Source of the DNA: Bacillota bacterium
GTDB lineage: Bacteria; Bacillota; UBA994; UBA5500
Length of the DNA: 64,000 nt
Assembly: GCA_012735505.1 (NCBI GenBank)
Contig: JAAYHE010000021.1
Span: forward strand, 1 to 64,000
Direction of reading: 5' to 3'
Translations under genes and position numbers: made by a program
The notes under the pieces: model-generated
What the model saw: the letters and a program-made list of their open reading frames with translations, nothing else
What the model was told of the DNA's origin: nothing
Database searches by the model: none
In this document: in pieces, positions 1-64,000 of the stretch
How the letters are laid out: each line of letters starts with the position of its first letter
Position numbering within the stretch: the stretch's first letter is position 1

Positions 1-28
1 CGGCCCCTACAAACGCCTATTGACACAA

Positions 29-58
29 GAGCCGGCCGCTTTTGTCGGCCGGCTCTTT
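29..58 (+). terminator. Rho-independent terminator-like hairpin upstream of flaG
   Basis: Perfect 10-bp inverted repeat gagccggccg/cggccggctc (29-38/46-55) followed by ttt. Confidence 0.6.
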
Positions 59-80
59 GCCAAATAAGGGGTGATATACC

Positions 81-452
81 TTGAAGATGAGTAGCGTTAA
101 TCCTACCCTAAACGTGTTGCCAGCCAAGGTGGACACGGTTCAGCCACCGAAGGCGGTAGAACGCCAGATGGAGGCCGTACGTAAGGTAGCCAAGAGTCAG
201 CCGGAGCAGGAGTTACAGGAGCAACCAACGGTCACGTCGGTGCAGGAGGCCGTTGACGAGGTTAATAAGGCGCTATACCTTTTGAACGAGCGCTTAGAGT
301 TTTCTGTGCACGAAGCCACCAATCGCATTGTGGTGCGGGTGTTAGATCGGGAGACGGAAGAAGTATTAAGGGAAATTCCACCGGAACAGATTCTCGATTT
401 GGTGGCTAAGCTGTGGGAATTAGTTGGCTTATTGGTAGATAAGAAGGCCTAA
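81..452 (+). CDS. flaG: Flagellar protein FlaG
   Basis: TTG start after aaggggtgat RBS; C-terminal 'LEFSVHEATNRIVVRVLDRETEEVLREIPPEQILDLVAKLWELVGLLVD' is FlaG-like; directly upstream of fliD. Confidence 0.9.
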   Translation: MKMSSVNPTLNVLPAKVDTVQPPKAVERQMEAVRKVAKSQPEQELQEQPTVTSVQEAVDEVNKALYLLNERLEFSVHEATNRIVVRVLDRETEEVLREIPPEQILDLVAKLWELVGLLVDKKA

Positions 453-473
453 AGTGGAGAGGGGTGACTGGCC

Positions 474-2300
474 ATGTCGATGAGGATTAGTGGTTTGGCT
501 AGCGGTATCGATATGGATGGGATTATTGAACAACTGATGGCCATCGAGCGGCGGCCGCTAGTAATGATGCAACAGAAGCAGCAAGAGCTGGAAGCCCAGA
601 AGGGAGCTTGGCGCGATGTGAACACGCGGCTAAGAAACCTGACAGATAAATTTAGCGCGCTCAAGCTCCAGGCCACTTATTTGGCTAAGGCGGCCGAGTC
701 GAGCGATAAGGATGTGCTGACTGCTACTGCAGGCCACAACGCCGGCATGGGCACTTATAAGATTGAAGTGGAACAGTTGGCTACTGGCTTTGTTAAGCAT
801 GGTGAAGTGGTGGCAGAGGGCGCTAGTAAACCCCTAGCGGTTACTGGCACTATTACTATTTCTACCGAGGCGGGCGAATGGCAAATAGAGGTTGGCATTA
901 ACGACACCTTAAACGATATCGTGCGCAAGCTTAATTCGGTAAAGAATGAAGATGACAAATCTGCCCCGGTAAGCGCTAGTGTGGTAGCTAGCCGCTTGGT
1001 GCTGGCTAGCAAGGAGACGGGCCAACAGAACGACTTTACTGTGCAGGTGACCGGCGACTTAGCTGATAAACTAGGTGCGTGGCAAGAAGTACAACAAGGG
1101 CAAGACGCCAAGGTAAAAATAAACGGTATTGAAGTAGAATCAGCCTCGAATAGCCTGAAAGACGTTATTCAAGGGGTAACGATAGACCTGAAAGATACTG
1201 GTACCAGCACCTTAACGGTAACGCAGGATACCAAAGCGGTAGTTGATGCGGTGCAGGCTTTTGTGGACCAGTATAACTCGACTATAGATTTTATTAACGA
1301 GAAACTGCAGGCTAAGAGTCAAAATGACCCCAATTCGGTGCGGGGAGCCTTAAGTGGCGATACTACTCTCATGCGACTGCAGAATAGCCTGCGCAACATG
1401 GTGGTGAGCCGTTCTTCTTATACGGAAGGTAAATATGTGACCTTGGCAGATATTGGTGTGGCTACGGCCAAGTTCGTGCCGGGGGCTGCCGATTATTCTG
1501 GTAAGCTAAATTTAGATGTGGCCAAGCTGGAAGAAGCACTTAAGGCTGATCCTTTAGCCGTGAAAGACATTCTCTTTAAACAGACCAATGTGGCGGCCTT
1601 GGGTACAGCTAGCCTAGGTCCAGATTCGGCTTCCTTTGACGATAACCTTTGTCCGCTAGATAGCGTTTTGAATGGAGTGACCGACGCTACCAACTGGGGC
1701 AAGGGTGAAGGTTGGGCTAGCGCAGGTTTACCCCAAAGCCTGATTGTCAATTTTAACGGCACCCGTACCCTCGACTCGGTTAGGTTATATACTCTGGATA
1801 CGGATGAATTCCCCGCTGAGATTTGGGGTGTCAGTGATTATAAGATTTATTACCTAGACGACAAGGGTAACGAGCACCTGTTGGCTGAGGTGGAAGGTAA
1901 CAAGCGGGGTGTAGTCACCAGCAGCGCCAATGGGGCGCGGGCTCAGGCCCTACGCTTTGAGTTTACTGGCAGCAACCATCCGAGTAACATAGCTCGGGTA
2001 GTAGAAATTGAGGCTTTCGAGAGTTCGGGTGTGTTATATAACCTAGAGCAATATATTCGCGATTTTACCCGCGCCGGCGATGGCATTTTGACAGAGAAAG
2101 ACAAGAGTTACGAAAGGCAGATTAACGATCTAAAGGAGCAGGCCGAAAGGTTGGAGTATCGCTTAGAACTGCGGCAGGAACGGCTGGTAGTCCAGTTCAT
2201 TGCCTTAGAGCGGGCGTTATCTACCATGCAATCGCAGGGCAATTGGCTAACGTCCCAAATAGCTCAGCTCAATAATATGTTCAGCCAGCCCAAGAAATAG
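474..2300 (+). CDS. fliD: Flagellar hook-associated protein 2 (filament cap FliD) with an inserted discoidin-like region
   Basis: N-terminal 'MRISGLASGIDMDGIIEQLMAIERRPL' and C-terminal coiled-coil FliD_C; followed by fliS. Confidence 0.93.
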   Translation: MSMRISGLASGIDMDGIIEQLMAIERRPLVMMQQKQQELEAQKGAWRDVNTRLRNLTDKFSALKLQATYLAKAAESSDKDVLTATAGHNAGMGTYKIEVEQLATGFVKHGEVVAEGASKPLAVTGTITISTEAGEWQIEVGINDTLNDIVRKLNSVKNEDDKSAPVSASVVASRLVLASKETGQQNDFTVQVTGDLADKLGAWQEVQQGQDAKVKINGIEVESASNSLKDVIQGVTIDLKDTGTSTLTVTQDTKAVVDAVQAFVDQYNSTIDFINEKLQAKSQNDPNSVRGALSGDTTLMRLQNSLRNMVVSRSSYTEGKYVTLADIGVATAKFVPGAADYSGKLNLDVAKLEEALKADPLAVKDILFKQTNVAALGTASLGPDSASFDDNLCPLDSVLNGVTDATNWGKGEGWASAGLPQSLIVNFNGTRTLDSVRLYTLDTDEFPAEIWGVSDYKIYYLDDKGNEHLLAEVEGNKRGVVTSSANGARAQALRFEFTGSNHPSNIARVVEIEAFESSGVLYNLEQYIRDFTRAGDGILTEKDKSYERQINDLKEQAERLEYRLELRQERLVVQFIALERALSTMQSQGNWLTSQIAQLNNMFSQPKK

Positions 2301-2314
2301 GATGGTGACAACAA

Positions 2315-2713
2315 ATGCTTAACCCCTATGCCAAGTATCGGCAAACCCAAGTGCAAACGGCTGCCCCCGAGCAGTTGATATTGATGTTGTATGATGGGGC
2401 CATTAAGTTTTCCTTACTGGCGAAAGAAAGTATTGAGAAAAAAGATATGGTAGCGGCTAATAGTGCGTTAATCCGCGTGCAAGACATTATCAGTGAGCTG
2501 CAATTTGCAGTTAACGAGGATGCCGGCGAAATCGCCCAGCAGTTGGCCTTGCTCTACGACTATATGTATCGTCGAGCTATCGATGCTAACTTAAGCAAAG
2601 ACGTAGCCATCATCGATGAGCTCGTAGGTATGGTGCGCGATTTGCGCAGCACTTGGGTAGAGGCAATAACCCTGGCGCGGCGGCAGGCAGGAGCGGCCGA
2701 TGGCAATCACTAA
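2315..2713 (+). CDS. fliS: Flagellar export chaperone FliS
   Basis: 'NPYAKYRQTQVQTAAPEQLILMLYDGAIKF' is a FliS hallmark. Confidence 0.95.
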   Translation: MLNPYAKYRQTQVQTAAPEQLILMLYDGAIKFSLLAKESIEKKDMVAANSALIRVQDIISELQFAVNEDAGEIAQQLALLYDYMYRRAIDANLSKDVAIIDELVGMVRDLRSTWVEAITLARRQAGAADGNH

Positions 2714-3185
2714 GCTAGAAAAACTGCTGGCAGTTTACAGCGAGGAGCGCGAGCTTTTCTGCCGTATGCTGGCTTTAGCCCAGGAACAAGTCAAATGTGT
2801 GGCGGTAAGCAATTACACGGTGTTAGCTACGATCTTAGAGCGGCGGCAGGCTCTGGCTGAAGAAATTAGTGCAGTGGCATCCCGAGCCCAGTCTGTGGCC
2901 CAAGAGATAGCCCGCGATCTCGACTTGCCCGAGACCAACATTAGCAATCTGCGGCAAAAGCTACCGGAGGCAGCCGTAGCTCCTTTAGAGAAGCTATTGG
3001 CGCAGATCTGCTTGGTGGCAGAAGAAATTCAGCAGATTGATGCTAAGAGCGAGGCTGAAATGCAGCAGGCCATGCAAGGGCTGCGCGGCGATTTGAAACA
3101 GGTGCAACGGGGGCAAACCGCCTTGCGGGCCTACAAGAACGCGCCCCAACCGCATACGGCTCGTTTCATCGATCGTCAGAGATAA
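2700..3185 (+). CDS. FlgN-like/FliT-like flagellar chaperone
   Basis: Coiled-coil protein overlapping the fliS 3' end by 14 nt; position and helical composition typical of FlgN/FliT. Confidence 0.6.
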   Translation: MAITKLEKLLAVYSEERELFCRMLALAQEQVKCVAVSNYTVLATILERRQALAEEISAVASRAQSVAQEIARDLDLPETNISNLRQKLPEAAVAPLEKLLAQICLVAEEIQQIDAKSEAEMQQAMQGLRGDLKQVQRGQTALRAYKNAPQPHTARFIDRQR

Positions 3186-3236
3186 GAGTATACAGAAAAT
3201 GTTTTTGGCAGTGTCGAAAAATAAGGCAGATTTGAT

Positions 3237-3265
3237 TTGACTTCCAGCTAATGGGGTGGTATAGT
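3237..3265 (+). promoter_or_regulatory. Sigma-A-like promoter for cspA
   Basis: TTGACT - 17 nt - TATAGT. Confidence 0.6.
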
Positions 3266-3312
3266 TAGTCTGCGCTTCGGCGCGGCATCAATTTTAGGAG
3301 GAATGTCCTTAC

Positions 3313-3510
3313 ATGATCGGTACTGTCAAATGGTTTAACCAGAAAAAAGGCTACGGTTTCATTACTACAGAGAACAACGAAGATGTCTTCGTGCATTTCT
3401 CTGCCATTCAGGGCGAAGGTTTCAAAACGCTCGATGAAGGCCAGCAAGTTGAGTTTGATGTGGTTGATGGCCCGCGCGGTCCGCAGGCTGCCAACGTTAC
3501 CAAGCTCTAA
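3313..3510 (+). CDS. Cold shock protein, CspA family
   Basis: '[30 protein letters not shown]' CSD signature; RBS aggagga. Confidence 0.97.
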
Positions 3511-3530
3511 TTTGATATAGTCTTCCAATG

Positions 3531-3566
3531 CCCCGGGGTGTGGCCACCCCGGGGTGTTTGATTTTA
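3531..3566 (+). terminator. Terminator after csp gene
   Basis: ccccggggtg-tggc-caccccgggg then tgtttgatttt. Confidence 0.8.
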
Positions 3567-3727
3567 GGCAATTCTTTAGGATAGGTAGGCGGGGCGATGT
3601 GCCTAAGTCCGACCTGCCTTTTGCTTTTCTTGTACATTGTATTATGGATACTTTTTACGGTTAAGCTTGAATGACAGGATTGTTGCTCGGTTGCGTCGAA
3701 TATTAATAATACGAAGCCGCGAAAGGA

Positions 3728-4270
3728 GTGGATCAGATGCAGATCACTGTTAGGGGTAAGAACATCGAGATTACTGATGCCCTGCGCGACTATGCAACCA
3801 AGAAAGTGGCTAGGCTGGATAAGTATTTCGATCGCCCAGTCGAGGCCCAGGTGACACTCACGGTAGAGAAGGATCGCCACAGAGTGGAAGTAACCGCCAT
3901 GGTCGACGGTTTGATCCTGCGTGGCGAGGAATCCAGCCCCGACATGTATGCCTCCATTGACCTGGTCTCTGATAAGTTGGAGAAACAGATCGAGCGGTAC
4001 AAAACGCGCATCTCGCGCCGTCTCCGTAGTAACGGATTGAAGAATGGTGTGGCCCCTGCTTATGTGCCAGAGGAAGACGAGGAAGACGGGCCACGAGTAG
4101 TCCGCTCAAAGCGCTTTGCCATGAAACCTATGCCTGTTGAAGAAGCCATTCTGCAGATGAACTTGCTTAACCACGACTTTTTCGTCTTTATGAACGCGGA
4201 AACGGAGAATTTTGCAGTCCTCTATAAACGAAAAGATGGTAATTACGGCTTGATAGAACCAGAGAACTAA
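3728..4270 (+). CDS. hpf: Long-form ribosome hibernation promoting factor (HPF/RaiA)
   Basis: N-terminal HPF domain 'MQITVRGKNIEITDALRDYATKKVARLDKYF' plus C-terminal dimerisation domain; ATG at 3737 possible. Confidence 0.95.
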   Translation: MDQMQITVRGKNIEITDALRDYATKKVARLDKYFDRPVEAQVTLTVEKDRHRVEVTAMVDGLILRGEESSPDMYASIDLVSDKLEKQIERYKTRISRRLRSNGLKNGVAPAYVPEEDEEDGPRVVRSKRFAMKPMPVEEAILQMNLLNHDFFVFMNAETENFAVLYKRKDGNYGLIEPEN

Positions 4271-4292
4271 AAAGAATAGAAGCCATTGGGGA

Positions 4293-4328
4293 AGGAGCCG
4301 ATCCTGCGGGGTCGGCTCCTATGTTTTT
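4293..4328 (+). terminator. Terminator after hpf
   Basis: aggagccga/tcggctcct stem followed by T-rich tract. Confidence 0.75.
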
Positions 4329-4389
4329 CTCTGCTTGCTAATGATGATTGCTAGGCAGGAGAGGTTTGTCTGCATGGCGAAAACATCTA

Positions 4390-4445
4390 CAACGCTTTAG
4401 CGTTGCAGGCAATGAAGTGATGGTTGCGCAGCAACTATCGGCTTG
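4390..4445. repeat. Dispersed repeat family A, copy 1 (two consecutive small palindromes)
   Basis: CAACGCTTTAGCGTTGCAGGCAATGAAGTGATGGTTGCGCAGCAACTATCGGCTTG; near-matches at 23179 and 53262. Confidence 0.8.
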
Positions 4446-4591
4446 CGATTTTGTTAGTATGTTGCCTAACGGTTTGATAATATCTAAGGGAAATGCTGTG
4501 CCAAAATTCTGCTGCAGGCCCAGCCCGATCATAGCGTACCTGGGAATACAGGGCGGCTTTCGCCGTCTGTTAACACGGGTAGCAGGAAAGG

Positions 4592-5911
4592 ATGAGCAAT
4601 GTGTATAGAGAGCGCATCGGCGTTGTGATTCTCGAAGGCGGGCATCCTGCTGAACTAGTAGAGCGGCAGATGGTTAGTGTCCGCCGCGGTATGACTCTAG
4701 ATGCTATCGTCAAAGTGCGTGATATTCCTGAAATAGACGTTGTTTATCTATCTACAAATTATCCCGAATTGGCCGAGGCGGCAGCCCAACTGGGTGCTAT
4801 TGTGGTGCCCGAGGAAGCGCCTTTTCATTTTGGCCGTTGTTTACAGTATGTCATCAATCAAGGACAGTTAGATGGGGTTATATATATTGGCGGTGCTTCT
4901 TGTCCTTTCCTGACAGCCGATGAATTTCGCCTCATGGCCCAAGGCTTACGGGCGCGCAAGAACGTAGTTTTCACCAATAACCCCCAATCGGCAGATATTG
5001 CTGCTTTTACCCCAGCCCAGGCAATAAACTTTATAGATCTACCAGATAACGATAATGTTTTGCCCACCCTCTTGCGGCAGCAGGCTGGGCTCGAGCGGGT
5101 ATTTTTGCCTCATTCGGTGGGCGTGCATTTTGACATCGACACCCCTAGCGACGTCTTAGTGATGTCCCTGTCGCCGCGGCTAGAGCCTCATACCCGGCAA
5201 GCCATTGCGGCATTGAACTGGGACAATTCCCGGGTGCGTCTAGCCTTTGAACAAATGGCTTCGCGCCAAAGCAACGTGTTTGTGGCTGGGCGGGTAAATC
5301 CCTGGACCATGCAACATGTGGGCATGTATTGTCGTGCCCGTATGCGGGTCCTTTCGGAAGAACGGGGCATGCGGGCTACCGGCCGCGCCGAGCGCGGAGA
5401 AGTCCATTCCATGTTAGCCTTCCTGTTACAACAATTAGGCCCCCAAGGCCTGATCGATTATATCAGTTCTATTGCTGATGCAGCCTTTATCGATACCCGC
5501 ATTATTTTTGCTCATTTCCGTCTACAATTAACAGAAGGGCAGCGCTTTGCTTCCGATTTGGGTTGGCTCGATCAAATCGGGCACCCCCTGGTGCGGGACT
5601 TGACGGAAGCTGCCTTTAACGCCCCCATCCCGATTATTCTAGGGGGTCACTCGCTGGTGGCTGGCAGCATGTGGTCTTTGGTAGATACTCTGCGTTTTGC
5701 CGAAGGGCAGGAGCAGTTGCCGGCTACGTATCGGACCGAAATTATCGTGCCCGGGCATCCCTGGCTGGGACGAGCCTTGCGAGAGATTAAAGATTTCCCA
5801 GGCCAGTTGGTAGGCATCCAGAGCGGTGGCGTCTGGCGGGAGGTGCCCTTGCCGCACTCTACGCTCGTCGGGCCTGGAGATAGGCTTTATTTCAAAGGGA
5901 ACTTTCAGTAA
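4592..5911 (+). CDS. Nucleotidyltransferase-like (MobA/CofC-like) protein with C-terminal RCK_C/TrkA_C-like domain
   Basis: N-terminal alpha/beta with 'FDIDTPSDVLVM' motif typical of NTP_transf families; C-terminal 'EIIVPGHPWLGRALREIKDFPGQLVGIQSGGVWREVPLPHSTLVGPGDRLYFKG' resembles TrkA_C. Confidence 0.5.
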   Translation: MSNVYRERIGVVILEGGHPAELVERQMVSVRRGMTLDAIVKVRDIPEIDVVYLSTNYPELAEAAAQLGAIVVPEEAPFHFGRCLQYVINQGQLDGVIYIGGASCPFLTADEFRLMAQGLRARKNVVFTNNPQSADIAAFTPAQAINFIDLPDNDNVLPTLLRQQAGLERVFLPHSVGVHFDIDTPSDVLVMSLSPRLEPHTRQAIAALNWDNSRVRLAFEQMASRQSNVFVAGRVNPWTMQHVGMYCRARMRVLSEERGMRATGRAERGEVHSMLAFLLQQLGPQGLIDYISSIADAAFIDTRIIFAHFRLQLTEGQRFASDLGWLDQIGHPLVRDLTEAAFNAPIPIILGGHSLVAGSMWSLVDTLRFAEGQEQLPATYRTEIIVPGHPWLGRALREIKDFPGQLVGIQSGGVWREVPLPHSTLVGPGDRLYFKGNFQ

Positions 5912-5978
5912 GGTTAACGTCAGAACAGATGTAGGGTGGTTGGCACCACAGCCTAAATTAGAATCGAGGTGAGCAGTT

Positions 5979-8639
5979 TTGCTCGGCATATTTCGTAACC
6001 TTTTCGACTACAACAGCAAAGAACTAAAGCGGTTGGAAAAGATTTTGGCTCGGGTTAACGCCCTAGAGCCAAGTATGCAGGCCTTGAGCGACGAAGCTTT
6101 GCGGGCCAAGACGCCTGAATTTAGGGAGCGCCTGGCCAATGGCGCTACCCTCGACAGCTTGCTGCCAGAAGCCTTTGCCGCAGTGCGGGAAGCCGCCAGG
6201 CGGGTAATAGGCAAGCGGCATTTTGATGTGCAAATTCTAGGTGGCATTGTTTTACACCAGGGCCGCATTGCTGAGATGAAAACGGGTGAGGGTAAGACCC
6301 TGGTGGCTACCTTGCCTGCCTATTTAAACGCCCTCACGGGCAGAGGCGTGCATATCGTGACGGTGAACGACTATCTAGCTGGCTTCCACGCCGAATGGAT
6401 GGGGCCGATCTATCGCTTCTTAGGCATGTCGGTAGGTGTTATTTTGCACGATATGACCTTTGCCCAACGGCGGGCAGCCTACCAGGCCGATATTACCTAC
6501 GCAACTAACAACGAGCTAGGCTTTGATTATCTGCGCGATAACATGGCCATTCAACCCGAGCAACTGGTGCAAAGGGGTTTACATTATGCCATCGTCGACG
6601 AGGTAGACAGTATCCTGATCGACGAAGCGCGCACCCCCTTAATTATTTCGGGCCAAGGCGAGCAATCGACCGATCTCTACTATCGTTTTGCTGCCTTGGT
6701 GGAAGGTTTCCGAGAAGGCGAAGATTACACGGTAGATGAAAAAGCAAAACAGGTGGCCCCGACGGCGCAAGCTATCGCTAAGGCCGAGCGGGCTATGGGT
6801 GTGGAAAACCTGTATGATAGTGCTAATGAAGACTTATCTCATTATCTAAACCAGGCTATTCGGGCTAAGGCCCTGATGAAGCGTGACCGCGACTACGTGG
6901 TGCATGACGGCCAAGTGGTCATCGTCGACGAGTTTACCGGCCGCCTGATGTTTGGGCGCCGTTACAGCGCTGGCTTACACCAAGCCATTGAAGCCAAAGA
7001 AGGGCTAAAAATCGAGCGGGAAAACCAAACCTTAGCCAGCATCACCTTCCAGAATTTCTTCCGCATGTATGAGAAATTAGCGGGTATGACAGGTACGGCC
7101 GCTACCGAAGAAGACGAGTTCCGCCATATTTACGGCCTCGACGTGGTGGTTATCCCCACCAACAAGCCCATGATCCGCCAAGACTTGGGTGATGTTGTCT
7201 ATAAAAGCGAAGCTAGCAAGTTTAGAGCCGTAGTGGACGAGATTGAACGCCGCCACGCTACTGGCCAGCCCCTGTTGGTGGGTACTATTTCCATTGAAAA
7301 GTCGGAGATGCTCAGTAACATGTTAAAATGGCGTGGCATACCCCATCAGGTGCTCAACGCCAAGCACCATGAAAAAGAGGCAGAAATTATCGCCCAAGCG
7401 GGCCGCTTCGGTGCTGTTACTATTTCTACCAACATGGCTGGCCGCGGGACCGACATTTTGCTCGGCGGCAACCCCGAGTTCTTGGCTCGCGCCGAAGTAT
7501 TGCGACGGGGTGTAAGTCACGATGAACTAGTGGCTGCCTTAGATTATGGACAAGCCGATGCGAGGGCTGCCGAGGTACGGGCCTTGTACCAAGAAGTCTT
7601 GCAGGAGATGGAGGAGCAGTGCCAGCGCGAGCGGGAGCAAGTGCTGGCCGCCGGCGGCTTGCACGTGATCGGTACCGAGCGGCATGAATCTCGCCGCATC
7701 GATAACCAGCTGCGGGGTCGGGCCGGACGCCAAGGCGACCCGGGCTCGTCGCAGTTTTTCATCTCCTTGGAAGACGACCTCATGCGCCTTTTTGGCTCCG
7801 ACATGATTTCTGGGGTGATGAATCGCCTTGGCCTGGAAGAAGACATGCCTATTGAAGCCGGCATGCTTACCAAGGCCATTGAAAAGGCTCAAAAGCGGGT
7901 GGAAACTCGCAACTTCGATATCCGCAAGCATGTGTTGCAGTACGACGATGTGCTGAATAAGCAGCGGGAAGTTATCTATGCCCAACGGCGAGAGGTGCTC
8001 ATGGGAACCGACATGCGAGAATCGGTCCTAGACATGGTTGCCGCTGTCATTGAACAGTTAGTGGATCAATATGCCCCTGAGCGAGAAGAATGGGATCTGG
8101 CCGCCTTGCGCCAAGCCTTGTCGGAATATATTCCTGCAGCAGCCGAGCTCGATGTAGCTGCATGGGAGGGCTTAACTCGCACTGCTTTGCTCGAGGAATT
8201 AGAGCACTTTGCTGAACAAGCCTATGCCCAGCGGGAGGCTGAGATCGGTGCTGACGTGATGCGCGATGTGGAACGTATGGTAGTTTTACGCGTGGTCGAT
8301 ACCATCTGGATGGCGCATCTGGATGCTATGGACGAGCTTCGCGACGGTATCGGCCTCAGGGCTTATGGTCAGAAAGACCCCCTAGTGGAATACCAACTGG
8401 AAAGCTATGAGATGTTTGAACAGATGGTCAACCAGATTAAGCACGATGTCACGCGCCTCATGTATCATGTGCAGGTAAGTCAGCCGCCCCAGGCTCAGCG
8501 GGTGGCCCGCCCAGCGGCACCGGTAGCTCCAGCGGCTACGCGGGCGAGTGCGCGTAGATCAAGTGAGCAACGGGTGGGACGCAACGACCCTTGCCCCTGC
8601 GGTAGTGGAAAGAAATATAAGAGATGCTGTGGGAGATAA
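5979..8639 (+). CDS. secA: Preprotein translocase ATPase SecA
   Basis: TTG start after gaggtgag RBS; '[21 protein letters not shown]', '[19 protein letters not shown]', C-terminal SEC-C motif [13 protein letters not shown]. Confidence 0.98.
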
Positions 8640-8642
8640 GCT

Positions 8643-8987
8643 TTGAAGCAGATACTTCCTGTATACACCTCCTTGGCAGAGGGGGCTGGCTTCGTTCGCG
8701 ATCAAAGCTTTCCTCATCAGCTGGCTCGTTCTTTGAGTTTAGAATATGGCTTGAAGATAGCCCAGTTTAAGCCGCGCCGGGGCAAGAAGAATGTATCCCA
8801 ATGGCCAGGCCTAAAGCCACAGCAGGCTGAGCTAGCCTTGCTGGCTGAGCAATACCAGGTTTATATTCTCACCCGCACCCAGGCTTTAGCAGTTAGCCCC
8901 TGGGCGTTGGTGTTTCCCCAAGAACTGCCTAATAAAGAACTGTTGCCCATAGTGGTAACCGAGCTGCAGCAGCGGGGTTTGCTTTAG
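8643..8987 (+). CDS. Uncharacterised 114-aa protein immediately downstream of secA
   Basis: Intact ORF 3 nt after the secA stop; no family recognised. Confidence 0.55.
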   Translation: MKQILPVYTSLAEGAGFVRDQSFPHQLARSLSLEYGLKIAQFKPRRGKKNVSQWPGLKPQQAELALLAEQYQVYILTRTQALAVSPWALVFPQELPNKELLPIVVTELQQRGLL

Positions 8988-9071
8988 AGGCAGCCGATGG
9001 TTATACGATATGTGTGGTATGTTGCTATATCGTAGGGGCGCCCGCTTTGGATCTGAGTACAGGCCCTGGGC

Positions 9072-9114
9072 CAACTGCTTGGGCTTGGAGCATGCTCCAA
9101 GGGGCCTATGCGGT
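9072..9114. repeat. Dispersed GC-rich repeat family C, copy 1
   Basis: AACTGCTTGGGcTTGGAGCAtGCTCCAaGGGGCCTATGCGGTAA; related copy at 45999-46042. Confidence 0.65.
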
Positions 9115-9179
9115 AAGCTCAGGCTCGCACAGGATGTATGGGCGGGGCATTTTGCACCAGCCCGTAAGGAGGACGATAG

Positions 9180-10299
9180 ATGTTAGTCGACCCAAATGCA
9201 CTACGCAAAGACTTTGAGTCCTTGCATGAATCCATCGTAGAGATTAGGGATTCTCTTTGACCTACCGACAAAACAAGCTCGTTTAGCAGAATTGGAGGCT
9301 AAACAGCAGGAAACAGGTTTCTGGGATGATCAGCGGCAGGCCCAAGCCGTAATCAACGAGGCTAATAGCCTGCGAGAGCAAATTACTGAGGTGCAAAGCC
9401 TCGAACAACAGATAAGCGATGTTTTGGATTTGCTTTTGATGGCTATGGCCGAGGGGGAGACTGAGGTATTGCAAGAATTGCAGTCCCAATATCACGAGCT
9501 GGCTAAGGCCGCAAAAAGTTTCGAACTGCAGATTTTGCTGCGAGGTCCTTACGACCGCAATAACGCCATCTTGAATATCCATTCGGGCGCTGGCGGCACC
9601 GAGTCGCAAGATTGGGCGGCTATGCTGCTACGCATGTATACCCGGTGGGCAGAAGGCAGCGGCTACAAGGTTCAGATTCTAGATTATGTGGGTGCCGACG
9701 AGGCCGGTTTAAAGAACGTTACTCTGCTGGTCAGTGGCCCCTTAGCCTATGGCTACTTGCGAGCTGAAAAGGGAGTACACCGCCTGGTGCGTATTTCGCC
9801 CTTTGATGCTTCTGGGCGCAGGCACACCAGCTTTGCCTCGGTGGAAGTGATGCCAGAAATCGATAATGACGAGGAAGTGGAAATTAGGCAGGAGGATTTA
9901 CGCATCGACACCTACCGGGCTGGTGGTGCCGGTGGGCAACACGTAAATAAGACTGACTCGGCGGTGCGGATTACCCATGTGCCGACGGGGATTGTGGTCC
10001 AATGCCAAAATGAACGCTCCCAGCACGCCAATAAGGAGACGGCCATGCGCATGTTGCGCTCTAAGTTGTTAGAGAAGCGGTTGCAGGAGCAGGAGGAAGA
10101 ACTGGCTAAGCTGCGAGGCGAAGTGAAAGATATTGCTTGGGGCAGTCAGATTCGCTCGTATGTTTTTCATCCCTATAGCCTCGTGAAAGACCACCGCACC
10201 GGCCTGGAAGTAGGCGATGTGCAGGCAGTTATGGATGGCGACCTTGATCCCTTTATTGACGCCTACCTCCGTTCCCCCCATAATTGGTACGGAGTGTAG
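9180..10299 (+). CDS. prfB: Peptide chain release factor 2, expressed by +1 programmed frameshift (CTT TGA C at 9255-9261)
   Basis: ATG 9180 gives [26 protein letters not shown] then TGA (9258-9260); +1 shift continues as [24 protein letters not shown]...; GGQ motif '[18 protein letters not shown]'; AGGGA upstream of the slip site. Confidence 0.95.
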
Positions 10300-10330
10300 T
10301 CGTTTGCACAGACTATTTGATTGCGCCATA

Positions 10331-10421
10331 TCGTGGGGGCGTCTTGAAAAATGGGCAGCCTTCAGGCAGAACATTTTGAAACACGCCCGCCCGGGAGGCG
10401 CAGGCCGACCGGGGAACAGTT
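10331..10421. repeat. Dispersed GC-rich repeat family B, copy 1
   Basis: 10372-10421 is a near-perfect reverse complement of 45841-45891; weaker similarity extends to 10331. Confidence 0.85.
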
Positions 10422-10455
10422 GCCCCGGCCGGTATACACATACAGCGAAAGAGGA

Positions 10456-10479
10456 ACGCGCGCGAGCATGACCGCGACC
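10456..10479. repeat. Dispersed repeat family D (24-nt exact match)
   Basis: ACGCGCGCGAGCATGACCGCGACC identical at 36541-36564; degenerate at 47194-47213. Confidence 0.75.
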
Positions 10480-10544
10480 GACGACAGCCGAATTGCATAT
10501 TGAGAACATAAAATATGGGCTACATTCTTTGGGAGGAGAGAACT

Positions 10545-11030
10545 ATGCGCAAAGTTAACTTGCAGCTGACTGCCTGCCTCGTGGTGGGCGCCTTATTGGT
10601 CGGCGTCTGGGTAGGGCATGGCTATGCTGCCAGCTCGACAGCTGCGCCTGGCAGCGATCTAGACCCCTTAGTGACCAAAAGCTACGTAGACGATGCGATT
10701 TCCAAATTGGCCAGCCAAGTAGAAAATAACGGTCAATCTGGCGAACCCAATGGCGACGCGGCTCCGACTCTGACTGTGGTAACCGTGCCGGCAGGCAGCC
10801 GCCTAATCGCCTATGAGGGGACAGAGTTTGTTTTGCGTTCAGGCAAAGCGACTATTATTGGTTCTGCCGCAGGGGGTGTCCCTGACCTGACAGCAGGTAA
10901 GGACCTGCCAAATAATGCGACCGCCCCTGCTAACCACCTCTTGTTGTTCCCTCGCTCCGACCAGCGAGGACTCAAGGCTAGCACCAATATTATAGTGATG
11001 GTGCGCGGCGAATACACAGTCGAACCATAG
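10545..11030 (+). CDS. Secreted/membrane-anchored protein with N-terminal signal sequence, unknown function
   Basis: gggaggagagaact RBS before ATG 10545; 'MRKVNLQLTACLVVGALLVGVWVGHGYAAS' signal peptide. Confidence 0.75.
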   Translation: MRKVNLQLTACLVVGALLVGVWVGHGYAASSTAAPGSDLDPLVTKSYVDDAISKLASQVENNGQSGEPNGDAAPTLTVVTVPAGSRLIAYEGTEFVLRSGKATIIGSAAGGVPDLTAGKDLPNNATAPANHLLLFPRSDQRGLKASTNIIVMVRGEYTVEP

Positions 11031-11086
11031 TTACTTTGGGGCAGGGGGCTAGCCCTATGCCCCTTTTGCGAAGAGGAGCGGATAAG

Positions 11087-12220
11087 ATGTCACAACTCAG
11101 TATTTTGCTTTTGTCGATGGCCCTAGACTTTGGTGGGGCCGAGACCCATGTAATTTCTTTAGCTAAAGCCCTTCAACGGACTGGGCTCCGCGTATTGGTC
11201 GCTTCTAACGGAGGTCGTTTAGTGCCAGAGCTAGAGGCGGCAGGTATCAAACACTATCCGGTGGCGCTGCACGCGCGCAACCCCTTAGCGTTGCTGCGCA
11301 GTATAGATATAATTAAGCGGATCGTCCAGTCGGAAGATGTGCGCCTGATGCACGCCCATGCTCGTATACCAGCGTGGGTGGCCCAAAGGGTAGGTAGGGC
11401 TACTGGTGTGCCCTTGGTTACCACTTACCATGGCTGCTATAGCGCCCATTGGTTTTTGCGCCTGTTTACAACGGGTGGGCAGCAGACTATCGCTGTGGCT
11501 CCCGACGTAAAGGATTATTTGATCGAAAGATTCAATTTCCCACCAGAACAGATTACGGTCATTCATAATGGCATAGATACTGAGCAGTTTGCTGTGGCAG
11601 AGTATCCACCTCCAAATAGACAGCAGGTCACCTATATTAGTCGCATGTCGGGAGAGCGAGGAGGTGTGGCTTTATCTCTGTTGGAAGCTGTGGCTCTCTT
11701 GCACGACGATTTTCCGGCCTTGCGGGTAGTTATCGTGGGCGATGGCGATCGCCTGCCCGAGGTGCAGGCTTTGGCAAGTCGTTTAAACGAAGAGTGGGGA
11801 GGCGAATATTGCCAGGTGCTCGGGGGCAGGGCCGACATCCCCCAGTTGCTAGCGCAAGCCGGCATCGTAGTAGGTGTGGGGCGGGTCGCCTTAGAAGCGA
11901 TGTCTACCGGGCGGCCGGTTATAGTGGCTAATGAGTATGGTTGTTATGGATTGTTAGAAGCTGCAACTTTGCAGCTTGCCATGCAACATAATTTTAGTGG
12001 CCGTGGTGCCACCCAAGAAACTAATCCAGTCACTATTGCTAATGCTTTGCGCGAGGTGTTATTGGATCCCGAGCGGGCAGATAGGGCTGTGCAGGTGGCA
12101 AGAGAAGCAGTTGAAACTCATTATTCAGTGACAGAAAAAGCGCGCGAAGTTTTGAATGTGTATAGCAAATTGGTTCCTGAATTAGCAAAGCGCGAGGAAG
12201 GAGACAACGATGATCGATAA
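11087..12220 (+). CDS. Glycosyltransferase family 4 (GT-B) protein
   Basis: 'SMALDFGGAETHVISLAKALQ', 'VVGVGRVALEAMSTGRPVIVANEYG'; RBS before ATG 11087. Confidence 0.85.
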   Translation: MSQLSILLLSMALDFGGAETHVISLAKALQRTGLRVLVASNGGRLVPELEAAGIKHYPVALHARNPLALLRSIDIIKRIVQSEDVRLMHAHARIPAWVAQRVGRATGVPLVTTYHGCYSAHWFLRLFTTGGQQTIAVAPDVKDYLIERFNFPPEQITVIHNGIDTEQFAVAEYPPPNRQQVTYISRMSGERGGVALSLLEAVALLHDDFPALRVVIVGDGDRLPEVQALASRLNEEWGGEYCQVLGGRADIPQLLAQAGIVVGVGRVALEAMSTGRPVIVANEYGCYGLLEAATLQLAMQHNFSGRGATQETNPVTIANALREVLLDPERADRAVQVAREAVETHYSVTEKAREVLNVYSKLVPELAKREEGDNDDR

Positions 12221-12689
12221 ACAGGGGCGTCTATTTGGTAAAATCAATGTCTTCGACTTGCTAGTAATAGTTGTTTTAGCCGTGATTGTAGGACGCATTA
12301 TTTACGATAAGATGAATGTGCAGCAAATAGTGACTCCGCCGCAAGATACAATCTTAATCGAGCTACAAGCCGACTTGCTAAATCCTATTGGGCAAACTGT
12401 GGCAGAAGGTCAAAAAGTTTACGACAAACGAACGGGGGTCTATTTGGGCCAAGTGCGGGAGGTAAGTATTAGGCCTGTTCCTGTAGCTGTTGCAGCCACT
12501 AATGGCGATGTTATTTGGGTTGATTCGCAGCGGAGTAGCGAAGTACGGCTGGTACTGGTCAATCAAGGTACCATCACTGAAAACGCATACCAAGTGGGAG
12601 CTTTAGCTATTAGGATTGGCGAGCGTATTACCCTAGTGGGACCCCAGTTCTCTTTTGATGCTTCTATTATTGGCTTAGGTAAGGAGTAA
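12210..12689 (+). CDS. DUF4330-like membrane-anchored protein
   Basis: 'MIDKQGRLFGKINVFDLLVIVVLAVIVGRIIYDK' N-terminus typical of DUF4330. Confidence 0.7.
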   Translation: MIDKQGRLFGKINVFDLLVIVVLAVIVGRIIYDKMNVQQIVTPPQDTILIELQADLLNPIGQTVAEGQKVYDKRTGVYLGQVREVSIRPVPVAVAATNGDVIWVDSQRSSEVRLVLVNQGTITENAYQVGALAIRIGERITLVGPQFSFDASIIGLGKE

Positions 12690-12695
12690 TAATCC

Positions 12696-14369
12696 ATGTT
12701 AAAGACTATCCAATCTTGGTGGTCTGCAGCTTGGGTGGTACGTGCTATAGAGAGAATGGCTGCGTTGATTGCAGCTATTGCTCGCGGCTGTTTCTTGGGG
12801 CGTCTAATGTCAGTTGCGTGGGATGATCTTCCGGCCGTCTACGCAGACAGTCGTTGTTGCCAAGTATGGTTGCGATGCAGAGAGCAACTACAGTCGTTAG
12901 GAGCTAAGTTGCCCCCTCTAAAGCATAGTTATTTTCTCAGCCAGTGGCCGCACTGGCTCGTGGCTGACTTTGCCTGGCTGTGGCAAGGTAGTTGGCTGCG
13001 GCGCCTATTAGTTTTCTGGCAGCGCTACAGCGTGGGGCTCGAAAGTTCCTCAGAAGCTACCCAATCAGAACAAGCCCCACCCCGCTGGCGCTTGCTGCTC
13101 TATGCTGTCGGTGCAACCCTGGCGGTTGTGTTTGTTTTCGTTTTGCCCCAGGGCGGTAGCTTAATTAAATGGGCGGTTTTAGGCATACTGCTGGTGCACG
13201 TGTGGGTGCGCCCCCAACTGGCGGTTTATGCAGTTGCCTTTTTGCTGCCATTCTTGCCGATTCTCAGCCTTACCTATTTGCTGCTAGTAGCTATGGTGGC
13301 GCATTGGCTACAAGGACAACGTTTGGCTTCTCGCAGTTCTTTGCTCCGAACCTTAGCCGCTTTATTTTGCCTAGTGGCCCTTGCCGCTGCTTTCGCTAGC
13401 CCCGACAAGTTACCTAGTTTGCGTTACTGGCGTTACTATTTGGCAGGTTTTTTCTTGTTGGCGTTGCTGCTGGATACGATCCAGACCGAAACCCACTTGG
13501 CTCGGGTGGTAAGCTGGGGGTTGTTGGCGGCTATGGTTGTGGCGGGCTTCTCTGTTTGGGAATATTTGGGCGGCGCTGCTACTAACCTATCCTGGGTAGA
13601 TATTCGTGTGGCTGCGGTAAGAACACGCGTCGTGGGTACTTTCGATAATCCCAATATGCTGGCTGCCTACTTGGTAGCCTGGTTACCTTTTGCGGCTGCA
13701 CGTATCTTTGATAAAAATTCGACTATAGCGGTACGCCTCACCAATTTGTTCGTTACTGGCCTCTTAGGCTTATCATTGGTCTTGACTTTTTCTCGGGGTG
13801 GCTGGCTGGCGGCTGCTGCAGCCTTGTTTGTGGTTGTAACTCTGCAGGCGCCTCGCCTGCTGTGGGCCTTACCTGGGCTCATTTTGCTGGCACCGTTAGT
13901 TTTACCGCCAATAATTTGGCAGCGCTTGCTCAGCATCGTCAACTTAGAAGATACGTCTAACATGGTACGGTTATATGTATGGGATAGCTCTTTCCAGATG
14001 TTTTTCCATAATTGGATCTTGGGAATCGGTCAAGGCCTGGTGCCTTTCGCCCGTGTGTATCCTATTTTCCAGTTTGGTGTCGTGCCAGCTCTACATGCCC
14101 ACAGCCTCATCTTACAGTTAGCGGTAGAGGGAGGCATCTTTCTGTTGCTTTTCTTCCTCTGGATTAGCTTGGCCACTTGGCGTATAGCCACGACCCGCTG
14201 GGAAAAGGCTCCTGTGTGGGCCGTGCCATCAGCGGCAGCTTTACTAGGGCAATTAGTGCACGGGTTGTTTGATCATACTTGGTATGACGTGCGCCTCATG
14301 TTGGCCTTTTGGTTGCTTGTCGGCTTAACTCTAGCGGCCTATCGCCTACGTTTAGGAGAGACTAGGTGA
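12696..14369 (+). CDS. O-antigen ligase/polymerase-like polytopic membrane protein
   Basis: Multiple TM segments; 'TFDNPNMLAAYLVAWLPF', 'GIGQGLVPF', 'PALHAHSLILQLAVEGG' Wzy/WaaL-like motifs. Confidence 0.8.
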   Translation: MLKTIQSWWSAAWVVRAIERMAALIAAIARGCFLGRLMSVAWDDLPAVYADSRCCQVWLRCREQLQSLGAKLPPLKHSYFLSQWPHWLVADFAWLWQGSWLRRLLVFWQRYSVGLESSSEATQSEQAPPRWRLLLYAVGATLAVVFVFVLPQGGSLIKWAVLGILLVHVWVRPQLAVYAVAFLLPFLPILSLTYLLLVAMVAHWLQGQRLASRSSLLRTLAALFCLVALAAAFASPDKLPSLRYWRYYLAGFFLLALLLDTIQTETHLARVVSWGLLAAMVVAGFSVWEYLGGAATNLSWVDIRVAAVRTRVVGTFDNPNMLAAYLVAWLPFAAARIFDKNSTIAVRLTNLFVTGLLGLSLVLTFSRGGWLAAAAALFVVVTLQAPRLLWALPGLILLAPLVLPPIIWQRLLSIVNLEDTSNMVRLYVWDSSFQMFFHNWILGIGQGLVPFARVYPIFQFGVVPALHAHSLILQLAVEGGIFLLLFFLWISLATWRIATTRWEKAPVWAVPSAAALLGQLVHGLFDHTWYDVRLMLAFWLLVGLTLAAYRLRLGETR

Positions 14370-15478
14370 TGAGGATAGCCCATGTGATTAGCGATACGAA
14401 CATCGGCGGTGCTGGGCGCTATCTGTTGGCCCTATTGCCAGGAGCTACGACCCATGACTGGCAAATCACAGTCTATGCCCCGGAAGGTGCGTTAGCGGCA
14501 GCCTTGCGGTCTCAGGGTATAGCCCGAGTTATCCCCTTGCCCCAAGGCGAATGTTCCTTCAGTTTCGGGTTGTGGCGTTGGCTGCTGCACCGCCTAGAAC
14601 CGGCCGATGTGGTCCATACTCATGCCAGTTTGGCAGCTCGTTTGGTGGCCAAGCATAAGGGTTACCCAGTGGTGCTTACGCGGCACACTCTCGGGCCCGA
14701 CCTTCCCCCCGGTGGATATAAGGGCTGGCAACGTTGGCTACATCGCTGGGTTGCTGTCAATTTGAGCGATGCAGTGATCGCTGTCTCTGAAGCTTGTCGC
14801 CAACGTTTGCTAGCGGAAGGGGTGCCCGAGTCTTGTGTGCGGCTGATATATCATGGTATCGACCCCACTCCTTATTTATCAGCTACAAGGGCAGGCTGGC
14901 GGCAGCGGTTAGGTTTGACCGCTACCGAGCCAGTATTGATTACAGTCGCTCGCCTTGCTCCTGTGAAAGGTCTTAAGTTTGCCCTAGAAGCTGCCGCCAT
15001 CTTGCAGCGGGATAACATTCCCTTTACTTGGCTTTTCGTCGGGCAGGGGTCTGAGTTAAGCAGCTTACAGGAACAAACTGCTGCCCTAGGTCTAGGGCAG
15101 CAGGTGCGCTGGCTAGGGTACCAAACAGATATTCCTGGTCTCATGGCGGCAGCTGATATCAAGATTTTGCCCTCGCTACAAGAGGCTCTGGGGTTAGTAA
15201 TTTTGGAAGCGATGGCTGCCGGCTTGCCGATAGTAGCTAGCAACGTAGGCGGTATTCCAGAACTAGTGCAAGATGGGCAGTCTGGTATTCTGGTGCCACC
15301 GGGCACTAGTATAGCCTTGGCTAGCGCTATCAAGCAGCTCTTAGCCGACCAGAGCCGAGCCAGTAGTATGGGTTTAGTTGGGCGACAACGAGTGCTGGCT
15401 CAATTCACCATCACTAGGATGTGGCAACAGACAGATGCTGTTTACCGTCAGGTAGGGGGCAATCGGAGGTGTAACTGA
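14366..15478 (+). CDS. Glycosyltransferase family 4 protein
   Basis: 'VARLAPVKGLKFALEAA', 'PSLQEALGLVILEAMAAGLPIVASNVGGIPELV'. Confidence 0.92.
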   Translation: MMRIAHVISDTNIGGAGRYLLALLPGATTHDWQITVYAPEGALAAALRSQGIARVIPLPQGECSFSFGLWRWLLHRLEPADVVHTHASLAARLVAKHKGYPVVLTRHTLGPDLPPGGYKGWQRWLHRWVAVNLSDAVIAVSEACRQRLLAEGVPESCVRLIYHGIDPTPYLSATRAGWRQRLGLTATEPVLITVARLAPVKGLKFALEAAAILQRDNIPFTWLFVGQGSELSSLQEQTAALGLGQQVRWLGYQTDIPGLMAAADIKILPSLQEALGLVILEAMAAGLPIVASNVGGIPELVQDGQSGILVPPGTSIALASAIKQLLADQSRASSMGLVGRQRVLAQFTITRMWQQTDAVYRQVGGNRRCN

Positions 15479-17028
15479 TGAGGCGGTCTAATTGGCTGCT
15501 AGCAATAGTAGTATTAAGCATGTTGGCTTGTGGTGGGGCGCTGGTGAACAAGGCACAATTGGAGCCTTGGCAGCGGCAGATAGGTTTAGCCGTCGCTTAT
15601 GGTGAAATCCCGGAAACGAGCTGGTGGCCGCTGCTGCAAGATGCAGGAGTGCATTTTGCTTTGATAACCGAACCTAGTCAGGCTAGTCAACTGCCAGAGG
15701 GAGTCCAGCCAGTTGTCGTTGTCACGCCAGACTCGTGGCCTTCTTGGCGTGAGCAGACCACTATGCCAGCAGCAATTATTTTTGCTGATAACCAATTCAC
15801 TGATGTCATGGCAGCCGAGGCGCGCGCTAGTGCGGTGCCGATAGGCTTGCTAGAATTTAGGCTGCCCACTAATTTTGCAGCCGATATCAATAGTTGGGGA
15901 GGGCAGTTGCTGCGTGTTTATGACCAGCCCGCCCACCCCTTTATCAGTGAATTTACTATTGCTGCCCGTGAACGACAAGTCGACTTAGTGGTGGTGCGAT
16001 TAGCTCTAGACGCTGATCGCCCCTTAGGGTTGGAGCATGTTCAAACCATCAGTGAAGATCTGCAGCGTGATGGGCATGTTCTTACTACCAGCTTGCAACC
16101 GCGAGCCGAGTTAGTGACGCCTATTTGGGTTCTGGGAGCGGTAGTGCTTGCTTTGGGGTGTTTGTTTGTCTGGATGTTAAGCCTAGTGTTGCCCCTGAGC
16201 TGGCGGCGTTATTTGTTGGCCTTGCCGCTAGTAGCTGGGGCTGGAACGTGGGTAGTTTGGCGCTGGCTAGGGCCATGGCAGACTCGCCAACTCATAGCCC
16301 TAGGAGCAGCTGTGCTTTACCCGAGCGCCGGTATCTTCTGGTGGTGGGCTAAAGCAAAAGGGGAGGATCAATATCCTGCGCCAGTTAGAGGTGCATTGCT
16401 TGATTTTGCTGTTATTACCGGATTTGCTCTGTTAGGCGGCTTGTCTGTCCATGCCACCTTGGCCGATTTTGCTTGGCACCTGAACATTTTGCAGTTTTGG
16501 GGCGTTAAAGCTGCCTATGCCTTGCCCTTAGCCTTGGCTTTAGTCTTAGTGGGTCTGTATTGGTTATGGCACGGTTGGAGCACTGGTCTGCGTTTGCGGC
16601 ACCGTTTCCTCCGCTACCTAATCTTGGCCGTGGCACTCTTGATCTTTCTAGCTGCCGTCTACATTTTGCTCAACCGAACAGGAAATCAGTCGCGGGTTCG
16701 CATTCTGCCTATCGAACTAGAATTTAGAGAATGGTTGTATCGCACTTTAAGGGTGCGGCCGCGTACTAAGGAGTTCTTAGGTTATCCTATCCTGCTAGCC
16801 GGTCTCTATTTGTGGCGTCGGAATATTCGCTGGTTGGGTGGTTTAGCTGTTCTTTTGGGTTACATTGCTGAACTATCGTTAGTCAATACTTTTGAGCACC
16901 TGCATCATCCTATTTGGCTGAGTTTGCTCCGTAGTGGCTTAGGTTTAGCCATCGGCTTGACTTTAGGCCTGGTAACTTTAGCAGTAGTGCACTTGCTATT
17001 GCCTGCCACTAAGGAGGCCTATCGATGA
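15478..17028 (+). CDS. DUF5693-like polytopic membrane protein
   Basis: Position directly upstream of csaB, N-terminal soluble domain then multiple TM segments. Confidence 0.7.
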   Translation: MRRSNWLLAIVVLSMLACGGALVNKAQLEPWQRQIGLAVAYGEIPETSWWPLLQDAGVHFALITEPSQASQLPEGVQPVVVVTPDSWPSWREQTTMPAAIIFADNQFTDVMAAEARASAVPIGLLEFRLPTNFAADINSWGGQLLRVYDQPAHPFISEFTIAARERQVDLVVVRLALDADRPLGLEHVQTISEDLQRDGHVLTTSLQPRAELVTPIWVLGAVVLALGCLFVWMLSLVLPLSWRRYLLALPLVAGAGTWVVWRWLGPWQTRQLIALGAAVLYPSAGIFWWWAKAKGEDQYPAPVRGALLDFAVITGFALLGGLSVHATLADFAWHLNILQFWGVKAAYALPLALALVLVGLYWLWHGWSTGLRLRHRFLRYLILAVALLIFLAAVYILLNRTGNQSRVRILPIELEFREWLYRTLRVRPRTKEFLGYPILLAGLYLWRRNIRWLGGLAVLLGYIAELSLVNTFEHLHHPIWLSLLRSGLGLAIGLTLGLVTLAVVHLLLPATKEAYR

Positions 17029-18086
17029 GCAAATATGTGATTTCTGGTTACTACGGCTTTGGTAACGCGGGCGACGAGGCTATTCTAGAAGCAATTATTC
17101 GGTCTTTGCAGGAACAGGATGAACAAGCCGAGATTACTGTGTTGTCGGCGCAACCCGAACGGACAACGGCCGAGCATGGGGTGCGAGCGGTGCATCGCAC
17201 CCGTCTGGGGCAGATTGTGCCAGCTTTGCGCCGAGCCGATCTCTTTATCAGCGGGGGTGGGGGCCTGCTGCAAGACGCTACTAGCAGCCGTTCTTTGCTC
17301 TATTATCTAGGCTTGCTCAGGTTAGCCCGCCTGTTGGGCTGTAAGACCATGGTGTATGCCAACAGCATCGGCCCCATTCGGCGGCAAAGAAATCAGCGCT
17401 TAACCGCCAACATATTAAAGAAGACGGATTATATTACGGTGCGCGACCAGCTTTCTTTACAGCTGTTAGCTGATCTGGGCGTGCAGGGGCCGCCGATGAA
17501 GTTGACGGCTGACCCGGTCTTGTTGTTGCCTACTCCTGTTATCGAGCCGAAGCCCCAGACCCTTGTTATAGCTGTGCGCGAGTGGCCGAGTGAACACGAC
17601 TTCCTCGAGCAGGTAAAATTAGCCGGCCGGCGTTGGGTGCAGGATGGCTTTAGTCTACGGTTTATTCCCTTTCATTACTCGCGGGATTTAGCCATCTCCC
17701 AGCAGTTGGCTGCCGAGATTGGCCCCGGGGCTAGCTGTCTCAGCCAACCGCAAGGCTTTAACGATCTGTTGGGTGAGCTGGCGCAGGCCGAAGTTGTGGT
17801 AGCTATGCGCTTGCATGCCTTGATCATGGCCGCTGCTTGTAACCGTCCGTTGGTGGGTATCGCTTATGACCCTAAGATAATTGGCTTCTTACAGAGCGTA
17901 GATCAACCGCTGGCCGGCACCACCGATAACTTACAGGCGCAGCAACTGTATGAACAGGTTTTGGCAGTGTATCGGCAGCGGGACAAACTAAAGCAGCATT
18001 TGGCCGACCAACTGGTGCTCCTGCAGAAATTGGCTGCGAATAATGCCAGGATCGCTAGGGCATTAGCAAAAGGAGAAGAAATATGA
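17025..18086 (+). CDS. csaB: Polysaccharide pyruvyl transferase CsaB
   Basis: 'ISGYYGFGNAGDEAILEAIIRSL', 'VAMRLHALIMAAACNRPLVGIAYDPKI'. Confidence 0.95.
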   Translation: MSKYVISGYYGFGNAGDEAILEAIIRSLQEQDEQAEITVLSAQPERTTAEHGVRAVHRTRLGQIVPALRRADLFISGGGGLLQDATSSRSLLYYLGLLRLARLLGCKTMVYANSIGPIRRQRNQRLTANILKKTDYITVRDQLSLQLLADLGVQGPPMKLTADPVLLLPTPVIEPKPQTLVIAVREWPSEHDFLEQVKLAGRRWVQDGFSLRFIPFHYSRDLAISQQLAAEIGPGASCLSQPQGFNDLLGELAQAEVVVAMRLHALIMAAACNRPLVGIAYDPKIIGFLQSVDQPLAGTTDNLQAQQLYEQVLAVYRQRDKLKQHLADQLVLLQKLAANNARIARALAKGEEI

Positions 18087-18814
18087 TTGAACAGATAGAT
18101 ATCCTCGGCAGCCCAGTCAACTTTTTGACTATGGAAACAGCGATCCAAGCGATCGCCCGCTGTATCGAGGAGAAGAAGGTTTGCCAAGTAGTTACGGCTA
18201 ATGCAGAAATTCTGTATACGGCTCAGCATGACCCAGGTCTTTTCCTAGCTCTCCATGATGCCGGGCTGGTAACTGCTGATGGCATGGGGGTGGTGTTAGC
18301 TTCCCGCATTCTGGGGCAACCGCTGCCAGAACGGGTAGCTGGTGTAGATCTGGTGTATGCTTTAGCCGAGCGCGGGGTGAGAGCCGGTTGGCGTTTCTAT
18401 TTGCTGGGCGCAAAACCCGAAGTCTTAAAGGTGGCGGTTGAGCGTTTAGAATTACATTACCCGGGGATTCAGATAGTAGGCAGCCATCACGGTTATTTCT
18501 CTCAGGCAGATAACGTGGCAATCCTCGAGGGAATAAGAAATAGCCAGCCAGACATATTGCTGGTGGCCATGGGGGCACCTAAACAAGATATTTGGCTTCA
18601 CGATTATTTAGATAAAAGCGGGGCCTATGTGGGCATTGGTGTGGGGGGGACCTTTGATATCTTGGCGGGAGCCGTACAACGAGCCCCGCTGTGGATGCAG
18701 CGTTTCGGTTTGGAATGGCTATTTCGCCTCTGGCAAGAGCCACGACGTTGGCGCCGTGTTTTACTACTGCCGAGATTTATTTGGGCCGTGCTCTGGCAAC
18801 GTTTCCGCCGCTAG
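18083..18814 (+). CDS. WecG/TagA/CpsF family glycosyltransferase
   Basis: 'VTANAEILYTAQHDPGLFLALHDAGLVTADGMGVVLASRILG', 'VGIGVGGTFDILAGAVQRAPLWMQRFGLEWLFRL'. Confidence 0.96.
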   Translation: MIEQIDILGSPVNFLTMETAIQAIARCIEEKKVCQVVTANAEILYTAQHDPGLFLALHDAGLVTADGMGVVLASRILGQPLPERVAGVDLVYALAERGVRAGWRFYLLGAKPEVLKVAVERLELHYPGIQIVGSHHGYFSQADNVAILEGIRNSQPDILLVAMGAPKQDIWLHDYLDKSGAYVGIGVGGTFDILAGAVQRAPLWMQRFGLEWLFRLWQEPRRWRRVLLLPRFIWAVLWQRFRR

Positions 18815-18882
18815 ATTATATTGATAGATAAGGGGCAAAAGCGTTAAGCTGGGGCCGATACACCGAATAGGGAGGGGAAGCA

Positions 18883-19383
18883 GTGAGCAAGCGTCTTTAT
18901 AAGTCTAGCGATGATGCCATGATAGCCGGCGTCTGCGCTGGCATAGCCGAGTATTTTAATGTAGACCCTACTTTGATTCGCTTAGGTTTCGTATTGTTGA
19001 TGTTTATGGGTGGTAGTGGAGTTTTGGCTTATCTTGTAGCAGCCATCGTTATGCCCGAGCGGCCCCGGGATGATAGGTGGCAACCCACAGGTGAGGCTGG
19101 CCACTATTATGATAAAACGACAGTAGATGGTGGTAGCCGGCACGAAACTTCGCAAGCAAGCGGTCCAGAAACACCGCCTGGTGCTGGCACCAAGGCGAAA
19201 CCAGTTCGCAGCAATAATGGCCAAACATTGTTAGCCTATATTTTAATCGGCATTGGTGGTTACATGCTGGTTTCTCGCCATGTAAATTGGCATCGTTTAC
19301 TGCGTCTGTTGCAACCTTATTGGCCTGCGCTCTTTATCATCTTGGGACTGATCCTGCTAGCCCAGTCACTGGATCGCAGATAG
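18883..19383 (+). CDS. PspC domain membrane protein
   Basis: 'KRLYKSSDDAMIAGVCAGIAEYFNVDPTLIRLGFVLLMF'; GTG start with ggaggggaag RBS; C-terminal TM hairpin. Confidence 0.92.
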   Translation: MSKRLYKSSDDAMIAGVCAGIAEYFNVDPTLIRLGFVLLMFMGGSGVLAYLVAAIVMPERPRDDRWQPTGEAGHYYDKTTVDGGSRHETSQASGPETPPGAGTKAKPVRSNNGQTLLAYILIGIGGYMLVSRHVNWHRLLRLLQPYWPALFIILGLILLAQSLDRR

Positions 19384-19419
19384 CGGGCTCGAGCCTGTCT
19401 ACGGCCCGTTGCTATGCAA

Positions 19420-19458
19420 CAAAAAAGCGCCTTTCAGCTAAACTGAAGGGCGCTTTCT
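19420..19458. terminator. Bidirectional terminator between pspC-type gene and rnj
   Basis: aaaaaagcgcctttcag...ctgaagggcgctttctt. Confidence 0.85.
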
Positions 19459-19465
19459 TATGCCT

Positions 19466-21127
19466 TTAAACCTCCATGATAATCGGCAGAATCATAGGCC
19501 GGCGTTTAGTTCGCTCGTACAAGAAGCTGCCAAGTACTTCTTTGGCGGCCGACTTAAGCATCGACCATTCGGTTATCTCACCGCGCAAGCAGGTCTGCAA
19601 ACTTGCTTTCACCTGTTCTTCCGCTTCGGCAATCAGGTTTTCTGATTCGCGCACATAGACGAAGCCTCGGGTGATGATATCAGGCCCGGCTTTGATGGTG
19701 CGGGTTTCTTTATCAATGGTGACCACGACGACTAGCACTCCATCTAACGAGAGTTGCTGTCGGTCGCGGAGCACGACATTGCCCACGTCGCCGATACCCA
19801 AGCCGTCTACTAGCACCACACCAGCCGGTGCTTTACCAGCTATGCGGGCTCCATCCGCATCGAATTCCAAAATATCGCCGTTTTGCAGGGTGAAAACATT
19901 GTCCCGGGGCACGCCTACTTCTTCTGCCAGATTAGCAAAGGCAGATATATGGCGATATTCTCCATGAAAGGGTACCACGTATTTCGGACGTACCAGATTG
20001 ATCAATAGCTTCAGTTCTTCTTGGCTAGCATGGCCCGATACGTGCACTTGGGCACTTTCCTGGGAGATAACATGGGCCCCGGCTCTAGCTAAACCGTCGA
20101 TGACGCGGTTGACCAATTTTTCGTTGCCCGGAACTGGCGTAGATGACAGGATGACGGTGTCTCCTGGTACGATGTTAACGCAATTGTGGCTTTGCTTCGC
20201 CATCCGTGTTAGGCCCGATAGGGGCTCGCCCTGACTTCCGGTTGACAAAATCAACACCTTATGAGCTGGCAAGCGGCTAACTTCTTCGGGCTCGATATAT
20301 GCCCCTTCCGGGTATTGTAGATAACCTAACTCGGTACTGATGCGCACGTTATTGATCATGCTGCGCCCGATCACTGCCACCTTGCGGCCATATTTAACTG
20401 CCGTATCAAAGGCTTGCTGAATACGATGGATGTTAGACGCAAAAGTGGCCATGATGATGCGATCACGGGTCCGGTTAAAAATCTCGTCTAGTGTGCGCCC
20501 CACAACCCTTTCCGAAGGGGTATAGCCTGGTCGATGCGCGTTAGTCGAATCAGCGAAAAGGGCCAAAACACCTTTCTTACCATATTCGGCCAGAGTATGG
20601 TAATCCGCTACCTTGCCATCAACCGGTGTTTGGTCGAACTTGAAATCGCCACTATGCAAAAGCACGCCAATGGGAGTTTCTATGGCCAAAGCCACCCCAT
20701 CGGGGATACTATGATTCATATGAATGAAGCGCACTTTAAAGTTGCGACCTAGAGAGACGAGCTCGCCCGCTTTCACCTCATGGGTCTTGGCAGTAAGCCG
20801 ATGTTCATCGAGCTTGCCTCGCAAAATGCCTAAAGTCAGGCGCGTGCCATATATTGGCGTATCAATTTCTTGCAGGATATAGGGGATAGCCCCGATATGA
20901 TCTTCATGCCCATGGGTGAGCACGATGCCCCGTATCTTCTTGCGGTTCTCAATCAAGTAGGAAATATTAGGGATGACATAATCAATGCCGAGCATCTCAT
21001 CTTCCGGAAACTTAAGACCAGCGTCGACGACGATAATATCGCCACGACACTCTACAGCAAACATATTTTTGCCGATCTCTCCGATTCCCCCTAAGGGAAT
21101 CACTTGCACTTTTGTATCATTTGTCAC
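19466..21127 (-). CDS. rnj: Ribonuclease J
   Basis: 'VLTHGHEDHIGAIPYIL', 'STGSQGEPLSGLTRMA', beta-CASP fold. Confidence 0.96.
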   Translation of the reverse strand: MTNDTKVQVIPLGGIGEIGKNMFAVECRGDIIVVDAGLKFPEDEMLGIDYVIPNISYLIENRKKIRGIVLTHGHEDHIGAIPYILQEIDTPIYGTRLTLGILRGKLDEHRLTAKTHEVKAGELVSLGRNFKVRFIHMNHSIPDGVALAIETPIGVLLHSGDFKFDQTPVDGKVADYHTLAEYGKKGVLALFADSTNAHRPGYTPSERVVGRTLDEIFNRTRDRIIMATFASNIHRIQQAFDTAVKYGRKVAVIGRSMINNVRISTELGYLQYPEGAYIEPEEVSRLPAHKVLILSTGSQGEPLSGLTRMAKQSHNCVNIVPGDTVILSSTPVPGNEKLVNRVIDGLARAGAHVISQESAQVHVSGHASQEELKLLINLVRPKYVVPFHGEYRHISAFANLAEEVGVPRDNVFTLQNGDILEFDADGARIAGKAPAGVVLVDGLGIGDVGNVVLRDRQQLSLDGVLVVVVTIDKETRTIKAGPDIITRGFVYVRESENLIAEAEEQVKASLQTCLRGEITEWSMLKSAAKEVLGSFLYERTKRRPMILPIIMEV

Positions 21128-21477
21128 GATTACCTTCCTCTTTCTGTATTCTCTAATCCTTGTTCCCTAGGCATCTTTACCCGATCCACATAGCCTATTC
21201 AATATGGTTAGTATTCCCTTTAGATCCACAGCCGATTGCCCCCGCTGGGCCACGCGAAACCACATTAATTAATTCTAGCACATTTTCCAGTTACCTAGAA
21301 GTGCGCCGCCCCGCGACTAGGCGCTAACTGCCAATTTCCTATAAAAAGCAACATAAAAAGCCGATTGCGACAAGGATTTGTTAGGGCCCGTGTCGAAGCT
21401 GCGAAGGTGCAGGATTATATCTTGGCGTATGCAAACGAAATACGTCGTACTATTTTACAGCTGTCTCTCAGGTCTGT

Positions 21478-21503
21478 AGTAAAGGTCGAGCCCCACCTTT
21501 ACT
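21478..21503. promoter_or_regulatory. Isolated perfect hairpin in the rnj-ftsE intergenic region
   Basis: agtaaaggt-cgagcccc-acctttact. Confidence 0.4.
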
Positions 21504-21600
21504 AGCACGCCATCTGCAGGCATGGCCGGATCTAGTGACACTGGTAGGTAGCAAGAGACAAGGCACCATGGAGGTACACGCAAGAAGGAAGGTGGTTAGC

Positions 21601-22287
21601 TTGCTCGAGCTCTATGCCATTACCAAGATTTACGGCAACGGGGTAGTAGCTTTACGAGATGTTAATTTGAAAGTCGACAAAGGGGAGTTTGTCTTTATCG
21701 TCGGCCCTAGTGGCGCTGGCAAGACAACCGTAACCCGTTTAATATTAGCTGAAGAAAAACCGACCAAGGGTCAGATTATTGTCAATAACAAAGTAGTCAA
21801 CAACCTGAAACCACGGGAGATTCCCTTTCTGCGGCGGCAGATTGGTACCGTCTTTCAGGATTTCCGGCTCATGCCTAATTGGACTGTTGAGGAGAATGTT
21901 TCTTTCGCCATGAAAGTGGTGGAAGCACCTACGCGGGCTATCCGTAGGCGAGTGCCTGAGGTATTAGCCTTGGTGGGCTTGTCTAGTAAAGCAAAACATT
22001 TGCCTCACCAGCTATCCGGCGGTGAGCAACAGCGGGTGGCGTTGGCTCGCGCCATCGTCAACCAACCTTATATTCTGTTAGCCGACGAGCCTACGGGTAA
22101 CCTCGATCCCGATACTGCTTGGGGCATCATGGACATCTTGCAGGATATTAATGCCCAAGGCACCACGGTGCTGATGGTGACCCATGCCAAGAACATCGTC
22201 GACGCTATGCGCAAGCGAGTGGTAGCTTTAGAAGCTGGGCGCATAGTCAGAGATGAGTACAGGGGGTCTTACGGCGATGAAAATTAG
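21601..22287 (+). CDS. ftsE: Cell-division ABC transporter ATP-binding protein FtsE
   Basis: TTG start after aaggaaggtgg RBS; Walker A GPSGAGKT, LSGGEQQRVALARA; followed by ftsX. Confidence 0.93.
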   Translation: MLELYAITKIYGNGVVALRDVNLKVDKGEFVFIVGPSGAGKTTVTRLILAEEKPTKGQIIVNNKVVNNLKPREIPFLRRQIGTVFQDFRLMPNWTVEENVSFAMKVVEAPTRAIRRRVPEVLALVGLSSKAKHLPHQLSGGEQQRVALARAIVNQPYILLADEPTGNLDPDTAWGIMDILQDINAQGTTVLMVTHAKNIVDAMRKRVVALEAGRIVRDEYRGSYGDEN

Positions 22288-23164
22288 AACTTGGGCCTAT
22301 TTTCATGGACAGGCCTTTGCCAGTATGCGGCGCAACAGTTGGATGACCATCGCCTCTATCGGGACAGTGGCTGTAACCATGGTTGTTTTTGGAGCTTTCC
22401 TCTTGCTGGCCAACAATATCACCCATATGGCAGGCAATATCGAATCCAAAGTGGAGATTTCTGTTTACTTGCAAGACGAAATCACCAGCGAAGAGATAGA
22501 TCGTCTGGCTCAGGAATTTACTAGCCTAGAGCAGATTGCCTTAGTTAAATACGTAAGCAAAGAAGAAGCGCTCTTACGCATGCGCGATTGGTTTGGCGAG
22601 AGTTCTGACTTCTTAGCCGGGCTGGAAATGGACAACCCTTTGCGCAATGGTTTTGATCTGCGTACCCACCGCCCAGAGCAGGTATTAGAAGTAGTGCCTA
22701 TCCTGCAAACCTTCGATGGTGTGGCCGATGTGCAGTACGGCCAGGGTATCGTTGAGCAATTGTTTGCTGTGACTGGCATGCTGCGGGTTATAGCTTTAGG
22801 TTTAATGTTAGGGCTAGCGGCTGCTGCCACCTTCATTATAGCTAACACTATTCGGATTACAGTTTTCGCCCGGCGGCGCGAGATTAGCATCATGAAGTAC
22901 GTAGGCGCCACCGACTGGTTTATCCGCTGGCCGTTCATCATCGAAGGCATGACTCTAGGCCTGATTGGCTCCTTGGTGGCTAGCGGCTTGGTAATTTGGT
23001 TTTACCAGGCAGCAGTTCGTTCCTTAGCCGTATCATTGCCAGTTTTACCTCTGGTCAAACCCTGGCCTTTCTTATTGGGCGTGACCGGATGGCTAGTTTT
23101 GTTAGGTACTGCTATCGGCGTGGTTGGTAGTACTATCTCCTTACGCCGTTTCCTCAGGGTATAA
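22277..23164 (+). CDS. ftsX: Cell-division permease FtsX
   Basis: ATG 22277 after gggggt; 'KIRTWAYFHGQAFASMRRNSWMTIASIGTVAVTM', FtsX ECD and C-terminal TM segments. Confidence 0.95.
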   Translation: MKIRTWAYFHGQAFASMRRNSWMTIASIGTVAVTMVVFGAFLLLANNITHMAGNIESKVEISVYLQDEITSEEIDRLAQEFTSLEQIALVKYVSKEEALLRMRDWFGESSDFLAGLEMDNPLRNGFDLRTHRPEQVLEVVPILQTFDGVADVQYGQGIVEQLFAVTGMLRVIALGLMLGLAAAATFIIANTIRITVFARRREISIMKYVGATDWFIRWPFIIEGMTLGLIGSLVASGLVIWFYQAAVRSLAVSLPVLPLVKPWPFLLGVTGWLVLLGTAIGVVGSTISLRRFLRV

Positions 23165-23178
23165 GTTTTATTTCCTAG

Positions 23179-23236
23179 CAACGCAGAGCGTTGCGGGCCA
23201 ATAAAGTGCTAGTTGCGTAGCAACTAGCAGCTTGTA
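23179..23236. repeat. Dispersed repeat family A, copy 2
   Basis: CAACGCAGAGCGTTGCGGGCCAATAAAGTGCTAGTTGCGTAGCAACTAGCAGCTTGTA. Confidence 0.8.
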
Positions 23237-23271
23237 CTTATATACTAGCTCAGCCAGAAAGGAGGGAGAGA

Positions 23272-24417
23272 ATGGAACGCTTGCGGCAAAGGCTATCAGT
23301 TGCTTTGGTCTTGCTGCTTGTCTTGAGCCTGGGACTACCGGCTTTTGCTAGCAACATCAGTGATAAGCAGGCCGAGTATGAACGGGTGCAGCGAGAGATT
23401 GCCCAGATAGAAAAGAGAATTTACGACAACCAACAAGAGGCCAAGTCTATTAATAGCGAGATTGTCCGCTTAGACAAGGAAATCCAGCAGGCGGAACAAC
23501 AGCTAGGTTACTTAGAAACGCGACTAAAAACAACAGAGACAGAAATAGCTGCTATAGAAGAGGACCTGACCGAGGCAGAAGAAAAACTTGCCTTCCGGCA
23601 GGAAATGCTGAAGACGCGCGTGCGTGCTTTATACGAGCGGGGCACCGTTAGCTACTTAGAAGTGTTGCTCAATGCGCGTAGCTTCTCTGACCTGATTAAC
23701 CGCGTCAATCTGTTGCGGCAGGTGGTAGCCCATGACGTGAACGTGGTAGATTCCATCAGGAGCGAGAAGGCGCGCATCGAAGAACAGAAGAATATTTTGG
23801 AGCTTAAACGACAAGACTTAGCACGCCTTCGGCAAGAAACCGAACGCAATAGAGGAGCTCTTGCTTCGCGGCAGGCAGAACACCGCAGCTATCTCACCAA
23901 GCTAGAACGAGATCGTGAGGCATGGCTCGAGAGCCTACGTGACATCGAATTGGTAGCGCAAGAGCTAGAGAGACTGATTAGGGAAGGCCAGGGTGCGAAT
24001 CCTAACCCGGTTCAGGGTACTGGTACTTACACTTGGCCGACACCCGGATATACTAGGATCACGTCGCCTTATGGTCAGCGCAACCATCCGATATTTGGCG
24101 GCAGCAGTTTCCACTATGGTATAGATATAGGCGCACCCATGGGAGCAAAAATTGTGGCTGCCGACTCGGGGACGGTTCTATTTGCCGGTTGGATGACCGG
24201 TTATGGGCAAGTAGTTATTCTCGACCATGGTAATGGTCGTTCCACCCTCTATGCCCACGCATCAGTTCTGTTGGTAAAAAACAATCAGCGGGTCATCAAA
24301 GGACAGCAGATTGCTAAAGTGGGTTCGACGGGCTGGAGCACCGGTGCGCATCTGCACTTCGAGTTCCGCATTAATGGGGCTAAGCAGAACCCGCTCAACT
24401 ATGTAAAACGACCATAA
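23272..24417 (+). CDS. Murein hydrolase activator, EnvC-like coiled coil plus M23 (LytM) peptidase domain
   Basis: Signal peptide, long coiled coil, 'ITSPYGQRNHPIFGGSSFHYGIDIGAPMGAKIVAADSG', 'HLHFEFRING'. Confidence 0.95.
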   Translation: MERLRQRLSVALVLLLVLSLGLPAFASNISDKQAEYERVQREIAQIEKRIYDNQQEAKSINSEIVRLDKEIQQAEQQLGYLETRLKTTETEIAAIEEDLTEAEEKLAFRQEMLKTRVRALYERGTVSYLEVLLNARSFSDLINRVNLLRQVVAHDVNVVDSIRSEKARIEEQKNILELKRQDLARLRQETERNRGALASRQAEHRSYLTKLERDREAWLESLRDIELVAQELERLIREGQGANPNPVQGTGTYTWPTPGYTRITSPYGQRNHPIFGGSSFHYGIDIGAPMGAKIVAADSGTVLFAGWMTGYGQVVILDHGNGRSTLYAHASVLLVKNNQRVIKGQQIAKVGSTGWSTGAHLHFEFRINGAKQNPLNYVKRP

Positions 24418-24518
24418 TTGAATACAAAACTATTACCCCTTCGCTCTCGCCTAAGGCTATAGCAAATGTCTGAAATGATTGAGGTCCGCCGAGGAGTGCA
24501 GGAGTGAGGGATGAGAAA

Positions 24519-24558
24519 CACCCCTCTGGATGATGCCCTATCTCCAGAGGGGTATTTG
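24519..24558 (+). terminator. Terminator after M23 peptidase gene
   Basis: acccctctgga...tccagaggggtatttgtt. Confidence 0.75.
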
Positions 24559-24592
24559 TTATATAATTTTATAATATAAGGGAGGTGTAGCC

Positions 24593-25831
24593 ATGCCCCC
24601 AATCTGGGAACTTGCTGGGGCCTATTATGAGGCGTTAGAGGAGTTTTTTGGTAACTACATGTTTTGGCTGGTGCTGGGGTTGATTGCTTGGCAGTTTCGC
24701 CGGTCGGAGAAAATGGAGCGAGTCTTTTATGGGCGGCCGCGACAACCCTTGCTGGGGAGGGTTTTGTTAGCTTTAGTCTTTGGCCTAATAGGAGGTTTTA
24801 TCGGCAGTTTGCTCTTGACAGGTATCGGGATCTCTATCTCTATTCATTCGACCCGCTACGTCCTCTTGCTCTCTCTATTATTATCCCTAATCCATATGCG
24901 GTTTATCTGCTTCGCTTATTCGGGTGGTCTGTTGTCCTTGATCAGCCTCATATTCGGTTGGCCTGAGCTGGATGTGGCTTCTTTATTGGGTCTAATTGCT
25001 GTTTTACATTGTGTGGAAAGTATTTTAATGCTTATGAGCGGCCACATCAACTCTTTCCCTGTGGCGGTACGCCAGCCTTCGGGGCGTTTGGTTGGTGGTT
25101 ATAGTTTGCAGATGTTCTGGCCTTTGCCCCTCTTGGCCTTAGTCTTTATTCCCCACATAGCTGGCGGCACGGCGAGTGGGGGCATCGCTATGCCTAGCTG
25201 GTGGCCTTTGATACGCCCCGCTGGCACAGACAATTTGACTCAGCTAACCCTCTATATGACTCCCCTTTTGGCCGGCCTCGGTTATGGTGATCTGGCTGTA
25301 ACCATGCCTCCGAAGCAGAAAGCACGGGATTCGGCCATCCGTTTACTCGGCTATAGCCTAGTTTTGTTAGGCCTGGCGTGGCTAGGTAGCAAGGTGCCGG
25401 CCTTGCTACCCCTAGGTGTGTTGTTTGCACCTTTGGGCCACGAAATGTTGATAGTCATTGCTAACCAACGGGAACAAGAGGGCAAGCCTCTTTTCGCCCA
25501 CGACGGGCCAGGCTTAATGATTATGGAAGTGTTAGACGGCAGCCTGGCGGAGCGGGCAGGCTTACGTCCCCATGACATAATTCTTACCGTTAACGGGCAG
25601 GAAGTGGAAACTATTGCCCAACTGGGGACTATTTTGCAAAGTGAGCCACAAGTGGTGATGACCATTATGCGGGGCCACTATACTTCAACGGTTGTTTTGG
25701 TTTTGCCTATAGACGGAGGGCCACAGCAGTTAGGTGCTCTGATGGTGCCCAGCCAAGATACTGGCGCTTATGTAGAAGCTCGACTCAAAAGCCCCCTGCA
25801 ACCTTTGCTCAGATGGTGGCAGCGGGGGTAG
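24593..25831 (+). CDS. Polytopic membrane protein with C-terminal PDZ domain
   Basis: Multiple TM segments; 'GLMIMEVLDGSLAERAGLRPHDIILTVNGQEVETIAQLGTIL' PDZ. Confidence 0.88.
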   Translation: MPPIWELAGAYYEALEEFFGNYMFWLVLGLIAWQFRRSEKMERVFYGRPRQPLLGRVLLALVFGLIGGFIGSLLLTGIGISISIHSTRYVLLLSLLLSLIHMRFICFAYSGGLLSLISLIFGWPELDVASLLGLIAVLHCVESILMLMSGHINSFPVAVRQPSGRLVGGYSLQMFWPLPLLALVFIPHIAGGTASGGIAMPSWWPLIRPAGTDNLTQLTLYMTPLLAGLGYGDLAVTMPPKQKARDSAIRLLGYSLVLLGLAWLGSKVPALLPLGVLFAPLGHEMLIVIANQREQEGKPLFAHDGPGLMIMEVLDGSLAERAGLRPHDIILTVNGQEVETIAQLGTILQSEPQVVMTIMRGHYTSTVVLVLPIDGGPQQLGALMVPSQDTGAYVEARLKSPLQPLLRWWQRG

Positions 25832-25855
25832 CGGCACAAGGAGGTTGCTAGCGCT

Positions 25856-27823
25856 ATGTTTGAACTAAAGTCTGAATTCCGGCCAACGGGTGACCAACCC
25901 CGGGCCATTGCTGCCTTGGCGGAGGGTGTTAAGGCTGGGGATCCTGCCCAGACGCTGCTGGGGGTCACCGGGTCGGGAAAAACTTTTACCATTGCCAACG
26001 TCATTGCCCAGGTCAACAAACCAACCCTGGTTTTGGCCCATAACAAAACCTTGGCTGCTCAACTCTGTGCCGAATTTCGAGAGTTTTTCCCTAATAACGC
26101 TGTCGAATATTTTGTCAGCTACTATGACTACTACCAGCCCGAGGCTTATATCCCCTCGACGGATACCTATATAGAAAAGGATGCGCAGATTAACGAGGAG
26201 ATAGACAAGCTGCGTCACTCGGCCACTTCCGCCCTATTTGAACGCCGAGATGTAATTATCGTGGCCAGTGTTTCTTGTATTTACGGTTTAGGCAATCCCC
26301 AAGAATACAAAAAACTGTGTGTTTCGCTGCGGCCAGGGATGCAGAAAGATCGAGACGAGGTTTTGAGGGCCCTAGTAGGCATCCAGTATAGCCGGAACGA
26401 CATTGATTTTGCCCGTACTACTTTCCGAGTGCGTGGTGATAGCGTCGAAATTTTCCCGGCCTCCTCTACCGAGAGGGCAGTGCGGGTTGAGTTCTTTGGT
26501 GATGAAATCGATCGGATTTTAGAGATAGATACCTTGACAGGTGAGGTGATTGGCGAGCGTCACCATGTTGCCATTTTCCCTGCCTCTCACTTCGTCACTT
26601 CCGAGGAAGAAATGGCCCGCGCTATTGCTAGCATTGCGGCTGAACTAGAAGAACAGTTAGCTCTGTTGCGCAAAGAAAACAAGCTCTTAGAGGCTCAGCG
26701 CCTGGAGCAGCGTACCCGTTATGATTTGGAGATGATGCAAGAACTCGGCTTTTGCCCAGGGATAGAAAACTATTCGCGTCACCTCGACGGTCGCGCCCCA
26801 GGGGAACCTCCCTTCACCTTGTTAGATTATTTCCCCGACGATTGGCTCTTAATTGTAGACGAATCTCACGTCACCATCCCTCAGGTCCGCGGCATGTATG
26901 CTGGCGACCGCTCTCGGAAAGAGACACTAGTAGCCCATGGCTTTCGTTTGCCATCAGCTCTAGATAACCGCCCCCTCAATTTTGAGGAGTTTTATAGCCG
27001 GCTCAATCAGGTTATTTATGTTTCTGCTACACCTGCCCCCTTCGAACTAGGCGAAAGCACCCAAGTAGTAGAGCAGATTATCCGGCCTACCGGGCTCCTA
27101 GATCCTGAGGTGATTGTGCGTCCTATCCAGGGGCAGATCGATGACCTTTATGGTGAGATCAGGCAGCGGGTGGAGCGGGACGAGCGGGTCTTGGTGACGA
27201 CCTTAACTAAGAGAATGGCAGAAGCTCTCACCGACTATTTCCGCGAGATGGGGATTCGGGTGCGCTATTTGCATTCAGACATTGATACCCTGGAACGCAT
27301 GGAAATTATCCGCGGCTTGCGCTTAGGCGAATTCGATGTCTTAGTTGGCATCAACCTGCTGCGAGAAGGGCTAGACCTGCCCGAAGTGTCGTTGGTTGCC
27401 ATTCTCGATGCTGATAAAGAAGGTTTCCTGCGCTCGACGCCGTCGTTGATTCAAACTATCGGCCGCGCCGCCCGTAACGTGAACGGCCAGGTGATTATGT
27501 ATGCCGATCGCATCACCCAATCCATGGAAACGGCCATCCGCGAGACTAATAGGCGGCGCCAGATACAGATGCAGTATAATCAGGAGCATGGCATCATTCC
27601 GCGGAGTGTGCAAAAAGCCGTGCGCGATGTTATCGAGGCGACCAAGGTGGCTGAAAAGCAAGCCGAGTACATCACTAAGGAGAAGGTTGCCTCCCTCAGC
27701 CGTCGCGAGCTAGCAGATTTGATCAAGCGCCTTGAAAAGGAAATGAAAGATGCGGCCCGCCAGCTAGACTTCGAGCGTGCCGCCGACCTGCGCGACTTGA
27801 TCATCGAGCTCCGCGGTCGTTAG
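25856..27823 (+). CDS. uvrB: Excinuclease ABC subunit UvrB
   Basis: '[14 protein letters not shown]', '[15 protein letters not shown]', '[25 protein letters not shown]', C-terminal UVR motif. Confidence 0.98.
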
Positions 27824-27849
27824 GTGCTCTGCGTGTAATCTGCCTAGGT

Positions 27850-27915
27850 AACTATTCCCCAGCCGGCCTATGGCCTCCCGTGCGGGCGCCCGCAATGTTC
27901 CGCCAAAGGGTTGCT
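27850..27915. repeat. Dispersed GC-rich repeat family B, copy 2
   Basis: AACTaTTCCCCagcCGGCCTatGGCCTCCCGtGCGGGCG... resembles 45841-45905. Confidence 0.7.
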
Positions 27916-28015
27916 CGTCGCGAGTGTCTGCAGCTGTCCTTATTGCAGAAACTTGCCTACAAGCGGCTATAGTGATAAAATGCGAATGTATGTACGATGG
28001 GCGGGAGGGAAGAGC

Positions 28016-30832
28016 ATGGCCCAAGACAAAATAGTGGTGCGCGGAGCGCGTGCCCATAACCTACAAAATATTGATGTCGATATCCCCCGCGATAAACTAG
28101 TAGTTGTGACCGGTTTGTCGGGTTCTGGAAAATCATCCCTAGCCTTCGATACCATTTACGCAGAGGGGCAGCGACGTTACGTAGAATCCTTGTCGGCGTA
28201 CGCCCGGCAGTTTCTCGGGCAAATGGACAAGCCCGATGTAGATTATATTGAAGGGCTATCACCAGCCATTGCTATCGATCAAAAGACGACCAGCCGCAAC
28301 CCGCGCTCAACGGTGGGTACGGTTACCGAAATATACGACTACCTGCGCTTGCTCTATGCCCGCGTCGGTAGTCCTTATTGTCCTAATTGCGGAGTAGCCA
28401 TTAGCCAGCAGACCATTGAACAGATTGTAGATCAGGTATTAACCCTGCCCGAGCGCACCCGCTTCCTAGTGCTGGCTCCAGTGGTGCGGGGCCAAAAAGG
28501 CGAGCATGTAAAATTGCTTGCCGACCTGCAGCGGGAAGGTTACGTACGGGTGAGGGTTGATGGCAGTATGTACGAGCTAGGTGACCCGATCGAGCTGAAC
28601 AAGAATCAGAAACACGATATTGAGGTCGTGGTGGATCGGCTGATCGTGCGCCCAGATATCGGCAGCCGCTTGGCAGATTCTATCGCAACGGCGACCATGC
28701 TGAGCCAGGGGTTAGTTATTATCAGCCAAGTGGATGGTGACGAGACTCTCTATAGCCTGAACTTTGCTTGCACCGAATGTGGCTTCAGCTATTCGGAAAT
28801 TAGCCCGCGCTTATTTTCGTTTAACAACCCCTATGGCGCCTGTCCCGAGTGTGACGGTTTGGGGGCTAGTCGGGAGTTTGACCCCGACCTCATTATTCCT
28901 GACCCGAACTTGTCCCTTGCCGAAGGGGCGATCGCGCCGTGGGCAAATTCCACCAGCAACTACTACCCAGCCTTGTTTCAGGCTGTTTGCGATAATTACC
29001 AGATAGACTATAACGCGCCGATAGCAGACCTGACCGAAGAACAGCTGAATATTATTTTGCATGGTGGCCCCGATCACTTAACGGTGGCCTATGAAGATAC
29101 TGTTGGCAGAAATCGCCAGTTCAAGATGCGATTTCGCGGTGTAATTCCCATGTTGGAACGCATGTATCGAGAGACCGGATCAGCAGCTATCCGGGAAAAT
29201 ATAGAGCAATATATGACCGATGTTCTCTGTTCAGCTTGTGAGGGCCAGCGCCTGAAACCAGAAAGTTTGTCTGTAAAGGTTGGGGGCAAAAGTATCGCTG
29301 AGGTAACCCGGATGTCTATTGTAGAGGCACTACAATTCTTTGATAATCTCGAGCTCAGTGAACGGCAACAGCTAATTGCGCGGCAAATCCTTAGGGAAAT
29401 TAAAGCCCGTTTAGGCTTTTTAGTTAACGTTGGTCTAGATTATTTGACTTTGGACCGGCAAGCTGGCACCTTGTCTGGCGGCGAATCCCAGCGTATTCGA
29501 TTGGCCACACAGATCGGTTCCAGTCTAATGGGTGTGCTTTATATCTTAGACGAGCCGAGTATCGGCTTGCACCAACGTGATAATACCCGCTTGCTAGAAA
29601 CCCTTAAGCGGTTGCGAGACTTGGGCAATACCGTGATCGTGGTCGAGCACGACCAAGAGACCATGGAGGCAGCCGATTATATTATCGACATGGGGCCGGG
29701 TGCTGGTTTGCACGGTGGTAAAGTTGTTGCTACCGGCACACTGCAGGAAATTTGCCAGGTGCCCGAGTCTATCACTGGTCAATATTTGTCGGGCAAGAGG
29801 CGGATTGTGGTGCCGGAGGAACGCCGCCGACCCAACGATAGATTTCTGGAAGTGCGCGGGGCGCGGGAAAACAATCTGAAGAACATTAACGTGCGTATCC
29901 CGCTGGGTCTGTTCATCTGTGTGACCGGAGTTTCTGGCTCGGGTAAAAGCACGTTAGTGAATGAAATTGTCTATAAACGGTTGGCTATGGAGCTCAACCG
30001 GGCCAAACGCAAGCCCGGCGAGCATGATGCTATCCTCGGCCTTGAACATCTAGACAAAGTAATCAACATCGATCAGGCACCAATCGGGCGCACCCCTCGT
30101 TCTAACCCTGCAACTTATACGGGCACCTTTGATTTGATTAGGCAGCTTTATGCCCAAACACAAGAAGCTAAAATGCGGGGGTATGCTGCCGGCCGCTTTA
30201 GCTTTAATGTTAAAGGTGGACGCTGCGAGGCCTGTCGCGGCGATGGCATTATCAAAATTGAAATGCATTTTCTACCCGATGTGTATGTGCCTTGTGAGGT
30301 CTGTGGTGGCAAGCGTTATAATCGCGAGACTTTAGAGGTGCGCTACAAAGGCAAGAACATTGCCGATGTGTTGGCCATGTCTATTGAAGAAGCCCTACAC
30401 TATTTTCAGAATATCCCTCGGATAGAACGTAAATTGCAGACCCTAGTGGATGTCGGGCTCGGGTATATGCAGCTGGGACAGCCAGCCCCTACCCTATCTG
30501 GTGGGGAAGCCCAGCGGGTGAAGCTGGCCACCCAGCTCAGCCGGCGGAGCAATGGCCGCACCTTTTATATCTTAGATGAACCGACAACCGGCTTGCACAT
30601 GGCCGACATCGAGCGCCTCTTGCTTGTTTTACAACGCTTAGTAGACGCAGGCGATACAGTTTTGGTGATCGAGCATAACTTAGACGTCATCAAGACGGCC
30701 GACTATATCATCGACCTTGGACCAGAAGGCGGTGACCGGGGTGGCACCATTGTGGCTGAAGGCACGCCAGAAGAAGTCGCCGCTAATCCGGACTCGTATA
30801 CCGGGCATTTCCTAAAAACATTATTACTCTAG
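28016..30832 (+). CDS. uvrA: Excinuclease ABC subunit UvrA
   Basis: ATG 28016 ([59 protein letters not shown]) after gggaggg RBS; zinc-finger CxxC motifs. Confidence 0.98.
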
Positions 30833-30841
30833 CTTGTTACC

Positions 30842-30871
30842 AGGGGGCTGTTAGCGTTAACAGCCCCCTTA
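30842..30871 (+). terminator. Terminator-like hairpin after uvrA
   Basis: agggggctgtta...taacagccccct. Confidence 0.7.
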
Positions 30872-30991
30872 GGTTCTTGCAGAAAGGATTGGCGATACGC
30901 CCTGCCAAGATTAGAGAAGTAGATCATTTTTTGCTTAGACACTGTGATAGTATAGTAATAACTATTTGGGTTACGGGGACGGGGTGTTAGT

Positions 30992-31795
30992 GTGTCGTTC
31001 GTTAGGTACATGGTGCTGGGCTTGGTGATCGGCATCGGTTCTATCACTCCCGGATTAAGTGGCGGCGCCTTAGCCGCTGCTTTCGGACTATATGAGCCGA
31101 TAATCAAGGCGGTTAGCCACCCCTTGCACAATCTTAAGGAAAATTTGCTTTTCCTGGCTCCAGTCGGCGTGGGTATGGCTGCAGGTATTATCGCCTTTGG
31201 TAATGCGATGGAAATGTTGATGAGGGTAGCTCCCAATCATGTAAAGTGGCTGTTTTTGGGACTAGTGGCGGGAAGTTTGCCCGAGTTGATTCGCACTGCT
31301 AATGCTAATGGATTTCGTCTCCGCTATCTCCTTTACACGCTCTTGACCTTGCTAGTTGTTTTCGGGCTGGGCAGGCTGCAGCCGGTTTGGGCCGGCACAG
31401 ATTTGTCTGTTGCAGTCGTAGGCTGGAAGCAATATTTTAGCTGTGGCTTGATTTTGGGCGTGGGCACGATTGTGCCGGGTATCAGCGTTTCGTTTATTTT
31501 GATGTCTATGGGTGTCTACGACGATTTGCTAGGTGCCCTCGCCCATCTTGATTTACACGTCCTGCTGCCTGTTGCCCTAGGGTTCGGTGTAGCTGTTGTG
31601 CTTCTGGTGCGGTTAGTCGAAAACCTTTTTGATCGTTTCCACTCCCAGGCCTACTATAGCGTGCTCGGGTTACTTTTAGGGTCGGCACTCATAATTTTTC
31701 CCCAAGTTATAGGGGGCTGGTCGCTAATAATGGGTATCGGCTTGTTCCTGCTAGGTATTGTTCTCAGCCTCCTGCTATTACGCCTAGGCAATTGA
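30992..31795 (+). CDS. DUF368 family membrane protein (PopT-type polyprenyl-phosphate translocase family)
   Basis: 'GLVIGIGSITPGLSGGALAAAFGLYEPII' and second half 'GLILGVGTIVPGISVSFILMSMGVYDDLL' inverted-repeat motifs of DUF368. Confidence 0.88.
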   Translation: MSFVRYMVLGLVIGIGSITPGLSGGALAAAFGLYEPIIKAVSHPLHNLKENLLFLAPVGVGMAAGIIAFGNAMEMLMRVAPNHVKWLFLGLVAGSLPELIRTANANGFRLRYLLYTLLTLLVVFGLGRLQPVWAGTDLSVAVVGWKQYFSCGLILGVGTIVPGISVSFILMSMGVYDDLLGALAHLDLHVLLPVALGFGVAVVLLVRLVENLFDRFHSQAYYSVLGLLLGSALIIFPQVIGGWSLIMGIGLFLLGIVLSLLLLRLGN

Positions 31796-31929
31796 GGATA
31801 TACCTCCTTAATGCATGCCTCAGCGACATACATCAGCAGGGTACTTCGAAGACAATACTCCGAGCACGGATGATAGACTAGCTTTGCTATAATGAAAGAT
31901 GAATCAAGATGATTGAGGGAGGTGAGGGT

Positions 31930-33783
31930 GTGTCTATTAGTGAGAAATTGGCTCTGCTGCCGGACGAGCCCGGTGTTTATTTATTTAAGGATGAGAAGGG
32001 AAACATTCTGTATATCGGCAAGGCGGTATCCTTGCGGCAGCGAGTGCGCTCTTATTTTCATGCTAGTGCTGATCATTCGGCCAAGGTGCGCGCTTTAGTA
32101 GAAAAAGTGCGTGATTTAGAGTTCATTATCACCGATAATGAAGTGGAAGCTCTTATTTTGGAGAGTAACCTGATCAAAGAGCATCAGCCCTGGTATAATA
32201 TCCGGATCAAAGACGACAAGCACTATCCATATCTGAAATTGACTATGTCCGAGCCTTATCCCCGCCTCTTGATTGCTCGGCGTATTGTAAAAGATGGCTC
32301 CAAATATTACGGCCCCTATCCGAGTGGCAACGCTGTGCGTCAGGCATTAAAGCTGATTCGACGCATTTTTCCGCTGCGCACTTGCAAGCAGCCCCTCACC
32401 GGCGAGCCAACTGGGCGCCCTTGCCTCAATCATCATATCGGACGGTGTATCGCTCCCTGTACCGGTCAGGTAAGTCGAGAGCAATATCATGAGATTGTTC
32501 ACGCTGTCGACATGTTTCTGTCGGGGCGTTACGACAATTTGATAGAACAATTGACTGCCCGTATGCATCAGGCTGCTGAGGCCTTACAGTTTGAGAAAGC
32601 AGCCGAAATTCGTAACCAACTGGCCGCTGTAGAGCACATCTTGGAGAAGCAGAAAATGATTTCGGCCGGTTTAGAAGACCGCGACGTCATCGGTTTAGCC
32701 CGCGGCATCGAGGAGACTTGTATCGGGGTATTAGTGATGCGAGAAGGACGAGCTATCGGGCGAGAGCAATACTTTCTCACGGGCACCGAGGACCTTTCAC
32801 GGGGTGAGGTTGTAGCGGCATTTTTAAAGCAGCATTATGCTAATCATCCTTATGTGCCCCCTGAAATCATCTTGCCGACTGCCTTGCCGGAAAAGGATGC
32901 TGAGCTTATCGGGGAATGGTTGAGCCAACGCCGGGGGCGCAAAGTCAATTTGGTAGTCCCTAAACGCGGTGAGAAAAAGCAACTAGTAGAAATGGTCGGG
33001 AAAAATGCGGTAGCCGCCTTAGAGGCACGCTTCGCTAAGATCCTTAGCCAAGGGGAGCTATTGCAGTCTGCTTTGACAGAGCTTGCTTTCTATCTGGCTT
33101 TACCGGATCCGCCCAGGCGCATCGAGTGCTACGATATCTCCAATATATCTGGAAGCGAGGCCGTCGGTAGCATGGTCGTTTTCTTAAACGGGGAGCCGGC
33201 TACCGGAGAATACCGTCGCTTTCGTATCCGCGACCTAGATGGTCCCGATGATTATGCTATGATGCAGCAAGTGTTGCGGCGCCGTTTCCGCCGAGTACAA
33301 CAAGACGATGCTAAATTTGCCGATTTACCAGACTTAGTTATTGTCGATGGTGGTAAAGGACAGCTGACAGCCGCGCTACAGGCAATGCAGGAGGTCGGGT
33401 TTGCTTCGATTCCGACGGTAGCCTTAGCCGAAAAGCATGAGCATATTTTCCGACCCGGCAGCAGTGAGCCGGTTGTTTTGCCGCGCCAGTCGCAAAGCTT
33501 GTATCTGGTACAGCGAATTCGGGATGAGGCCCACCGCTCTGCTTTGACCTACCACCGCCGACTGCGCGCAAGCAGGCAGGTAGAGTCTTGGTTGGAAGGC
33601 TGCCCCGGCATTGGGTCGGCGAGGCGTAAGGCCTTGCTCAAGGCTTTCGGCTCCATCAAGAAAATGAAGGCAGCTACCGAAGCAGAGTTGGCCCAAGTCC
33701 CGGGCATGAACAAGACAGCGGCAGCTAATCTTTATCGCTATTTGCGCCAGTCGACCGAGGCTGAGACAAGTGATTCTAAGTAA
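31930..33783 (+). CDS. uvrC: Excinuclease ABC subunit UvrC
   Basis: GTG 31930 after gggaggtgag; 'LPDEPGVYLFKDEKGNILYIGKAVSLRQRVRSYF', 'VIVDGGKGQLTAAL'. Confidence 0.98.
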   Translation: MSISEKLALLPDEPGVYLFKDEKGNILYIGKAVSLRQRVRSYFHASADHSAKVRALVEKVRDLEFIITDNEVEALILESNLIKEHQPWYNIRIKDDKHYPYLKLTMSEPYPRLLIARRIVKDGSKYYGPYPSGNAVRQALKLIRRIFPLRTCKQPLTGEPTGRPCLNHHIGRCIAPCTGQVSREQYHEIVHAVDMFLSGRYDNLIEQLTARMHQAAEALQFEKAAEIRNQLAAVEHILEKQKMISAGLEDRDVIGLARGIEETCIGVLVMREGRAIGREQYFLTGTEDLSRGEVVAAFLKQHYANHPYVPPEIILPTALPEKDAELIGEWLSQRRGRKVNLVVPKRGEKKQLVEMVGKNAVAALEARFAKILSQGELLQSALTELAFYLALPDPPRRIECYDISNISGSEAVGSMVVFLNGEPATGEYRRFRIRDLDGPDDYAMMQQVLRRRFRRVQQDDAKFADLPDLVIVDGGKGQLTAALQAMQEVGFASIPTVALAEKHEHIFRPGSSEPVVLPRQSQSLYLVQRIRDEAHRSALTYHRRLRASRQVESWLEGCPGIGSARRKALLKAFGSIKKMKAATEAELAQVPGMNKTAAANLYRYLRQSTEAETSDSK

Positions 33784-33810
33784 TTTCTATTCATAAAGGA
33801 GGAGGTAGCC

Positions 33811-34599
33811 ATGCGCCAAGCTGGTGTCGTCTATCCATTAGATGACCGACGAGATTTTAGTATCATCTACGACGAGCTTTGGGACTGCTATCTGCCTTAT
33901 CTCGGACCAGCAGCGGCTTTGCTCTATTGTTTTTTAATGCGCTCGGTGCGGCAGGGCCTAGCGGGTCCGATGGGGCCCCACTGGGCAGCGGAGGTCTGTG
34001 CGCCACTGGGTTTATCTGTCCCCGATAGCCACCAGGCATGGGCGCGGTTACAGGAGATGGGGCTAGTGATAGCTAATTCGGATGGCAGCTATTCTCTGGT
34101 CTATCCCAAAACTAAAGCCGAATTCCAGCAAGCCTTTGCTGACTTAGCACCCCGCCAGCAGCAGTTCTTGAGTGTTGCCATGGAGCCTAGCATCAAGGCG
34201 GATGCGCAAGCACGCCGCGCGCGGCGTAGCCGGGCCCAAAAGACTCTATACCTGTTTGTGGAGCAAGAGTTTGGTCGTGCCCTGACCTCCACAGAAGCGC
34301 AAAAACTAGCCGAGTTGGAGAAAAAATATCCGCGCGAGCTGGTAGAGGTGGCAGTAGAAATGGCCATTATTGCCCAAGCGTTTAGTCTCGCCTATGTGGA
34401 GCAGGTTTTGCTTAACTGGCAAGTTAAGGGGATCACGACCGCTCAGGCTGCGCGCGAAGAAGCCGAACGGCATCGCTTACAAAAAGCCCGCCGTGGCACC
34501 CGCAGCAAGGCTAGAACTGCTCCTAAATCGACAGCGGAACGGCAGGATGATTTAGACCTATATCGCTTGCGCCCAACTAGGCCTGTTAAGGAGGATTGA
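33811..34599 (+). CDS. DnaD domain replication protein
   Basis: 'FVEQEFGRALTSTEAQKLAELEKKYPRELVEVAVEMAIIAQAFSLAYVEQVLLNWQVKGITT' DnaD_2-like; next to DnaI/DnaC-like ATPase. Confidence 0.85.
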   Translation: MRQAGVVYPLDDRRDFSIIYDELWDCYLPYLGPAAALLYCFLMRSVRQGLAGPMGPHWAAEVCAPLGLSVPDSHQAWARLQEMGLVIANSDGSYSLVYPKTKAEFQQAFADLAPRQQQFLSVAMEPSIKADAQARRARRSRAQKTLYLFVEQEFGRALTSTEAQKLAELEKKYPRELVEVAVEMAIIAQAFSLAYVEQVLLNWQVKGITTAQAAREEAERHRLQKARRGTRSKARTAPKSTAERQDDLDLYRLRPTRPVKED

Positions 34600-35546
34600 C
34601 CATGTTTGATGAAAGACGCCAAGCTAAATTACGTGAGGCGCGACAGCGATATGAGCAAACACTGGCAGGTCATCCAGAATTGGCAGCTATCGAGATGCGA
34701 CTGATTGAGCTTTACCAGCAGAGAGTTTTGCGCTCCCAGAGTAGGGAGTCTGCAAGCTGGCAGGCCGAGGTGGAGGCTCTAGAGCGGCAACGCCAGGATT
34801 ATCTGCGCCAACATAATATTCCCCAGGATTTTGGAGAACCCCAGTGGGATTGTGCCTTATGCCAAGATACAGGTATCGTAGAGGGCAAAATTTGTCGTTG
34901 CGAACAACAGCGCTTGTTAGAGAGCCGTTTCCGGGGGGCTCGCTTGCCAGCGCGGCTGCGGGAACAAACTTTTAGTCGTTTTAGCTTGGATTGGTATTCG
35001 CCAACTAGAAAAACGCCTTTAGGAAATTCGGAACGGGAACATGCTGCTGATGTTCTGTATGCTTGCCAAGCTTTCGTAGCCTCGGTTATTGAGGACCCCC
35101 ATAGTGCCACCGGTCTTTTTCTTACGGGACAAAGTGGATTGGGAAAAACTTTCCTCTGTAGTGCAATTTGCCACTCCCTCGCAGAAAATAACATCGTGCC
35201 TTTGTATGTTGTATTTTCTGACCTGATTTCGGATATGCGAGCCAGCTTTCAGGATACTGGCGATTCTCTTTTATTGGCTACGGCCCGTGAGGTTCCCGTG
35301 CTTATCCTAGACGACCTGGGAGCTGAGCACGTGACTGACTATGCTGTCAGTCGCCTTTTCGATATTGTCAATCACCGGCGTAACGAGCGCTTGCCGATGG
35401 TTATTTCTTCGAATCTGACTCTAACTGAAGTAGCTACCGTTTATTCGGAACGGGTGGCTTCGCGTATCATTGAGGCTTGTCAGCCCATAATGCTATATGG
35501 AGAAGATATTCGAGCGCAGAAACGCAAACTGGGTCTTGTAGATTAG
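34596..35546 (+). CDS. DnaC/DnaI-like helicase loader ATPase
   Basis: 'LFLTGQSGLGKTFLCSAICHSLAENN', 'VLILDDLGAEHVTDYAVSRLFDIVNHR'; CxxC-CxC zinc cluster. Confidence 0.93.
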   Translation: MTMFDERRQAKLREARQRYEQTLAGHPELAAIEMRLIELYQQRVLRSQSRESASWQAEVEALERQRQDYLRQHNIPQDFGEPQWDCALCQDTGIVEGKICRCEQQRLLESRFRGARLPARLREQTFSRFSLDWYSPTRKTPLGNSEREHAADVLYACQAFVASVIEDPHSATGLFLTGQSGLGKTFLCSAICHSLAENNIVPLYVVFSDLISDMRASFQDTGDSLLLATAREVPVLILDDLGAEHVTDYAVSRLFDIVNHRRNERLPMVISSNLTLTEVATVYSERVASRIIEACQPIMLYGEDIRAQKRKLGLVD

Positions 35547-35573
35547 TTAATATTGATATCACCCTTGTGATTA

Positions 35574-35602
35574 TTGATATTTAGCCTCAATGTTGTTATA
35601 AT
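35574..35602 (+). promoter_or_regulatory. Sigma-A-like promoter
   Basis: TTGATA - 17 nt - TATAAT. Confidence 0.75.
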
Positions 35603-35614
35603 ACAAGTAACAAA

Positions 35615-36022
35615 TTGCAAATGTGTGAGGAGGGATGGTGCGTGGCGCACCCAGTACCTGGCTTGTGTCCCGTCTGTGGTCAAAAGCTGTCTGTCAGCAA
35701 GTTAACCTGTCATCATTGCGAAACGACTATCGAAGGCGATTTTGTTAACTGTCGTTTTTGCGGGTTAACCCCTGAGCAAAAACATTTTGTCGAGGTCTTT
35801 ATCAAGAATCGGGGCAACATTAAAGATGTTGAGCGGGAGTTAGGTATTTCGTATCCTACTGTGCGCGGACGTCTCGATAACGTCTTAGAGGCGATGGGCT
35901 ATCGGGTAGACGAGGAAGACCGAGCTGAGGTTGCCCATCGTCGGCGGGCTATATTGGATCAGTTGTCTAAAGGTGAAATTGGAGCCGACGATGCTGTCAA
36001 GCTGCTAAAGGCTTTAGACTAG
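35615..36022 (+). CDS. DUF2089 family protein (zinc-ribbon/HTH)
   Basis: 'CPVCGQKLSVSKLTCHHCETTIEGDFVNCRFCGLTPEQKHFVEVFIKNRGNIKDVERELGISYPTVRGRLDNVLEAMGY'. Confidence 0.93.
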   Translation: MQMCEEGWCVAHPVPGLCPVCGQKLSVSKLTCHHCETTIEGDFVNCRFCGLTPEQKHFVEVFIKNRGNIKDVERELGISYPTVRGRLDNVLEAMGYRVDEEDRAEVAHRRRAILDQLSKGEIGADDAVKLLKALD

Positions 36023-36031
36023 GGTGCAGAA

Positions 36032-36343
36032 ATGAAGCGGCCGACATTCCTTTTGTGGTGTAGTATTAAGCCGGGTTTTAGGCAAAAACGGATCGTGGTT
36101 CCGGTGCCCTTGCCTCTCGTAGAGGATATTTTACAGGCCGTAGCATCGTTATGGAGCTTAGGCAGCCGCTGGCTAGATAGGCAAGAGGAGCTTAGGGACT
36201 TTAAAGAGTTTGGTCCTCTGATCAAGCAGATTTTACAGCAGATTCCGCAGATAGTTGCTACCCTCCGCCAGGCTGGCCCTTTCACTCTGGTGGAGATATC
36301 TCAACCTGCGGACGGGCTAGAAGTCGTAATTAAAGTAGTCTAA
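36032..36343 (+). CDS. Uncharacterised 103-aa protein in the DUF2089 operon
   Basis: Intact ORF immediately after DUF2089 gene; no family recognised. Confidence 0.55.
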   Translation: MKRPTFLLWCSIKPGFRQKRIVVPVPLPLVEDILQAVASLWSLGSRWLDRQEELRDFKEFGPLIKQILQQIPQIVATLRQAGPFTLVEISQPADGLEVVIKVV

Positions 36344-36540
36344 TACTTAGGTGAGCGAGAAGCGAGACCTGCTAAGTAACTCCTTCAAAGCCAAGGTGAG
36401 GTCGCGCGTCATGCGTAAAGCGCATTGGGGCTCTGATCAAGGAGCGAAGGAGACTTGGATTACGCGCGGCAACAGGCCGAGCTTGCGAGTGCCGCCGCGC
36501 CCAAGCCGACTGAGCTTTTTCCTTTTGAAAATGGGGTCAC

Positions 36541-36564
36541 ACGCGCGCGAGCATGACCGCGACC
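36541..36564. repeat. Dispersed repeat family D, second exact copy
   Basis: ACGCGCGCGAGCATGACCGCGACC identical to 10456-10479. Confidence 0.75.
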
Positions 36565-36647
36565 TTTGTGTTCAGCAGTAAAGTCACAGAAAGCTCGCTT
36601 TTCCTTTTTAAATTCAAGGTTCAGCTTAAAAAATATTAAAGTTAATA

Positions 36648-36676
36648 TTGACTTCCTGCAGGGTTCTCTATATAAT
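36648..36676 (+). promoter_or_regulatory. Sigma-A-like promoter
   Basis: TTGACT - 17 nt - TATAAT. Confidence 0.75.
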
Positions 36677-36712
36677 TAAGTCAGAAAGGCGCCTTTTAAG
36701 AAAAGGAGGTTT

Positions 36713-37084
36713 GTGGTAGTGCAACAGGAAAAGCTCCAGATTCTCAAGATGTTGGAAGACGGGAAGATTACGGCTGAGGAAGCTAGCCGCCTGTTAGCGG
36801 CTGTGGACGATCCAGTTGCTACGGCATCCGGTGGCGGGGCTAAGTGGTTTCGGGTGCGCGTGTTAGATATCGACACCGGTAAGGCCAAGGTTAATGTTAA
36901 CCTGCCGATAGCTCTCGTGGAAGCAGGGCTAGATTTTGGGTTGAAATTCGTACCCGACGGTGTTATGAGGGGTAACGTAGACATCAGACAAATTGTTGAT
37001 GCTATCAAGCATGGCGCTGTGGGCAAGCTAGTCGAGGTTGAAGACGAGGACGAAGCTATTCGGGTAGAAATCGTCGTCGAATAA
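36713..37084 (+). CDS. SHOCT-like (YvlB N-terminal-like) domain protein
   Basis: 'EKLQILKMLEDGKITAEEASRLLAAVDDP' motif. Confidence 0.8.
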   Translation: MVVQQEKLQILKMLEDGKITAEEASRLLAAVDDPVATASGGGAKWFRVRVLDIDTGKAKVNVNLPIALVEAGLDFGLKFVPDGVMRGNVDIRQIVDAIKHGAVGKLVEVEDEDEAIRVEIVVE

Positions 37085-37149
37085 GTCCTAGGTATATAAC
37101 CTACTCTGTATATAATATATAGAAGGGAGAGTAGGTAGGAGGGAACGCC

Positions 37150-37503
37150 ATGCGGCGAAATTTTGCTTGGAATGTCCTAGTCAATGCGGCAGCACTTTAC
37201 GTGATCGCGCGTTACTTGGTGCCCGGAGTATACTACAGCAGTGAATTTGTCATTGCTCTGGCCGCCTTGGTGCTAGGAGTAATTAATGCCCTAATCAGAC
37301 CCATCTTTGTCATCCTATTGCTGCCGTTTACAGTCATTACCCTAGGCTTGTTCACTTTCGTAGTGAATGGCTTGATGCTCAAGTTTACTACCTGGATAGT
37401 GCCGGGCTTTTACATCCGCGGTTTTTGGACGACGGTTTGGGTATCGATGCTGATGAGTTTATTTGGAACACTAGTGAATAGTTTGGTTGGAAAACGAGAT
37501 TAA
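37150..37503 (+). CDS. Phage holin family IV/YvlD-like membrane protein
   Basis: Four TM segments; 'VLGVINALIRPIFVILLLPFTVITLGLFTFVVNGLMLKFTTWIVPGF'. Confidence 0.92.
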   Translation: MRRNFAWNVLVNAAALYVIARYLVPGVYYSSEFVIALAALVLGVINALIRPIFVILLLPFTVITLGLFTFVVNGLMLKFTTWIVPGFYIRGFWTTVWVSMLMSLFGTLVNSLVGKRD

Positions 37504-37507
37504 AAAA

Positions 37508-37540
37508 AAGAGGCTGTTTACAAACAGCCCCTTTTTTTAT
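37508..37540 (+). terminator. Terminator after YvlD-like gene
   Basis: aggctgttta-caaacagcccc followed by ttttttt. Confidence 0.85.
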
Positions 37541-37737
37541 TTATTTATATTGCGGGAAGCTAAATATTTTATTAGAATACTTGACGGATACCGTACAATC
37601 TTCTACAATGAAGCTGAATCAGACATTTCATACTTTTCATGTGAAAACTACTTTGTATGATTATGGAAGGAGGGATGCAGGAAACTGCCCTGTGGGGCCG
37701 TTGTTTTCTGCTGATCTGCCTAAAAAGGGGGAAAAAA

Positions 37738-38010
37738 ATGAGCAAATTGCTTAGGAGTAAATTCCTCGGGGCTACTACAGTAGGAGAGCGTGGTCAAATA
37801 GTCATCCCGGCCGCTGCGCGAAAAGCTCTTGGCATAGAAAATGGTGACAAGCTGCTTGTGTTTGGTCGGCGTCATCGAGAAGGGCTTCTCCTGATCAAGG
37901 CAGAGGTTGTCAACAAGTTGGTTAGCGACGCCTGGTCAGAAGCTAACCAATTGGAAAAGCTTTTGGTGGCGGCGCAGACAGCAGAGGAAGAGGGACAAAA
38001 AGATGAGTAA
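37738..38010 (+). CDS. AbrB/MazE/SpoVT-type DNA-binding protein
   Basis: 'GATTVGERGQIVIPAAARKALGIENGDKLLVFG' swapped-hairpin motif; ATG 37738. Confidence 0.92.
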   Translation: MSKLLRSKFLGATTVGERGQIVIPAAARKALGIENGDKLLVFGRRHREGLLLIKAEVVNKLVSDAWSEANQLEKLLVAAQTAEEEGQKDE

Positions 38011-38036
38011 ATAACCCCTGGGAAAGGAGAGGGACA

Positions 38037-39812
38037 ATGAAAGAAGTCTCGCGCTTATTTCGCTATGTCCTAAGGTATTGGCCAAGAGTGCTTCTTGCCC
38101 TCATCTTGATGTTTATGGGTACTGCGTTGACAATGCTACAACCCAAGATCATCCAATGGACTTTCGACTCGGTCTATGAGGAAGGCAAATGGCATCTGTT
38201 GGTCTGGATGGCTTTGGCTACCATTGGTGCGACAGTGTTGCAGGGTATAGTCAACTATGTAGAGCGGATTACAATGGAATGGGTAGGCCAAAGAACTATC
38301 TATGATTTGCGCAACCGCATCTATAACCATCTACAGAGTTTGTCTTTTAGCTTTTACGATACAGCCCAAACAGGTGAGTTAATGTCGCGAGCTACGGCCG
38401 ACGTGGAGCAGCTGCGCCGTTTTGTCACCTTCGGCGTTATGCGGTTGGTGGGCAACTTCGTTACTTTTGTCTTTGTGCTTTTCACCCTTCTCGCCATGGA
38501 TTGGAAATTAACCCTGCTATCATTGGGTACAATGCCTTTGCTAGGTTGGGCAGTGGCAGCCTTTAATACTCGTGTAAGGCCGCGTTACCGTTTGATCCAG
38601 GAAGAAATGGCGAAATTAACGACCACTCTGCAGGAAAATATTTCTGGAGTTCGCGTTGTGCGTGCTTATGCACAGGAAGAACGGGAAATCGAAAAGTTCC
38701 GCGAGAGAAACTGGAGCTACCTGGAGGAGAACATTACCACAGTTAGACTTTGGGCATTCTATTTTCCGTTAATGACATTCATAACTGGTTTTGGTACAAC
38801 CCTAATTCTCTGGTATGGTGGTCGCCAGGTTATTCTCGGGGCGCTTACTCTCGGACAGATGATCGCTTTCAACTCCCTGTTAGGGCGTTTGATCAGGCCG
38901 GTACGTATGCTAGGCTGGTTGGTTAACATGTATAGCCAAGCTTCAGCAGCAGCCCAGCGTGTCTTTGAGATCTTAGATACCCAGCCTGAGGTAAAAGACA
39001 AACCAGGTGCTATCGAGCTACCGCCTATTCAGGGCAATGTGCATTTCGACAATGTTTCCTTTGCTTACGACGGGGTTAATCTCGTACTCCATGATATTAA
39101 TATTGAAGCTAAACAGGGGCAGCGTATTGCCATCTTAGGAGGCACAGGCTCGGGTAAGAGTACCTTGATCAACCTGCTGCCGCGCTTTTATGACGTGACT
39201 AAAGGCGCAGTCAAAATTGACGGCATCGACGTGCGAGATGTGACCTTAGAGTCCTTGCGTCGACAGATAGGGATTGTGCTACAGGAGACCTTCCTGTTCT
39301 CAGCTACTATACGCGAAAACATTGCTTATGGACGTCTGAACGCTTCTAACGAGGAAGTTATTGCGGCAGCCAAGGCAGCACGCATTCATGATTTTATCAT
39401 CAGTCTTCCTAACGGCTACGACACTGTGGTAGGCGAACGCGGTGTAGGTCTATCTGGTGGTCAGAAGCAAAGGATAGCTATTGCTCGGGCTTTGCTGCTT
39501 GATCCGCGCATTTTGATTCTAGATGACTCCTTGTCTGCAGTTGATACCGAGACCGAATACTTAATTCAGCAGGCCTTAGAGGAACTCATGAAAAATCGTA
39601 CATCCTTTGTTATTGCGCAACGACTATCTACTGTTAAGAACGCAGATCAAATTATCATCCTAGATAATGGTCGCATAGTAGAGAGAGGCACCCATGAGAC
39701 CCTCTTAGCTGCAGGCGGGATTTATAAAGAAATCTATGACTTGCAGTTCCGCAAACAAGAGGAGACTAACGGTCTTTTGGAGCAAGTGTCTACAGAAGGG
39801 GGCGATAGCTGA
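38037..39812 (+). CDS. ABC exporter half-transporter, degenerate-site subunit
   Basis: TMD+NBD; Walker A GGTGSGKST, LSGGQKQRIAIARA, ILDD (D for E), 'FVIAQRLST' (Q for H). Confidence 0.95.
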   Translation: MKEVSRLFRYVLRYWPRVLLALILMFMGTALTMLQPKIIQWTFDSVYEEGKWHLLVWMALATIGATVLQGIVNYVERITMEWVGQRTIYDLRNRIYNHLQSLSFSFYDTAQTGELMSRATADVEQLRRFVTFGVMRLVGNFVTFVFVLFTLLAMDWKLTLLSLGTMPLLGWAVAAFNTRVRPRYRLIQEEMAKLTTTLQENISGVRVVRAYAQEEREIEKFRERNWSYLEENITTVRLWAFYFPLMTFITGFGTTLILWYGGRQVILGALTLGQMIAFNSLLGRLIRPVRMLGWLVNMYSQASAAAQRVFEILDTQPEVKDKPGAIELPPIQGNVHFDNVSFAYDGVNLVLHDINIEAKQGQRIAILGGTGSGKSTLINLLPRFYDVTKGAVKIDGIDVRDVTLESLRRQIGIVLQETFLFSATIRENIAYGRLNASNEEVIAAAKAARIHDFIISLPNGYDTVVGERGVGLSGGQKQRIAIARALLLDPRILILDDSLSAVDTETEYLIQQALEELMKNRTSFVIAQRLSTVKNADQIIILDNGRIVERGTHETLLAAGGIYKEIYDLQFRKQEETNGLLEQVSTEGGDS

Positions 39813-41611
39813 TGCGTGGTGGAGGAGGTCGTGGCAGGTTTGATGAAGAAGCTCTAGACGTAAAGGTGGATGTGCAGGTTGTTAAGCGCATAACGCCTTA
39901 TATTCGGCCTTATGTACCCCATCTGCTGGCCGGAATGTTCTTCATGCTGGCTGTTTCAGTCACCGGGTTGATTCAGCCCTTGTTGATGCGTAGAGCTATC
40001 GATACCTATATAACTCAAAACAAAGATATAGCTGGTTTAACTCGGATTTCCTTAGTTTACTTAGCTGTATATGTTCTCAATTGGTTATGTACTTATTGGC
40101 AAACCTATTTTGTCTCATGGGCAGGGCAGAATATAATCTTTAACATCAGGCAAAACCTGTTTGAGCATCTGCAGAAACTATCATTCAACTTTTATGATCG
40201 GATCGAAGTTGGGCGCATCATGTCACGAGTGACCAATGATGTCAACGCCTTAAGCGAGCTAGTTTCGTCGGGTATTCTGAATGTAATCAACGACGTATTC
40301 AGGCTGGTGGGTATTATTGGCATTATGTTGTCGCTGAATTGGCGTTTGGCCTTACTCACTTTTACCACTCTGCCCTTCTTGGTGCTTTTAGCAACCAAGT
40401 TCCGTTGGCGGATGCGGCGGGCTTACCATGAGGTGCGTCGCAAGATAGCTACAGTTAACGCCAATCTGCAAGAAAGTATTAGCGGCATCCGCGTGGTGCA
40501 ATCCTTTACACGTGAAGATACTAACGCCGCTCGATTCGATGCCACCAATGCCGAAAACATGCAGGCCAATATGCAGGCAGCCCAGCTGCACTCTATGTTT
40601 GGTCCACTCGTAGACTTAGTCGGGGTTGTCGGCGTAGCAATGGTCTTGTGGTATGGTGGAAATTTAGTGCGGACTGGTATTTTGACTGTAGGTACGGTTT
40701 ACGCCTTCATCAATTATGTCAACCAGTTCTACATGCCAATTCGCGATCTGGCTCAGGTATACAATACCTGGCAATCGGCTACCGTCTCGATTGACCGGAT
40801 TTTTGAAGTGCTAGAAACCGAACCCGAGGTGCAAGATGCTCCTGGCGCTTACGAGTTGCCACCCATCGACGGACGTGTCGTGTTTGACGACGTGACCTTT
40901 GGCTATTACCCAGAGCGACCGATCTTGCATGACATCAATCTTATTGCTGAGCCTGGTCAGACCATTGCTTTGGTCGGGCCGACTGGTGCTGGCAAGAGCT
41001 CGATTATTAACCTCTTATCGCGTTTCTACGATCCGCAAGAAGGCAGCATCACCATCGATGGACACGATTTGCGGGATGTTAAGCTTAAATCTCTCCATGA
41101 TCAGATGGGCATTGTCTTGCAGGATACTTTCCTGTTTTCGGGTACCATCCGCGATAATATTTGCTACGGCAGGCCTGATGCGACGGATGAAGAGATTTAC
41201 GCTGCGGCGCGGGCGGTTAACGCACACGAATTTATTATGCGTTTGCCCGATGGCTATAACACAGAGGTACACGAGCGAGGTGCGCGCCTGTCTATCGGGC
41301 AGCGGCAGCTAATCTCTTTTGCTCGCGCTCTAATTTGCGATCCCAGAATACTCATCCTCGACGAAGCAACCTCGAGTGTCGATGCTTATACTGAAGTCAT
41401 TATTCAGCAGGCCTTAGATCGCTTGCTAGAGGGGCGCACAGCCTTTGTGATTGCTCACCGCCTGTCTACCATTCGCAACGCAGACAAGATCATAGTTATT
41501 GATCAAGGACGGATTGTAGAACAAGGCACCCATGAAGAGCTATTAGAAAAGCCAGATGGTCTGTATAGGTTGCTCTACGAAATGCAGTATAAACACCAGG
41601 AGATCGCTTAA
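39812..41611 (+). CDS. ABC exporter half-transporter, catalytic partner subunit
   Basis: TMD+NBD; Walker A GPTGAGKSS, signature LSIGQ, ILDEATSSVD, IAHRLST. Confidence 0.95.
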   Translation: MRGGGGRGRFDEEALDVKVDVQVVKRITPYIRPYVPHLLAGMFFMLAVSVTGLIQPLLMRRAIDTYITQNKDIAGLTRISLVYLAVYVLNWLCTYWQTYFVSWAGQNIIFNIRQNLFEHLQKLSFNFYDRIEVGRIMSRVTNDVNALSELVSSGILNVINDVFRLVGIIGIMLSLNWRLALLTFTTLPFLVLLATKFRWRMRRAYHEVRRKIATVNANLQESISGIRVVQSFTREDTNAARFDATNAENMQANMQAAQLHSMFGPLVDLVGVVGVAMVLWYGGNLVRTGILTVGTVYAFINYVNQFYMPIRDLAQVYNTWQSATVSIDRIFEVLETEPEVQDAPGAYELPPIDGRVVFDDVTFGYYPERPILHDINLIAEPGQTIALVGPTGAGKSSIINLLSRFYDPQEGSITIDGHDLRDVKLKSLHDQMGIVLQDTFLFSGTIRDNICYGRPDATDEEIYAAARAVNAHEFIMRLPDGYNTEVHERGARLSIGQRQLISFARALICDPRILILDEATSSVDAYTEVIIQQALDRLLEGRTAFVIAHRLSTIRNADKIIVIDQGRIVEQGTHEELLEKPDGLYRLLYEMQYKHQEIA

Positions 41612-41641
41612 GATCGCTTAATCTTCAAAACTTTAGCCTGC

Positions 41642-41680
41642 AACAGAGCCGCAATAGGCGGCTCTTGTTTGCTTTCTAGG
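41642..41680 (+). terminator. Terminator after ABC exporter
   Basis: aacagagccgc-aatag-gcggctcttgtttgcttt. Confidence 0.75.
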
Positions 41681-41773
41681 GCTATAACCCTATTTTACCT
41701 GCCGGAAAAGCAGGAAAAGATGCCTTGCTTAGAGAAAAGCAGATAGTGCAAAAGGTCTGTAGGAGGCGTTGTA

Positions 41774-42580
41774 TTGATACGTTTGGTTGCTATCGACATA
41801 GACGATACATTATTGCTACCTGACCGGACTATCTCGTCCAGAGTGGGCCGGGCTATCAGGGCTGTGCGTGACCTAGGTTGCCTAGTTGTGCTGGCTACCG
41901 GGCGCATGTTCTGTGCTGCCCTACCCTATGCCGTAGATCTGGGATTAAAAGGCCCTTTAATAACCTATCAAGGAGCCTTACTAAAGACGGCCGATCGACA
42001 GCTATTACGTCATTTGGTCATTCCTGCTTCGGTACTCAAGCCATTATTGCAATGGTTAGAATCAGAGCCTGTTCACATTAACCTGTACGTAGAAGACCAA
42101 CTGTATGTGGCAGAAATGAACGATGTAGCGCGGCGTTATGCAGCTCATTCTCGCATCGAGGTGAAAGAAGTCGGCTGCCTAAGCCGTCTGCCTGTAGAGG
42201 CGGCTACTAAGGTGGTCGCCATTGGAGACCCGGTCCTGCTAGCTGGCGATTTGCAGGAACAAGCTAGGGCCAAATTTGGGCGAACTCTAGCCATCAATCG
42301 TTCCTATCCCCATTTCTTAGAGTTTGGACACCAGCAAGCTACTAAATCGCAGGCATTAGCCTGGTTAGGAGAAACATTTGATATAGAACCGGCTGCTATG
42401 CTGGCTATCGGAGACGCAGAGAATGACATTGATATGCTGCAGTTTGCCGGTATCGGCATAGCGATGGGTAACGCCTCCCCAGTCGTGCAGGCCGTCGCCG
42501 ATTATATTGCGCCGAGTAATACGGAAGATGGCGTAGCCATCGCCCTAGAAAAATACTTCAATTTGGTTAGCCGAGGGTAG
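41774..42580 (+). CDS. Cof-type HAD-IIB family hydrolase
   Basis: 'VAIDIDDTLLLPDRTISSR', 'AIGDAENDIDMLQFAGIGIAMGNA'. Confidence 0.95.
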   Translation: MIRLVAIDIDDTLLLPDRTISSRVGRAIRAVRDLGCLVVLATGRMFCAALPYAVDLGLKGPLITYQGALLKTADRQLLRHLVIPASVLKPLLQWLESEPVHINLYVEDQLYVAEMNDVARRYAAHSRIEVKEVGCLSRLPVEAATKVVAIGDPVLLAGDLQEQARAKFGRTLAINRSYPHFLEFGHQQATKSQALAWLGETFDIEPAAMLAIGDAENDIDMLQFAGIGIAMGNASPVVQAVADYIAPSNTEDGVAIALEKYFNLVSRG

Positions 42581-42596
42581 AAAGGGGTATTAACAA

Positions 42597-44642
42597 GTGA
42601 AGCGTTTCGATTGGCGCGTCCTAGGCCGTTTCGTGCTCGTAGCTATAGCACTGGTAATCATCCTAGGTGGTGTTGCATTGTGGTTTATGAACCGAAGCTT
42701 GGACTGGACTACGTATAGCACTGAGGCCCGTGTCAAACTACAGGAGCAGGAGTTGGCTGTCGAAGCAGTTATTGAGTTTCGTAAACCGCGGGGGCCTTTC
42801 GTCGGTATGCTTTTAAACCCTGGGTTGCAGGTGGAAGAAGTGGTGGCCGGCGGAAAAAGCTTACAGCATCACCGCTTTGCATCTCTAGTCTTAGTAAGGT
42901 CCCGCGACCTAGCCGATGACGAGCTTATTCAGATGACGGTGAAAGCTGCAGGGAAACCGATAAATCCAAAAGCTGAAGCCCAACCTTTAGTTTCGGCCTA
43001 CGAGGGAAACTGGATAATTACTCCTGACGCTCTTTGGCTGCCCCGTAACGGGGAGGGTGATGGCCGTTTGGAAGTAGAGGTAGTGGTCGATTCCAGTAAG
43101 ACTGTTATTTTGTCGGGGAGAAACTTGAGCCAAGGGCAACAAGATGGGCTGCAATACAGTAAGTGGTTGGTGCCGGCCAAGTATCCGGTTCTGCTAGCAG
43201 CCGATCTGGAAGCTATCGGCGAAGTTAGCAATATCTCAGTTTATGTTGATGCTGCTCAAATAGATGAGACCCAGCAGCTCACCTTAACTAGTTTGTTAGA
43301 GCAGAGCTTGGAATTTATAGGTAGCACCGCTGTCAGCACTACTGAGAACAGCTTGGTGGTTTGGGACGGTCCCATCCATGGCAGTTGGGGCAACTTAGAT
43401 GTTATTAGCTCCCATGATGCTACCGAGGCAGTTAGCCTGATGCGCCGTCTCGGTCTCAGCCAATGGAGTCCTTATTTTGCGCCTGGCCAACAGCGTAACT
43501 GGATGGCCGATAGCCTAGTTGCCTATTTGGCCCTGTTGCATCAGGAGCAGGTCGGTGAGTTAGATTCTCGCGCCGTGCTCGGGCAGCTATCAAATCAGTT
43601 CTATTTAGCAACCGAGAAAGGCTTTAAGTCTAAAATGAAGGACTTGGGTAATATGCCGGAAGCTGATTATGAGGCAGCAGGCTTACCCCGTGCCATATTT
43701 TTCTGGCGGCGGCTGCACGCAGAAATGGGAGATCAGGCTTGGGAACAGTTGCTAGTCACTATTCAGCAGGGCGGTACCATCAGCGCAGATAATTTGCCTG
43801 ATTTGGTGGCAGCAGTCTCTGATCGTGAAGTTGGGGCCATTTGTGAACAATGGTTAAAGCAATCGCGGAACCCTGCCTTTTCTCTAGAAGCTAATAGACT
43901 GATCGAACGCGACGGGCAAAAGATATTGGAGGTTGTTGTTTTCCAGAAGCGACCCTTGTCCAGGGGTTCGATTGTGGTGAGGGTTTTTGGTGAAAATGGC
44001 GAAGTGGCCGAAGAACGCTTACATGTGGATGTAATGAGCGCCAAGGCTCAAATCCCAGTAGATTTTACACCTGTTGCCATTGCCTTAGATCCAGACAACG
44101 AATGGCCTAATGCTCGCGGTACCCATCGGCAGCTCACTTTAGGAGCTGTGCATGCTCGCGAAGATGTAAGGGTAGTATTTGCCGAAGGTGAAGATTACTC
44201 GGAAGAACAAAGAGCCCAGGCTCGGCGCAGTGCCGAAGCTCTAGTGCTGCATTTGCGTAACAAAGGGGTTTCAGCCGTAGGTAGTAGTGACCAAAAGACC
44301 GACTGGAACAAACTCAAAAAGACTAACATCGTCTTCTTGCAGCCCGACGCACAATCTCACTCGGCAGTGCCCGAGGCGGAATGGGCTAGTGCAATAGAAG
44401 AAGTAGATCAGACTAACGCAGAACTGGCAGCTGCCGCCTTCAATCATCCCGACACAGCGGGGCTCGGTTTCTGGGTATTCCGTGGGAAACTACCTGAGAC
44501 AGAAGCTGATTGGGAACGAGTGGTAGGAGTAGAAGAACAGGTTGTTGCTTTTGCTGATGACTTTGTTCCCTTAGATACCTGGAGTGATCCAGATGCTTGG
44601 CTAGCACCTAGAATCCTTTATACAACTGAAATACGCAAGTAA
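42597..44642 (+). CDS. Membrane-anchored large extracellular protein, possibly a peptidase-M1-like fold without HExxH
   Basis: N-terminal TM anchor; ~650-aa exported part; no HExxH motif found in the translation. Confidence 0.6.
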   Translation: MKRFDWRVLGRFVLVAIALVIILGGVALWFMNRSLDWTTYSTEARVKLQEQELAVEAVIEFRKPRGPFVGMLLNPGLQVEEVVAGGKSLQHHRFASLVLVRSRDLADDELIQMTVKAAGKPINPKAEAQPLVSAYEGNWIITPDALWLPRNGEGDGRLEVEVVVDSSKTVILSGRNLSQGQQDGLQYSKWLVPAKYPVLLAADLEAIGEVSNISVYVDAAQIDETQQLTLTSLLEQSLEFIGSTAVSTTENSLVVWDGPIHGSWGNLDVISSHDATEAVSLMRRLGLSQWSPYFAPGQQRNWMADSLVAYLALLHQEQVGELDSRAVLGQLSNQFYLATEKGFKSKMKDLGNMPEADYEAAGLPRAIFFWRRLHAEMGDQAWEQLLVTIQQGGTISADNLPDLVAAVSDREVGAICEQWLKQSRNPAFSLEANRLIERDGQKILEVVVFQKRPLSRGSIVVRVFGENGEVAEERLHVDVMSAKAQIPVDFTPVAIALDPDNEWPNARGTHRQLTLGAVHAREDVRVVFAEGEDYSEEQRAQARRSAEALVLHLRNKGVSAVGSSDQKTDWNKLKKTNIVFLQPDAQSHSAVPEAEWASAIEEVDQTNAELAAAAFNHPDTAGLGFWVFRGKLPETEADWERVVGVEEQVVAFADDFVPLDTWSDPDAWLAPRILYTTEIRK

Positions 44643-44648
44643 GCATTG

Positions 44649-44680
44649 GAAGCTGGGTAGCACCCAGCTTTTTTTTTACC
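44649..44680 (+). terminator. Terminator
   Basis: aagctgggt-agc-acccagctt followed by T7+. Confidence 0.9.
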
Positions 44681-44799
44681 CTTAAATAGGCAGTGCCCTT
44701 GTAGGCTATGGTATTCTTACATATAAGGTGGGTTTAGTTCTACCTCTTACATTAGCTGGCAAAGATGTATGCCGGACCGGAAACGGAGGCATTTGCGTT

Positions 44800-45813
44800 A
44801 TGATAGTCGTTATGGTCCAGACAGCTACTAAAGCTCAGATAAGCATGGTTGAGAGCCGCATGCTGAGTTTAGGTATGCAGGTGCAGCATAGCTTTAGTGG
44901 GGAGCAACATCTCCTCATAGGCAGTGACGGTTCTCCGACACTAGGGCAATCCTTGGAAGCTATGCCTGGCGTCGAGCGGGTGCTGTGGGTGCGCCAACCC
45001 TATAAGCTGGTCAGTCGCCCTGTGCATCCCGAGGGAACTGTCGTTTGGGCGGCAGGGCGCCCCATTGGAGGGAAGGCCCTGACGATTATTGCCGGACCTT
45101 GCTCTGTTGAAAACGAAGCACAAATAAGAGAGGCAGCGCGTATTGTGCAGGGAGCCGGTGGGAATTTTCTGCGGGCAGGCGCCTATAAACCTCGCTCTTC
45201 GCCTTATAGTTGGCAAGGGCTAGGCGAGCAGGGCTTAGCACTGTTGCAGGCAGTAAAACAAGACACCGGACTAGGCATCGTTACAGAAGTTCTAGATCCG
45301 CGGCAGATAGAAAAGGTGAGTGCTGTAGCAGATATCTTACAGGTGGGAGCTCGAAATATGCACAATTACGAGCTATTGAAAGCATTAGGCCAGGTGGAGT
45401 TGCCTGTCTTGCTGAAGCGGGGGTTAGCAGCTACGGTGGAAGAATGGTTGTTGGCGGCAGAATACTTAATAACTGCGGGCAACCCTAATGTCATTTTGTG
45501 CGAACGAGGTATCCGCACCTTTGAGACCTATACGCGCAATACCTTAGATTTGGCCGCAGTAGCTGCTGTGAAAAATTTAAGCCACCTGCCAGTGCTCGTT
45601 GATCCGAGCCATGGTACTGGCAAGTGGCAACTTATTACTCCCCTTAGCCGGGCAGCCATCGCCGTCGGCGCTGATGGCCTCTTGATCGAGATGCACCCCC
45701 AACCGGAGCAGGCACTCTCGGATGGCGAACAATCCCTCGCCCCCGATAAATATCTGGCTCTGCTGGAGGAGCTAAAACACATCGCTGCCGCGGTTGGGCG
45801 CGAATTACCCTAA
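44800..45813 (+). CDS. aroF: 3-deoxy-7-phosphoheptulonate synthase (DAHP synthase, AroF-type with N-terminal ferredoxin-like domain)
   Basis: 'IIAGPCSVENEAQIREAA', 'FLRAGAYKPRSSPYSWQGLGEQGL', 'LPVLVDPSHGTGKWQLI'; ATG 44800 after acggagg. Confidence 0.96.
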   Translation: MIVVMVQTATKAQISMVESRMLSLGMQVQHSFSGEQHLLIGSDGSPTLGQSLEAMPGVERVLWVRQPYKLVSRPVHPEGTVVWAAGRPIGGKALTIIAGPCSVENEAQIREAARIVQGAGGNFLRAGAYKPRSSPYSWQGLGEQGLALLQAVKQDTGLGIVTEVLDPRQIEKVSAVADILQVGARNMHNYELLKALGQVELPVLLKRGLAATVEEWLLAAEYLITAGNPNVILCERGIRTFETYTRNTLDLAAVAAVKNLSHLPVLVDPSHGTGKWQLITPLSRAAIAVGADGLLIEMHPQPEQALSDGEQSLAPDKYLALLEELKHIAAAVGRELP

Positions 45814-45840
45814 TCGATAACAACCCCACAGGCCTGGGAC

Positions 45841-45930
45841 AACTGTTCCCCGGTCGGCCTGCGGCCTCCCGGGCGGGCGTGTTTCAAAATGCTTCGCCCA
45901 AAGGTCGGTTCATTTTTCAAGATGCCCCTA
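45841..45930. repeat. Dispersed GC-rich repeat family B, copy 3 (inverted relative to copy 1)
   Basis: AACTGTTCCCCGGTCGGCCTGCGGCCTCCCGGGCGGGCGTGTTTCAAAATG... near-perfect reverse complement of 10372-10421. Confidence 0.85.
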
Positions 45931-45998
45931 CCGTAGTGCTAACATGGACTATATCTGTAGAGGTGCGCCCGCAAGGGTTAACAACCATCGGCCTGGGG

Positions 45999-46042
45999 TA
46001 ACTGCTTGGGCCCTGGAGCAGGCTCCAACGGGCCTATGCAGT
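45999..46042. repeat. Dispersed repeat family C, copy 2
   Basis: AACTGCTTGGGCCCTGGAGCAGGCTCCAACGGGCCTATGCAGTAA vs 9072-9114. Confidence 0.65.
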
Positions 46043-46138
46043 AACAGTAACCCCAGGCCTGCGCAATCGCGCGTCGCCCTGCAGAAGCGGCGGTGCGCGT
46101 CATCCGTAAGGCGCATGGGGGCCCATAATTCAAGGATG

Positions 46139-47074
46139 TTAACGCTGGCCCATGGTTTGCAGATGGCTTAAAGACCCGTACAGGGCCTGGGCGTGCGCAA
46201 ACTGCTTTTCATCATAGAACTTCAGGGCCCTTTTACCCCAAGCTTTGGCTACCTCGAGGCAGAAACGGGTAGCCACGTCTAGATCGGGCAAATGCGATGC
46301 CCCAGTAGCGCAACCGGGCACGGCAATTTCGCTGGTGATGGCTACGCCGACTACCGGTGCTGCTGTCGCCGTTGCTGGCTGCAAGATACTATTAACATGA
46401 TACAAATCATTGCCATAGGGTGTAATATCATAAGTAGATAGGGGTAGTACCCGGGCAGGGCGACCAGAAACGATTTGAATCAGGTCGACCAAATCTTCGC
46501 TTACCGGCAAAATGTATCCTTCTTTGACGGTGGGGCTAATACTTACCCCTTTGTAATTGAGAATCCGATTACCCTTGGTGGTATCTACCGATAGAATTGC
46601 ATCCATTTCTGGCGTTACCTCGTGGCGGTTCATCGTCGCCATGTCGACAGGCGAGCCCATAAACGGCACAGGTTCGTGCGGGGTAGTAGGCGCATGCGGG
46701 CAGATATGGGTGGTGACAATTAGGTCACCCGGCAATTGATCACCCTGGGCTTGCATATGCAGAGCCTTTAAGGCTGTGGCCAGGGCTACGATGGCGCCAT
46801 CGGCGTCGGAGACGATGCCGATACGCTCAGGACGAGCGCCGATGCCACCTAGGCGTCCGATGACACCCAAGGTGGGTGCTGAACCACCGTTATGACGCCC
46901 TTGGTAACCTGGTATAGTAATGCGGATAAAATCTGTATGTCCGCGCTCTCCTTCGATTCTAACTACATCGACGTATTCTGCTCCATTTTGCTGGAGCCAC
47001 TCAGCTATGCGCTTGCCGTCGACGTGGGCTGAATCAAGTAGATCGTATGTTTGTAGAACTTGGGAAAAACTCAT
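46139..47074 (-). CDS. DUF1177 family protein
   Basis: Whole-length pattern 'GVIGRLGGIGARPERIGIVSDADGAIVALATALK...THICPHAPTTPHEPVPFMGSPVDM...SVDTTKGNRI' typical of DUF1177. Confidence 0.85.
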   Translation of the reverse strand: MSFSQVLQTYDLLDSAHVDGKRIAEWLQQNGAEYVDVVRIEGERGHTDFIRITIPGYQGRHNGGSAPTLGVIGRLGGIGARPERIGIVSDADGAIVALATALKALHMQAQGDQLPGDLIVTTHICPHAPTTPHEPVPFMGSPVDMATMNRHEVTPEMDAILSVDTTKGNRILNYKGVSISPTVKEGYILPVSEDLVDLIQIVSGRPARVLPLSTYDITPYGNDLYHVNSILQPATATAAPVVGVAITSEIAVPGCATGASHLPDLDVATRFCLEVAKAWGKRALKFYDEKQFAHAQALYGSLSHLQTMGQR

Positions 47075-47382
47075 GTTGTCTGCCTCCTTTAGTTAGCTTT
47101 AGTTTGGATTCGACACATTTCTTTATACTCCTGCGACCTTCCCGTGCTTACGCTCTGACATAAGCAGCGATGCACCAACAGACGCTGGCTACCAGCGCGC
47201 GAGGATGACCGCATCGCCTTCGATAAAACGGTAGATACGGGTTAATCGCTTGGCGAAAATCAGCAGATACTAGAATGAGGCTGGGGCGCGCTAGGCGAAT
47301 CCTTTGGCAGAGCTGAGTACATAGCCGCGACATTTAAGCATTGCCCCAGACACCCCAGCCAATAAACAGGAGGTACATCACA

Positions 47383-48126
47383 GTGAAAGTCATAGCAGAC
47401 ATGCATACGCATAGCATCGTTAGTGGGCACGCCTACAGCACGCTGCAGGAAAATCTGCAGGCTGCAGCTGAGCGAGGCTTGCTTTATATGGCTACTACCG
47501 AGCACGGGCCAGCCATGCCCCATGCTCCACATCGATATTATTTTGGTAATCTGCGCGTGTTACCAGACGAGATCTATGGGGTCCGCCTCATCAAAGGCAT
47601 CGAAGCCAATGTTTTAAATGTCGATGGTGAGTTGGATCTGTCCGACCGCTATTTGAAAAAATTAGAGTATGTGGCTGTAGGCTTACATTCCGACTGTATA
47701 CAACCGGGCAGCCAAGAATCTAATACGCGTGCCCTCTTGGCAGCCATGCGTAACCCTAATGTGGATGCTATCGTGCATCCAGGCAACCCCAGATTCCCTA
47801 TTGATTTTTGCGCAGTGCTGGCAGCAGCGAGCGAACAAGGCATCTTGATAGAGATCAATAACTCCTCCTTGCTAGGCAGTCGGCGGGGAAGCGAAGAACG
47901 CTGTCGGGAAATCGCCGAGTTGGCTGCCAAAAATAAGATGACTGTGGTATTAGGCAGCGATGCCCATTGGTCGGGGCAGGTAGGCAAGTTGGATCTAGCT
48001 TTAAAGCTAGCGCTCGAGGCCGGTATTCAGCCTGAGAATATCATCAACTTAAGTGCTGCTAGTATGGAGGCATATTTGGCCAAGCGGCGTCAACGCAAGC
48101 AGGGAGGAGCGGTACCTATCCGCTGA
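47383..48126 (+). CDS. PHP domain hydrolase (YcdX-like)
   Basis: GTG 47383 after acaggaggt; 'VIADMHTHSIVSGHAYSTLQENLQAA', 'VVLGSDAHW'. Confidence 0.92.
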   Translation: MKVIADMHTHSIVSGHAYSTLQENLQAAAERGLLYMATTEHGPAMPHAPHRYYFGNLRVLPDEIYGVRLIKGIEANVLNVDGELDLSDRYLKKLEYVAVGLHSDCIQPGSQESNTRALLAAMRNPNVDAIVHPGNPRFPIDFCAVLAAASEQGILIEINNSSLLGSRRGSEERCREIAELAAKNKMTVVLGSDAHWSGQVGKLDLALKLALEAGIQPENIINLSAASMEAYLAKRRQRKQGGAVPIR

Positions 48127-48875
48127 TGGCTAACTGGTCCTTTTTCGCTGATTGGCATACCCACACTTGCTACAGTGATGGAAAGGGCAGTATTGCTGCC
48201 AATGCCCGAGCCGGCCAGGTGCGTTCGCTGCAGCAAGTAGCTATTACCGACCATGCTCCTGCGAGCCTGGGTGTGGGGCTAAAACAGCCGGAGGTCACTT
48301 TACAGCAGATGCGGACCGAAATAGAGGCCTGGAATAAAACCGAAGTAACACCCCAGCTGTTGCTAGGAGCGGAAACCAATATTATTAGCCAGCAAGGCGA
48401 TTTGGACTTGCCTAAGCGATTGCTGAAAGACTTGGATGTGGTAATCGCTAGCCTTCATCCACTAGTAAAACCCCTTACCCTGAAAGATGGCGTGAGTATG
48501 TTACTGCCTAACCTGGTGCAGCGCTATACCCCGCTCCGCTCTCGTAAGCTCCGCAATATCAATACTAAGGCCATGGTGGAGGCTGTTTATCGTTATCCTA
48601 TTGATTTTGTTGCCCACCCAGGGCTGTGGATTGATATTGATACCCTAGAGTTAGCCAATGCCTGTGTCCGGCGCGGTACTGCACTAGAAATAAATTGCCG
48701 TCATACCGACATTTTAGCAGGCTACGTGCAAGCAGCCATGCCTACTGGGGTTGATTTTGTTATAAGTAGCGATGCGCATGAGCCGAGCCTAGTGGGGGAC
48801 TTAGATGCGGGCCTCGAATTGGCCCGGCGGTTGCAGTTGCCTCTGGAGCGTATTCGCAACCTGATGAAGGGGTGA
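48126..48875 (+). CDS. PHP domain hydrolase (second, divergent)
   Basis: 'FFADWHTHTCYSDGKGSI', 'ITDHAPASLG', 'FVAHPGLW', 'VISSDAHEPS'. Confidence 0.92.
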   Translation: MANWSFFADWHTHTCYSDGKGSIAANARAGQVRSLQQVAITDHAPASLGVGLKQPEVTLQQMRTEIEAWNKTEVTPQLLLGAETNIISQQGDLDLPKRLLKDLDVVIASLHPLVKPLTLKDGVSMLLPNLVQRYTPLRSRKLRNINTKAMVEAVYRYPIDFVAHPGLWIDIDTLELANACVRRGTALEINCRHTDILAGYVQAAMPTGVDFVISSDAHEPSLVGDLDAGLELARRLQLPLERIRNLMKG

Positions 48876-48879
48876 GATC

Positions 48880-49752
48880 ATGAATGAACAGTTGCGTTTT
48901 GTTATTATCACCGGCATGTCGGGTGCCGGTAAAACTCAAGCCTTGCGACACTTTGAGGATTTAGGCTACTTTTGTATGGACAACTTGCCGCCAGCTTTAA
49001 TCCCTAAGTTTGCCGAATTATGTAGCCAGTCGGCTGGTAAGGTCAATAAAGTAGCCGTTGTCATGGATATCCGGGGTGGGGAATGGTTCGACAATTTCTC
49101 CGAAGCCTTGCTCTATCTGAAGTGTAATAATTACCGCTATGAAATACTTTTCCTCGAGGCCGACGAACAGACCTTGATTCGGCGCTACAAAGAAGTACGG
49201 CGGCAGCATCCCTTAGCCAGTGACGGTAACATATTGCAGGGGATTGCGGCCGAGCGCGACAAGCTACGCCAGTTGCGCGAGCGTGCAGATTGGATTATCG
49301 ATACAACGTCGCTCACACCGCACCAGCTGCGGGCTGAGCTACAGGTGCGTTTTGGTAGTGATAACGCTCGCGAGAACCTAGTAATTAGGGTGGTGTCTTT
49401 TGGTTTTAAACACGGATTGCCACTAGATGCCGACCTTGTTTTCGATGCGCGCTTCTTGCCCAATCCCCACTATATACCAGATCTACAACCTCATCCGGGG
49501 ACTACCCCCGAAGTGAGTGCTTATGTGCTGCAGTGGCCAGCAGCAAAAGAATTTCTTAAACGTTTGCTAGACTTAATCGAGTGGTTAATCCCGCTATATA
49601 TACAAGAGGGTAAGACTCATTTGGTGGTCGCTATTGGTTGTACAGGCGGCCGTCATCGTTCGGTGGTGATTGCAGAGCAGTTGGGTGCCAGCCTCCTAGA
49701 ACAACATAGGGTGCTGATTGAACACCGGGATGTTGCTATCGGAGGTAGATAG
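48880..49752 (+). CDS. rapZ: RNase adapter RapZ / YvcJ family P-loop protein
   Basis: 'ITGMSGAGKTQALRHFEDLGYFCMDNLPPALI', 'IGCTGGRHRSVVIAEQL'. Confidence 0.97.
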   Translation: MNEQLRFVIITGMSGAGKTQALRHFEDLGYFCMDNLPPALIPKFAELCSQSAGKVNKVAVVMDIRGGEWFDNFSEALLYLKCNNYRYEILFLEADEQTLIRRYKEVRRQHPLASDGNILQGIAAERDKLRQLRERADWIIDTTSLTPHQLRAELQVRFGSDNARENLVIRVVSFGFKHGLPLDADLVFDARFLPNPHYIPDLQPHPGTTPEVSAYVLQWPAAKEFLKRLLDLIEWLIPLYIQEGKTHLVVAIGCTGGRHRSVVIAEQLGASLLEQHRVLIEHRDVAIGGR

Positions 49753-49753
49753 G

Positions 49754-51103
49754 ATGTTGAAACAGGCACTAAAATGGTTATACCCTGGCATTGGTGTTAA
49801 ACGCTGGCTGGCCCTAACTCTGCTGGGGTTATTACTGGCTACTCTAGGGGGAGGGCTGTTATGGGGTTGGCAACTATTAAGCTTTATCGAAGGTCGTCTA
49901 CTGAGCGTCTTGTATATTTTAGCCGGCGAATCTTATCCGCGCGCCTTTAGCAGCGGTGTCTTATTCTTGATAGTGGGGCTCTTTTGTATCAGCTATGGCG
50001 TGTGGTCAGCTGTGCGGGCTGTGATCAAGGTTCTCTTGCCCCAACAAGAATCCCAATTGGTGGATATCTTATATGAACATAATTTATTGGCACGGGCACC
50101 GCGGCTAGTTGTTATCGGTGGCGGGACGGGGATGCCTGTCCTGCTGCGGGGGCTCAAAGAACTGACTAGTAATTTAACAGCCATAGTAACCGTCGCCGAC
50201 GACGGCGGTAGCTCTGGCCGCTTGCGGGGCGAGCTGGGTATTTTGCCCCCGGGGGACATTCGCAACTGTCTCACCGCTTTGGCCACGACCGAACCCCTGT
50301 TAGAGCAACTTTTTCAACATCGTTTTAATACCAGTTCTGGCCTAGATGGTCACTCTTTTGGCAACTTGTTTATTGCTGCTATGTCGGAAATAACTGGTGA
50401 TTTTGAAGCCGCGGTGAAAGAATCGAGCAAGGTGCTAGCCGTGCGTGGGCGGGTATTACCTGTCACTCTGGATAGTATCGTGCTTTGCGCTGAGCTGGAA
50501 GATGGCCGGCTTGTGTGCGGCGAAAGTAACATTACAGCAGCTCGTTCCAAAATAAAGCGGGTCTTTACCATACCGGAGGAAGCAACCCCGCTGCCCGAGG
50601 CTATAGCAGCCATCAAAGAAGCCGATACTATCGTCTTAGGTCCAGGCAGTCTTTACACCAGTGTAATTCCCAACCTGCTCATACCCGGGATTGCCGAAGC
50701 AATTGCCGAGTCGAGCGCTCGTAAAATATATGTGTGCAACATTATGACGCAGCCGGGAGAGACGACAGGCTACACCGCCTCTGATCATCTCAAGGCGATA
50801 CTAGATCATACCGCGCCCGGTTTGATAGACTGTGTACTCGTCAACACGGCCCCAGTTGATCCAGAATTGTTGGCACGCTACAAGGCAGAAGGGGCAGAAC
50901 CGGTGGTCATGGATACCGAGGCTTTAAATGAACTAGGTGTCAGTGTGGCGGTGGGAGATCTTATTTCGCAAGAAGATGTTGTACGGCACGACTCGCAGCG
51001 CCTGGCGAGAGCCGTATTCCGTTTGGCCTTGCGCTCGACCCTACGCCAAGGAGGCTGGAAATTCCGGAGGCGTTTGATTCGCATGAAGGAGATTGAGCTG
51101 TGA
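49754..51103 (+). CDS. yvcK: YvcK family protein (gluconeogenesis/morphogenesis factor)
   Basis: 'VVIGGGTGMPVLLRGLKELTSNLTAIVTVADDGGSSGRLRGELGILPPGDIRNCLTAL'. Confidence 0.96.
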   Translation: MLKQALKWLYPGIGVKRWLALTLLGLLLATLGGGLLWGWQLLSFIEGRLLSVLYILAGESYPRAFSSGVLFLIVGLFCISYGVWSAVRAVIKVLLPQQESQLVDILYEHNLLARAPRLVVIGGGTGMPVLLRGLKELTSNLTAIVTVADDGGSSGRLRGELGILPPGDIRNCLTALATTEPLLEQLFQHRFNTSSGLDGHSFGNLFIAAMSEITGDFEAAVKESSKVLAVRGRVLPVTLDSIVLCAELEDGRLVCGESNITAARSKIKRVFTIPEEATPLPEAIAAIKEADTIVLGPGSLYTSVIPNLLIPGIAEAIAESSARKIYVCNIMTQPGETTGYTASDHLKAILDHTAPGLIDCVLVNTAPVDPELLARYKAEGAEPVVMDTEALNELGVSVAVGDLISQEDVVRHDSQRLARAVFRLALRSTLRQGGWKFRRRLIRMKEIEL

Positions 51104-51146
51104 GCAAACTGCTACCGGTGGCTATCGGAATTTACATATGAAAAAT

Positions 51147-51180
51147 AGGGCTGCCTCAGTACGAGGCAGCCCTTATATTT
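51147..51180. terminator. Terminator between yvcK and convergent M42 peptidase
   Basis: agggctgcctc-agtac-gaggcagccct then tatatttt. Confidence 0.85.
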
Positions 51181-51254
51181 TGCGTACAATGCGTACCGCT
51201 GCAATTTGCAAACGCGAGTCGTGATCGCAGCCGGCTGGCTGCGCCTGGCAACAG

Positions 51255-52307
51255 CTAGTTTTCTGGTGTGTCCAGATAAGCTATGAGCAGGCGGCCAGTA
51301 GCCAACAGCGCTTCTTGGTGAGTGCGCTCGTGGGCATGGGATGCGTCGACCCCGGGGCCGATGAGGCCGGTGCGAATGTCGTTGCCAGCACGCAGGGCTG
51401 GGCCAGCGTCGGAGCCATAGAAGGGGAAGATGTCTACCGCATAAGGAATATTATTTTCTTCTGCTAGACGCACGAGGCGGCGGCGGATGCCCAAATCATA
51501 GGGGCCGCCACTGTCTTTGGCGCAGATGGAGACGGAGAATTCATTTCCTTCCAGACCCGCACCCACACAGCCCATATCGACGGCGATAAACTCGGTTGTC
51601 TTTTCTGGCGTGCCATAGGACGCGCCGTGGCCTACTTCTTCGAAGTTAGTGATAAAGAAGTGGGTGGTAGCAGCTGGCTGTAGATTGTTATCGCGATAAT
51701 ACTTGGCGACACCTAGCATGACTGCTACGCTAGCCTTATCATCGAGATGGCGCGACTTGATGAAACCGCTAGGAGTAACCTCGGTGCGAGGATCAAAGTA
51801 GATGAAGTCGCCTACGCTGATACCAAGGTTCTTAGTTTCTTCTTTGTTTTTTACTTTCTCATCAATGCGAATTTCCATGTTGGCTGGTACTCGGTCAAGC
51901 TTATGTGCTTCTTGTCCGTAGACGTGGGTGCTGGCTTTGGTGGTAAGCACAGTGCCCGTATAGGTCCTACCACAAGCGGTAGAGATGCGAACGTGCTCGC
52001 CTTCCACCGAATGCATCATATAGCCACCGAGGTTAGTGAACTTCAGACGACCATTGCTTTTGATTTCACTTACCATGGCGCCTAGAGTATCTACGTGCCC
52101 AGATAGTACCCGGTGGCGCTCGTCGTCTTTACCAGGCAAAGTAGCAATGAGCGCACCCTTATTGGTCATCCGGCAAGATAGCCCTAGGTTTTCAAACTGC
52201 TCCTGCAGGTACTGCATGATTTCTCTGGTGTCGCCTGTCGGGCTCGGAGTATTGCATAGCTTAACCAATTGGTCGATGATATAGGGCATATCCAACACTT
52301 TTCCCAT
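51255..52307 (-). CDS. M42 family metallopeptidase
   Basis: 'VLSGHVDTLGAMVSEIKSNGRLKF', 'RHLDDKASVAVMLGVAK', 'NFEEVGHGAS'; start at 52307 after aaaaaggaggttat. Confidence 0.95.
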   Translation of the reverse strand: MGKVLDMPYIIDQLVKLCNTPSPTGDTREIMQYLQEQFENLGLSCRMTNKGALIATLPGKDDERHRVLSGHVDTLGAMVSEIKSNGRLKFTNLGGYMMHSVEGEHVRISTACGRTYTGTVLTTKASTHVYGQEAHKLDRVPANMEIRIDEKVKNKEETKNLGISVGDFIYFDPRTEVTPSGFIKSRHLDDKASVAVMLGVAKYYRDNNLQPAATTHFFITNFEEVGHGASYGTPEKTTEFIAVDMGCVGAGLEGNEFSVSICAKDSGGPYDLGIRRRLVRLAEENNIPYAVDIFPFYGSDAGPALRAGNDIRTGLIGPGVDASHAHERTHQEALLATGRLLIAYLDTPEN

Positions 52308-52343
52308 TCGATAACCTCCTTTTTCTCTTTCTCGCAATCTATT

Positions 52344-53135
52344 TCAACGCCGCTTCAGTATTTCCTGCACCAAAGAAGCAATGGGTTCTTCTGGGTCCAG
52401 GGTAAACGGAGCATGGGCGGCTTTTTTGACAAGCGGGTCGCTAAGGGGTGATGCCAAACCCCAACGGGCGCGTTGAAGCATACCGAGGTCGGCTGTCCCA
52501 TCGCCACAGGCGGCCGCTCCTTGCCAACTGAGACCGAGATGAGGCAACAGCCAATCGAGGGCACGGGCCTTATCTATCCCGGCCTGGGCTATAAATAGCC
52601 AGGTCTTCCCTTGTTCCTGCCAACGGCCCATAGCTACTTGGCTGGCCAATTGGCTGGCTAAGATGGCTTGCTCCATGGTATTGACGGCTGCCTCGCCAAC
52701 GACTACCATTTCTAAAACAGATTTCCCGGCTAAAGCCTGCGCTAAATCGGATTTAACCACCCAATCTTTTCTGAGGGGTTGTTCTGGCATCTGGTTAAAC
52801 CAAACTTCATGATCTACGTAGGCACTGATACGAACATTATGTTCAGCAGCTAGTTTCGCCAGCTCGCGACCAATAACAGGACCTAGCGGCCAGGTTTTTA
52901 TTGGTTTCTCTTGGGCAAAGTCGTATACCATGGCGCCTGCATGACAAACGGCCGGGGTAGATAGGCACAATTGCCGATATATGGGTGCAGTGGAGCGGTA
53001 GCCGCGGGCTGTTGCCAAAATTACCTGTAAGTCATTAGCTTGCGCCTCAGCTATGGCAGCTTCGGTAGCTTGCGTCAGTTGACCTTGGGCGTTAAGAAGC
53101 GTATCATCAATATCTAGTATTAGGGCCTTGATCAC
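52344..53135 (-). CDS. HAD-IIB family hydrolase
   Basis: 'IKALILDIDDTLLNAQGQLT', 'AACGDGTADLGMLQRARWGLAS'; GTG start after aggaggtgat. Confidence 0.9.
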   Translation of the reverse strand: MIKALILDIDDTLLNAQGQLTQATEAAIAEAQANDLQVILATARGYRSTAPIYRQLCLSTPAVCHAGAMVYDFAQEKPIKTWPLGPVIGRELAKLAAEHNVRISAYVDHEVWFNQMPEQPLRKDWVVKSDLAQALAGKSVLEMVVVGEAAVNTMEQAILASQLASQVAMGRWQEQGKTWLFIAQAGIDKARALDWLLPHLGLSWQGAAACGDGTADLGMLQRARWGLASPLSDPLVKKAAHAPFTLDPEEPIASLVQEILKRR

Positions 53136-53261
53136 AGGTTTATCACCTCCTGCATATTTAGCCTTTACAGAGCCACGACTAATAAACCTCAATTCTCCGG
53201 TGGAGATCAGCAGGAAAAAGGTCTACGTCTGTGGAAAATACCTAATACATTCTAGCTACTA

Positions 53262-53320
53262 GAACGCGTAAGCATTGCGGGCAAATGCAGTGATGGTTGC
53301 GAAGCAACTATCAGCTTGTA
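53262..53320. repeat. Dispersed repeat family A, copy 3
   Basis: GAACGCGTAAGCATTGCGGGCAAATGCAGTGATGGTTGCGAAGCAACTATCAGCTTGTA. Confidence 0.8.
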
Positions 53321-53340
53321 CTACTAGCAACTACCTACTA

Positions 53341-53363
53341 GCAACGCATCAGCGTTGCGAGGG
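53341..53363. repeat. Repeat family A, half-copy
   Basis: GCAACGCATCAGCGTTGCGAGGG, first palindrome only. Confidence 0.65.
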
Positions 53364-53444
53364 AGGCGACTGTCTACCTCAAGGTTACTGCCTTGGGGTT
53401 TTCCGTTTCTATAAATGCCTGGCACGAGTGAAGGGGATGAAAAC

Positions 53445-54164
53445 TTGATCGAAGTTAAGCGTTTATGCAAAAGTTTTGGCCCGCTCAAAGCCGTGGATGA
53501 CATCAGTTTTAGTTGTCAACCGGGTGAAGTATTCGGCCTATTGGGTGAAAACGGCGCCGGCAAAACTACCACCTTGCGTATGTTGGCGACTATTTTGCGC
53601 CCTACTTCCGGCACCGCTATAGTTGCTGGGCACGATCTAGTGCAGTCGCCCCATATGGTGCGGCGGCAGATTGGCGTTTTATCTACCGAGCCCGGACTGT
53701 ACGATCGGCTGACGGTCCGTGAGATGTTGCGCTACTATGGCGAGTTACACGATATGCCGTTGCCCGAGATTAGCCGGCGTAGTGAAGAGTTGATAGAAAT
53801 GTTAGATATGAAGGCTTACGCAGACCGCCGGACCGGCAAGCTATCGCGAGGTATGAAGCAGAAAGCTGCTATTGCTCGGGCCCTATTGCATGACCCGCCT
53901 GTTTTGTTGCTGGACGAGCCGACGACAGGTCTGGATGTTGTCAGCGCTCGTACTGTGGTCAACTTTATTCAACAGCTACGGGCTAGTGGAAAGTGCATTG
54001 TGTTCTCTAGCCACATCATGGGCGAAGTTGAAAAAGTTTGCGACCGGGTCGGCATCGTGCATCGGGGGCGGCTAGTCGCTTGCGGCACCTTAGACGAGGT
54101 TACAGAAACCGGTCAAGGTGAATTAGAGGATATTTTTGTCCGACTGGTAGGTGCTCAAGAATGA
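53445..54164 (+). CDS. ABC transporter ATP-binding protein (NatA-like)
   Basis: '[26 protein letters not shown]', '[32 protein letters not shown]'. Confidence 0.93.
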
Positions 54165-55363
54165 ATTGGCGACATATAAAGCTTGTTTTCCGGAAAGAGA
54201 TGCTAGATACGCTGCGGGACAAACGTACCCTCTTGGGGCTAGTTATCCTGCCGGTACTGTTGATGCCCATCTTGATCCTAGGCATGCCCGCCTTGATGCA
54301 AAGCCGTATGGACAAGGCGGGAGAAGAATTGACGGTTCTGGCCGTAGTAGGTGCCGAGCGCGGGCCCGAATTGGTCAGCTGGCTAGAAGCGACTGGTAGT
54401 TTTACCATTAAGGATAGCGAACAAGCTGAGCAAGACCTGGCGGATGGGCATGTGGATGCAGTGCTAATTATCCCTGAGAACTGGCACACGGCTCTACAGC
54501 TAGAGGAGACGACAGTGTTACAAGTGCAGTATGATGCTGCCAGGGAAAAATCTGGGCTGGCGGCAGGGAAGCTGCAAAGTGCCCTTGACCTTTTTGCCAC
54601 CAGTATAATAAAAGAACGGTTGGCTGCGCGAGGTTTTGACACTAATTTTCTGACCCCTTTTCATAGGCAGCTAGAAAATATCGCACCCGAGGAAAAGATG
54701 GGAAGCACTATTTTGTCTTTTATGTTGCCCATGATAATCGGTATTTGGGCTGCTTTAGGGGGCATGTATACAGCTATCGACGTAGCGGCAGGGGAAAAGG
54801 AACGAGGTACCCTAGAACCCCTGTTGGCTACCCCACCTAAACGTAGCAGCTTGGTGATGGGCAAATACCTGGCAGTGGTGGTCACTTCCATGTTTTCAGC
54901 GACCCTATCTTTGGCTAGCCTGATTTTATCTATGGCGGTTGCACCCCAAGCCTTAGCCTCCATGGGCGCCAGTTCTGATATAGTTTTTGTTTTGCCCCCG
55001 GCTACTTTAGCCGCCTTCCTCTTAGCTTCGCTACTGCTGGCAGGCCTGTTTAGCGCTATTTCGATAGTGCTCAGCGTTTTTGCCCGCAGTTTTAAGGAGG
55101 CACAAGTTTATCTTTCGCCTTTATCTTTCCTGTTGGTCATTCCGGCTTTTCTCACGCAATTCATTACTCCAGCAGAGGCCCCCTTTGTGCTGCACTTGCT
55201 GCCTATTGCCAATAACTTGCTGATGATGAAAGGGGCTTTGCTGGGTGGCCTGACGACGCCGGTTTTATTAGTTTCTGTGGGGAGCTCGTTGCTTTACATA
55301 GCTATAGGAATCGTTTTAACGATTCAGCTATTTAGCAAGGAACAGGTGCTTTTCCGCACCTAA
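54161..55363 (+). CDS. ABC-2 permease (NatB-like)
   Basis: '[30 protein letters not shown]', '[33 protein letters not shown]'. Confidence 0.93.
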
Positions 55364-55383
55364 GTTTTGAATGGATCTGGTGT

Positions 55384-57657
55384 GTGGGCCATGACACTAT
55401 AAGGTGGGAGGTACTGAGTGAAGTGGATCTTACAGCTAACGCGCGTACCGTCTTAGAAAGACGGTATCTGAGAAAGGAAAATGGTCAGGTCATAGAGACT
55501 CCCGAGGATATGTTTTGGCGTGTAGCTAAAAATATCGCCGCTGTTGAGGTGACCCATTATGGACAAAGCGACAGTTATGCCGAGGAGTTGGCCCAACAGT
55601 TTTACGAAATGATGACTAATCTCGAATTTTTACCTAATTCACCGACACTGATGAACGCCGGTCGGGAATTACAGCAGCTGGCGGCCTGTTTTGTCTTGCC
55701 GATTGAAGACAGTATGGAAAGTATATTTGAAACCCTAAAAAACGCTGCCCTCATCCATAAGAGTGGCGGTGGCACAGGCTTTTCGTTCTCTAATTTACGT
55801 CCCAAGAACGATATGGTGAAGTCAACAGGGGGCGTAGCCAGTGGACCTCTATCTTTTCTCCGAGTGTATAATGAAGCGACCGATGCCGTAAAACAGGGGG
55901 GCGCCCGGCGGGGAGCGAACATGGGGATTTTGCGGGTGGACCATCCTGACATTATGGAGTTTATTACGGCTAAAGAAGATCCTAACCAACTGACTAATTT
56001 TAACCTGTCGGTCGGCATTACCGAAGATTTTATGCAGGCAGTGCAGGCAGACGCCGAATATGATTTAATCAATCCCCGAGATGGGAGTGTAGTCGGCCGC
56101 CAGTCGGCGCGAGCCGTATTCGATAAGATAGTAGAAATGGCTTGGAAAAACGGAGAGCCTGGTATCATTTTCTTAGATCGTCTCAATCGCGACAATCCGA
56201 CTCCCCAGCTGGGTGAAATCGAGAGCACTAACCCCTGTGGAGAACAACCCCTCTTGCCTTACGAAGCTTGTAACTTAGGATCGATAAATTTAGCCCGCAT
56301 GGTAGAACAGCAGCCGGAACCCCGGGTGGATTATGATAAGCTGAAGCGGTTGGTGCACCTAGCAGTCCATTTTCTAGACAACGTAATCGATGCCAATCGT
56401 TATCCCTTGCCGCGAATTGAAAAGATGGCTACTGAAAACCGCAAGATCGGTCTCGGCGTAATGGGCTTTGCTGACTTATTGATCCAGTTGGGTGTTCCTT
56501 ATAACTCTGAGGTAGCTGTTGAATTGGCCGAAGAGATAATGGGTTTCATCGACCGGGAAGCTAAAGCAGCCTCGGCTGCCCTAGCCGAAACGCGAGGTGT
56601 TTTTGCCAATTTCTCGGGGTCTATCTACGATTATCCTGGCGGTCCGCGTTTGCGGAATGCTACAGTAACCACTATTGCGCCTACCGGCAGTATCAGCATC
56701 ATTGCCGGCGTATCTAGTGGCATAGAGCCCCTATTTGCAGTTTGCTTCCAACGCCATATTCTAGATGACGATCGTCTATTTGAAGTTCACCCATTGTTTG
56801 AGCGGATAGCTAAAGCCGGAGGCTTTTACAGCGATGATTTAATCCGCCGTGTAGCTGAGGCAGGCACTATCCAGGACATAGAGGAAATACCTGACGATAT
56901 CAAGAAGGTTTTCGTGGTAGCTCACGATATTGCACCCGAATGGCATGTGCGCATACAGGCTGCTTTCCAGCGCCATACCGATAATGCAGTGTCCAAAACG
57001 GTTAATCTCCCAAATCATGCTACGCAAGCCGATGTGGCCAAGGTTTTCCTTTTGGCCTATGACTTGGGTTGTAAAGGTGTGACTATTTATCGAGATGGAA
57101 GCCGCCAATTCCAGGTTTTATCGACACCTAGTGCCGCTAACGAGGTTAGCGCTACCAGCTCGCAGGTAGCAGCAGCGGAGGAAACCCCTTCCGCTAAGGT
57201 GAAGCCACGCGTCAGGCCCGATGAAACCCATGGAATCACCAAGAAGTATAAGATTGGTGGTTGCGGCAAGCTATATGTTACCGTCAATTCCGACGAGTAC
57301 GGCCTGTGCGAGGTCTTTACTAATACCGGCGAAGAAGGTTGTTCTTCCTTATCGGATGCCGTTAGTCGTTTGATCAGTCTAGCACTCCGTAGTGGTGTAG
57401 AAGTATCAGCTATATTAGATCAGATTAAAGGTATTCGCTGTGTAGCCTGTATTGTCGACCCAGAAACTTGGGTTCTTAGCTGCCCCGATGCTATCGGCAA
57501 GACCATCGAAAAATATGTGAATGGTACCGTAAAATTTGATTTAAACGTTGCCCGGGGCCCCAATGCGCTCTTGTTATGTCCAGAATGTGGCGGCTTGCTC
57601 GTGCCGCAAGATGGCTGCGCTACTTGTGCAAACTGTGGTTTCTCTCGCTGTGGCTAA
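55384..57657 (+). CDS. nrdJ: Adenosylcobalamin-dependent (class II) ribonucleoside-diphosphate reductase
   Basis: '[55 protein letters not shown]', '[24 protein letters not shown]', TSCPD-like and zinc-ribbon C-terminus; true start may be slightly downstream of 55384. Confidence 0.96.
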
Positions 57658-57688
57658 TTATTACTAGAAAAAGTCTATGAGGAGCTTA

Positions 57689-57716
57689 GAAGCTGCCCTT
57701 GCCGGCAGCTTCTATT
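57689..57716 (+). terminator. Terminator after nrdJ
   Basis: agaagctgcc-cttgcc-ggcagcttct then attctatt. Confidence 0.75.
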
Positions 57717-57878
57717 CTATTGTGCCCAGATAATACATGTCCGGCTATGAATGGGGAGATATTAGAAGCGAGAGGCGTTGTGACAGCAGGGAACTGGATA
57801 GTAGGACACGTGTCATTTTTCACAGCAATATTGCCTGTCCTCGTGTCCAGAACGCCAACTATTCACGGAGGTGTAAAC

Positions 57879-59189
57879 ATGCATAATTACAACACAAGAT
57901 CCCAGTATTCTTCAGGTCAGCCTGGCTACCCCCAGCCCAATCAGTTTGGCGCTTACAGCCAGAGCCAAACGCAAGACATTGGTACTACGCGCAGTGAGCA
58001 AATTATGCAGCGCCAGATGGGCGGCATGTCGCAAGTAATGCAAGCCGATCGCAATGTAGGCAGCGGTGGCGGCCCCACCCAGTATTCTCAGATGAGTGGG
58101 GGCATGGGAAGTGGTCCCAGCCAGTATGGCAGTAGTCAGTATCAGGGTGGCAATCAGAATTTTGGCCAAGGCTATAACACTGGCAACTATGGTGGTGGCT
58201 CTAACTATTATGGTTCGCCTAACCAGTATGGAGCCTACGGTTATGGCCAGACGCAAGATATCGGCACCACCCGTAGCGAACAGATGATGCAAGGCGGTAT
58301 GGGTGGCATATCACAGGCCATGCAGGCTGACCGGAATGTAGGAAGCGGTGGTGGTCCAACCCAGTATACCCAGATGGGTGGCAGTATGGGTGGTAGCCCA
58401 AGCCAGTATGGCAGCAGTCAGTATCAGGGTGGCTCCCAGAATTTTGGCCAGAGCTACAACACAGGTAACTATGGTGGTGGCTCCAACTATTATGGTTCGC
58501 CTAACCAGTACGGAGCCTACGGTTATGGGCAGACGCAAGACATCGGCACCACCCGCAGCGAGCAGATGATGCAAGGCGGCATGGGCGGCATATCACAGGC
58601 CATGCAAGCCGACCGCAATGTGGGCAGCGGTGGCGGCCCGAGCCACTCATATGGCGGCGGTCAGACCCAGTATACCCAGATGGGCGGGGGCATGGGCGGT
58701 GGCCCAAGCCAATATGGTACCAGTCAATACCAGTATGGGGCCCAGAATTTTTCTCAGGCTTATAGCACTGGTAACTATGGTGGCGGGTCTAGCTATTATG
58801 CTTCGCCCAACCAGTACGGAGCCTACGGTTATGGGCAGACGCAAGACATCGGCACCACTCGCAGCGAGCAGATGATGCAAGGTGGCATGGGCGGTATATC
58901 ACAGGCCATGCAAGCCGACCGCAATGTGGGCAGCGGCCCGAGCCATCCTTATGGCGGCGGTCAGCCCCCATATGCCCAGATGAGCGGAGGCATGGGCGGT
59001 GGCTCAAGCCAGCATGGCACCAGTCAGTATCAGGGTGGTGGGCAGAACCCCGGCAACTATGGTCGCAGCAATTATGGTAATACAGCCGGATCTAACCAAG
59101 TTCGCAACCCGGGAGATACTCCGATAGAGAGTCAAGCTAAGCAGAACTTAGGAGTTAGCTACAGCACCCCTCCTAGTAGCGACGGCTAA
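57879..59189 (+). CDS. Q/G/Y/S/N-rich tandem-repeat low-complexity protein
   Basis: ATG 57879 after cacggaggtg RBS; repeated 'QTQDIGTTRSEQMMQGGMGGISQAMQADRNVGSGGGP...YGSSQYQGG..NFGQ.YNTGNYGGGSNYYGSPNQYGAYGYG'. Confidence 0.9.
   Translation: MHNYNTRSQYSSGQPGYPQPNQFGAYSQSQTQDIGTTRSEQIMQRQMGGMSQVMQADRNVGSGGGPTQYSQMSGGMGSGPSQYGSSQYQGGNQNFGQGYNTGNYGGGSNYYGSPNQYGAYGYGQTQDIGTTRSEQMMQGGMGGISQAMQADRNVGSGGGPTQYTQMGGSMGGSPSQYGSSQYQGGSQNFGQSYNTGNYGGGSNYYGSPNQYGAYGYGQTQDIGTTRSEQMMQGGMGGISQAMQADRNVGSGGGPSHSYGGGQTQYTQMGGGMGGGPSQYGTSQYQYGAQNFSQAYSTGNYGGGSSYYASPNQYGAYGYGQTQDIGTTRSEQMMQGGMGGISQAMQADRNVGSGPSHPYGGGQPPYAQMSGGMGGGSSQHGTSQYQGGGQNPGNYGRSNYGNTAGSNQVRNPGDTPIESQAKQNLGVSYSTPPSSDG
57966..58980 (+). repeat. 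In-gene tandem repeat, units of 282, 282 and 306 nt plus a partial fourth
   Basis: Unit starts (ca[g/a]acgcaaga[t/c]at) at 57966, 58248, 58530, 58836. Confidence 0.9.
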
Positions 59190-59210
59190 ATTACATATTG
59201 AAAGAGGCTA

Positions 59211-59233
59211 GCAACGCTTAGGCGCTGCGGAGC
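59211..59233. repeat. Repeat family A, degenerate half-copy
   Basis: GCAACGCTTAGGCGCTGCGGAGC. Confidence 0.5.
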
Positions 59234-59242
59234 TCTTATACA

Positions 59243-59278
59243 AAGGTCGCCCTACAGCAAGGGCGACCTTTTCATTTT
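59243..59278 (+). terminator. Terminator after repeat-protein gene
   Basis: aaggtcgccct-acagca-agggcgacctt then ttcattttt. Confidence 0.85.
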
Positions 59279-59403
59279 TGCAAGTGATCGATCTCGGGAT
59301 GGGGCCAAGCAGGAAACTGTAACGTTGATCCAGAAGTAGTAATGGTCATTCTGTTATTAATCTTTTATCTGTTTCAAAGAGGTGCATCAGAGGGAGGCAC
59401 GGT

Positions 59404-61224
59404 ATGAAAAACGACAGTTTCTTGCTTATTGATGTGGGGAGTACCACTACTAAGGCATTGCTAATTGCCCGCCAGGATAGTGGTTATCGGTTAGTGCAGC
59501 GGGGCGAAGCTGGCACTACAGTGGAAGCGCCCGCAGAGGATGTAATGATAGGGGTACGGCGAGCTATTGCTGCCTTAGAAAATTTGACAGGTTGCCGACT
59601 TTGGCAAGATGATAGAGTCTATTTGGGGCCAGAAGGCGCTAATCACTTCTTGGCCACTAGCAGCGCGGGCGGCGGGCTACAAGTATTGGTTTGTGGCTTA
59701 GCTAAGCGGGTTACCGCAGAAAGTGCTCAAAGAGCGGCTCTCGGTGCAGGGGCAATTCTCCTGGATGTAATTTCTGCTGATGATCAAAGGACTACTTTTG
59801 AGCGCTTGGAGTTAATTCGGCAGGCACGGCCAGATATGGTGTTATTGGCGGGAGGCATTGATGGGGGAGAAAAAGTAGACTTTGCTCTCGAATTTTGCGA
59901 CCTGCTGAATTCGGCCAAACCAGCCCCTCGCTTCGGTCAAACTTATACCATGCCGGTCATCTACGCCGGCAATAGTAAGGCGGCACCACTGGTACAAGAC
60001 ACCTTGCAGGCCGGGTTCGATCTATCTATAGTGCCCAACTTACGGCCTTCTTTTAGCGAAGAAAATCTGCAACCTACTCGGGTTCAGATTCATGAACTAT
60101 TTTTAAACCACGTCATGGCGCAAGCACCTGGCTATGCAGCTCTACTAGAACAAGTAACGGCTCCAATTTTACCGACGCCTGTGGCTGTAGGCAAAATCAT
60201 GACCCATCTGGCCGAGCAAGAGGAGATCAATATTCTCGGAGTTGATATCGGGGGCGCAACCACCGACGTTTTCTCTGTTTATGACGGGCAATACCACCGG
60301 ACGGTGAGCGCCAATATCGGTATGAGCTATAGTGCTGGTAATGTTCTGATGCAGGCAGGGGTAACAAATGTAGCGCGCTGGTTGCCTTTCTCCTTGTCTG
60401 CGCAGGAGTTGCAGGACAGCGTTTTACACAAGATGCTTTATCCTACTACTGTCCCCGCCACCTTACGCGATCTCATGATAGAGCAAGCCTTAGCCCGGGA
60501 GGCTTTGCGGTTAGCCTTACAACAACATAACGGTCTAGTAGTGCATCTGCCCGACGAGCAAGGTGGGTTAGGAGGACCTTTGAGCAGCTTGCAGAGTACC
60601 TCCATCTTTACCAGTGAGGCGACGGGCCTTTTAGATATGTCTCGGATTGAACTGATCGTGGGTAGCGGTGGAGTGCTTTCTCATACACCGCGGCGGGCGC
60701 AGGCGGCTTTGATTTTGTTAGATGCATTCTTACCGCGTGGCTATTCTTATCTGGCTGTTGATAGCATTTTCATGATGCCACACCTGGGGGCTTTATCAGA
60801 CCTTTATCCAGAAATAGCCTTAGAGGTGCTGGAGAAAGACTGCATTATCCCGCTAGGGCCGAGTTTCAGCCTTTTTGGTGAAAAACAGGCCCTGACTGCC
60901 GATCAAGCTTGCTTAGAATACAAGGTAATAACCGCCAGCGGCGTGCAGCAAGGCAGCTTAGTTGGCGGCGAGGTACGCCTGCTACCTATAGCCAGGGACG
61001 AAGAAGTCGACGTCATTCTTACTCCCTTGCGTGGTCTAGACATCGGTGCCGGGCGTGGGCGCGTATTGCAGCGTAAAGTCAAGGGGGGCGTTGTAGGGCT
61101 GATCCTTGATGCTCGTGGGCGCGACTGTTTTGAGCCCCAAATGGCACAGCAAGCGGCTGCGTTAGCAGCAGTAGGAGCATTTACTGAGCATGAATTGGCA
61201 GCTGTAATGAGGGGGGAAGACTGA
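59404..61224 (+). CDS. GlmL/MutL-like (glutamate mutase L family) actin-fold ATPase
   Basis: 'LLIDVGSTTTKALLI', 'LLAGGIDGGEKVDFALEFCDLLN', 'ILGVDIGGATTDVFSVYDG', 'IVGSGGVLSHTPRRAQAALILLDAFLPRG'. Confidence 0.88.
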   Translation: MKNDSFLLIDVGSTTTKALLIARQDSGYRLVQRGEAGTTVEAPAEDVMIGVRRAIAALENLTGCRLWQDDRVYLGPEGANHFLATSSAGGGLQVLVCGLAKRVTAESAQRAALGAGAILLDVISADDQRTTFERLELIRQARPDMVLLAGGIDGGEKVDFALEFCDLLNSAKPAPRFGQTYTMPVIYAGNSKAAPLVQDTLQAGFDLSIVPNLRPSFSEENLQPTRVQIHELFLNHVMAQAPGYAALLEQVTAPILPTPVAVGKIMTHLAEQEEINILGVDIGGATTDVFSVYDGQYHRTVSANIGMSYSAGNVLMQAGVTNVARWLPFSLSAQELQDSVLHKMLYPTTVPATLRDLMIEQALAREALRLALQQHNGLVVHLPDEQGGLGGPLSSLQSTSIFTSEATGLLDMSRIELIVGSGGVLSHTPRRAQAALILLDAFLPRGYSYLAVDSIFMMPHLGALSDLYPEIALEVLEKDCIIPLGPSFSLFGEKQALTADQACLEYKVITASGVQQGSLVGGEVRLLPIARDEEVDVILTPLRGLDIGAGRGRVLQRKVKGGVVGLILDARGRDCFEPQMAQQAAALAAVGAFTEHELAAVMRGED

Positions 61225-62564
61225 TGTTCGAACCTGTATTTGTGGAGCGCACTCGCCGTTTACCTTATCATGGCAAAATCGATGTGCAGCTGGGCGATTG
61301 GGTCCAACCAGAGCAAGTGATTGGGCATCTAGACTATTTGCCAGGCAGATTGCTACAGTTTGACGCAGCCAAACAGGTGGCGGTGGCACCTTCAGAGTTA
61401 AAGCCAGTGATGCTGAAGGAAGAAGGTGACCCTGTGGCAGCCGGCGAGCCGGTGGCCATGACATACCGGTTTGGCGAGTGTTTGGCGGCTGTTTCGCCTT
61501 ATAGCGGTTATATCGGTTTAGTTTCGCGCCATCAGGGTAAGGTTTTTGTGCGGGAACCAGTTCCTGTTGGCAGTAGCGAACCGGTAGTCATAGATCTAAT
61601 TGAAGAATTGGGGTTAAACTCCCTCACTTGGCGCGACAGCCTGCTCGTGCGGGAGGGGATGGCCGTTCATTTTGAACAGCCTATAGCCATGCGCAGGGGC
61701 ACCCCCAAGTCTACCTATGTTTTGTCTCCCGTCTATGGTCGTATTACCGGCGCCAAAGATGGCAAGGTCTACATTACCCCCTTACACACCCGCACCGACC
61801 TAACTGCCTGGTTGTCGGGAAAAGTGGTCAAGGTGCAAGCAGGGCAGGAGGTTACTATTCGGGCCTACGCCCATGTTGTTCTGGGTGCCTATGGTATCGG
61901 CGGTGAAGCTGGCGGGCTCCTCTATGTCGCAGCTGGTCCGCAGGAAACTCTGCCTGTCGCAGCTGTTGACGATAATTGGCGACAGAAGGTGGTAGTGGCG
62001 GGGGCCACTGCTAGTGTGGATTTGCTCCGGGCCGCCCAACAGGCGCAAGCAGCTGCGGTAGTTGTAGGTTATATGCCCTTCGCACTTTTAGCCGACTTCA
62101 TGAGTGGCGACGTGACGGTTGGTTTTACAGGCGATGAGGATTTAGGTTTTACCATCATTCTGACCGAGGGCTTTTTACCTAGTCAGATGGCAGAAGGTAC
62201 CTTCCGCACGCTGCAGCAGTTAGAGGGGCGCTATGCATCGGTCAATGGTACGACCCATATTCGAGCTGGTGTCATCCGGCCTGAGATAATTGTTTGCGAA
62301 CCGGAACAGAATTGGCCGGTGACTGATGTTAGAGTTGGCGGTGAATCCTCTTTGGAGGTCGGTCAGGGAAGCTTGGTTAAGTTACTGCGAGAGCCTAGGC
62401 GGGGAGCCATCGGCCGCGTGCTCGAGCTGCCCAAAGAAAGACAAGTGGTTGCTTCAGGAGCTTCTGTGCTAGTGGCCAGGGTACAGCTGCAAAGCGGCGA
62501 AGAAATTACAGTACCGATAGCTAATTTACAGGTGCTGGAGGAAGGGGTTGAGGGAAATGGCTAA
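61224..62564 (+). CDS. Uncharacterised 446-aa protein with barrel-sandwich/lipoyl-like N-terminus, coupled to GlmL-like gene
   Basis: ORF starts TGATG-overlapping the GlmL stop; all-beta pattern by eye. Confidence 0.7.
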   Translation: MFEPVFVERTRRLPYHGKIDVQLGDWVQPEQVIGHLDYLPGRLLQFDAAKQVAVAPSELKPVMLKEEGDPVAAGEPVAMTYRFGECLAAVSPYSGYIGLVSRHQGKVFVREPVPVGSSEPVVIDLIEELGLNSLTWRDSLLVREGMAVHFEQPIAMRRGTPKSTYVLSPVYGRITGAKDGKVYITPLHTRTDLTAWLSGKVVKVQAGQEVTIRAYAHVVLGAYGIGGEAGGLLYVAAGPQETLPVAAVDDNWRQKVVVAGATASVDLLRAAQQAQAAAVVVGYMPFALLADFMSGDVTVGFTGDEDLGFTIILTEGFLPSQMAEGTFRTLQQLEGRYASVNGTTHIRAGVIRPEIIVCEPEQNWPVTDVRVGGESSLEVGQGSLVKLLREPRRGAIGRVLELPKERQVVASGASVLVARVQLQSGEEITVPIANLQVLEEGVEGNG

Positions 62565-63555
62565 AGCAGCTAGAGCTAAGAACGAAATGCATCTTTTACT
62601 CATAGCCACCGACGCCCGAGCTATTTACCAGCGCTTTAAAGACGATCCGAGCCGGGCCTTGGCTGACTTAAACGCTGAGGATTTGCAGCAGGCTTTGACG
62701 GGAGCAGATGCAACTGTCCTGCAAAAACTTAGTGCTGCTGGTTTGGTACGAGTCGAGGGAAGCAGCGGATACTTAACTGTGCCTCGCTATGCTAAAGTCT
62801 TGGAAACAGGCCTAGACAAGCAGGTACAGGCTAGCGTGAGTCCCTACCTCCAGCGCTTTTACCCTTTGATCGACGATCTGCGGCGAGCGTGGCAAAGTGC
62901 CCCGGCGCCTCGTCCTAGTTGGGAAGATATTGCCCATAACCTGCTGGTTGGCTATTTACTCGGGGGAATAGGGGCACATCTGCTGTTGGATATCATGGAA
63001 ACCAAGGTAATGGCCTGCCTGCTGGAGGAACGTGGCTCTTTACTGGGGCCTTGGTTATCCTTTCTCAGTGCAGACCATGAAGTTGCTGTAACTACGCTGG
63101 TGGGTAGTGACTATCCCCATGCCTGGGAGATGCGAGACTTATTAAATAATAGGTATATGCGGCAGACGCTGGCTAGCTTAGATGAGGATAACTCTATAGT
63201 TATTTACGGAGATCCAACCTTGGACCTAATGCGGCGGTTATCGGGGTATGCGCGGACAGGGAAGGGCAAATTGGCTGTAGACGGCTATAGCCTGGCTTGG
63301 CCAATTTTGCGGCTTGAGCAGTTAAAGGCTATAGAAAAGACGTTAGAGTTGCTGACGGCAGCTTTATCTCTCTTGCTGCAAACGGTATTGCCACCTTGCC
63401 AAGATTACCTCGCTGCCAGGACACCAAAGGCCAATCCTGATACGGCTCTGGTTACATATAATCTGTTAGCACACCATCTTACGCAGAGTTGGCAGGAAGC
63501 AGATTTATTGCCACCGATCATTGGGCCAGCGCTAGGCCCGCTATTACAATCATAG
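62548..63555 (+). CDS. Uncharacterised 335-aa protein (GlmL cassette third gene)
   Basis: Overlaps the preceding ORF; winged-helix-like N-terminal region possible; no family recognised. Confidence 0.7.
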   Translation: MREMAKAARAKNEMHLLLIATDARAIYQRFKDDPSRALADLNAEDLQQALTGADATVLQKLSAAGLVRVEGSSGYLTVPRYAKVLETGLDKQVQASVSPYLQRFYPLIDDLRRAWQSAPAPRPSWEDIAHNLLVGYLLGGIGAHLLLDIMETKVMACLLEERGSLLGPWLSFLSADHEVAVTTLVGSDYPHAWEMRDLLNNRYMRQTLASLDEDNSIVIYGDPTLDLMRRLSGYARTGKGKLAVDGYSLAWPILRLEQLKAIEKTLELLTAALSLLLQTVLPPCQDYLAARTPKANPDTALVTYNLLAHHLTQSWQEADLLPPIIGPALGPLLQS

Positions 63556-63567
63556 AGGAGGGTGGCT

Positions 63568-63753
63568 ATGTTCAAATGGGTAAAAAACTTGCTTGCAGGT
63601 GATTCCCAGGGGCCGTGTCCTTCGGGTCTAGTTGTCTGGCAGAGTACTACTGCCCTTTGGCGCTATTCGCAAGAACTGGCTGCGCGGGCGAGGCAGATAA
63701 AGACCTGGGACGAATTGGACGAGTTATGTCGACAAGGCAAGTCAACGAGTTAA
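63568..63753 (+). CDS. Small (61-63 aa) protein, end of GlmL cassette
   Basis: gaggaggg RBS before ATG 63568 (or GTG 63562); followed by a terminator. Confidence 0.6.
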   Translation: MFKWVKNLLAGDSQGPCPSGLVVWQSTTALWRYSQELAARARQIKTWDELDELCRQGKSTS

Positions 63754-63757
63754 GCCT

Positions 63758-63798
63758 ACAGGCGGTGTTTCGCTTAGCGAAATCACCGCCTGTTTCTT
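63758..63798 (+). terminator. Terminator after GlmL cassette
   Basis: acaggcggtgttt-cgcttagcg-aaatcaccgcctgt then ttctt. Confidence 0.8.
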
Positions 63799-63892
63799 AT
63801 GTTCGTGCCGCCAGAATAGTATAAGAGGACAAAATAAGTCGTAAGTGGAATTAGACAGTAAGTATAAGCCCAAGTGTGAGGGAGTTGTTAAG

Positions 63893-64000
63893 GTGACATT
63901 TTCCGAAGAGGTGAAGCAGGAGTTAGCTCGTCTAATAGATCTAGATGAGTGTTGTCAGCGAGCCGAGTTAGCCGCCCTGATCCGCCTGAATGGCTGTGTC
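63893..64000 (+). CDS. whiA: WhiA (N-terminal fragment, truncated by window edge)
   Basis: GTG 63893: VTFSEEVKQELARLIDLDECCQRAELAALIRLNGCV, matching the WhiA N-terminus pattern. Confidence 0.88.
   Translation, partial: MTFSEEVKQELARLIDLDECCQRAELAALIRLNGCV

Follow-up and report, generated by a model that had tools for sequence, protein, structure and literature searches.

SspE, the gamma-type SASP of Bacillus, is a disordered, Q/G-rich and internally repeated protein. It has been hypothesised to act as an amino-acid reservoir (PMC8452069), and none of the clostridial genomes examined contains it (PMC3533761). In C. difficile, the sigmaG regulon includes the SASP genes, and sigmaF promoters are distinguished by a G upstream of the -10 (PMC3789822). 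Here, we analysed a repeat protein encoded in a 64,000-nucleotide stretch of Bacillota DNA (the window). We consider, with a probability of roughly 0.42, that it is a lineage-restricted, disordered spore protein made in the forespore, working like a gamma-type SASP but standing outside that family.

The ORF at 57879-59189 is a real gene of 436 codons with an ATG start, a GGAGGTG just upstream and a TAA stop at 59187-59189, and its own genome carries a single copy. The conserved boxes of the protein are anchored at aa 33, 127, 221 and 323 (0-based), giving unit spacings of 94, 94 and 102 aa (282, 282 and 306 nt); these computed anchors match the four unit starts and the spacings of the preliminary description (Table 1). 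Tandem Repeats Finder also detected the array, with scores of 1161 and 996. The units had been called near-identical, which holds for units 2-4, whose box proteins are identical and whose box DNA is 86-96% identical over 102 nt, whereas unit 1 is more diverged, with 74-80% DNA identity to the other boxes and 5 amino-acid changes. Likewise, the insertion SHSYGGGQ is present in unit 3 but is not confined there as had been described, since unit 4 carries SHPYGGGQ. Over all box pairs, 4-19 codon differences are silent and 0-5 replacing, namely 4-14 silent and none replacing among units 2-4, and 12-19 silent and 5 replacing between unit 1 and the others. Such mainly silent differences indicate that the protein sequence is translated and under selection. 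Comparison of 12 units from the four genomes leaves 18 columns of the box without variation, IG, EQ and MQADRN among them; the residues that never vary include an E and, within QADRN, the D and the R.

Table 1. Positions of the repeat-protein gene, its elements and its upstream neighbour in the window.
Feature	Position	Strand	Basis or remark
nrdJ (class II ribonucleotide reductase)	55384..57657	+	named from sequence; neighbour in all four genomes
Terminator-like hairpin after nrdJ, before repeat gene	57687..57714	+	sequence
Promoter-like element ACATG-N15-GGAGATATTA	57735..57764	+	conserved in two orthologs; sigmaF/sigmaG-like
Ribosome-binding site region (cacGGAGGTGtaaac)	57864..57878	+	sequence
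Repeat-protein gene	57879..59189	+	436 aa, four units, signal peptide not seen; orthologs known
Box 1 (diverged copy, QTQDIGTTRSEQIMQRQMGGMSQVMQADRNVGSG)	57966..58067	+	box comparison
Box 2	58248..58349	+	box comparison
Box 3	58530..58631	+	box comparison
Box 4	58836..58937	+	box comparison
C-terminal tail (NPGDTPIESQAKQNLGVS...)	59103..59186	+	conserved in two of three orthologs; helix predicted for part only
Terminator-like hairpin past repeat gene	59242..59271	+	sequence

Among 61 relatives and 399 genomes of the phylum, orthologs were found in three further genomes only, from the same family and one sister genus. A genome-contig collection yielded three loci (JAKOXL010000034, UBA5500 and CALNBW010000289), apparently those of the same three genomes. 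The repeat protein was not found in the viral contigs and plasmids searched, and the distant matches opened from the 399-genome search (E 0.01-0.1) held no open frame resembling it. Two of the three ortholog genomes have the gene directly 3' of nrdJ; in UBA5500, a contig break falls inside it and another contig carries nrdJ with the likely gene start. The following gene is whiA in the sister genus and a different one in the window's genome. In the sister family f3 (L101-L103), a protein of ~340 aa lies behind nrdJ and is followed by whiA in two of the three genomes; for the f2 genomes, no match to nrdJ was obtained. Since the repeat gene is absent behind nrdJ in the sister family and its orthologs are so restricted, it seems to have originated in the window's family or to have entered it.

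The gene holds 3 to 4 units across four assemblies (the window and three relatives); the copy in UBA5500 is truncated where its contig ends, and short reads may underestimate the copy number. That such units recur in four separate assemblies speaks against an artefact of assembly. The box DNA of units 2-4 is closer among themselves (86-97% identity) than to boxes of other genomes (65-84%), and within-genome copies are mostly more similar to each other than to those of other genomes. This comparison supports homogenisation of the units by recombination, as had been suggested from their likeness.

The composition of the protein is dominated by G (24%), Q (15%), S (13%), Y (10%) and N (6%), together 67%, with a single K, no C or W and a charge near zero. 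AlphaFold2 returned, at low confidence in both runs, a mean pLDDT of 40 for the whole protein, with a single 9-residue helix located in the tail, and a pLDDT of 54 with two short weak helices for one unit, while the Uversky values fall on the disordered side. These data predict a protein that is disordered except for a short C-terminal helix, and all three agree with the earlier view of a low-complexity, repeat-built sequence. The tail motif NPGDTPIE.QAK is common to three of the four orthologs, the window's included, and was lost in G001, whose ortholog (L034 8180-8200) ends with ...QQGNDC before a hairpin-like stretch. A search with the tail matched numerous proteins of ~930 aa as well as some shorter sequences, a likeness attributed to chance within conserved proteins: among the matches opened, the isoleucyl-tRNA synthetase signature GWDTHGLPIEQQAIK accounts for two, and a GlyA-like NPGDT stretch for one.

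Composition and AlphaFold2 thus give the low-complexity, disordered sequence expected of prion-like or phase-separating proteins. The preliminary description had raised a prion-like reading; a rival explanation along this line is that the protein is a vegetative cytoplasmic condensate or scaffold, perhaps tied to the adjoining nrdJ. Its FUS-like composition, the 46 Y/F (one per 9.5 residues), the very low charge and the position next to nrdJ in four genomes would fit this role. However, it appears improbable: the repeat gene comes with a promoter-like element of its own and with terminator-like hairpins, an arrangement that gives no indication of co-expression with nrdJ, the nrdJ of the sister family has a different gene behind it, and no sigmaA promoter was recognised upstream. 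The hairpin after nrdJ suggests that the repeat gene is probably transcribed alone, and the hairpins on either side point to a monocistronic gene; hairpin-like stretches also lie 3' of the gene in the relatives. One could also imagine an adhesive fibre, secreted or at the cell surface, whose export bypasses the classical signal, as repeat polymers of such composition are known on cell surfaces, but it is very improbable, since neither a signal peptide nor an anchor or a motif for export was seen in the 436-aa sequence. The earlier remark that no signal peptide is evident therefore stands.

Sequence searches of Pfam, NCBIfam, PHROGs and PDB gave no significant match to the repeat protein, so that no characterised family, known spore-coat proteins included, was recovered from these databases. 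In Pfam, no family appeared at E<=1, the SASP_gamma profile included, and no known coat family was matched in Pfam or NCBIfam. A PDB lead, a mannose-binding agglutinin (QxDxN-like, E=0.5), was dropped as chance. Profile comparison with the SASPs of the same genomes revealed no relation (hhalign probability below 1%). The canonical GPR site E[IVLFM]A, of the EIA or EFA kind, is absent from all four orthologs, where the box has instead an invariant E in [ST]EQ. A description of the repeat protein was not found in the literature searched.

The genome of the window carries Spo0A, SpoIVA, SASP, GPR and sigG genes. All but Spo0A were found in four of the four genomes, and Spo0A in three, the fragmented G003 being the exception. 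Upstream of the repeat gene, RCATG-N14/15-GGRGATANTA is present in the window and two relatives, the fourth genome being left out of this three-genome comparison as its gene is split between contigs. The same layout recurs at SASP genes in these and sister genomes, one paralog in all four genomes showing ACATG-N15-GGGnAnnCTA. When a matrix trained solely on SASP-gene promoters of these and sister genomes (13 sites, picked by eye) was applied, the conserved element scored best in each of the three upstream regions. Its scores were reached by 2%, 0.9% and 0.3% of the window's 220-bp stretches, three results that are not independent, and 2 other upstream regions among the 45 scored in the window exceed it. 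The element differs from the sigmaF consensus by 2, 3 and 1 mismatches in the three genomes, and it fits the G of C. difficile forespore promoters (PMC3789822). Weak sites resembling those of sigmaE/sigmaK, with 1-2 mismatches to short and loose patterns, do occur, but their place is not conserved.

The top score of this matrix in the window belongs to an RNase-J-like gene, upstream of 21127 (- strand), with CAATC-N15-GGGAATACTA at 12.4 bits. Elsewhere, positions 3184-3559 give a borderline match to the cspA thermoregulator RNA family (79 bits, cut-off 78) upstream of the 3728-4270 gene. Between a dnaC-like gene and an ABC transporter pair, a cluster of short ORFs (35615-38010) includes a zinc-ribbon/HTH-like protein (35615) and an AbrB-like protein (37657).

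The main rival explanation is a structural protein of the spore coat or outer layer, made by the mother cell, whose Y/Q-rich spacers would be cross-linked or self-assembling and whose box would act as an adhesion motif. G/Y/Q-rich low complexity without a signal peptide would suit a coat protein, sporulation genes are present in all four genomes, and the distribution is narrow, as for many lineage-restricted Bacillus coat proteins (PMC3533761). We nevertheless regard it as somewhat unlikely, since the conserved upstream element looks forespore-type, the mother-cell-type sites are weak and lack a conserved position, and K is nearly absent and C absent for the usual cross-links. The link to sporulation raised earlier is supported, indirectly, by the sporulation genes and the forespore-type element, which points to the forespore more than to the coat-making mother cell.

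According to the forespore reading, the protein would be made in the developing forespore and then packed into the spore. Its four conserved ~30-aa boxes, set at regular distance within a flexible Q/G/Y/S/N polymer, could make it an abundant unfolded filler whose conserved, evenly spaced sites are cut when the spore germinates; alternatively, the boxes could mediate a loose assembly of the protein. That the invariant E of [ST]EQMM represents a changed cleavage site is a guess. Against this reading, a pure storage role leaves the strong conservation of the box unexplained, the promoter matches are imperfect, and the protein has neither a canonical GPR site nor any likeness to the SASPs found in these genomes. 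It is rather doubtful, in turn, that the protein is an independent counterpart of the Bacillus gamma-type SASP, invented in one uncultured Bacillota family for spore storage or as a matrix, whose repeated box ([ST]EQMM...QADRN) would be a new site of cleavage or assembly. The main interest of the protein lies in the forespore-type promoter together with this box. If the forespore reading is true, a disordered polymer that fills the spore evolved separately in this lineage, and such fillers would seem to arise repeatedly, showing their common requirements. The box, almost unchanged between species, would offer a handle on protease sites or self-assembly in spores. Furthermore, the locus fills a blank in the annotation with a protein family that can be checked.

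Compared with FUS-like low-complexity domains, the protein shares Y/G/S/Q-rich spacers and regularly spaced aromatics, a likeness that is compositional only; unlike them, it is bacterial, carries a conserved box and has no RNA-binding domain. It resembles the low-complexity spore coat proteins of Bacillota in composition, absence of a signal peptide and narrow distribution, but differs by its long conserved box, the lack of a family match and an upstream element that is not of mother-cell type. Its promoter element is like the one found at an alpha/beta-type SASP paralog of these genomes (ACATG-N15-GGG), but the protein itself has neither profile similarity to these SASPs nor a SASP family match. 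Unlike SspE, it is ~5 times longer and rich in Y and M, its box sequence is unrelated, and it has neither a Pfam match nor a canonical GPR site. Like SspE, it is Q/G-rich, internally repeated, lineage-restricted and, by prediction, disordered, with a promoter-like element of forespore-type resemblance. The repeat protein is ordinary in kind, as a low-complexity repeat protein of a spore-former, and new in its sequence.
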